Below the pieces are notes generated by a model. It did not search any database and was not told where the DNA came from. It worked only from the letters and a program-made list of their open reading frames with translations. Shown in pieces: positions 1 through 30,814 of a DNA stretch of 30,814 nt. The position numbers and the translations under genes were made by a program. Position 1 is the first letter of the stretch, and every line of letters starts with the position of its first letter. Source of the DNA: a virus; the IMG/VR virus record IMGVR_UViG_3300020195_000122, positions 1 through 30,814 of that record; one strand, 5' to 3'.

Positions 1-43
1 GGATAGCCCCGATACCCCACGGTTCTGGCGTGTGGTCCGTCAT
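1..43 (-). CDS. 5' end of a gene running off the left edge
   Basis: An ATG on the minus strand (complement of 41-43) overlaps the TGA stop of the preceding gene as ATGA, the arrangement used again and again in this operon. Fourteen codons are open to the window edge and read MTDHTPEPWGIGAI. Nothing can be said about its function from so little; the call rests on the overlap and on the frame staying open. Confidence 0.5.
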   Translation of the reverse strand, partial: MTDHTPEPWGIGAI

Positions 44-753
44 TGCCCCACCCCATCCCGCGCCAGGGTGTCGATGCCGCTGGGGTCGTGCGGCTCCCCG
101 TCGTGGCCGTGCGGCTCCCCGTCGTAGACGTGGGAGTGTGTAACTCGGCCTCCTGGGAAGCCGTGCCCGTGTTCCTGTTCGCGAAGGGCTGGTACGTGGT
201 GCAAATCCTCATCCTCGGCCGCTTCGTCGCGCCTCGCCGTCTGCGATACGATGAGGGCCGTCAGCGCCTCGATACGCAGCAGCGTCGCGTACATATCGGC
301 GTAGATGGCGTCGCGCGGGTCGGCGGGCGGCTTCGCATCCATGCAGCCACAGTCGCAGCGGAAAGCCGTTCTTTTGATCTGGCTGTAGACGCCACCGCCG
401 CCCGGCGGAACGCTGTACACCCATTTCGGCGACACTTCGGGCGGGTCGTTGCGGAGTTCGTCGAACGTCATCGCCCCACTCCCACGCCGTCCGTTCGTGA
501 GCGGCGCCAGCAGGTCGTCAAGCAATTGCAACGCCTCATCCCATGCTCCGCCTACGCTAAACGACTTAACTGCCTTCTTGACATGCCAGCCCTTAGAGTC
601 CTTATACGCATTGGCTCCGCAGTTCTTACACTGCGGGACTTGCCCTCCTCCATATGTGCCGCCAGCATTTTCTTTATCGCGCATAAATGCGGGCCAGTTT
701 AATACGATCTCTAACGGCATACGACACATGATGCATCTGGCTGGCTGATTCAT
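40..753 (-). CDS. hypothetical cysteine-rich protein, 237 aa
   Basis: Not recognised. The N-terminus carries paired knuckles (CIMC, then CKNC about 40 residues later) that could bind one zinc, and a CDCGC cluster follows mid-protein. The C-terminal 50 residues are rich in His, Gly, Asp and Glu, possibly metal-binding or disordered. I chose the ATG at 753 because AGAGG lies six bases upstream; an in-frame ATG at 777 would add eight residues and overlap the upstream gene by 14 bases. The stop overlaps the next start as ATGA, so it is part of the leftward operon. Confidence 0.7.
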   Translation of the reverse strand: MNQPARCIMCRMPLEIVLNWPAFMRDKENAGGTYGGGQVPQCKNCGANAYKDSKGWHVKKAVKSFSVGGAWDEALQLLDDLLAPLTNGRRGSGAMTFDELRNDPPEVSPKWVYSVPPGGGGVYSQIKRTAFRCDCGCMDAKPPADPRDAIYADMYATLLRIEALTALIVSQTARRDEAAEDEDLHHVPALREQEHGHGFPGGRVTHSHVYDGEPHGHDGEPHDPSGIDTLARDGVGQ

Positions 754-763
754 GTATGGCCTC

Positions 764-982
764 TCATTCCTCTCCATAGCTAACCCGGATCTCTATTACT
801 CTATGATAGGCTTTTGCCATAGTCTGGCGATCTCCAACATAATGATATCCAGTTTCCACTCCAATTTCTTCTACCCTGTCTAAAAGGTGTTCCCATATAT
901 CGCGTGGCAATTCGTCCGGAGATAGGTTTTCGAATACCATGAGTTCTTGACGCTTTAAGATAGAGATATTCTCAGTTATCAT
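764..982 (-). CDS. small acidic hypothetical protein, 72 aa
   Basis: Not recognised. It is a soluble, acidic protein with no cysteine knuckle or membrane segment. Its ATG overlaps the stop of the helicase gene as ATGA, so it is probably translated by coupling to the helicase. The residues around LPRDIWEHLLDRVEEIG look like an amphipathic helix. Confidence 0.7.
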   Translation of the reverse strand: MITENISILKRQELMVFENLSPDELPRDIWEHLLDRVEEIGVETGYHYVGDRQTMAKAYHRVIEIRVSYGEE

Positions 983-2319
983 TTCATCATCCTCTCTACA
1001 AGTGGTTCTATAACTAGCATATCGTCTCCATACCTAGACAGATCAACAATGTTCCCTCGGTCAACGTCCCATCCGAGGGCGTAGCGGGGCTTGAACTCTA
1101 TTTGTCGTTCTCTTGTTTTCCTAAGTGAAAACCAGCGAACGTATGGCGACCTCTGGTCTGGTGCCATCGTGAACACGGTGCTACAGGCACGTCCAAAGCC
1201 TTCGCCTCCGCTGGCGTCGTTCAGGGTGGGCATAATAAAGTCATCGCCGCGCCCTAATGCGCCGGGATTCCTGCGGCCCTTAGATAGATTCACAGCCTGA
1301 TGACTTACCATAATGACAAGGTCTGCTGCCGTGGCTAGGTTCTTGAGACCATAAGCCAGATTCTCCATCTTCTGCCAGCCTTCGCCTCTTTTGTCATCTT
1401 CCATGAGCATGATGCCGTCAATGCAAATCATGTCCGGTTCAAACTGCCCAATAAGCTGCTTCAGGTCGCGAATCCCTATAGGTCTGCCGTGCAAGCTGTC
1501 TACTGTCCACCATCGTTCGCTGTTCTGGATCGTTTGCGAGAGAGAGCTATATGCCTCCGCCTGCGACGGATGACCCTCGAAGATCGCTTTGTGAGAAAGT
1601 GATATACCGCACGCATTTGCGAGAAAGACATCAACACGTAATGCAACATGCCTTGCGCTTACCTCCGGTGAAATTAAGAGGACTCTATAGCCATTGGCCC
1701 ATGCGATAGCGGCTTCTCGAACGAGCATCCAAGTTTTACCCACTGTGGGCCGCGCATAGAACCCGACCAATTCGCCGTCCATCCAGCCCTGATGAGAGAG
1801 GTCAATAACATCGAGTCCGGTCTTAATCCCCCAGAGAAACTTTCCATCTGTAGACTCATAGACTTCGCGTCTAGCGTTATACTTAGCGACACGTTCGCCG
1901 ATACTGGCATCTGTTGCAACCACATGACTATTGCCTGCAAACTGCAACAGAGAGAGCTTGTTAACCAAGTCGGGGATGGCGAGCTCTGGACTTGCTTCAA
2001 TCGCTTTGATGCTTTCGCGGATAAGGATTTCGGCTTTGCGGGCACTAGAATGCCTGACGAACTCTTTAAGCCAATACTCGAAATCACCCGTTTTGGCATC
2101 GAATTCCTCCCATTTGGCGCGAATGAGCTCAGCCAGCGGCACGCCACCGTATTCGTCAACGTAATCACAGATGAACTTGTAGACACCCGGCCAGACGCCG
2201 AAGTCACTTTGCTGTACTCCAGATGCATGCAAGCGAGCTAGACGATCGAGAGATGTTATAGATCCGAGCAGCCCAGATTCTAGCGCCGACGGAGGTAGCG
2301 ACTGTGAAGGCATCACCAT
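979..2319 (-). CDS. DnaB-like replicative DNA helicase
   Basis: Predicted hexameric RecA-fold helicase that unwinds the phage replication fork. Residues about 10-125 form the helical N-terminal domain expected for DnaB. The ATPase core shows Walker A (ARPTVGKT, Lys about 195), the catalytic glutamate in ISPEV (about 219), Walker B (DMICIDG, Asp about 301), the sensor in MVSHQ (340-341) and the basic RKTRER finger near 400-405 with its Lys and Arg. At 446 aa it has the usual length for the family. An ATG two codons downstream of the chosen start is equally possible. It lies beside the SNF2 helicase, in a replication cluster. No primase domain is fused to it and none is seen in the window. Confidence 0.93.
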   Translation of the reverse strand: MVMPSQSLPPSALESGLLGSITSLDRLARLHASGVQQSDFGVWPGVYKFICDYVDEYGGVPLAELIRAKWEEFDAKTGDFEYWLKEFVRHSSARKAEILIRESIKAIEASPELAIPDLVNKLSLLQFAGNSHVVATDASIGERVAKYNARREVYESTDGKFLWGIKTGLDVIDLSHQGWMDGELVGFYARPTVGKTWMLVREAAIAWANGYRVLLISPEVSARHVALRVDVFLANACGISLSHKAIFEGHPSQAEAYSSLSQTIQNSERWWTVDSLHGRPIGIRDLKQLIGQFEPDMICIDGIMLMEDDKRGEGWQKMENLAYGLKNLATAADLVIMVSHQAVNLSKGRRNPGALGRGDDFIMPTLNDASGGEGFGRACSTVFTMAPDQRSPYVRWFSLRKTRERQIEFKPRYALGWDVDRGNIVDLSRYGDDMLVIEPLVERMMK

Positions 2320-2325
2320 GCGGCA

Positions 2326-2760
2326 TCATTTTCGTACCGCCATACGTAGACTTGCCGGTTTGTCAAGGTGTTCCTCCAAGTATTCCTTTAGCTGTTCGCT
2401 GACACTCTGAAAGTAGTTCTCTATTTCGGCGCTTACCACGCCGGTATCTATGAGGTCGAAGTAGGCGATAGCGAAAGAAGGCATGGGTTTTCCAGCGAGA
2501 TATGACACCAGACGTGTTTCTGATTGATACGGATCTTCATTGAGAACGCTCTCTATTTCGCGGCTACTGAGAAGCGAGGGAATATCTTTTGCCTGCGTGT
2601 CAAACATGGCGCAGAGCATCTCCGAGGAGCCTAGCTCCTGTGTCTGCATGAAGTTATGCAGCATCCGTACATCACGCGCCTTGTTAAGATAGCCGCCAGT
2701 GATTTTCACAAAAAATGTGCATAATTCAGGACTGGTCAATTGGCGATATGTGTGGGTCAT
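2326..2760 (-). CDS. hypothetical protein, 144 aa
   Basis: Not recognised. It is mostly helical and soluble, with no clear motif. It lies directly upstream of the helicase gene (six bases between stop and start), and its own ATG overlaps the stop of a 32-codon gene as ATGA. Its position next to DnaB would suit a helicase loader or regulator, but no Walker motif is present, so that is only a positional guess. Confidence 0.75.
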   Translation of the reverse strand: MTHTYRQLTSPELCTFFVKITGGYLNKARDVRMLHNFMQTQELGSSEMLCAMFDTQAKDIPSLLSSREIESVLNEDPYQSETRLVSYLAGKPMPSFAIAYFDLIDTGVVSAEIENYFQSVSEQLKEYLEEHLDKPASLRMAVRK

Positions 2761-2855
2761 GGCATATCACAGAAACAGCGATCAGGAATTAGTCTGCACA
2801 TTTCGCAGACATCGGACCCTACACCGCACTCTACGCATTCTTGTTCAATCTTCAA
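2757..2855 (-). CDS. 32-aa cysteine-rich microprotein with TTG start
   Basis: This short gene fills the only gap between its neighbours. It starts with TTG, overlapping the upstream TGA as TTGA, and ends with TGA, overlapping the next ATG as ATGA, so both ends are coupled. The product has three cysteine pairs (CVEC, CEMC, CFC), enough for a small zinc knuckle. The exact fit at both ends is the main evidence; the role is unknown. Confidence 0.65.
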   Translation of the reverse strand: MKIEQECVECGVGSDVCEMCRLIPDRCFCDMP

Positions 2856-3448
2856 TGCGCCGCAGCCGCATTGTTTAATTCGTCCCCCTCGATTGCTCGC
2901 ATCAACGCCTCGTAGTTAGCGGGGCGGTTTATGTGCAGGCTGAACAGGGAGATGTCGGAGATCAGTGCCAGCATCGATCGCTGCCCCCCCATGTCGTCTT
3001 CGCCCACGGTTTCGCATACCTCCTCGATGATCGCTTCGCTGAGGGGGTCTGATTCAAAGAGGCTAGTCGAGTCCGCCCAGATGCGGCGGAGCAGACGGCG
3101 GACATGCCGATGCGCGTCAGGCTGAGGTGGGGTGCTGTCATCCTCGCGTCTCACCTCCCCCACCCGGCGTTTTCGTGCCGCCTCTGATTCTGGGTAGTCG
3201 CAACCGCACGCCGGGCATCGGTGAGTAACGACCGTTTCGCCATCAACCATTCCCCACAGATGATAGGCCCAACATAAATCGCACTCGCTCTCCTCGGCGG
3301 GACGCGGAGCGATGCGGAGTAGGAGCGTTTCCACTTCGTCGTCCGTAAGCGGCCCGTCGCCCTCATGGGCGGTACATTCTCTGCCCGCCTCCGACCAGAA
3401 GCTGAACGCGGCAGCTATGGATGTAAACTCCCGCCTAGTCAGGTTCAT
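2852..3448 (-). CDS. hypothetical protein with zinc ribbon, 198 aa
   Basis: Not recognised as a named family. Residues about 58-85 hold two knuckles, CDLC and CPACGC, separated by about 20 residues, a four-cysteine ribbon. The rest is acidic and helical. The ATG overlaps the stop of the upstream 36-codon gene as ATGA, and its TGA overlaps the downstream TTG start. Confidence 0.75.
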   Translation of the reverse strand: MNLTRREFTSIAAAFSFWSEAGRECTAHEGDGPLTDDEVETLLLRIAPRPAEESECDLCWAYHLWGMVDGETVVTHRCPACGCDYPESEAARKRRVGEVRREDDSTPPQPDAHRHVRRLLRRIWADSTSLFESDPLSEAIIEEVCETVGEDDMGGQRSMLALISDISLFSLHINRPANYEALMRAIEGDELNNAAAAH

Positions 3449-3555
3449 GATTCCTCCTCATCCCAGTACGTGGTCGGGTCGTTGTCGGCCAACGCATACA
3501 GCGTATACGCTTCTGCTGAGAGTGTCGTTACTGCGCTCTTTGTTGGCTTATTCAT
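3445..3555 (-). CDS. 36-aa acidic microprotein
   Basis: The ATG overlaps the SNF2 stop as TAATG and the TGA overlaps the next ATG as ATGA; the frame is exactly 37 codons. A GGAGGA near its 3' end serves the following gene. The product begins MNKPTKSAVTTLSAEAYTLY and ends in an acidic tail (DEEES). Function unknown. The double coupling argues that it is translated. Confidence 0.6.
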   Translation of the reverse strand: MNKPTKSAVTTLSAEAYTLYALADNDPTTYWDEEES

Positions 3556-5234
3556 TAGATTCTGCCTTCTACTAATCTACGCAATGCCCCTACGCCTAGC
3601 TTAGTGATGGCCTTATCTTCTGCGCCGTCTATGATGTCGGTAAATAATTCCCGGCGCTTTTCCAAAACTTTAGCCATGCCCTCGTCAATAGTGTCAGATA
3701 CAATAAGTGTCAGCACCGACACGGCCTGTGTCTGACCTATGCGGTGAAGCCTGTCTTCCCGTTGCCACATCTTGCCGGGATTCCAAAGCTGGTCGTAATG
3801 TATGATCAAGTCTGCGCCCGTTACGTTAAGCCCGTAAGCCCCCGCATCGGTGCTCACTAATACTTGGCCTAGTTGGCCCGCATTAAAGGCGTTGACACGC
3901 ACTAGCCGCTCCTGAGCGCCAACGGGACCGCTTATAAAGGCTTGCGGGTAGCATGTATTTTGACCTAGGTGCGTTCCTAAGCCTCCGGTCAGAAGAAGTT
4001 GCATCTTCTCAAAGCGCGTGAAGATCATAACGCGACCGTCGTATTCTTTGAGTATTTCTACAAGCGCCTCGTACTTTGCGCCGTAGCTCTGTGCATCTTC
4101 CTCAAGCAACGCATAGCTATCCGTAAACTGTTGTAAGCGCAGAAGTTGAACGAGCACGTTCGCTTGCTGACCCATGCTGTCATGGTCTTTAAGCCAGTCT
4201 AAGAATTCTGTCTTGATGCGCTTGTACTGTGCCTGTTCGGGCTTACTTAGCTCGACATAGACCGTGTTGTAGAGCTTAGGAGGAAGTTGCTTGAGAACAT
4301 CGCTCTTCTTGCGGCGCGTCATCCATGGCGCAAGGCGTTCTTTCAGGAGCTCGGTGTTTCGCTGCCCAATGACAGTGCCCCATGCATCAGTGACAATGTG
4401 CTGGTCACGAAAACGCATCCACCCTCCAAAGACGCTGGGCCGAAGAATAGACATGATCCCGTAAAGTTCTTCAATTCTAATTTCCATAGGCGTGCCCGAC
4501 AAGCCCCAGACGTAATCGGCTTTGAGCTTGCGAGCGGCTTTGTGGAGTTGGGTGTTTGTATTCTTGAGTTTTTGCGTTTCGTCATATACTATCACATCCC
4601 ACTTGTATTTGGCATCCCAATCTGCACCGCGTATCTTCTCGTAGTTAACTATGGAGACGATCGGGCCTCTGTCCTCATTGTCTGCCCAATACCAGTGCTC
4701 TTCACGTTCTTTCTTAGTGTCACCCATAACACGAGCTTCCCAATTGGGATACCACTTTTCTATTTCTGCGGCCCAATTATAGGTCAGGGTCTTTGGCGCG
4801 ACGACAAGGACCTTCGTGGAGCCTAGTTTGGCTATCGCGTCTAGGGTTTGCTTAGATTTCCCGAGGCCCATGTCGTCCGCAAGAAGACCGCGCTTCTGTA
4901 GCACAAGCGCCTCTGTGCCATTGATCTGGAATCCGTACTCGCCCGCATGCTCTTTATTCTTGGCCTCCAGGATCCCTTCTAATTCAATCCTAAACTTAGC
5001 CGCTCTTTGTTGGGCGGCTGGTGTAATCGTCGTAATATGCTTCCATAGCTCGATCCTGTCCAGATCAAGCAAAACTTCCGGACCTTCGCAGATCCATGCC
5101 TTGTCTTGCTTAGACCAACTAAATCCAGCGGTTCGCTTGACGGCGTTGATGCAGGCATATCTGACCGTAGGGTCAGGATGCCACGGCCAGTTTATGGAGA
5201 ATCCTTCTTTTTTGTACGTGTCTAGTGTGATCAT
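3555..5234 (-). CDS. SNF2-family DNA helicase/translocase
   Basis: Superfamily 2 ATPase that moves on duplex DNA; in phages such proteins are linked to replication, recombination or removal of bound proteins. Motifs run in order through 559 aa: a first 60 residues resembling a small substrate-binding domain, Walker A (DDMGLGKS, Lys about 126), motif Ia (VVAPKTL), a DETQ box (218-221) in place of DEAH, LSGTP (245-249), then a C-terminal RecA lobe with STDAGAYGLN and HRIGQTQ (497-503, arginine finger). Asp-Glu of the Walker B are kept, so it should be active. Its ATG overlaps the upstream stop as ATGA and its TAA overlaps the next ATG. Confidence 0.93.
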   Translation of the reverse strand: MITLDTYKKEGFSINWPWHPDPTVRYACINAVKRTAGFSWSKQDKAWICEGPEVLLDLDRIELWKHITTITPAAQQRAAKFRIELEGILEAKNKEHAGEYGFQINGTEALVLQKRGLLADDMGLGKSKQTLDAIAKLGSTKVLVVAPKTLTYNWAAEIEKWYPNWEARVMGDTKKEREEHWYWADNEDRGPIVSIVNYEKIRGADWDAKYKWDVIVYDETQKLKNTNTQLHKAARKLKADYVWGLSGTPMEIRIEELYGIMSILRPSVFGGWMRFRDQHIVTDAWGTVIGQRNTELLKERLAPWMTRRKKSDVLKQLPPKLYNTVYVELSKPEQAQYKRIKTEFLDWLKDHDSMGQQANVLVQLLRLQQFTDSYALLEEDAQSYGAKYEALVEILKEYDGRVMIFTRFEKMQLLLTGGLGTHLGQNTCYPQAFISGPVGAQERLVRVNAFNAGQLGQVLVSTDAGAYGLNVTGADLIIHYDQLWNPGKMWQREDRLHRIGQTQAVSVLTLIVSDTIDEGMAKVLEKRRELFTDIIDGAEDKAITKLGVGALRRLVEGRI

Positions 5235-5668
5235 GCTCGTGTCAGTCCGGAAACTTCATGCGCTTGAGTTGCCAGTGCAAGAATATCTTCACGCACTTCA
5301 TCAAGAGTATAGAGCATTTTGCCTGTATATGGGTCATGATTATCTAAGTGATGCCAGTCGGCACCAAGAATCCAGACGCCCATGGAAACTATCCTGTCCC
5401 AGTCTTCATCTTGCCATTCTTCGTTACGTCCCTCTGCGCCAGTATCAGCAAAAGTAAGACCGCCGTTGATACGCACATCTTCAAAGCAGTCGTCGTCATA
5501 ATGCTTGCCGTACCACGGATGTCTTTTAGGAAGAGCGAGATAGGCCGTATGCCATGTCTCATTATGACCAATAATGCGAGACGTCCCCTCGCTCCATCTG
5601 TTTTCCCAGATGAAATATGGGAGGTCACCTGCTATGCCAAACTCTATCTTCTGATGCAATCGGGCCAT
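5231..5668 (-). CDS. conserved phage protein of unknown function, 145 aa
   Basis: The pattern HPWYGK, then a short gap, INGGLTFA, and later GVWILGADWHHLDNHDPYTG resembles an uncharacterised family common in phages (HPWYGK...VHGGLT...GxDxxHxxD). The conserved Asp/His residues in the C-terminal half could bind a metal, but no activity is known to me. It is coupled to the SNF2 gene by an ATGA overlap and has a GAAGGAGGA ribosome site. Confidence 0.8.
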   Translation of the reverse strand: MARLHQKIEFGIAGDLPYFIWENRWSEGTSRIIGHNETWHTAYLALPKRHPWYGKHYDDDCFEDVRINGGLTFADTGAEGRNEEWQDEDWDRIVSMGVWILGADWHHLDNHDPYTGKMLYTLDEVREDILALATQAHEVSGLTRA

Positions 5669-5713
5669 TACATTCCTCCTTCTCCTTCACAGGCTCATAC
5701 GCCGTCCGGCGTA

Positions 5714-5896
5714 CTATCGCCTTTCATAGAGAACTTCTATGTTAGTATCAGCGCCCAGCATTGCTGTGGTGGCCAGAACATCAGCGCGTTCATTCTCTAC
5801 GTCACCGTTATGACCACGTACCCAGACCGCCATGACCGTGTGTGTAGCCGTCAAAGCAAGGATCTCTTGCCAGAGGTAGATAATGACCGTTTCCAT
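5714..5896 (-). pseudogene. RNase HI C-terminal fragment
   Basis: The 60-residue frame matches the last third of RNase HI: an LWQEI helix, the strand VWVRGHNG (catalytic-loop His) and ENERADVLA, corresponding to the GHAGHPENERCDELA region of E. coli RNase HI and keeping the late Asp. The N-terminal half with the first three acidic catalytic residues is absent. The frame stays open 18 codons upstream of the ATG and still reads like the handle/helix region, then hits a stop; no N-terminal half is visible in any frame through 6300. An AAGGATAA site precedes the ATG, so a short protein may still be made. A decayed gene or a split gene is possible. Confidence 0.6.
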
Positions 5897-5929
5897 TTTA
5901 TCCTTGTTATGCGTCAGGCGTGACTTGGA

Positions 5930-6064
5930 CCTTAACTTAATTCTAGGTTAAGGCAGAGCTCCGCTACGCTTCGCTCTGGCTTGGCTGGCTGCGAGACGCA
6001 GCCAACCTCACTTAGTCTTTCTTTCTTGAGAGGAGAGGAACGGATCAGCTTGCTGGGCAAGCTG
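5930..6064 (-). promoter_or_regulatory. cluster of four hairpins upstream of the RNase H fragment
   Basis: Four short inverted repeats follow each other: CCTTAAC/GTTAAGG (5930-5936 with 5947-5953), CAGAGC/GCTCTG (5954-5959 with 5973-5978), TGGCTGC/GCAGCCA (5986-5992 with 5998-6004) and CAGCTTGC/GCAAGCTG (6046-6053 with 6057-6064). The last is 8 bp with a 3-base loop. None is followed by a clean U tract on either strand, so these are not simple terminators. They could be a structured leader or the remains of a mobile insertion in the RNase H gene. Confidence 0.45.
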
Positions 6065-6128
6065 TCCTAGCCGTCTCGGCCCACTGTTCCCTTAACCCCT
6101 GTTTTTTACACCGACTCAGTTCGCAGAC

Positions 6129-6290
6129 CTACTTTTTGTGGTTTGCCAGCCAAGTCTTATGATTGTCCGCTTGAGTAGTGCGATAAGCAATACGAGCGAG
6201 CTCTCTTATATGTATTTCCTGTGGTGTAAGTTCGAGTTTGGGAATGTGTCCAATGACGCGGCATTTGCCTGACTTGGATTTTTGTCCCAA
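6129..6290 (-). CDS. 53-aa basic protein with TTG start
   Basis: AAAGGAG lies five bases before a TTG that opens a 53-codon frame ending at TAG; an in-frame stop lies a few codons upstream, so no earlier start exists. The product is basic (GQKSKSGKCR at the N-terminus, ADNHKTWLANHKK at the C-terminus) with a central helix around ELARIAYR. No family recognised. It is the only clear gene in the structured stretch and sits directly after the interleaved inverted repeats at 6311-6410. Confidence 0.55.
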   Translation of the reverse strand: MGQKSKSGKCRVIGHIPKLELTPQEIHIRELARIAYRTTQADNHKTWLANHKK

Positions 6291-6310
6291 CGATGCTCCT
6301 TTTATTTAGG

Positions 6311-6410
6311 CAACGAAAAGCCCACTGCTGAGGCTGGAACTGTTGCTTAACACAACCACGAGCGCAGTGGGCTTCGTTGACATATTTAATTCGTGGTTGT
6401 GGTTAAGCAG
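6311..6410 (-). promoter_or_regulatory. interleaved inverted repeats, possible pseudoknot or switch
   Basis: Arm A (6311-6328) pairs with A' (6364-6379) over 16 bp with a two-base bulge; arm B (6343-6360) pairs with B' (6392-6410) over about 17 bp with a one-base bulge. The order A-B-A'-B' means the two helices either form a long H-type pseudoknot (connecting segments about 14, 3 and 12 nt) or exclude each other as alternative hairpins. On the minus strand the element lies between the stop of the 6430-6648 gene and the ribosome site of the TTG gene, where it could control translation or transcript ends. Confidence 0.6.
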
Positions 6411-6429
6411 CATCAGTATAACTGGGAGT

Positions 6430-6648
6430 CTAAGCTAACGCAATAGGTCTAATTGCGGTTCGATTTCCTTCGTCGTCATATATGAAAGAGACGCCGTCCT
6501 CCCAATGAAGCATGATACGTGCGCCTTCAATATGCTTAATGAAGATATGCTTGATGTGGGCATTAACTTCTCGCCCTTCATAGATGTGGCGCGAGCATTG
6601 ATACGTGCTGCCACTTACGGTACGAGTTTGAGTACACCTTGTTTTCAT
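6430..6648 (-). CDS. 72-aa hypothetical protein
   Basis: The ATG at 6648 follows GGAAAGGAAAT, a good site; a longer frame from 6708 would have no site and would enter the structured region, so I reject it. The product is basic at the N-terminus (MKTRCTQTRTVSGSTYQCSR) with a His-rich centre (HIKHIFIKHIEG) and a C-terminal beta-like segment. No family recognised. It is preceded by the tandem structured elements at 6661-7255. Confidence 0.7.
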   Translation of the reverse strand: MKTRCTQTRTVSGSTYQCSRHIYEGREVNAHIKHIFIKHIEGARIMLHWEDGVSFIYDDEGNRTAIRPIALA

Positions 6649-6660
6649 ATTTCCTTTCCA

Positions 6661-6797
6661 GTTTTGCTCTCGCCTGCGGGTAAGTGGGTTAGGGGAGATC
6701 ATCCCCAACGGAAATTACCTACCGCCCTGAGTCTTAGCGACGGTAATTACTCCGCGCCGTCCTCATCTCCACATATGCCCGCAGGAGAGAGCCAAAC
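6661..6797. ncRNA. structured element 1 of a tandem array
   Basis: The first and last 20 bases (6661-6680 and 6778-6797) pair at 18 of 20 positions, closing a 137-nt domain. Inside are GGGGA/TCCCC (loop GATCA, around 6692-6706) and AATTACC/GGTAATT. No open reading frame fits. Transcript strand is unknown: genes on both sides are on minus. It shares domain size and a closing terminal stem with elements 2 and 3, but no obvious sequence. Confidence 0.5.
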
Positions 6798-6800
6798 TAG

Positions 6801-6936
6801 TAGTCAGGGCAGCGCCTCCGGCAGGATCGAGCTATCGTGGGCGCTAGGCCGCTTGAAAGCCTTGCCTGATTTCCGGGTATCCTGCCCCGGCGTTTTCGCT
6901 AGGACTTAAACTAACCGGAGGACACTGCCCTGACTA
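6801..6936. ncRNA. structured element 2 of a tandem array
   Basis: A perfect 12-bp terminal stem, TAGTCAGGGCAG (6801-6812) with CTGCCCTGACTA (6925-6936), closes the domain. A second helix pairs CCTCCGG (6815-6821) with CCGGAGG (6915-6921), and an inner hairpin is CCGGG/CCCGG. It shares a 22-nt block starting at 6806, the octamer-like CCTGAT region, and the 15-mer CTAGGACTTAAACTA (6899-6913) with element 3, while the paired stems differ. That pattern suits a conserved RNA fold. No known RNA family recognised. Confidence 0.55.
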
Positions 6937-6951
6937 CAGGGCTCGTTCTAA

Positions 6952-7087
6952 CAAGGGCAGCGCCTCCGGCAGGATTCCTGAACCTTTGTCATCGCCGAAG
7001 CGCCTAACTAGCGAGCAGTTACCTGATCTCCCGCGGACGAGCCAACGGGTATTTTGCCTAGGACTTAAACTACCGGGGATACCCTTG
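6952..7087. ncRNA. structured element 3 of a tandem array
   Basis: Terminal stem CAAGGG (6952-6957) with CCCTTG (7082-7087). The 22-nt block recurs at 6954-6975 and CTAGGACTTAAACTA at 7058-7072. The second helix is kept: CCTCCGG (from 6963) pairs with CCGGGG (from 7073), where a U-A pair of element 2 becomes U-G if the plus strand is the RNA. The middle hairpin has changed sequence on both arms (CCCG/CGGG). Together with element 2 this is the best sequence evidence for a folded RNA here. Confidence 0.55.
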
Positions 7088-7173
7088 CTATAAATAGTAT
7101 CAAAGCCGCCCCAGGCTGTGCTGACAGCTTCAAATTGGCCATACCCTAACAATGTGCCAGCCCGCCCTAAACG

Positions 7174-7255
7174 AGCGGCTCACGACCGCCACACAGCCCG
7201 TATTTTGGTCGTAAATAAGGCGCAATGGCCCGCCCTATTGCTAGAGCAAGCCGCT
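7174..7255. ncRNA. structured element 4, shorter
   Basis: AGCGGCT (7174-7180) pairs with AGCCGCT (7249-7255) and encloses ACGACC (7182-7187)/GGTCGT (7207-7212). It begins five bases past the stop of the sigma-factor gene on the minus strand. A CCCGCCCTA repeat occurs at about 7160 and 7229. It lacks the motifs of elements 2 and 3 and may be an independent hairpin; it has no U tract that would make it an intrinsic terminator. Confidence 0.35.
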
Positions 7256-7260
7256 GGGTC

Positions 7261-7806
7261 TTATAGTAGTCGCATCTCCTGAATTCTCTTATGCCCGCTC
7301 TCCTGGAGCGCCCGGATTTGCAGGGGGTTGGCCTTCAGCAGATGGCTTAGTTCCTTCATGTGCAAGCCCCATGCGGGGCCAAAGATCGCCAGATACTCAC
7401 GGTCGTCTAGATTCTCCTGCGCCAAAGCCACCAGCGCCTCTAGCTCAACGCGCGCTTCATGCAGGTCCTCGTATGTGTAGCTAAGATCCTTGGCTGCGTC
7501 ACTGGCCGACCAGCTTGCGCTCCCTCCTTCTATGATTTCGCGCTCAACGCCGGTAAGGCTTTCGTTCTGTCCGTGGCGCTTGATCTCGCGCCACTTCCAG
7601 TTCAATAGTCCCCAGCGCAACTTCTTGGCGATCCAATAATGCGGGGGGATCTTATACTTGGCATCATATGACTGCGCCGCCTCTACGAGCAGGACTAGTC
7701 CTTCGCTGAGAGCCTCTTCTTGTAGGGAGGGCTGCATGCTCTTGACGACGTGATGCAGCACGCCTATGTGGTCGGCCGGATCAACCTGTGTCTTGCGTGG
7801 CGTCAT
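7261..7806 (-). CDS. sigma-70-like RNA polymerase sigma factor
   Basis: Predicted to bind host RNA polymerase and direct it to phage promoters. Residues about 25-78 match sigma region 2: QEEALSEGLVLLVEAAQSYDAKY followed by PPHYWIAKKLRWGLLNW, the aromatic/basic -10 melting helix. Residues about 118-179 look like region 4, with the helix-turn-helix KELSHLLKANPLQIRALQESGHKRIQEM. At 181 aa there is no room for region 1 or 3, as in small phage and ECF-type factors. I chose ATG 7806, which overlaps the upstream TGA as ATGA, over a GTG two codons earlier. Distant, so the family call is by pattern only. Confidence 0.75.
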   Translation of the reverse strand: MTPRKTQVDPADHIGVLHHVVKSMQPSLQEEALSEGLVLLVEAAQSYDAKYKIPPHYWIAKKLRWGLLNWKWREIKRHGQNESLTGVEREIIEGGSASWSASDAAKDLSYTYEDLHEARVELEALVALAQENLDDREYLAIFGPAWGLHMKELSHLLKANPLQIRALQESGHKRIQEMRLL

Positions 7807-8318
7807 GCCCACGCCGCACTTTCCTCAGGGAGCTCCTGACCAGCGTTCAAGAGGGCTTTTTCCTTCTTGCTGAGCTCCTTGTGGATGCGGCTGGGCTTGC
7901 GAACGGGCTGAATAACCGCCCCGCTCTTCTGTAGCTCCTCCTCAAGTGTTGGATTAGAAACCAGTTCCATAGCCAGCTTGTCTTGATTGACAACGCGCTG
8001 AACGCTCGTGACTCGGTTCCAGATCTTCTTGGCGATCTCGGGCGCGAAGGTAGCCTGTATTGTTTTCTCCAAGATCTCCATATTGACCTTAGGCTGCAAT
8101 ACAGGAACGATGCGGGCGAGCTTGTAGCCGTTGTCGGCAATGAAGCGCGTGCTGGCTTCTGCGCCGACCTCCTGCGAGAACAGGTCAAAGACCTGCACAA
8201 ACAAGAGGTCATACTTGGCCAATGCTTTGTCGCGCTCCGCCTCTGTCTCTGTCAATTGGACTGACAGCGCGTTCAGCTTTGCGTCTGTGTTGTTGCTAAA
8301 TTGAGACGTGAAACTCAT
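7803..8318 (-). CDS. hypothetical coiled-coil protein, 171 aa
   Basis: Not recognised. Residues about 10-50 (LNALSVQLTETEAERDKALA) are predicted coiled coil; the C-terminus is basic with KPSRIHKELSKKEKALLNAG. It is translated just before the sigma factor and coupled to it by ATGA, so a role with the sigma factor (partner or anti-sigma) is conceivable but unproved. A strong AAAGGAGGG site precedes the ATG, after the hairpin at 8346-8396. Confidence 0.75.
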   Translation of the reverse strand: MSFTSQFSNNTDAKLNALSVQLTETEAERDKALAKYDLLFVQVFDLFSQEVGAEASTRFIADNGYKLARIVPVLQPKVNMEILEKTIQATFAPEIAKKIWNRVTSVQRVVNQDKLAMELVSNPTLEEELQKSGAVIQPVRKPSRIHKELSKKEKALLNAGQELPEESAAWA

Positions 8319-8345
8319 GCTGTTCCCTCCTTTGGGAATATAAGA

Positions 8346-8396
8346 GTGGACTCAGAGGCGGCTGTTACACCGCCCCTGAGCATGTACTGAGTCCAC
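8346..8396 (-). promoter_or_regulatory. nested hairpin in an intercistronic leader
   Basis: GTGGACTCAG (8346-8355) pairs perfectly with CTGAGTCCAC (8387-8396), enclosing GGCGG/CCGCC (8357-8361 with 8370-8374). An internal CTGAG at 8376-8380 could compete for CTCAG, giving two alternative folds. On minus the hairpin is followed by TCTTATATT, only weakly U-rich, then AAAGGAGGG and the next ATG. An attenuator or RNA-processing site is more likely than a full terminator. Confidence 0.5.
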
Positions 8397-8409
8397 CATG
8401 TCAGCGTAC

Positions 8410-9252
8410 CTATTCGAAGAGGCTAGTAACCTTAGCGGCCTTCTTGGCCTTGCCCTTGGAGATAGGCGTGGGCTTCTTGTCAGCCTTGGCCTTCTTTTCC
8501 TTCGGCGCCTTCTCGGTCTTGTTCAGCGCCTTGAGGCAGCGACCACAGGTAACGTCGCGATTAGGGGTCTTGACCCAAGTAACGCGATGCACGGTCATGT
8601 CCTTCGTCATCTCCGTGACGACGCCACAGGCGGTCTTGCCGTTAGTGGCGGTGTGAGTGAGAAACTTCTCGCCGCATTGCTTGGAGACGATACCGGTGGC
8701 TCCGGGAAGGGACGCTCCTTCAAAAGCTTCCTTTGGGGCGCGCGGCGTCTTGGGAGCTTTCGCCTTCTTTTCGGCCTTTGCCTTTGCTTGACCGGCGACG
8801 GCCTTGGCGACCTTCTTGTTCTGCTGTGAAGTCTTGCTCATGTCTGGTAATTCCTCCATGAATTCTTGATAGATTGCTGTTTCCCGTGTTGCGATAATCG
8901 GCCCCTGATACACTTCTCCTTTCTGTTTCTTTTGCTTGCCAGATAACACTACAGTACGGGACTTGTCTTTGACAAGGGAGCTCTCAGAACAATTTGCGTC
9001 TTGACAACAAACAGGTTCCGCTCCGTATCCGTACATTGCTAGACGGGTATGAAAATGCTTGTCTGCCGCCCGCAATGGCCCTTCGCATTCTGCGCAGATA
9101 TTTGCTGTTTCATATCCTTGGCCGCGCAGAACTACTGGCCCCGACTCTCTCCTTTCTGTTATTTCTTCTACAACAGACTTCTGCAAGTGATGACACTCAC
9201 ATTCGCATTCTTCTTTCTTACATCGTTGGTGCTGACATCTTGTTTGTGTCAT
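8410..9252 (-). CDS. basic zinc-binding protein with two cysteine modules, 280 aa
   Basis: No known enzyme domain. The N-terminus has HQRCKKEECECECH, fitting H-x2-C-x4-C-x-C-x-C-H, then CAEC and CC..C clusters. After about residue 140 the protein becomes Lys/Ala-rich like a histone tail (KAKAEKKAKAPKTPRAPK), then has a THTATNGKTACG...VTCGRCLKAL zinc module and a second basic tail. An internal ATG at MSKTSQQ is preceded by GGAGG, so a shorter product of the C-terminal half may also be made. ATG 9252 overlaps the upstream TGA. DNA or RNA binding is likely from the basic tails. Confidence 0.75.
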   Translation of the reverse strand: MTQTRCQHQRCKKEECECECHHLQKSVVEEITERRESGPVVLRGQGYETANICAECEGPLRAADKHFHTRLAMYGYGAEPVCCQDANCSESSLVKDKSRTVVLSGKQKKQKGEVYQGPIIATRETAIYQEFMEELPDMSKTSQQNKKVAKAVAGQAKAKAEKKAKAPKTPRAPKEAFEGASLPGATGIVSKQCGEKFLTHTATNGKTACGVVTEMTKDMTVHRVTWVKTPNRDVTCGRCLKALNKTEKAPKEKKAKADKKPTPISKGKAKKAAKVTSLFE

Positions 9253-9461
9253 GCGCAGTAGCAGTTGATCCAGAAGATTTCGCATTCTGCGCACGCTTCT
9301 TCTGTCAGGTGATTATTCCATATTGGGATCTGGACAAGTGACGCTCCACAACGACATAGGCGTTGCTCTCTGGCCACCACAAGATCGCTCCATGACTGGA
9401 GTCCTAATGCCTTTGCCATATTATAGAGACGTCTATTCTGTAGCGACTCTCTCCTGCTCAT
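9249..9461 (-). CDS. small zinc-knuckle protein, 70 aa
   Basis: Not recognised. It has CRCG and CAEC separated by about 20 residues, a four-cysteine site, and ends in Cys-Tyr-Cys-Ala. ATGA overlaps tie it to the genes on both sides. A basic N-terminal helix (MSRRESLQNRRLYNMAKALG) may contact nucleic acid. Confidence 0.7.
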   Translation of the reverse strand: MSRRESLQNRRLYNMAKALGLQSWSDLVVAREQRLCRCGASLVQIPIWNNHLTEEACAECEIFWINCYCA

Positions 9462-9688
9462 CGCTTTTTCTTCCCTCCTGCCTTACGGCCTAGCTCCGCT
9501 CCTCCGCGGATTTCCCATTTCCTTTGGGCCCGCAAGCCCGCTTCCATACCGAGCCTGCATGACGGGCCGACTAGAATAGACAGAACCTTCTTGTGAAACG
9601 CGCTCTTAAGTTCTAACTCAAGGCACGCTGTCTCGTCGCCGCACAGAGCGCATGGCTTTTCTGGGTCCTGCCTAATGTCACAGATCAT
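9458..9688 (-). CDS. small cysteine-containing basic protein, 76 aa
   Basis: Not recognised. CALCGDETAC near the N-terminus could bind a metal, and the C-terminus is very basic (GRKAGGKKKR). The frame stays open to an ATG at 9805, but that would overlap the upstream gene by 101 bases with a low-complexity N-terminus, so I use ATG 9688, 14 bases after the upstream stop. The ribosome site is weak (TGAG), so the start is uncertain. Confidence 0.6.
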   Translation of the reverse strand: MICDIRQDPEKPCALCGDETACLELELKSAFHKKVLSILVGPSCRLGMEAGLRAQRKWEIRGGAELGRKAGGKKKR

Positions 9689-9704
9689 GACGTACTCAGG
9701 CGTC

Positions 9705-9908
9705 TTATCGCTCAAGGCTGGTTGTTTGTTCGCTCCAGCCTTTGCTTGTGAGCTTGTAGTCTCTAATGGCTTTGTTCGCTTCGTCCTGTCCCCACTCTCT
9801 GGCAATGGCTCCTAGCGCCAGTCCTATGATGTTGTGACTGTATGGAGCCTTGTCTACGCGCGGCGCTTCTTGCGCTATGGTTCTACGCCAGTCCTTCAGT
9901 GTTTTCAT
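9705..9908 (-). CDS. hypothetical protein, 67 aa
   Basis: Not recognised. A helical, slightly basic protein (IIGLALGAIAREWGQDEANKAIRDYKL) with no cysteine. The ATG lies inside the end of the upstream gene (26-base overlap). Confidence 0.65.
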   Translation of the reverse strand: MKTLKDWRRTIAQEAPRVDKAPYSHNIIGLALGAIAREWGQDEANKAIRDYKLTSKGWSEQTTSLER

Positions 9909-10404
9909 TCTCTATCTCCCACTGTAGATACTCCAACGCTCCTTGGCATCTGTGCATGTCGGGCCTGCCCTGGAACTTCCTCTTGACATGCAGCCCGCCT
10001 GACTCATCAATATGTCCGAAGGCGACGAAGATGTCGCCTTCCTGATAGCTCAGGACTTGCTTGTTCCAGAAGAAGTTAGGTGACATATTGTCATAGCCCC
10101 AGCGGTTCCCGTCTGTCTCGAGCCTTACCGTTACAGAGTTAGTCTCAGGTCCAAGGACCACTGTGTATGTCCCGTCCGGAATATTCTTGATGTCCGGGAC
10201 GATTACTACGTCATCAAAGTGAACTTTGAACGCCTTCCATCGGGATGGCTGGGTCACCTGAAAGACGTAGTATTCGCCGTTCTGTTCGGCGTGCCTGTAT
10301 GTCTTCTCTTTCGTTACCAGCTTGCTCTCCGTCCACTTAGAATGCAAGATGGCCAGCACCGTGCTGTCTCGCTTGATCTTATAACTCATACACGTACTTC
10401 CCAT
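9883..10404 (-). CDS. hypothetical protein, 173 aa, beta-rich
   Basis: Not recognised. Alternating hydrophobic and charged segments (YYVFQVTQ, DDVVIVPDI, GTYTVVLG, NSVTVRLE, DIFVAFGHID) suggest a beta barrel. GTG 10410, ATG 10404 and ATG 10389 are all possible starts; 10404 has AGGA eight bases upstream, and 10389 has GGGAAG. Single gene in a run of small accessory genes. Confidence 0.65.
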   Translation of the reverse strand: MGSTCMSYKIKRDSTVLAILHSKWTESKLVTKEKTYRHAEQNGEYYVFQVTQPSRWKAFKVHFDDVVIVPDIKNIPDGTYTVVLGPETNSVTVRLETDGNRWGYDNMSPNFFWNKQVLSYQEGDIFVAFGHIDESGGLHVKRKFQGRPDMHRCQGALEYLQWEIENENTEGLA

Positions 10405-10437
10405 CTCCACATTCCTAACATCTATCCCTCTCCTCTC

Positions 10438-10731
10438 TTACCTGATAAACAACGCGACATAGTGATGCAACTCGCAGTCTTCGTCTTTATGGTCGTCGCA
10501 ATCCTCATGCGCTGATTCTGTATTGAAGTCTTCTTGAGCCGAGGGGATATCCGCCCATTCGCATGACTGCGCGGCCATTTCCGCGGCATCATTCATGGCG
10601 TCTTCCGCTGTGTCGCCTACGCCGACATAGACCCTTTCCCACTTAGTGAAGGAGACGCCCGCGCCGGGAAAGTATTGCGAGTGGTGAATGCCCATGTCCT
10701 CATACTCGTATTCCGTGATCTGCTTGTTCAT
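10438..10731 (-). CDS. acidic hypothetical protein, 97 aa
   Basis: Not recognised. The last third is strongly acidic with interspersed His and Cys (HEDCDDHKDEDCELHH), a possible metal site. The ATG overlaps the upstream stop as ATGA. Confidence 0.65.
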   Translation of the reverse strand: MNKQITEYEYEDMGIHHSQYFPGAGVSFTKWERVYVGVGDTAEDAMNDAAEMAAQSCEWADIPSAQEDFNTESAHEDCDDHKDEDCELHHYVALFIR

Positions 10732-10919
10732 GTCAGGTCTCCCACTACCACGCGATAGGCTAATACCTTATCGGCGCTGAACCTTCCGCCCCTCTGTATT
10801 AGATAAGAGTTAACATTGCAGCACCGGAATGGAGTGTCTAGCGCCGCATCCCAGTAGTCCCCGCGCGTAGTGCTATATTCACTTTCGCACTTGCGACAAA
10901 AGATGTATGTGGTAGACAT
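10728..10919 (-). CDS. small zinc-ribbon protein, 63 aa
   Basis: CRKC near the N-terminus and a CC pair about 25 residues later form a probable zinc ribbon, followed by a beta-rich tail. GGAGGAAAC precedes the ATG. The family is not known to me. Confidence 0.68.
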   Translation of the reverse strand: MSTTYIFCRKCESEYSTTRGDYWDAALDTPFRCCNVNSYLIQRGGRFSADKVLAYRVVVGDLT

Positions 10920-10937
10920 TGCGTTTCCTCCTCCTGC

Positions 10938-11180
10938 TTATATCCAGTCCTTTGGCTTCTTGTTTGCGTTCGGACAACCGTGCTCATGGCAATAAACGCC
11001 CTGAATCATGGCCGCAACACATTGCTCACAACGCTTTGCCTTGCGCTTAGGCTTGTGTGACGCTAATTGCCGCCCCTCAGGAGCCGCTGGCGGCTTCTTT
11101 TGGGCCCTACCCTGCCCTAACGCCACTATGCTGTTTTGGACCTCGTCAGAGGGCTTACACGGCCCTATCTGTTTGTCCAT
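10938..11180 (-). CDS. small protein with CEQC...GVYCHEHGCPN motif, 80 aa
   Basis: The C-terminal CEQCVAAMIQGVYCHEHGCPN resembles a short cysteine/histidine motif seen in many phage proteins of unknown function. The N-terminal half is basic and Pro/Ala-rich. The open frame extends to 11333, but its first 51 codons overlap the upstream zinc gene out of frame, so I use the ATG at 11180 (26-base overlap). Confidence 0.7.
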   Translation of the reverse strand: MDKQIGPCKPSDEVQNSIVALGQGRAQKKPPAAPEGRQLASHKPKRKAKRCEQCVAAMIQGVYCHEHGCPNANKKPKDWI

Positions 11181-11409
11181 TTGATCCGCCTCTAGGCGTG
11201 AAGCTTTGTGCCACGGCATCGGCCGTATCTTCCGCGTCGTGCTCGCAGAACTCGGAAAGAAGCCGTTCTTCTTCTGGCGAATGCTTTTCGTGCAAGAAGT
11301 TATCAAAGGCTCCCATGCAGTTAGCGCAGACATGGCGTGTTTCGCCCGTTTCTGTATTGGTCATGCTAAGTACTGGCTCGCATTCTTGGTCGCACATATG
11401 ACATTCCAT
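11155..11409 (-). CDS. zinc-ribbon protein, 84 aa
   Basis: CHMC at the N-terminus and CANC about 25 residues later make a four-cysteine ribbon (MECHMCDQECEP then HVCANCMGAFDNFL). The C-terminus is acidic. It follows directly on the 110-codon gene. Confidence 0.7.
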   Translation of the reverse strand: MECHMCDQECEPVLSMTNTETGETRHVCANCMGAFDNFLHEKHSPEEERLLSEFCEHDAEDTADAVAQSFTPRGGSNGQTDRAV

Positions 11410-11410
11410 A

Positions 11411-11743
11411 CTAGTCTTCCTCCTGAAAACCGCGTCCCTTGCGGCCCTGTAGTCTTTCTATCTGCGCATCGATATCAGATAGAAACTTCTCCTTATGCTC
11501 CTCGTTCACTGGCATGATTATGATTGGAATTGGAGCTTCGTATGTCCACTCCTTCAAGAGCTCCTTTGCTCTGTCGGCTTCTGTGCGCATCGCGGCCACG
11601 TATTCGGCATGTCCATGCGGACAGGGAGGACCGTCGCCATCTCCCTTGCTGCAATTACACATACTCGTGAAAGAGATAGATTCGTTGCGTATCTCCTCTA
11701 GCGCAGCCCATTCGTAATTAGCGTCTACATAGTCATCCTCCAA
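11411..11743 (-). CDS. hypothetical protein with Cys/His cluster, 110 aa
   Basis: Not recognised. A compact cluster, CNCSKGDGDGPPCPHGH, lies near residues 29-45; the C-terminal half is helical (EEHKEKFLSDIDAQIERLQGRKG), probably coiled coil. The ATG lies 11 bases inside the upstream gene. Confidence 0.65.
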   Translation of the reverse strand: MEDDYVDANYEWAALEEIRNESISFTSMCNCSKGDGDGPPCPHGHAEYVAAMRTEADRAKELLKEWTYEAPIPIIIMPVNEEHKEKFLSDIDAQIERLQGRKGRGFQEED

Positions 11744-12626
11744 CTCTAGCCTCCTTTCGTACTTCTATGCCTTGCGCTTGTAGTGTCTTCAGGATCCACT
11801 CCAGAGTCTGCTCATGGCTCCAGCCTGAACCTCCTAACGCCTTCTCCATTGTGATGTCCCCAAGATACTGGGAATCACAAGGCAGTCCACAGTAGCCTCC
11901 GTTGAAGCCCGTTGCGATTCTAACGTCGTCTGGCATGTGCTCTACGCTTGCCCATGCAAGCCTTCGGCATGAAGATGGATGCGCCAGAATAAACGCCAGC
12001 TTGTCAAGCTGCAACGGTTCATACGAGTTCTTTACGCGCACGATGGCGTTGACGCTCACTCCGCTGGTTTCGTCTGAGCGATAGGGCGTGTGGCTTTGGC
12101 TTGCGAAGACCATATCTAGATCTACGCGCTTGCCGTGTCTTTCCAGGGCGTCGCAAAGGGCGACACATGCCGCCCCTCGCAACTCCATCGTGTAGGTGCT
12201 CATGCTGGCGCTGGTAGCGAGATTCATGACCACGTTCACGATTTTGGGCGTCAAGCTGTCTGTTGGAACTTCAGTCTCTCGGAGAGAGCCGAAATCTTCT
12301 GGCTCTTCGCTGACGAACCTGCCGATGTCCAGTACGTCTCCCGTCACGTCGTAGTGCATCTCTTGAATCAGGAGGTAGCCTGTGACTTGTTCATTAAGCA
12401 CAGCACTGAACTCGGCTATACGCTCCAGACCTTCGGGCCAGCCCTTTTCTGCGAGCTCCAAGGCTTCTTCAAGAGTCTGTGTCTTGGTGTCAAGATACGT
12501 ATTTCCAAGACGGGTGCTGGTGCGACTGAGCGTACTGTTGATCGGCGACCTGATATGTTCGAGATAGTCGGTCACGTTCTCGTACTGGTTGAAGTGGTGC
12601 TTTTCCTTCTTTACGAAGTAGTCCAT
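11733..12626 (-). CDS. DUF7192-like partner of the MoxR-type ATPase, 297 aa
   Basis: The start MDYFVKKEKHHFNQYENVTDYLEH matches the opening of an uncharacterised phage family found next to MoxR-like ATPases (I believe DUF7192). By analogy with MoxR/VWA pairs it may be the substrate or adaptor of the ATPase; I do not see a MIDAS (DxSxS) motif. ATG 12626 with GGAAGG seven bases upstream lies 16 bases inside the ATPase gene, so both are translated together. Confidence 0.65.
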   Translation of the reverse strand: MDYFVKKEKHHFNQYENVTDYLEHIRSPINSTLSRTSTRLGNTYLDTKTQTLEEALELAEKGWPEGLERIAEFSAVLNEQVTGYLLIQEMHYDVTGDVLDIGRFVSEEPEDFGSLRETEVPTDSLTPKIVNVVMNLATSASMSTYTMELRGAACVALCDALERHGKRVDLDMVFASQSHTPYRSDETSGVSVNAIVRVKNSYEPLQLDKLAFILAHPSSCRRLAWASVEHMPDDVRIATGFNGGYCGLPCDSQYLGDITMEKALGGSGWSHEQTLEWILKTLQAQGIEVRKEARVGG

Positions 12627-14086
12627 CGTTGCGCCTTCCAGTCGTATCCCTTCGGCCAGACCTTCCACTTGCAGATAACCACTTGTAGACATTTGAAGTC
12701 TGGAATAGGCTTGCGATTACTCGCTTGCTGTGTTCTGTTGAACTGCACGTTGTTCTTGACCTCTCCTTGACACTTGGGGCAACGTACATAGTCACTCTCT
12801 ATGTGGTGCTCCGCCTTCTTATAGATTTCGGGTTCGTCTGCGGAAACGACGGGCGCTACTGGCTTCGGCATATTGGCAAGGATCTTCGCCTTGTCGTCTA
12901 CGCTGATTGGCCTCCAGATACAGGCGTCTTCCGTTTCCTCGCGGGAGATTCCTGCGGCCAGCATGAGAGCTCCGTGGAGAGCGGCTCGCATTCCAATGAC
13001 TACGCGGAGCTTAAGGCGGCCGACCTGCTCGTGAAGAAGCTTCACGTGGCTGGTCCAGTCCTGATTTCCGCATAGAGTGGCTGCGAAGCTCCAGTCGTAG
13101 TCCCAGTTCAGCATTACCCATCTGTCCAGAGTGGCGGCATCCAGTTGGGCTCGTCCAACATACATGCTGTCGGCTCCACGACCGTACGTGTTGCCCGCGC
13201 TGATGAACAAGCACTTGGGATGCCTGCCGACCATTTTGTCTGGGAACCCGCCGTGTCCATTGGCCAGCAGACCGTTGATAATTGTGAGCACGGCAGGATT
13301 AGCCGCATCAATCTCATCAAGCAGAACCACATGGCCTGTTTCATAGCCTGTCCTGAGCAAAGACGGAACGTAGTTGCCTGCGCCGTTCATGTATCCCATC
13401 AGGTCAGACTTAGATGTCTGCGGCCCTAGAGGTACGACACTGAACGGCCTACCAAGCGCCTGAGCTAATGCGGCTCCGGCACTTGTTTTTCCGCTTCCCG
13501 CAGGTCCTCGCATGAAGACGTTCAGGCCGATGCTGGCGTATTCCACGAGCTTCGGAAACGCCTCGTGTTGGACGCCTACGTCGATCGGCTTAGCCTTGCC
13601 CGGGATCTTGATCTCGAGTCGCTTGAGCGCTTCCATGTTAGCCAAGCGCGTGTCGAATTCAGAAATAGAAGCCTCGGCTGCCTGCTGTGACGTGTGAATC
13701 TGCGTCGCATAGTCAGCAGCCGTTTCGATAAAATCGTGCTTGGAGTCTATGAACGAGGCTTCCGCCGCATAGATACGTTCTTGCAATTCAAGAACGTGCT
13801 CTTCTGAGGCGACAGGAACTTCGACCTTCTCTGTGACGACGACTTCAAGATTCGCGTGGCACTTGCACCGGCAGCTTTTGATCTTGCAAGATCCGTGCAT
13901 GTCCTGTTGACATCGTGGTCCAAGATATCCGCGCAGAACAGCGTTTTCCCTACAATGCTGCACGAGCTCTTGGTCTGCAACGCCTCCTGATCGGGCTGGA
14001 CATTCGCACTTGGGATGCTTGCATAAAGAGCATTGCCCTCTTTGACAGAACGTGCAATATCCTGTCCCATAGAACCGATTGGCCAT
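12611..14086 (-). CDS. MoxR-like AAA+ ATPase with zinc domains at both ends
   Basis: AAA+ ATPase of the MoxR/dynein-related class, expected to form a ring that remodels a partner protein. Residue order (491 aa): an N-terminal cysteine region with CTFC..CSLC..CEC and HGSCKIKSCRCKCH (H-x2-C-x4-C-x-C-x-C-H), a coiled coil near 95-160, Walker A (GPAGSGKTS, Lys about 200), Walker B (VVLLDEIDA, 257-258), sensor 1 (ISAGNTYG, Asn about 299) and an arginine finger (LDRW, about 322). The C-terminus adds CPKC...PDFKCLQVVICKWKVWP, a zinc ribbon with a WP signature. ATG 14086 is preferred over 14134. Function in the phage is unknown. Confidence 0.85.
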   Translation of the reverse strand: MANRFYGTGYCTFCQRGQCSLCKHPKCECPARSGGVADQELVQHCRENAVLRGYLGPRCQQDMHGSCKIKSCRCKCHANLEVVVTEKVEVPVASEEHVLELQERIYAAEASFIDSKHDFIETAADYATQIHTSQQAAEASISEFDTRLANMEALKRLEIKIPGKAKPIDVGVQHEAFPKLVEYASIGLNVFMRGPAGSGKTSAGAALAQALGRPFSVVPLGPQTSKSDLMGYMNGAGNYVPSLLRTGYETGHVVLLDEIDAANPAVLTIINGLLANGHGGFPDKMVGRHPKCLFISAGNTYGRGADSMYVGRAQLDAATLDRWVMLNWDYDWSFAATLCGNQDWTSHVKLLHEQVGRLKLRVVIGMRAALHGALMLAAGISREETEDACIWRPISVDDKAKILANMPKPVAPVVSADEPEIYKKAEHHIESDYVRCPKCQGEVKNNVQFNRTQQASNRKPIPDFKCLQVVICKWKVWPKGYDWKAQRWTTS

Positions 14087-14129
14087 TTCCGTTCGCCTTT
14101 CTCTCCGTCCTTGGAGATTTCCTTGCCGC

Positions 14130-14181
14130 TCCACGCCTCTGTGGAACGGGCACGCGAAGGCACGAACTTTCGCTCATGCCC
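14130..14181 (-). promoter_or_regulatory. two-hairpin intercistronic leader, copy 5
   Basis: In mRNA order: long hairpin GGGCA/TGCCC (outer) with GCGAA/TTCGC (inner), then TCCAC/GTGGA, then GGCAAGGA before the AAA+ gene. It shares its plan with the leaders at 15359, 16264, 17321 and 17626. Confidence 0.5.
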
Positions 14182-14190
14182 TCGCTGTGC

Positions 14191-14550
14191 TTATGTTATC
14201 TCGTCTCCCTCGACGTGCTCCCACTCTGTCAGGTCGTTAAGAATGGCAAACTTCCACACCCAACTGGAGTCATCAACGTATAGCCGTGGAAAATACCAGA
14301 TATTCTGGCCGGGAGAGTCCATATATCGAACCTGCTCAAGCGGGAGTCCCGGCATGTCAATCGTGTGGCAACGAGTATCTGTCCACAGTAGGAATCCGAA
14401 TCTCCCGTCCTTGTCTCTTTCTGGCAGGCGGACGCATTTGATATTGTTGTGGTAGCAGTCGGTAACGAAATGCCTCATGTTCTTTACGGCATGAGCCTCT
14501 GTAGCGTCCGCAACGGGACCGCTACCGGGATTAATGACTATTCTATTCAT
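14191..14550 (-). CDS. conserved phage protein of unknown function, 119 aa
   Basis: The opening NPGSGPVADATEAHAVKNM and the later DKDGRFGFLLW resemble a family of small phage proteins (NPGSGPV..A..NM..F...GRF.F.L) for which no function is known to me. It has a GGAGGAGAG ribosome site. The stop is followed by GCACAGCGAGG, a string also found after the stop of the upstream gene. Confidence 0.72.
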   Translation of the reverse strand: MNRIVINPGSGPVADATEAHAVKNMRHFVTDCYHNNIKCVRLPERDKDGRFGFLLWTDTRCHTIDMPGLPLEQVRYMDSPGQNIWYFPRLYVDDSSWVWKFAILNDLTEWEHVEGDEIT

Positions 14551-14568
14551 CTCTCCTCCTCGCTGTGC

Positions 14569-14787
14569 TTAGTGAGAGTACTTCCACCAGCAGATGCCGC
14601 ATATATGCCTGGACGCAGAGTGTTGTGGTTCAGACTCGTATATGCTCAGATAGTCTGTTTCCGTGTCGAGCCATTCTTTTCTTACCTTCCTGTCAATGCC
14701 ACATAGTGTGCGGTTGGCGTTGTCCGTGCTGTTTATTGCATGAAACCACGGCTCTCTCGCCAGGACTATTACCTTGACTGTACTCAT
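14569..14787 (-). CDS. small H...LCG...CxxC zinc protein, 72 aa
   Basis: Shows the pattern WFHAINS...RTLCGIDRK...HICGICWW, that is His, then LCG, then a CxxC pair. The same pattern occurs in the products at 8410, 16813, 20083 and 20335, pointing to a small paralogous family. A structural zinc site is likely; role unknown. Coupled to the upstream gene by ATGA. Confidence 0.68.
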   Translation of the reverse strand: MSTVKVIVLAREPWFHAINSTDNANRTLCGIDRKVRKEWLDTETDYLSIYESEPQHSASRHICGICWWKYSH

Positions 14788-15143
14788 CTCTCTGCCTCGT
14801 TCTCAAGCGCGTCCGCTTCTCCGCGCGGCGCGCATCGTACACAGTTGATGTCGTGATGACAGAGCGCGCAGCCGGTGAAGCTCGCTATGACAACGCTCTG
14901 TCCCGGCTGTAGTTCTCCGTTCGGTCCGATGGGCCGTTCTTCGTAGCCCTCGAAGTTCACATAGCGATGTACGTGATCGATGTAGCCACGGCGGTCGGTG
15001 CGGACGTGGAAGTCCTCACCGTCGAACGAGACCTTTGGATCTGGACTGTCCGGAAAGTTGTCGTGATGGGCGCAGCACTTCCGCTCGCATTGGTCGTAGG
15101 CGTTGCATCCACACTTCAGGCAGCACTCTTCGATAGCGTTCAT
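14784..15143 (-). CDS. cysteine-rich hypothetical protein, 119 aa
   Basis: N-terminal CCLKCGCNAYDQCERKCC and C-terminal CALCHHDINCVRC make at least two metal sites. ATG 15143 overlaps the upstream TGA as ATGA; a longer frame to 15245 is rejected. No family recognised. Confidence 0.7.
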   Translation of the reverse strand: MNAIEECCLKCGCNAYDQCERKCCAHHDNFPDSPDPKVSFDGEDFHVRTDRRGYIDHVHRYVNFEGYEERPIGPNGELQPGQSVVIASFTGCALCHHDINCVRCAPRGEADALENEAER

Positions 15144-15337
15144 TCTGCTGCCTTCTCCTTCTTTGCGACTAGTTCCGCTGTCGTCTTTCCGAGCAGCAAG
15201 CGACCGAGCGTGCGATGCCCCAGAGCGCCAAAGCGTTCTTTCCACCAGTCACGAACGTCATTTCGAGTGGTGGTCTTGGCGAGAGCTTTTTCCGCCGCCT
15301 CTACGAGCGCGGCCCATTCCTTTACTTCGTCTGTCAT
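15140..15337 (-). CDS. hypothetical helical protein, 65 aa
   Basis: Starts at MTDEVKEWAALVEAAEKAL with GAAGGAG seven bases upstream; an in-frame ATG at 15385 would cover the leader hairpins and is rejected. The product is helical and basic toward the C-terminus (LLGKTTAELVAKKEK). Confidence 0.68.
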   Translation of the reverse strand: MTDEVKEWAALVEAAEKALAKTTTRNDVRDWWKERFGALGHRTLGRLLLGKTTAELVAKKEKAAE

Positions 15338-15358
15338 GACTGCTCCTTCTACACTTGC

Positions 15359-15418
15359 CACCGAACGCCTTAGCTCGGTGCGCACGAAGGAAGGCGAAGA
15401 TTTCGCCCTCTATCGTGC
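15359..15418 (-). promoter_or_regulatory. two-hairpin intercistronic leader, copy 1
   Basis: Starts four bases past the upstream stop. In mRNA order: a long hairpin GCACGA/TCGTGC outer and GGCGAA/TTCGCC inner (loop of three, 15382-15418), then CACCGA/TCGGTG (15359-15380), then GGCAAG and GAAGGAG. The long hairpin is nearly identical to that of copy 2 at 17344-17380, about 2 kb away. Confidence 0.6.
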
Positions 15419-15421
15419 TTG

Positions 15422-15628
15422 TTAATCGCTTATGACCAACAACTGGAACTGTGTTTTCCCCGACGGGGTCTGGCGCTCTGTGTAGACCATTATGTCCTGG
15501 TCTATCCGATAGAACGCTTTTACCATCGTCTTGCCTTCGAACTTGAAGGCGTGCGGCCAGCGACCCGGCGAAAAGCCTAGCTCGCTTGCCTCGCGGACGG
15601 CTTCGGTTGCTTCCCTAAGACCAATCAC
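15422..15628 (-). CDS. hypothetical protein with GTG start, 68 aa
   Basis: GTG at 15628 overlaps the stop of the 32-codon gene as GTGA and has AAAGGAGG eight bases upstream, which decides the start over the earlier in-frame ATG. Product: an N-terminal amphipathic helix (GLREATEAVREASELG) and a beta-rich C-terminus. Not recognised. Confidence 0.68.
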   Translation of the reverse strand: MIGLREATEAVREASELGFSPGRWPHAFKFEGKTMVKAFYRIDQDIMVYTERQTPSGKTQFQLLVISD

Positions 15629-15723
15629 TTCTTCATCCTCCTTTGGATGTAATCTGCGATGCCTGCGGCCAAGAGGCCGCATAGCATGGACACCATGACG
15701 ATTGCGAATGGATCACTAATCAT
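15625..15723 (-). CDS. 32-aa single-span membrane microprotein
   Basis: Starts MISDPFAIVMVSMLCGLLAA and ends DYIQRRMKK: one hydrophobic span of about 20 residues followed by basic residues, so probably N-out/C-in in the inner membrane. GAGGA lies upstream, it starts inside the previous gene's end, and its stop overlaps the next GTG. The role is unknown. Confidence 0.6.
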   Translation of the reverse strand: MISDPFAIVMVSMLCGLLAAGIADYIQRRMKK

Positions 15724-15895
15724 AATCAACATCGTCCTCGAGGCGCTCGCCTTGTGCAAGATTCCAGCCGCAGAAGCAACGAGCAAGTTCCTGCATCACT
15801 ACTCCTTCGAGATTGACATGTGCGTGGTCTCCGCAGTCGATGCAGATATGCGCGCCGCAATGTTTGCTGAACTCCCAAACATGAGTGTGGCTCAT
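15716..15895 (-). CDS. small Cys/His zinc protein, 59 aa
   Basis: Contains HCGAHICIDCGDHAH and, after a helix, CFCGW. The latter CxCGW ending resembles small phage proteins of unknown function. The ATG overlaps the upstream TGA as ATGA and the frame is exactly filled. Confidence 0.65.
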   Translation of the reverse strand: MSHTHVWEFSKHCGAHICIDCGDHAHVNLEGVVMQELARCFCGWNLAQGERLEDDVDYD

Positions 15896-16092
15896 GACTT
15901 CACTCCTTCAAATAAGTCAATCACAAATGTCCCGAGGCATTTGCGACAGAGTCCCTTGTTCGACAGCTTGAGATGACAGTTTGGGCATTCGGGAAACCGG
16001 CTCCAGAACGGCATGCAGGAATAGCAGTTATCTATGAACGGATTCCTGTGTGCGGCCCCGCTGCATGAGACGATGATTGCCTTTGGCTTCAT
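15892..16092 (-). CDS. double zinc-ribbon protein, 66 aa
   Basis: Three CxxC pairs (CYSC, CPNC, CRKC) in 66 residues; the CPNCHLKLSNKGLCRKC stretch is a rubredoxin-like knuckle pair. ATG 16092 is preceded by AAGGAGAAG. Coupled on both sides. Confidence 0.7.
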   Translation of the reverse strand: MKPKAIIVSCSGAAHRNPFIDNCYSCMPFWSRFPECPNCHLKLSNKGLCRKCLGTFVIDLFEGVKS

Positions 16093-16238
16093 GCCTTCTT
16101 CTCCTTGAGCGGTGGCCGGTAGACGCCAGCGGCGTCGTACTGAGCGCATTGCCAATGCCATCCGGCTCCATTGCATGTGCCGTAGGGAGGCGCTCCTCCA
16201 AATTCGCGCGGAGCATAGCAGGGGTACTTGCGTTCCAT
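16089..16238 (-). CDS. hypothetical protein, 49 aa
   Basis: AAAGGAG lies eight bases before the ATG and the stop overlaps the next ATG as ATGA. The product has three cysteines, Pro/Gly/Trp-rich segments (GAGWHWQCAQYDAAG) and a basic end (KEKKA). Not recognised. Confidence 0.62.
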   Translation of the reverse strand: MERKYPCYAPREFGGAPPYGTCNGAGWHWQCAQYDAAGVYRPPLKEKKA

Positions 16239-16263
16239 CTCAGTTCTCCTTTGAACTTGCCGT

Positions 16264-16321
16264 CTGTCAAGAGACAGGCGCGCACCAGGAAGCAGGAACC
16301 GAAGCTCCTGCCCCTTCGTGC
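16264..16321 (-). promoter_or_regulatory. two-hairpin intercistronic leader, copy 3
   Basis: Long hairpin GCAC/GTGC outer with GCAGGA/TCCTGC inner (16282-16321), then CTGTC/GACAG (16264-16277), then GGCAAG and AAAGGAG. The inner stem differs from copies 1 and 2 on both arms, keeping pairing. Confidence 0.5.
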
Positions 16322-16328
16322 TCTCTAC

Positions 16329-16583
16329 CTATTGGCTCAGCATGTCATATGCTTCAGAGAGCTCTTTGCATACGAGACAGGAGTCTTCGTATAAAGGCCG
16401 TTCTCCGTGAGCAGCGCCTCCATGTATTCGTATCACTTCATTAAGAGCGACTTTCGTGGTCCTGACAGCATCGGCCATAGCTGCCTGTACCTCTGGGCCT
16501 TGATCTTGAAACGCAATCTTCATTTCACGTTTCGTGGCCTTCGGCCAGTCACGGTCTTGTTGCGCGGCGTTCTTTGTTGCCAT
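16329..16583 (-). CDS. hypothetical protein, 84 aa
   Basis: Not recognised. A helical, soluble protein with two late cysteines (DSCLVCKELSEAYDML) that resembles a half knuckle. AGGACGG precedes the ATG. Confidence 0.68.
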   Translation of the reverse strand: MATKNAAQQDRDWPKATKREMKIAFQDQGPEVQAAMADAVRTTKVALNEVIRIHGGAAHGERPLYEDSCLVCKELSEAYDMLSQ

Positions 16584-16598
16584 TGGGTTCCGTCCTTT

Positions 16599-16808
16599 CT
16601 ACAGAGCGCGTGCCCAGCCAAATGCTTCCAGCATCTCGTTGGCATGCTCTTTCATGCCGATTTCGCGCAGGTTCGCTACGCGAATCATGATGCATGTGCC
16701 CAGCACGTCACGTCCCTGTTGATTGAGCTCTTCGTCATGCTTCGCAAACTTCACCAGCATCTGCCGAAGCGACGACATGAACGCTGCCTGCAAGAGTACG
16801 TGGTCCAT
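16599..16808 (-). CDS. hypothetical helical protein, 69 aa
   Basis: Not recognised. All-helical by appearance (LLQAAFMSSLRQMLVKFAKH, then MIRVANLREIGMKEHANEML). AAAGGAT precedes the ATG, four bases after the stop of the 43-codon gene. Confidence 0.65.
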   Translation of the reverse strand: MDHVLLQAAFMSSLRQMLVKFAKHDEELNQQGRDVLGTCIMIRVANLREIGMKEHANEMLEAFGWARAL

Positions 16809-16812
16809 GTTC

Positions 16813-16944
16813 CTATCCTTTCAGGAGCGCAAGACATTTCTTGCATGTGACTTGCTTTGGGTCTTCCGTGTAGATTGCCCGTGGCATCTCACAGAGGACA
16901 TAGCTGTATGTCTGGTCCGGGTGCTTCATGTGCATGATGGCCAT
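16813..16944 (-). CDS. 43-aa H...LCE...TCxxCL zinc microprotein
   Basis: Product reads MHMKHPDQTYSYVLC then QVTCKKCLALLKG: the same His/Cys/CxxC plan as the 14569 and 20083 proteins, reduced to its core. ATG 16944 has AAAGGAT upstream; the longer frame to 17049 lies within the upstream gene. Probably one zinc site. Confidence 0.65.
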   Translation of the reverse strand: MAIMHMKHPDQTYSYVLCEMPRAIYTEDPKQVTCKKCLALLKG

Positions 16945-16948
16945 GCTG

Positions 16949-17227
16949 CTATCCTTTCTTCGGAAGATTCGCCTTGCGGGCGGCGAACTCTTCATACATG
17001 CTTTCGCTCGTGCGGCGAAAGATGGGGTCCGTCCGCGTTGTCGGCGCATACGTCCCCATCACATAGGGACTGTACGTTGCCTTGAAGTCAGGCTGCTTGA
17101 GTTCGCGGGCGCACACTTGGCATACTAGGCCAAGCATGTCTTCACGGCCTTTCCACGTCTGCCTGACCCAATGGACAGGCGTGCCGTGCAATTCGTCCAT
17201 CACCTTGCATCGTGGGCACTGGTTCAT
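16949..17227 (-). CDS. zinc-ribbon protein, 92 aa
   Basis: CPRC at the N-terminus and CQVC about 30 residues later (LGLVCQVCARELKQPDF) form a ribbon. ATG 17227 overlaps the stop of the 23-codon gene as ATGA, so the longer frame to 17347 is rejected. Family not recognised. Confidence 0.7.
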   Translation of the reverse strand: MNQCPRCKVMDELHGTPVHWVRQTWKGREDMLGLVCQVCARELKQPDFKATYSPYVMGTYAPTTRTDPIFRRTSESMYEEFAARKANLPKKG

Positions 17228-17295
17228 CCTGCGCACCTGCGGCAGTAGAGCCAGTGTATCGTGAACCGACCGCATGCGTGACACAGACTTCTCAT
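17224..17295 (-). CDS. 23-aa zinc-knuckle microprotein
   Basis: AAAGGAGGA lies seven bases before an ATG that opens 23 codons, with TGA overlapping the next ATG as ATGA. The product has CHAC and CRRC with ten residues between, a complete four-cysteine site in 23 residues. It is the first gene after leader copy 2. It could be functional or could mainly couple translation to the next gene. Confidence 0.55.
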   Translation of the reverse strand: MRSLCHACGRFTIHWLYCRRCAG

Positions 17296-17320
17296 GACCC
17301 TGTCCTCCTTTAGGACATGC

Positions 17321-17380
17321 CCCTTCACTTCTGTGTGAAGGGCGCACGAAGGAAGGCGAAGAGTTCGCCCTCTATCGTGC
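17321..17380 (-). promoter_or_regulatory. two-hairpin intercistronic leader, copy 2
   Basis: Long hairpin GCACGA/TCGTGC with GGCGAA/TTCGCC inside (17344-17380) and then CCCTTCAC/GTGAAGGG (17321-17342), followed by GGCATG and AAAGGAGG. It differs from copy 1 in the long hairpin at one loop base only, while the second stem is unrelated in sequence. Confidence 0.6.
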
Positions 17381-17385
17381 CTTGC

Positions 17386-17601
17386 CTAGTGCGGGTGCTT
17401 GCCGTCGCAGTCTGGCTTTGGCAGAATGATGCGAATGCGCCTGCCGGTTGGCACATGAACAAGGATGCAGTATTCATTGTGCTCAAAGCGAGCAAACATG
17501 AGCGTCAGTTCCTCGTTCTCGCCGCCCATGTGGTAGGGGTCGTGCTCAAACGGATTCTCGTTTGGCGTGATGGCGGGCATTTCTTCTATGCGGAAATCCA
17601 T
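17386..17601 (-). CDS. hypothetical protein, 71 aa; first gene of the leftward operon
   Basis: Not recognised. An acidic N-terminus (PNENPFEHDPYHMGGENEEL) is followed by beta strands (EYCILVHVPTGRRIRIILP). AAGAAGGGA lies upstream. It is the first gene read leftward from the gene-free divergence region, so is expected to be expressed early. Confidence 0.65.
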   Translation of the reverse strand: MDFRIEEMPAITPNENPFEHDPYHMGGENEELTLMFARFEHNEYCILVHVPTGRRIRIILPKPDCDGKHPH

Positions 17602-17625
17602 CCTACTTGTCCCTTCTTTCTTTGC

Positions 17626-17712
17626 CCCTCAACGCCTTTGTTGAGGGCGCACCCTGCCGTACACGAGCGCATACTAAGCATCACCTAGAAGCGCCCCTGT
17701 GCGGCAGCGTGC
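17626..17712 (-). promoter_or_regulatory. two-hairpin leader of the operon, copy 4
   Basis: CCCTCAAC/GTTGAGGG (17626-17647), then GCAC/GTGC outer (17649-17652, 17709-17712) with CTGCCG/CGGCAG (17654-17659, 17702-17707) and an inner GCGC/GCGC. On minus it is followed by GGCAAAG and GAAGG before the ATG at 17601. It is longer than the other copies, and the only one not preceded by an identified gene. Confidence 0.5.
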
Positions 17713-18422
17713 CATTCCGTTCATCACGTCGTCTGTATGGAGGGTCTGTACTTGCGCCTGTGCTTGACTCTAAACGGCGTTATCGCATTAGCATGAATCA
17801 ATTACAACCTGCTGTTGGCATGAATAGCGCCCCGTATGGCAGGCTCTCCTCCCGCGGTACATTGCCCGAACACCTCGATTCGGGCGCTGTTTGGTGCGGT
17901 TAGAAACATACTGATATGACAATGGCCAGTCAGCCCACGTTTGCGTTCCAGTCTTCAACGGCTGTGCGGCGTGATGGGTGTGCGGCCTACAACAGAGCGG
18001 GATTACAGTCCCTGAAGCGACATACTTAGCAGCCACTTTCCCTTGCAGCCCTAAGCAGTTTCGCCTACTCTTTAAGAGCGGTACGTGTGTCCAGCACCTA
18101 CGCCCCGTTGGTTTGTTCCGTCTATCGGGTGGAAATTACCTTTTGCAGCACCACCATGCGATATAGGGATTATGTTGGCGGGTAGAACGCGCCCCGCGCT
18201 GCGCCGACAAAGGGCGATATTGTTTGTCTATTCCTTATCCCTCCACTGATTACCGTACTCTTGGCTGCTGGTAGGACGCCGCTTAGCCAAGCTGTATCTT
18301 GCGGGACCTTGCGGCCCAGCTACCCTAAGTGTAACTTCTATGGAAAAGCTTGAGCAACGGACACGAAAGCCCCGCATTTGCGCTCTTTGGGGACTTCAGG
18401 TATGGTTTCCTAGGAGGGACAT
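17713..18422. other. gene-free divergence region, hairpin-rich; possible large RNA
   Basis: About 700 nt without a convincing gene lie between the leftward and rightward modules. Visible stems: GCCCGAA/TTCGGGC (17864-17885, loop 8), GGTGG/CCACC (18128-18155), GTTGGCG/CGCCGAC (18174-18208), and a two-part stem CTTAG...CTAAG with AGCTG/CAGCT inside (18282-18329). The 11-mer GGAAATTACCT at about 18131 also occurs in structured element 1 (about 6710). Promoters for both modules must lie here or nearby, but I see no consensus pair strong enough to mark. Confidence 0.4.
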
Positions 18423-18929
18423 ATGGGACGAATACTGAAGCGCACTACTTTGACGGGAAAACAGTCTCTGGCGATGATGAAACTGGTCAAGGGAATTTCT
18501 CCGTCCTCTGTAGCTCAAGAAATGGGGATGTCTGTAGGTACGATCTATACCTGGCAGAAGTCTCCCGTCTTCCTCGAACGCCAAGCTCAATACGTCGAAT
18601 CCCTAGCTCGACAGGAAATGGATCGCGGCCTCCAGGAAGCTGAGGTTACGCTTCATGAGTCTTCCAGCGCGATTGTCCAATGGATGCTCAACGTCGTATT
18701 GGGAGTGACCGAGTGCAAAGACAAAAACAGATGGCGCATGGCGTTGGACTTCTTGCATCACGCAGGGATCATCGATCAGCAAGTATTAGCAAAAAATTCG
18801 GCCCTCGAAGCCCAAGGACATTCAATCAATCTAAACCTCGATCAAAGGAGGCAATCGATCCTAGCAGCGGGGAATCAAGAGCTTCAATCACAATTGGAAA
18901 AGTTTTCGCCCCTAAGGCCCGGCTCTTAG
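18423..18929 (+). CDS. terminase small subunit candidate
   Basis: A 168-aa protein with an N-terminal helix-turn-helix (ISPSSVAQEMGMSVGTIYTWQKSPVF, about residues 29-55) followed by a long helical region and a polar tail, the layout of small terminases of the HTH type. AGGAGG lies six bases before the ATG. It is the first rightward gene; TerL lies 3.5 kb downstream, with an inserted unit between, which is unusual for a TerS-TerL pair. A transposase-like regulator is the main alternative. Confidence 0.55.
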   Translation: MGRILKRTTLTGKQSLAMMKLVKGISPSSVAQEMGMSVGTIYTWQKSPVFLERQAQYVESLARQEMDRGLQEAEVTLHESSSAIVQWMLNVVLGVTECKDKNRWRMALDFLHHAGIIDQQVLAKNSALEAQGHSINLNLDQRRQSILAAGNQELQSQLEKFSPLRPGS

Positions 18930-19800
18930 CTTCAATTTTACCCCTAAACCTAGTAGGTGCCACCGCACCAGTTTTGAAGCCGCTACGACGCTTACAGGCG
19001 TAGCTACGGGCCTGGCAAAGCGGCGTTTTAGCCTGTTTATAGGCGTTTTGTGGCAATAGACGAACGAGTTGAGACAATCCCTAGCTTCGATCACTTTCCT
19101 AGCTCTTTCTGCTCTGCACTAGCTCCTAGCTTCAAAAAGTCCTGTTTGAACCCCCCTGTAGCCTAGAATGACGCTGAATGAGTGAAGATCACTGCCTAGG
19201 GCTTGCGAATCCCTAATATTCCTGGTATCGTGATGTCATCACGGGTCACCTGCCCCTCCCTCAATCCCCCTCAAAGCACGAATCCCTGCCTAGAAGTTCT
19301 CATCGTTCTTCGCCGGCCTGAACTGATTTGACCCGAATGCACCAGTCGAGCTTCGAGGCCTCGTAGCTTCGGCGCACCACTTCTTTCGCGCCTGAATTTC
19401 GCTCTTCTTGCCTGAACCTCTTGCGAAAAAATGAACGGGAATGACTCGTCTCGTCCTGCCTCCCTCACTGAACTTCCTGACTGAATGCATCACTTCGAGG
19501 CTCTGCTTCTGCGGGCGCAACGCTTCAGTTTTTCGCGCCTGATCCGTCTTTCATGGAATACGAGCCGGTATGCTAAAAATAAAGTTCAGTTCGAACCTCG
19601 ACGTGAACTTCCCTGACTGAACTTCCTGAAGACGTGAACTTCACCGCCTGAAGATGTGAACTTCCTGCCTGACTTGAACGAGCATGAGGATCCCGCGTGA
19701 ACTTCCCGCAGGAGGATCACCTGCGATGATCGCCCACGAGGATCGCGATTCTTCGGCATGAATGATACGAGCCTAGCGAGCGAGCGTGGTCGATCCAGGG
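18930..19800. other. 870-nt non-coding stretch with short repeats
   Basis: No frame looks like a gene on either strand. The first 220 bases hold scattered CTAGCTTC copies (around 18926, 19081 and 19128). The second half holds TGAACTTC and GAGGATC repeats (separate entry). GC content and word use differ from the coding regions. An origin or regulatory region is possible. Confidence 0.5.
19469..19705 (+). repeat. six TGAACTTC iteron-like repeats
   Basis: Exact TGAACTTC occurs at 19469, 19604, 19618, 19635, 19657 and 19698, five of them inside 102 bp. Most copies read (G/C)TGAACTTC(C), flanked by CCTGA. Directly after come three GAGGATC copies (about 19686, 19712 and 19738). Directly repeated short words in a gene-free stretch are typical of replication origins or operator clusters. 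I see no initiator gene next to it. Confidence 0.6.
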
Positions 19801-19801
19801 C

Positions 19802-19828
19802 AAAAAGAAAGCGGGGCTTGCGCCCCGC
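19802..19828 (-). terminator. intrinsic terminator of the minus-strand cassette
   Basis: On the minus strand GCGGGGC-GCAA-GCCCCGC (19811-19828) forms a 7-bp GC stem with a GNRA loop and is followed at once by TTTCTTTTT. This is a textbook Rho-independent terminator, placed just after the last gene of the cassette. Confidence 0.88.
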
Positions 19829-19835
19829 CTGCGTG

Positions 19836-20012
19836 CTAGGTGCGCTGTGTGCCGCAACGCCAGCACGCCGGATGCGCCGTTACTTGCCCAAAGGCAGTGA
19901 CCAGGCTATGCAAGGCCCAGAGCGCCGCACCTATGCGGGTGCTGCTGCCCATTTCCCGGTTAGCGTGGTAGCCTGCCCAGAAGCCACCAATTACGCGCTT
20001 GTGTAGTAACAT
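19836..20012 (-). CDS. third gene of the inserted cassette, 58 aa
   Basis: Begins MLLHKRVIGGFWAGYHANRE and ends with a CWRCG pair. No family recognised. No strong ribosome site is seen before the ATG (AAGGGG is about 15 bases away), so the start is uncertain. It lies between the second copy of the repeated hairpin and the terminator, fitting the pattern hairpin-gene-hairpin-gene. Confidence 0.45.
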   Translation of the reverse strand: MLLHKRVIGGFWAGYHANREMGSSTRIGAALWALHSLVTAFGQVTAHPACWRCGTQRT

Positions 20013-20043
20013 TGGAAAACCCCTTATGTGGTTGTGTGGTGGC

Positions 20044-20064
20044 AGGGGTGCTATGCGCACCCCT
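20044..20064 (-). repeat. cassette hairpin, copy 2
   Basis: AGGGGTGC and GCACCCCT (8 bp, five-base loop TATGC) with flanks matching copy 1 at 20294-20314 (GGTGGC before, TAGCC after). It lies between the second and third cassette genes. There is no U tract, so it is not an intrinsic terminator; it may stabilise or process the transcript. Confidence 0.7.
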
Positions 20065-20082
20065 AGCCCGGTGGTGGTGGTG

Positions 20083-20262
20083 CTACAAGTAGCGCGCTGT
20101 AAATTGCGCCGCTGTAGCGGGTGCGGTGCGGTACCCGGTGGTGCGCTTGCAAGCCTTGCACGTTACGCCTTGTGTGTGCCCGTGGTGTGGCCACGGCCCA
20201 AACAACGCGCGCCCGCAAGCAGTAGCGTTGGTTAGGCTTAGGTGCATTGTTGTGTTTGCCAT
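20083..20262 (-). CDS. second gene of the inserted cassette, HL...CG...TCxxC protein, 59 aa
   Basis: Reads MHLSLTNATACG then GVTCKACKR: the same His/CG/CxxC plan as the products at 8410, 14569, 16813 and 20335. Starting at the upstream ATG gives MANTTMHL. The last 20 residues are Thr/Ala-rich. Probably one zinc site, role unknown. Confidence 0.6.
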   Translation of the reverse strand: MANTTMHLSLTNATACGRALFGPWPHHGHTQGVTCKACKRTTGYRTAPATAAQFTARYL

Positions 20263-20293
20263 TGTGGTAGTAACCCCTGTTTGTGGTGGTGGC

Positions 20294-20314
20294 AGGGGTG
20301 CTACGCGCACCCCT
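20294..20314 (-). repeat. cassette hairpin, copy 1
   Basis: AGGGGTGC/GCACCCCT with loop TACGC, between the first and second cassette genes. With copy 2 it defines a repeat of roughly 45 nt that includes the GGTGGCAGGGG and TAGCC flanks and a GTGGTG-rich side. Confidence 0.7.
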
Positions 20315-20334
20315 TAGCCTGTTGTTGTGGTGCC

Positions 20335-20700
20335 CTACGCTGCGGTTGGCGCTTGTGCCGCTACCGGCGCGGTTGGCGCTTGTGGTGCCACCTTGCGCGC
20401 CTTGCGTGGCGCGGCGGGCTTGGTGGTAGCTGCCTTGCTTATGCAGCGCTTGCACGTTGCGGCGGCCTTGCTTGCCACAAAATTAACCCGCATTGCCAGC
20501 ATGGTAGGCGTTGCCTGCTGCAGGCCGTGCGCCTTGCTGTACGTGCCACATAGGGTGGCACCCGCTGCCAGTGTGTGCACTGGCCAAGCGGCACTAGCCG
20601 CGCTTGCGTTACGCGGTTGCACGTTGCCCGCTTGCAGCTTGCAGGGCACGTACACCCACTTGCCCGGCGCTACGGTGGTGGTGGTTGGCTTGTTAGCCAT
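20335..20700 (-). CDS. first gene of the inserted cassette, 121 aa
   Basis: Starts MANKPTTTTVAPGKWVYVPC. The middle has VHTLAAGATLCG and ATCKRCISKA, the His/LCG/CxxC pattern again, and the C-terminus is a low-complexity Ala/Pro/Lys/Thr tail (KPAAPRKARKVAPQAPTAP). I use ATG 20700; AAGG lies upstream but is weak. The tail may be a nucleic-acid-binding or disordered linker. Confidence 0.65.
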   Translation of the reverse strand: MANKPTTTTVAPGKWVYVPCKLQAGNVQPRNASAASAAWPVHTLAAGATLCGTYSKAHGLQQATPTMLAMRVNFVASKAAATCKRCISKAATTKPAAPRKARKVAPQAPTAPVAAQAPTAA

Positions 20701-20784
20701 AATTGGCGGCCGCCTTAAGCCGCTACTGCCTTGCAGGCTACTGCCACCCAACAACAATGCCGGGTGCGCTTGCGCCCACGCCTA

Positions 20785-20793
20785 ATTATACCA
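20785..20793 (-). promoter_or_regulatory. extended -10 promoter of the cassette
   Basis: TGGTATAAT on the minus strand is a perfect extended -10 (TGnTATAAT). No good -35 is seen at 17 bp (TCCATA), which extended -10 promoters can do without. Transcription would start near 20778, about 78 bases before the first ATG at 20700. Confidence 0.6.
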
Positions 20794-20891
20794 TCGGGGG
20801 GGTGGTCTATGGAGCATCACCTCCGGTTGTATGCGTAGCTATTTTCACTACATACCAGCCGGTAGCCTCAGAAGGTATACGTATCCTCATG

Positions 20892-20942
20892 AATATTTTT
20901 TCGAAAAAAAATATTGCATTGCACAGGCCCGTGGAGTATTGA
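20892..20942 (+). promoter_or_regulatory. AT-rich palindrome and weak rightward promoter
   Basis: AATATTTTTT (20892-20901) pairs with AAAAAATATT (20906-20915). TTGCAT (20914-20919), a 17-bp spacer and TATTGA (20937-20942) form a possible promoter, but each hexamer matches consensus at only three positions. It would serve the gene at 20964, which has a strong AAGGAGG site. The palindrome overlapping the -35 could be an operator. Confidence 0.3.
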
Positions 20943-20963
20943 TACTACTGGTAAGGAGGAACC

Positions 20964-21194
20964 ATGTCTGAAGTAGATGCGCTATATGCCTTCGTGAGGC
21001 GATGGTTCGACGAACGATATGGAGGAAATTCAATGGCGGGTCCATTGTCTGTTGCGCCGGATCATAAAGAGCAATATAAGAAGATCTATGAACGCTGCGC
21101 GTTGATTCTGAAGGAACTTTCTGAAGAGCTAGGGCCGGAGGGCGTGAAATTAGTGACGCGGGTTCAAGACGCCGCGTACTTGGACTCGAGATAA
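20964..21194 (+). CDS. hypothetical helical protein, 76 aa
   Basis: Not recognised. Helical and acidic, with YKKIYERCALILKELSEELG as a clear amphipathic stretch. GTAAGGAGGAACC lies directly upstream of the ATG. Confidence 0.7.
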   Translation: MSEVDALYAFVRRWFDERYGGNSMAGPLSVAPDHKEQYKKIYERCALILKELSEELGPEGVKLVTRVQDAAYLDSR

Positions 21195-21196
21195 GA

Positions 21197-21427
21197 ATGC
21201 TAAAGGGGATTGACGAGAGGAAGCCAAGAGGCTTTACTAATGAGGGCGCAAAAACACTGGTTTCCCTGATCCTCTCGATTAGGGAAAATCCTGAATGGTG
21301 CGCGTCCGAGCACTCGAGGGCGATAGGGGTCAGTCGGGAGCGTGTGCGACAGTTGCGTGTGGAGCATGGACTTGTTATGCCTAAAAAAGATGCGAAGCAT
21401 CGTTCAGTGCGATGGAGGGGAGAATAA
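21197..21427 (+). CDS. small helix-turn-helix DNA-binding protein, 76 aa
   Basis: SEHSRAIGVSRERVRQLRVEHGL (about residues 38-60) is a helix-turn-helix of the sigma region 4 type, where SRERVRQL is the recognition helix. There is no region 2, so it is likely a regulator and not a sigma factor. Two bases after the upstream stop, and its TAA overlaps the next ATG. Confidence 0.72.
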   Translation: MLKGIDERKPRGFTNEGAKTLVSLILSIRENPEWCASEHSRAIGVSRERVRQLRVEHGLVMPKKDAKHRSVRWRGE

Positions 21428-21579
21428 TGAGCGAACGCTGGATCAGGGTGCTGATTGTGGTAGTGGTCGTCGCCTTTGCGGCACTACTGCTCGCCTATTA
21501 TGCTGTTTGGTACCACGCTGTCACTGGCGAATGGTGGAATCCAATATGGGAGAGCGAAATGACGGGGCGCATAACATGA
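21427..21579 (+). CDS. single-span membrane protein, 50 aa
   Basis: MSERWIRV is followed by a hydrophobic span (LIVVVVVAFAALLLAYYAVW) and a polar Trp-rich end. One membrane segment of about 23 residues. TAATG overlaps the upstream stop and ATGA the next start. Small membrane genes next to lysis genes can be holins or spanins, but there is no evidence beyond position. Confidence 0.68.
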   Translation: MSERWIRVLIVVVVVAFAALLLAYYAVWYHAVTGEWWNPIWESEMTGRIT

Positions 21580-21779
21580 AGGGTCCGGCCGGTAAGTGTC
21601 CGCGCTGCATGGGCGGTGTATTATTCAATGAAGGGGGCGACAGGCGCATCGAGCACGACATACTGGTGTGCATCAATTGCGGCCACTTTATTGCTTATCG
21701 TCAGGAAGATGTTATTCAGGAGGAAAATCACATGAAGCATAAATCTCGTAATCTTTCGCATGGCGGAATGAGACTATAA
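21576..21779 (+). CDS. zinc-ribbon protein, 67 aa
   Basis: CPRC and CINCGH with about 24 residues between form a zinc ribbon similar to small phage and TFIIB-like ribbons. ATG 21576 overlaps the upstream stop; the longer frame from 21342 is a shadow of the two genes before it. The role may be regulatory. Confidence 0.7.
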   Translation: MKGPAGKCPRCMGGVLFNEGGDRRIEHDILVCINCGHFIAYRQEDVIQEENHMKHKSRNLSHGGMRL

Positions 21780-21841
21780 GATGCCTTGCTCAAGCCAAGT
21801 ACATATTAGCGGCTGGATTACTTGCGCTTGGGATAGCGGCT

Positions 21842-22330
21842 ATGGCGGAATTTGGCCCCGTCAATTGGAGGACAAACGGAAGTAACACTCAATCTGTGGT
21901 TAGCCCTGATGATTATTGGCGCAGCCATGTCCGTATCGAGCCTCGCGACATTCATGCTTACGATCTCCTCAGTTATCCGGTCTGGGCAAGCCCGGGAAGA
22001 ACGACTGGTGTTGCGGAGCCAGAGCAAGAGCATGTGCAGCTGCCAAGGATATTGGACAGCGCCCCACATAACGACCTTAGAGAGCTTGTCTGCTCCTATA
22101 GCTGGCACTGTCATGAAGCCCTAGCCGTTGTGCAGTGTGAAAGCGGGGGCAATGCGAATGCTACTTCTCCTGACGGCCAGAATCTGGGCTTATTCCAGAT
22201 TAACCTTGTGCATATAGCGCGCGTGGACGGAAATTCTAGCTTGCTATACGATCCAGTGATCAATACAAGGGTCGCATACGACATCTGGTTAGACCAGTCT
22301 TGGATACCGTGGTCATGTAAGCCGTACTAG
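21842..22330 (+). CDS. secreted transglycosylase-like cell-wall hydrolase
   Basis: The C-terminal half (about residues 90-162) matches the Rpf/SLT lysozyme fold: ALAVVQCESGGNANA with the catalytic Glu, then GLFQIN, NTRVAYDIW and WIPWSCKPY. It would cut peptidoglycan, as a virion-borne or lysis enzyme. The frame continues upstream of ATG 21842 into KYILAAGLLALGIAAMA, a clear signal peptide, but lacks an ATG/GTG/TTG there; the ATG at 21781 is one base out of frame. A frameshift, a sequencing error in the CC at 21784-21785, or an unusual start may apply. The linker overlaps a membrane-like frame (21852-22124). Confidence 0.72.
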   Translation: MAEFGPVNWRTNGSNTQSVVSPDDYWRSHVRIEPRDIHAYDLLSYPVWASPGRTTGVAEPEQEHVQLPRILDSAPHNDLRELVCSYSWHCHEALAVVQCESGGNANATSPDGQNLGLFQINLVHIARVDGNSSLLYDPVINTRVAYDIWLDQSWIPWSCKPY

Positions 22331-22351
22331 GGCAGTTAAGAGAAGCAGGGG

Positions 22352-22376
22352 GCCGCATTGTGCGGCTTCCTTGCTT
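22352..22376 (+). terminator. possible intrinsic terminator before terL
   Basis: GCCGCA-TTG-TGCGGC (22352-22366) is followed by TTCCTTGCTTT. The stem is short and the tract interrupted, so termination would be partial. It covers the TTG at 22358 that would otherwise extend the terL frame. Confidence 0.4.
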
Positions 22377-22393
22377 TGCCCTATTATGGTGGC

Positions 22394-24190
22394 ATGCCTT
22401 ATAAGAACGTAGAAGAATTAGAACGCATGGCGGCGCATGACACGTGTGCCTTCATGATGTACTTTCTTCAAAAAACCCCCTATGCATGCCAGATAGAATG
22501 GAGCAAGCGTCTTGACGACGAAGAACTTCTATGGGAGGCCGATTTTGAACCCCGTGACCACGGGAAGTCAGAACTCTTCGCGCTGGCATACCCTCTCCGT
22601 CGTATCTGTCTCAATCCAGACATCCGTATTCTCATCGTCAAGGCCACTAAAACGATGGCGGTCCGTTCTATTTCCGTCATCAAGGCTCAGCTCGAGGGCA
22701 ATCAGCGAATAAAAGCATTCTACGCGCCGCACTGGCTTGCGAACTATGGCGTAGAAGACATCAGCAACGCTGAATCTGCCGAGGGACAGTCTACTTGGGG
22801 CGCTGACAAGCTCTATGTAAAGCGCAGGCAAGTAAGCCAAGACCCTACGATTGAAGGCGTAGGGGTGGGCAACGCCATCACGGGCGGACACTATGACGTG
22901 ATTCTGCTTGATGACGCCGAAGACCCCTCACGCATGAAGACAGACACGGCATACGCAGAACAAATTGACTGGTACACCGGCACCCTGCTCCAATTGAGAG
23001 AGCCTTGGACGAAGATCATTGTCGTAGGCACGTTCAAGCGTGCTGCCGGTGATCTGTACGAAATGGTTCGCATGAATAAGCTCTATAGCACTACGATCCA
23101 GCCAAGTATCTTATCTCCGTCCCTGGACGAGATTACGTATGAGCGAATCTTTGACAAAGAAGATCGCCTCATAGGCGTAAAGAATATCAAGCCCAAAGAC
23201 ATCAAGGTGCTCTGTCCCGAGAAGTGGACTATCGAGCGCCTGATCATGGATCGTGAGGGCGCGCTGACGCCGGGAATGACGGACAATACTTGGCGTCGTG
23301 AAAAGATGAATGACCTGCGGGCGTTCAAAGAGAATGTATTCAAGCGCGAATGGTTCACGAATAGATATCATCTCGAGAGCATAGAAGATTATACGCTAGA
23401 CGGGCATGTCAAACCGTTCTTCAGGGCGATTATCAGCGGCTGGGACACAGCGCACACAGACAAGAAGACCAATAGCAAAGCGGCCTTCAGCGTGGGATGC
23501 AGTCTCGGTATCGGCCCACGCGGATACTATCTTTTGCCCGACTTCTTTCGGGCACAGGTGGAATATCCCTCATTGAAGAAACAGGTCTTGCGCTTATACC
23601 AGCGCGTTCGCCCGAACGTAACAATCGTGGAGAATAAAGATACGGGCATCGCTTTGCTCCAGGATTTGCGCAAGCCGACAGAAGCGCCCGACGGCGAGAT
23701 GATCAGCATGGCGCTTCTTGGCTATGAGCCAGACAGCGATAAGATTAGCCGCGCACACGCCAGTACGTCGGCATGGGAAAGCGGCCTTATCTGGATCCCA
23801 GAAGATTGCACGCTGGAGCACAGGCATGATTCATGCGTGAACGCATGGCTTCCCGGCTGGATTGAGCGCCATGTAGACTTTCCAGAATCTACGTTCAAAG
23901 ATGACGTGGACGTGATGTCCATGCTTGTGAACTACGTTCAAAGGTTGTATCCATTACGCGGGCTCAAAAATGCCTTTAAGGCGATCAATGACGACGACCG
24001 GGAACGCACCCACAGCAAGATCGTTGATATGCAAAAGGTCATCGGCGCAAATGGCATCCCTTCTTATGTGCAAGAGAGGCATGCAAGTCGAGTGATGCGG
24101 ATACCGTACCGGGCCGGTGGACGTAGCGGCGGAAAAGGCGGAGTCAGAGCGATTAGAAGCCTCCCTCCGGGCAGATTGGACGAATACTAA
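22394..24190 (+). CDS. terL: terminase large subunit
   Basis: Packaging motor ATPase and nuclease. In a 598-aa frame I see a Walker A variant (EPRDHGKS, Lys about 58), Walker B with catalytic acid (VILLDDAED, 172-177), a coupling TF motif (VVGTF), and the RNase H-fold nuclease acids in GWDTAHT (Asp about 351), VENKDTG (413-416) and STFKDDVDV (about 503). Full length for the family. ATG 22394 is chosen over TTG 22358, which lies in a hairpin. No intein or split is seen. It acts with the portal protein. Confidence 0.93.
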   Translation: MPYKNVEELERMAAHDTCAFMMYFLQKTPYACQIEWSKRLDDEELLWEADFEPRDHGKSELFALAYPLRRICLNPDIRILIVKATKTMAVRSISVIKAQLEGNQRIKAFYAPHWLANYGVEDISNAESAEGQSTWGADKLYVKRRQVSQDPTIEGVGVGNAITGGHYDVILLDDAEDPSRMKTDTAYAEQIDWYTGTLLQLREPWTKIIVVGTFKRAAGDLYEMVRMNKLYSTTIQPSILSPSLDEITYERIFDKEDRLIGVKNIKPKDIKVLCPEKWTIERLIMDREGALTPGMTDNTWRREKMNDLRAFKENVFKREWFTNRYHLESIEDYTLDGHVKPFFRAIISGWDTAHTDKKTNSKAAFSVGCSLGIGPRGYYLLPDFFRAQVEYPSLKKQVLRLYQRVRPNVTIVENKDTGIALLQDLRKPTEAPDGEMISMALLGYEPDSDKISRAHASTSAWESGLIWIPEDCTLEHRHDSCVNAWLPGWIERHVDFPESTFKDDVDVMSMLVNYVQRLYPLRGLKNAFKAINDDDRERTHSKIVDMQKVIGANGIPSYVQERHASRVMRIPYRAGGRSGGKGGVRAIRSLPPGRLDEY

Positions 24191-24378
24191 TGGTCCGTCC
24201 GTCCTCAAGCAATATCCCAAGATACGTTAAGATCCTGAAAGAGCGCGGCCTGCTTGACCAGCGCGGCGCGCAGATTGAACTTGCGCGCATATGCGGCGTT
24301 AGCAAGCAACACATCCACAACATTGTCAGCAGGATAGAAATAGGCGAGCGAGCCAGGAATACCGAGGGCAAGCCATGA
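24190..24378 (+). CDS. small helix-turn-helix protein, 62 aa
   Basis: LARICGVSKQHIHNIVSRIEIG is a clear helix-turn-helix. TAATG overlaps the terL stop and ATGA the next start, so translation follows terL. Such small HTH genes between terminase and portal are uncommon; a regulator of late genes is a guess. Confidence 0.72.
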   Translation: MVRPSSSNIPRYVKILKERGLLDQRGAQIELARICGVSKQHIHNIVSRIEIGERARNTEGKP

Positions 24379-24581
24379 GCGTAGTACTCACGCTGTGTCG
24401 TTGCGACAACTGCGGGCGATCTGACATTGAGCCTGCCGAGATCGGCAAGTTTCACGGCGAGACGTGCGGTATCTGCAATGCGTGTCTAGCGCGTATGGGT
24501 GAGACGGGGAGCTATCGCACGACGCGCGGAACGAATCGCACGACGCCGAAGCCGAAGCGCCGGAAGAGGGTGAAGCCATGA
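24375..24581 (+). CDS. small zinc-finger protein, 68 aa
   Basis: CRCDNC and CGICNAC with about 25 residues between could bind one or two zincs, followed by a basic tail (TTPKPKRRKRVKP). Overlaps on both sides (ATGA). The tail suggests nucleic-acid binding. Confidence 0.7.
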   Translation: MSVVLTLCRCDNCGRSDIEPAEIGKFHGETCGICNACLARMGETGSYRTTRGTNRTTPKPKRRKRVKP

Positions 24582-26155
24582 CGACGTTAGCCGCGCCAGA
24601 GCAAGAAACCAATATAAAGCTCTATCCCGAAGTCGGCACCACCGGACTAAGGCGCTTCGGAGGTCACGTTTCGGAGGACTTTGATCCGCAGCTTAATGGC
24701 TTTAAGGCCGCTGCCGCGTTTGACGAGATGCGAAGAAATGACCCAGACGTAGCCAGCGTTCTAAGCGCCATTGAGTTTGTCATTCACAGTGTTGACTGGA
24801 ACGTCGCTCCTGGTGGCGACACGCAGGCAGACTTGGACGCCGCGGAGTTTCTGGGCAACTGCATGGAAGACATGAACATTAGCTGGCATGACTTAATCAG
24901 TGATGTCTGTAGCATGTTTCCATTTGGATGGGCGCTCTTTAACCTCATCTACAAGCAGCGCAACGGCACAAGGCCATACGGCGACGAAAAAGATAGCCTG
25001 TATGACGACGGGCGTATTGGCTGGGGAAAGATCTCTCTAAGGGGTCAAGAAAGCTTGCATCGCTGGGAGTTTGACGACGTTGGCGAGATTAAGGGAATGT
25101 ACCAGCGCATTCTCTGGTCGCCAGTAGGTCAACTAAACGCCGTGCAAGGCCATGGAGGAGACGGGAGCCATCCATATATCCCTATGGACAGGGCCGTCTT
25201 GTTTCGTGTAAAACGAGAGAAGAATAACCCAGAAGGTTGGTCTATTCTGCGCCCTGCCTACAGGCCGTATTTCATCAAGAAGAACATCGAAGAGATTGAG
25301 GTACAGGGCGCAGAAAAAGACATGGTGGGCACGCTGGTCATTAGGATGCCCGCTAATGCCACCTCTGACGACCGTAATGTCGCCATGAATATATTAGAAG
25401 ACTATCACAGCGGCGATCAGACGGGCCTGTTGCTTCCCCGCACCGTGAATGACCCAGAGCTTCTAGAGTTGGACTGGCAAGCGGAATTGATGAAGTCGCC
25501 CGGCTCTAAAGTCGTCGACACTGACAAGATCATCAATCGCTGCTCTGTCATGATTACGCGCACGTCGTTAGCACAGTTTTTGACGCTGGGACAAAATAGA
25601 GCGGGCGGTTCCCGTGCGCTTGGAACCTCCATGATGGACCTGTTCAATATCAGCGTAAACGGCCATCTGGACAATATAGAATCTACGATCAATAGATTTA
25701 TGGTGCGCCCGCTGTTTGAGATGAATAACTTTCCCGGCATGACAAAGCTGCCGACCATCCAGCATGGAAACCTTGGCGACCTTAGCGTGGCAGAATTCAT
25801 CAATAGCGTCACCAAGCTGCACAATACCGGCTTCCCGTTGGAGGATCCCGAGGCGGTGAATACCGTGCGCAAGAAGCTGGGACTTCCTTCGCTGGATCCG
25901 GATTACATCCAGGAGCGCGCAGAACTTCAAGCGGAAGCAGAAGCCCTGAAGACCGCGCCCAAGTGGCCCAGCACGGGAGCGGTGTCTACCCAGACGCGCA
26001 GGCTGATTACTGATCAAGCCGGAAAGGATTCTGGCAAGCCCACAGCCGCCAAGCCCAATAAGATGCCGGTGACGACGAATAACGCATTGCCGGGAGCACC
26101 AGTACGGAAGAGCGCCGCAGAATGGGCGGTTTTTATAGCGGGAGACAATTCATAA
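24578..26155 (+). CDS. portal protein, DUF935 (Mu gp29-like)
   Basis: Twelve-subunit ring at the packaging vertex. The 525-aa protein shows DPDVASVLSAIEFVIHSVDW, then DMNISWHDLISDVCSMFPFGW, which are signature stretches of the Mu gp29-like portal family, and a long clip/stem region (ISVNGHLDNIESTINRFMV). Full length for the family. ATGA overlap with the upstream gene. The tail after about residue 460 is Pro/Thr/Ala-rich and probably disordered. Confidence 0.88.
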   Translation: MTTLAAPEQETNIKLYPEVGTTGLRRFGGHVSEDFDPQLNGFKAAAAFDEMRRNDPDVASVLSAIEFVIHSVDWNVAPGGDTQADLDAAEFLGNCMEDMNISWHDLISDVCSMFPFGWALFNLIYKQRNGTRPYGDEKDSLYDDGRIGWGKISLRGQESLHRWEFDDVGEIKGMYQRILWSPVGQLNAVQGHGGDGSHPYIPMDRAVLFRVKREKNNPEGWSILRPAYRPYFIKKNIEEIEVQGAEKDMVGTLVIRMPANATSDDRNVAMNILEDYHSGDQTGLLLPRTVNDPELLELDWQAELMKSPGSKVVDTDKIINRCSVMITRTSLAQFLTLGQNRAGGSRALGTSMMDLFNISVNGHLDNIESTINRFMVRPLFEMNNFPGMTKLPTIQHGNLGDLSVAEFINSVTKLHNTGFPLEDPEAVNTVRKKLGLPSLDPDYIQERAELQAEAEALKTAPKWPSTGAVSTQTRRLITDQAGKDSGKPTAAKPNKMPVTTNNALPGAPVRKSAAEWAVFIAGDNS

Positions 26156-26168
26156 CCAAGAAGGGTTG

Positions 26169-27392
26169 ATGAAAGTGCAGGAATCATGTGTCTATTCTCT
26201 TAGTGATCGGGCTGGTAGCGGCGATCTTGTTGACGTGTTTTCTCTCGGCGATCTTCGCCTCAATGCGTTTCCACATCCAGGCGAAAGAGACACAGAAGCG
26301 TATCCGTTAACATTGGCCTATGCGCCAAAATCTGGCCTTGTTCAATTGCGACACTCCGTTGATCCAGAACTGATGTTCCGTGACTACTGGTACGAAAGCG
26401 GCACGAACGAGAGCATGAAGGAGCATCTCTGCGATATTGTTGTGGGCACCAATGGAATCTATACAACCCTAAAGAGCGGAGATACGGTTGTAGATATTGG
26501 TTGCAATGATGGAACGCTCCTCGGGTTCTATTCAAGTAACATCACGAAGGTGGGGTACGACCCCTCAACCATTGCCCCTAAAAACTGTGACATCTTCATT
26601 AACGACTTCTTTGGCCCTACACTCGGGGTCAATAGCCGGGATAGTTCTATTGGCGAGCCGGGGTATAATCTTGCCAAGATTGTAACTTCTATCGCTATGT
26701 TCTATGATGTTGACGATCCTGTAAGATTTGCCAGTAATGTCCGCCAGATTCTACATGAGGACGGCGTCTGGGTATTGGAGGTGCATTATCTCCCAAAGAT
26801 GCTTGATCGCAATGAGGTAGATGCTATCTGCCACGAGCATCTGTGCTACTACAGCCTTACGTCGCTCATGTATGTGCTGGCACAAGCTGGCCTAAGCGTC
26901 GTAGACGTTTCGTTCAACGAGACCAATGGCGGCAGTATGGTTGCCTTCGTGAAGAAGGCGGGACGCCAGACTCCGAGTCCTCTTGTGCAGAATACACTAG
27001 AGAGGGAAAAGCACACGCCAATGATCGACAGGCTTGTTGACTTCGGCAGGCGTGTAGAAGCTAATAAATTCGCCCTCCAGCATTTGCTTGAGGACATGAG
27101 CGACACCGAAGAACAGGTGTATGGATACGGCGCAAGTACCAAGGGAAACACGCTGCTCCAGTATGCTGGCATTGGGCCTGACGTTCTTCCGGCTATCGCC
27201 GACCGCAATCCGCTTAAATGGGGCCGCGAGACGGTGGGCACAAGGATCCCTATTATAAGCGAAGCGCAAATGCGCGAAGACAAGCCTGATTACTTGCTGG
27301 CGCTACCGTATCACTTCATTGATAACTTCAAGAAGCGTGAGCCGTGGGCCAAGTGGATTACGCCAGTACCGACGCCACGGATTCTGTCTTGA
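26169..27392 (+). CDS. sugar C-methyltransferase (TylC3/NovU type)
   Basis: SAM-dependent transfer of a methyl group to a carbon of an NDP-sugar is the known reaction of the family. Residue order (407 aa): a short N-terminal part, a SAM-binding motif DTVVDIGCNDGTLLG (about 105-119), EVHYLPKMLDRNEVDAICHEHLCYYSL (active-site region with the Glu-His pair), and the C-terminal domain opening with YGYGASTKGNTL. The usual N-terminal zinc cysteines are missing, and the residue two before the active-site Glu is Cys where relatives often have Tyr. It begins a three-gene sugar cassette. It would change a glycan of the virion or host. Confidence 0.82.
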   Translation: MKVQESCVYSLSDRAGSGDLVDVFSLGDLRLNAFPHPGERDTEAYPLTLAYAPKSGLVQLRHSVDPELMFRDYWYESGTNESMKEHLCDIVVGTNGIYTTLKSGDTVVDIGCNDGTLLGFYSSNITKVGYDPSTIAPKNCDIFINDFFGPTLGVNSRDSSIGEPGYNLAKIVTSIAMFYDVDDPVRFASNVRQILHEDGVWVLEVHYLPKMLDRNEVDAICHEHLCYYSLTSLMYVLAQAGLSVVDVSFNETNGGSMVAFVKKAGRQTPSPLVQNTLEREKHTPMIDRLVDFGRRVEANKFALQHLLEDMSDTEEQVYGYGASTKGNTLLQYAGIGPDVLPAIADRNPLKWGRETVGTRIPIISEAQMREDKPDYLLALPYHFIDNFKKREPWAKWITPVPTPRILS

Positions 27393-28381
27393 AAAAGAAG
27401 GTCTTATTTCTTAACGCCGATGCGGCCAAGCCGCAGTGCGCTCTCTATCAGGCTGGCAAGCGATACGGCGCAGCCATGGACTATTGCGAAGAGCTAGACG
27501 TAACGTATTACGAAGTCTCTAGCACACAGACCGAAACACTTCCTACTCCTAGTGACTATGACGCGGTTATCTTCAACTATCAGCATAGTTCCATGAAGAT
27601 GATGCCGGGTGAATATTTCAGCCATTGCTCTCTAGCAATAGGCTTTCTGTATGAAGCGCGCCAAAAGCCCCAAGACAGCCCGATGCACTTTGGCGACCAA
27701 ACATGCGGACAGTTGTTCGATATCCTCATCTCTCCTGATCCCACGTTGGAGTCTACGCCTAATATCTGGGCAACAGATCGTATAGTTCCCAGAGCGCCAA
27801 GATTTTTGCCGGTGATACTAAATGGTCGTCATATTGTCAGTACGTTTGGCTTCCCGTCGCCATGGAAGAAGCTGGACGAAGTCGTGCGCATGATGAACGC
27901 AGAATTTGAATCAGGAACGTTCAGGCTAAACTTCCCGCGCGCCAGCCATCAAGAGGGTACCGTTAACAGAGACAGCCAGAATGATCAATATGAAGATATG
28001 CTTGTTCTACTTGCAGAGGTAAAGGCGCTGGCCAAGCCGGGAATAGAGGTTGTGGTTACGCATGACTTCATGAGTGAAGAAGAGCTCATTCAATGGCTGC
28101 ACCAGAGCGACCTGAATGTCTTCCTGTCGCAGGAGACCCGCGCCGCAGAAACCGGCGGAGCGCTCTTAGCCAGCGCAGACGTAGCCATTGCGGCACAGCG
28201 ACCATTGATGGTAAGCGATAATTCTGAAACACGTCATCTGAAGAACTTCATCTTTCCAGACCTAACGACGGCAATAGATTCCCAGAAGCAGCTTAATCTC
28301 GCGACAGAACTAGCCTCCGCTAACTGTTCGCCAGATAACTTTGCGCGGCGGATAGACGAGTGTGTCAATGCGTTCTTATAA
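27389..28381 (+). CDS. glycosyltransferase-like protein
   Basis: A 330-aa protein with two Rossmann-like halves: the first opens with KKKVLFLNADAAKPQCALYQ, the second with GRHIVSTFGFPSPWKKLDEVV, a GT4/GT-B-like strand and phosphate loop, then IEVVVTHDFMSEEELIQWL and ETRAAETGGAL. The donor sugar cannot be told. TTG 27389 overlaps the upstream TGA as TTGA, which I prefer over a GTG 45 bases earlier. Cytoplasmic; probably acts with the adjacent methyltransferases. Confidence 0.68.
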   Translation: MKKKVLFLNADAAKPQCALYQAGKRYGAAMDYCEELDVTYYEVSSTQTETLPTPSDYDAVIFNYQHSSMKMMPGEYFSHCSLAIGFLYEARQKPQDSPMHFGDQTCGQLFDILISPDPTLESTPNIWATDRIVPRAPRFLPVILNGRHIVSTFGFPSPWKKLDEVVRMMNAEFESGTFRLNFPRASHQEGTVNRDSQNDQYEDMLVLLAEVKALAKPGIEVVVTHDFMSEEELIQWLHQSDLNVFLSQETRAAETGGALLASADVAIAAQRPLMVSDNSETRHLKNFIFPDLTTAIDSQKQLNLATELASANCSPDNFARRIDECVNAFL

Positions 28382-29066
28382 TCGTACTTTGCATCCCCTT
28401 CAGTACAGCGAAGAAGGAATGGGCCTCTGGCTCTACGCTTTTGATGCCGCCATAGACGGTAAGGCGATTCCCTACATGCCGAATCCCCACCTTCATAGAA
28501 GATGGGAATATGCGATGGCGATGGAATTCCTGAACTCTTTAGGAGGCACAGAAAGATGCCCTCGAATACTAGATGTTGGTGGTGCGGGGAGTTTATTTGC
28601 TCCCATTGCCCTTACGATGGGCTATGATGTCACTGTTGTAGATCCAGATCCATGCGTGGGCATGTTTGCGGGCCAACAGCGCAGCGCCGGAGGAACGGGC
28701 CGAGCTATTTGCGCCGACTTTATGGAATGGGGAACCACACACGCGCCTTATTCCGTAGAGACATTTGATGTCGTTCTTTCGCTTAGCACCATAGAGCATG
28801 TGCCGAATGATGTAGAGTTTATTCAGAAGCTGGCTTGTCACGCTCGTAGGGGGCTCTTCCTGACTACAGACTTCAGTATGAGCGGCGAGGTCTTTCAGGC
28901 GGGGCATCTTAGGACGTATTCGCCAAAGACGATGCAGAACAAACTCGTTCAAGCCTTGCCGGAAGAATGGAAACTGGCGGGTGAACCGGAATGGGTCGAC
29001 AGCGGCGGATGGATAATGGGATATAATTTCGCTAGTATGGGGGCCGTAATCGATGAAGACATTTAG
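28368..29066 (+). CDS. class I SAM-dependent methyltransferase, 232 aa
   Basis: SAM-binding motif I (RILDVGGAGSLFAPIALTMG) lies at about residues 62-82, motif II (VTVVDPDP) and motif IV (FDVVLSLSTIEHVPND) follow. The C-terminal part varies as usual. The substrate is unknown; the position after the glycosyltransferase suggests O-methylation of a sugar. ATG 28368 starts inside the previous gene (GTG 28362 is an alternative). Confidence 0.82.
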   Translation: MRSYNRTLHPLQYSEEGMGLWLYAFDAAIDGKAIPYMPNPHLHRRWEYAMAMEFLNSLGGTERCPRILDVGGAGSLFAPIALTMGYDVTVVDPDPCVGMFAGQQRSAGGTGRAICADFMEWGTTHAPYSVETFDVVLSLSTIEHVPNDVEFIQKLACHARRGLFLTTDFSMSGEVFQAGHLRTYSPKTMQNKLVQALPEEWKLAGEPEWVDSGGWIMGYNFASMGAVIDEDI

Positions 29067-29202
29067 ACTGTGGCTGGCCAAGAAGCTTCTTCCTAAGGAA
29101 TATGTTGTAATTGACGAAGAAGAAAGAAAGAAAAAGAAACTAGAGTATGGGGCGCGCGTAGAAGAACTGAGACGAACCGGCCCTGCGCAACCTTTGGAGT
29201 AA
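29053..29202 (+). CDS. 49-aa charged protein
   Basis: ATG 29053 lies inside the end of the methyltransferase gene. The product has an amphipathic N-terminus (MKTFRLWLAKKLLPKEY) and a Lys/Glu-rich helix. Not recognised; may be a small assembly protein. No ribosome site stands out. Confidence 0.5.
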   Translation: MKTFRLWLAKKLLPKEYVVIDEEERKKKKLEYGARVEELRRTGPAQPLE

Positions 29203-29214
29203 CTGGAGTAGAAT

Positions 29215-30814
29215 ATGGCAGACGACGAAGCTCTGTCATTTGAAGAGTATCTAGAACTGCTTGGTGGTGATGAGCCGCTGACGCTTGAGCAGTTCGCAGA
29301 AGCGACGGGCGTTGCTCCGCAGCTAACGGAAGAACAATACCTTGCGGCGACCGAGGAGCAATTTACTCTTCATGAGTATATCAAGAATAATTTCTCTGGT
29401 TCCGACGGCGTTCCGGGCGTCCAGGGAGTTCGCGGTCTGCGCGGAACACAGGGCGGTCAAGGCGCGGCAGGAGAAGCTGGAGCGCAGGGGTCAGATGGCA
29501 AGCATGGCAGCCACGGCGTTGACGGTAAAGACGGCCAGCAAGGGTTTACCGGCTCCGAAGGCCCAACCGGCCCTGAGGGCGCTCCTGGAGCCAAGGGAGA
29601 CCGTGGCGCGCGGGGCGCTACTGGCGCAGTGGGGAAACATGGCGACCGAGGCGGGTTTGGAGCGCAGGGCTATGCTGGTCTTGATGGCAAAGAAGGAGAA
29701 CGGGGTCCGCGCGGGCATCAGGGCCCAGAGGGAAAGCAAGGGTCAGAAGGGAAACAGGGGCGTCCTGGAGTAAACCCTACGGTTTCCGCAAATGCTCCTA
29801 ATGATGTCCCGTCGCTACGAACCCTAGGCTTTGACGAGTTCGAAGCCGCTCCTGGACAGCACGGCCACTACATGCCCGAAAGCCAGCATGCACGGCGGCA
29901 TGGCTTACTCCAGAACATAGACCCTATTTTCCCTAACTCTGGAACAGTAGACGGCTACGCGCTGCTGTATAGCAGCACTGCCGAGAAAAGATTGAAGTGG
30001 GGCACCGTTGCCAGTGGGGGCGGAGGGGGCGCACAGGGAATACAGGGAGTGCCGGGTCCTTTTGGCCCTCCAGGACTAGACGGACAGGATGGATTAGACG
30101 GCCTAGAGGGGATCCAAGGAGCTCAGGGCTCAAAAGGCGATGTCGGGTCGCAAGGTGCTCAGGGAATACAGGGCGTCTCTGGCGCTACAGGTGCGCAGGG
30201 AGCAACAGGCTCGCAGGGGATCCATGGTATTTCCGGATTGGACGGGCAGGATGGATTAGACGGAGATATTGGCCCTCCTGGCCCTCCTGGCCCGCAAGGT
30301 CCTGTTGGCTCAGCCGGTATTACAGGTGCGCAGGGAGCAATTGGAGAAACTGGAGCAACAGGAGCGACCGGTCTTACGGGAGATACTGGCCCTGTCGGGG
30401 CTACTGGCGAAACAGGCGCGACGGGAGCTCCCGGCGCTCCAGGCCAGCCGGGCCAACAGGGAATTCCCGGGATGCCCGGAGAGGACGGAGCAGAGGGGCC
30501 AGAAGGCCCGATGGGTCCGCCAGGAGCAGCGGGAGGCGGCGGCGGAACGATACTGGCGGCGGATATTGTCGCCACGGCGATGAAGCAAACGCTGCTGTTA
30601 CAGGGGTGGGCGCCCACCACCACGGCGGGCTGCGCGAGTCCCGCGAAATCAGAACGCGGCACGACAACGAAGCATGACATCTTGTCGTGCGCGTTCGATT
30701 CCGCCTCGGCTGAAAACGCCTTTCTGCATCACCAGATGCCCGACAACTGGGACGGCGGTACGGTGACGTTTCGTGTCTGGTGGTACGCAAAGACCGGATG
30801 GGTAACGAGTACGA
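29215..30814 (+). CDS. collagen-like fibre protein, runs off the right edge
   Basis: A frame from ATG 29215 (GGAGTAGAAT upstream) is open for 533 codons to the window end. Residues 1-60 are acidic and helical (ALSFEEYLELLGG), 62-186 are Gly-X-Y repeats, 187-266 a non-repeat domain (LRTLGFDEFEAAPGQHGHYM), 267-444 a second Gly-X-Y run, then a C-terminal domain with FLHHQMPDNWDGGTVTFRVWW, a motif seen in phage structural proteins. Trimeric triple-helix fibre of the capsid or tail is expected. Many shorter frames in this stretch are shadows of the repeat. Confidence 0.85.
   Translation, partial: MADDEALSFEEYLELLGGDEPLTLEQFAEATGVAPQLTEEQYLAATEEQFTLHEYIKNNFSGSDGVPGVQGVRGLRGTQGGQGAAGEAGAQGSDGKHGSHGVDGKDGQQGFTGSEGPTGPEGAPGAKGDRGARGATGAVGKHGDRGGFGAQGYAGLDGKEGERGPRGHQGPEGKQGSEGKQGRPGVNPTVSANAPNDVPSLRTLGFDEFEAAPGQHGHYMPESQHARRHGLLQNIDPIFPNSGTVDGYALLYSSTAEKRLKWGTVASGGGGGAQGIQGVPGPFGPPGLDGQDGLDGLEGIQGAQGSKGDVGSQGAQGIQGVSGATGAQGATGSQGIHGISGLDGQDGLDGDIGPPGPPGPQGPVGSAGITGAQGAIGETGATGATGLTGDTGPVGATGETGATGAPGAPGQPGQQGIPGMPGEDGAEGPEGPMGPPGAAGGGGGTILAADIVATAMKQTLLLQGWAPTTTAGCASPAKSERGTTTKHDILSCAFDSASAENAFLHHQMPDNWDGGTVTFRVWWYAKTGWVTST

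Follow-up and report, generated by a model that had tools for sequence, protein, structure and literature searches.

The 609 nt of DNA upstream of ORF 6430–6651 in this uncultured phage are, on the likeliest account, a structured leader RNA. In the form that we tentatively favour, the leader is intercistronic and read from the minus strand, and its elements 3 and 2 are diverged copies of one module; a trans-acting RNA, sites that act as DNA, and decay remain as alternatives. The evidence consists of stems beyond chance, paired conserved cores, the position of the array and the absence of any known family that matches it. The window (the whole stretch analysed) is a record of 30.8 kb. The features are as follows:

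6430–6651, minus strand: small ORF downstream of the array, with an ATG start, an SD-like GGAAAGGA and no assigned function.
6660–6798, minus strand: element 1, with a closing stem of 19/21 and an interior unlike the others; it ends directly before GGAAAGGA and the start codon of ORF 6430–6651.
6800–6937, minus strand: element 2, with perfect 13-nt arms plus CCUCCGG/CCGGAGG and core motifs as in element 3.
6806–6827: element 2 copy of a 22-nt block, minus-strand reading ATCCTGCCGGAGGCGCTGCCCT.
6899–6913: element 2 copy of the 15-mer CTAGGACTTAAACTA, minus-strand reading TAGTTTAAGTCCTAG, which contains UUUAAGU.
6940–6946, minus strand: linker ACGAGCC from element 3 to element 2, a 7-nt complement of GGCUCGU (7037–7043) in the hairpin loop of element 3.
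6949–7090, minus strand: element 3, first in minus-strand order, with closing helix UAGCAAGGGUA..CCCCGG / CCGGAGGCGCUGCCCUUGUUA and core UAGUUUAAGUCCUAG, AUCAGG, AUCCUGCCGGAGGCGCUGCCCU.
6954–6975: element 3 copy of the 22-nt block.
7058–7072: element 3 copy of the 15-mer.
7261–7812, minus strand: ORF upstream of the array, earlier called a sigma factor, with no family match.

ORF 7261–7812 and ORF 6430–6651 both lie on the minus strand, and the 609 bases that separate them (6652–7260) hold three back-to-back elements, each with its own closing stem. The first-pass annotation had placed the array at 6661–7087, which is correct to a few bases of the refined limits (6660–7090). A coding stretch was rejected, since 6652–7260 has no long open frame and no protein-sized ORF; stop-free frames there run to at most 85 codons (plus strand) or 81 codons (minus strand). 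A tRNA-like gene was rejected with ARAGORN, whose model detected no tRNA or tmRNA in the whole window. The description of the upstream neighbour as a sigma-factor gene found no support: ORF 7261–7812 has no match in Pfam or PHROGs even at an E-value of 1 and no PDB relative, its AlphaFold2 model (mean pLDDT 45) is of too low a quality for the fold to be assessed, and its sequence is sigma-like in look by eye only.

The closing stems proved slightly longer than first described. The arms of element 1 (6660–6680 and 6778–6798) are complementary at 19 of 21 positions (18 of 20 had been claimed), and those of element 2 (6800–6812 and 6925–6937) at 13 of 13 (12 of 12 claimed), with a U-G pair, a G-C pair, a bulge and CCUCCGG/CCGGAGG lengthening the latter stem to 22 pairs. 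Dinucleotide shuffling of 6652–7260, repeated 300 times, gave no perfect inverted repeat longer than 12 and no 21-nt arm pair better than 17, so that the values for elements 1 and 2 were reached in 0/300; nor was a perfect 13-nt arm found elsewhere in the phage when it was tiled in 609-nt segments. On the minus strand element 2 folds with a z-score of −6.0 and element 1 with −4.4 (−5.8 on the plus strand). Element 3 is the weaker member. The six pairs reported for it (CAAGGG/CCCTTG, 6/6) are there and extend to TAGCAAGGG/CCCTTGTTA, giving nine pairs, one of them a G-U in the minus-strand reading. Taken alone, however, the stem is weak, being matched or beaten in 72/5000 shuffles with G-U pairs allowed and 285/5000 without; its folding z-score is about −0.5 on either strand, no better than shuffles. 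With respect to the core that both elements share, the stem is nevertheless placed just as that of element 2 is.

It is this core that joins elements 2 and 3. The 22-mer and the 15-mer are identical between them and CCTGAT (ATCAGG on the minus strand) is common to both, as the earlier reading had stated for all three motifs, and the minus-strand order is also the same: CCGG-(U)UAGUUUAAGUCCUAG, AAAA, AUCAGG, AUCCUGCCGGAGGCGCUGCCCU. By comparison, what lies between the blocks shows no more similarity than shuffled sequence does (102/1000 and 343/1000). Element 1 has none of the motifs common to elements 2 and 3. The array therefore does contain three stem-closed elements as described, but they are two copies of one module and one different stem, not three alike. 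UUUAAGU in the minus-strand 15-mer fits the T-loop consensus, a resemblance only. The linker at 6940–6946 may pair with the element 3 loop at 7037–7043 as a candidate pseudoknot (29/5000 shuffles).

In the closing helices of the two modules a shared 3′ strand pairs with differing 5′ strands. MAFFT misaligned the 5′ arms, so the pairs were tabulated manually with the shared 3′ strand as the anchor. Between these two copies both members differ in two pairs and one member in three, and one pair is broken (C-A); three inner pairs and the outermost pair of the helix are missing from element 3. The two both-sides changes preserve pairing in the outer helix, but the covariation that had been called a hallmark of conserved RNA comes down to these two changes between two sequences. 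The compensated central hairpin fared no better, with 5 bp found in 556/5000 shuffles and 4 bp in 1764/5000 and hence no significance, although a short hairpin ahead of AUCAGG is formable in both elements. A pair described as changing from U-A to U-G does so on the plus strand; read on the minus strand it is a mismatch, C-A. Over the whole hand alignment the two helices, read on the minus strand, show four G-U pairs and a single mismatch; read on the plus strand they show one G-U pair and four mismatches. Folding energies leave the strand undecided, as the stems fold nearly equally well on both; the G-U pairs and the direction of the flanking genes weakly favour the minus strand, the counts being small.

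As a leader, the array would be transcribed from the minus strand together with the leftward genes, from ORF 7261–7812 to ORF 6430–6651. Elements 3 and 2 would each present a long closing helix, a conserved T-loop-like UAGUUUAAGUCCUAG arm, a conserved AUCAGG and a conserved AUCCUGCCGGAGGCGCUGCCC strand, and element 1 would form a separate long stem adjoining the ribosome-binding site of ORF 6430–6651. The closing helices of about 20 bp may punctuate the polycistronic transcript, as the sites of RNase III-type cuts or by protecting a 5′ end, and the conserved cores could be recognised by a factor that adjusts how strongly the downstream gene is expressed. Counting against a structured leader are the ordinary folding of element 3, its broken and missing pairs, the presence of two copies only, the lack of homologues, the small G-U count and the finding that no promoter or terminator scored above shuffles. 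In its favour, leader structures are a habit of this genome: at least four further structured hairpins directly ahead of start codons, with clear covariation, occur in the same phage.

Four of these share one design, on the minus strand at 14126–14190, 15359–15416, 17321–17381 and 17626–17712: a hairpin closed by GCAC..GTGC is followed by an 8–9 bp hairpin with a six-base loop (UAAGGC, ACAGAA, AGAGGC and AAAGGC), then by GCAAG, GCAUG or GCAAAG and a purine-rich stretch ahead of the start codon. All 32 of 32 cells of the second hairpin pair and both sides change in four of the eight pairs; as the copies were picked by pairing, the percentage paired is partly built in, whereas the both-sides changes are not. 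The covariation score exceeded that of 500/500 shuffles and of every slid register, and a search of the window for the design returned only those four on the minus strand and one plus-strand fit that lacks the loop motif. This four-copy hairpin is better supported than the three-element array.

Other features of the window deserve mention in their own right. At 6313–6412 on the minus strand two long-arm pairs cross (TGCTTAACCACAACCACGA with TCGTGGTTGTGTTAAGCA and CAACGAAGCCCACTGC with GCAGTGGGCTTTTCGTTG), which may represent either a pseudoknot or two exclusive hairpins; they overlap a possible 25-aa ORF and precede an SD and a TTG-started 53-codon ORF. The minus-strand stretch 5714–5908 encodes only the C-terminal part of an RNase H (PF00075 positions 87–139), no N-terminal part came to light in the rest of the record, and hairpin-rich non-coding DNA (5921–6065; z −4.9) lies directly upstream. 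About 700 bases with no clear gene (17720–18420) separate the leftward genes from a rightward gene (18423–18929) with a weak match to the terminase small subunit, and a further 2 kb with no recognised gene (18950–20960), where the cumulative GC skew turns, lie between that gene and the gene at 20964–21194; they contain short repeats (19600–19672) as well as a 48-nt repeat, at 20036 and again at 20286.

Rather than serving as a leader, elements 2 and 3 could be stand-alone trans-acting phage RNAs cut from the operon transcript, with a core that binds a host or phage protein as a decoy, inhibitor or scaffold, and with element 1 as an unrelated leader stem. We think this unlikely, but it draws on the same invariant core with a free periphery in two adjacent copies, on the motif that fits the T-loop consensus, and on the distance of 150–300 nt to the next gene, which is far for a simple leader. 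Against it stand the poor folding of element 3 and the lack of a promoter or terminator of its own, as none at the array scored above shuffles. The searches for relatives count against it too. No family in Rfam 15 reached its gathering threshold, nor did permissive settings bring out a relative; SpR20 came closest within the stretch, with 12.2 bits where 45 are required (E 9.6). A known riboswitch or ribozyme was rejected on this ground. An IMG/VR scan with TAGGACTTAAACTA gave at least 119 loci, with the second block in place in none among the matches listed; scans with CTCCGGCAGGAT..CCTGAT, GTTTAAGTCCTA..ATCAGG, CCTGCCGGAGGCGCTGCC and a relaxed three-part pattern gave no match with the remaining module, which was likewise present in 0/13 matches in GTDB genomes. 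Blastn against phage and plasmid records returned nothing above chance, and a covariance model of the two copies found no third in the window, the next hit being the reverse strand of element 2 at 12 bits. Close protein relatives of ORF 7261–7812, the SNF2 helicase and the DnaB helicase were not found in IMG/VR, and the best phage matches of the terminase and DnaB are about 25% identical. Since no homologue was found, covariation among homologues, by which a conserved RNA is judged, speaks neither for nor against the module.

The original proposal of a phage non-coding RNA array thus stands in its beyond-chance structure, its two module copies with an invariant core and changed flanks, its lack of a protein-sized ORF and its lack of a known family (as the Rfam and motif scans bore out), and lacks support in its three like elements, its sigma neighbour and its hallmark covariation. 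It is a possibility, though a doubtful one, that elements 2 and 3 are founders of an undescribed phage RNA class: multi-branched, with a T-loop-like arm, arranged as a tandem pair, excised from an early operon and acting on a host or phage factor.

That the repeats act as DNA, either as hairpins or as paired sites that serve replication, packaging or recombination, seems improbable. Stems that fold almost equally on both strands would suit such a role, and DNA sites bound by proteins likewise typically show inverted repeats and conserved boxes; but the helix is better kept on one strand through G-U pairs, and the Pfam and PHROGs scans of the ORFs revealed no recombinase among those covered. 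A replication origin at the array was rejected because the cumulative GC skew turns near 20 kb and not here. Integron attC arrays resemble it in consisting of imperfect inverted repeats, about 140 bp long and with conserved boxes, set in tandem; they were rejected because GTTRRRY / RYYYAAC boxes are absent by eye and no tyrosine integrase is present among the ORFs scanned (Pfam, PHROGs). An old duplication in fast-evolving intergenic DNA with no present function, its identical blocks due to recent gene conversion and element 3 a decayed copy, would explain the degraded helix and ordinary folding energy of element 3 and the missing homologues, but is hardly probable given two separate identical blocks with randomised sequence between them, closing arms that changed yet still pair, and the rarity of such ballast in phages.

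Phage genomes are compact, so a non-coding stretch of 600 bases that carries a folded module in two diverged copies probably has some role. Should this module turn out to be an RNA, it would add a family that Rfam does not cover, and the phage has a second, better supported repeated RNA element in its leaders; this genome would then be a good place to study the part that structured leaders play in phage gene expression. The reach so far is one virus with no known relative. Processing stems of the T7 RNase III type occur in phage early transcripts, and the structured leader proposed here is like them in having long imperfect stems between co-directional genes; its elements are much larger, with conserved cores, and their cleavage is putative. 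GOLLD and ROOL are ornate RNAs of phages and metagenomes that came from comparative genomics (PMC2864571, PMC12286853). The array resembles them in being non-coding and structured, in a phage-type genome and with a function that is not established, but its modules are about 140 nt, in two copies in one phage, and have no Rfam match. Unlike tandem riboswitches and aptamers (PMC9481103), the array matches no known aptamer, has no identified expression platform and precedes a gene without an assigned function, but it shares with them two diverged copies of a conserved core placed in tandem before a gene.
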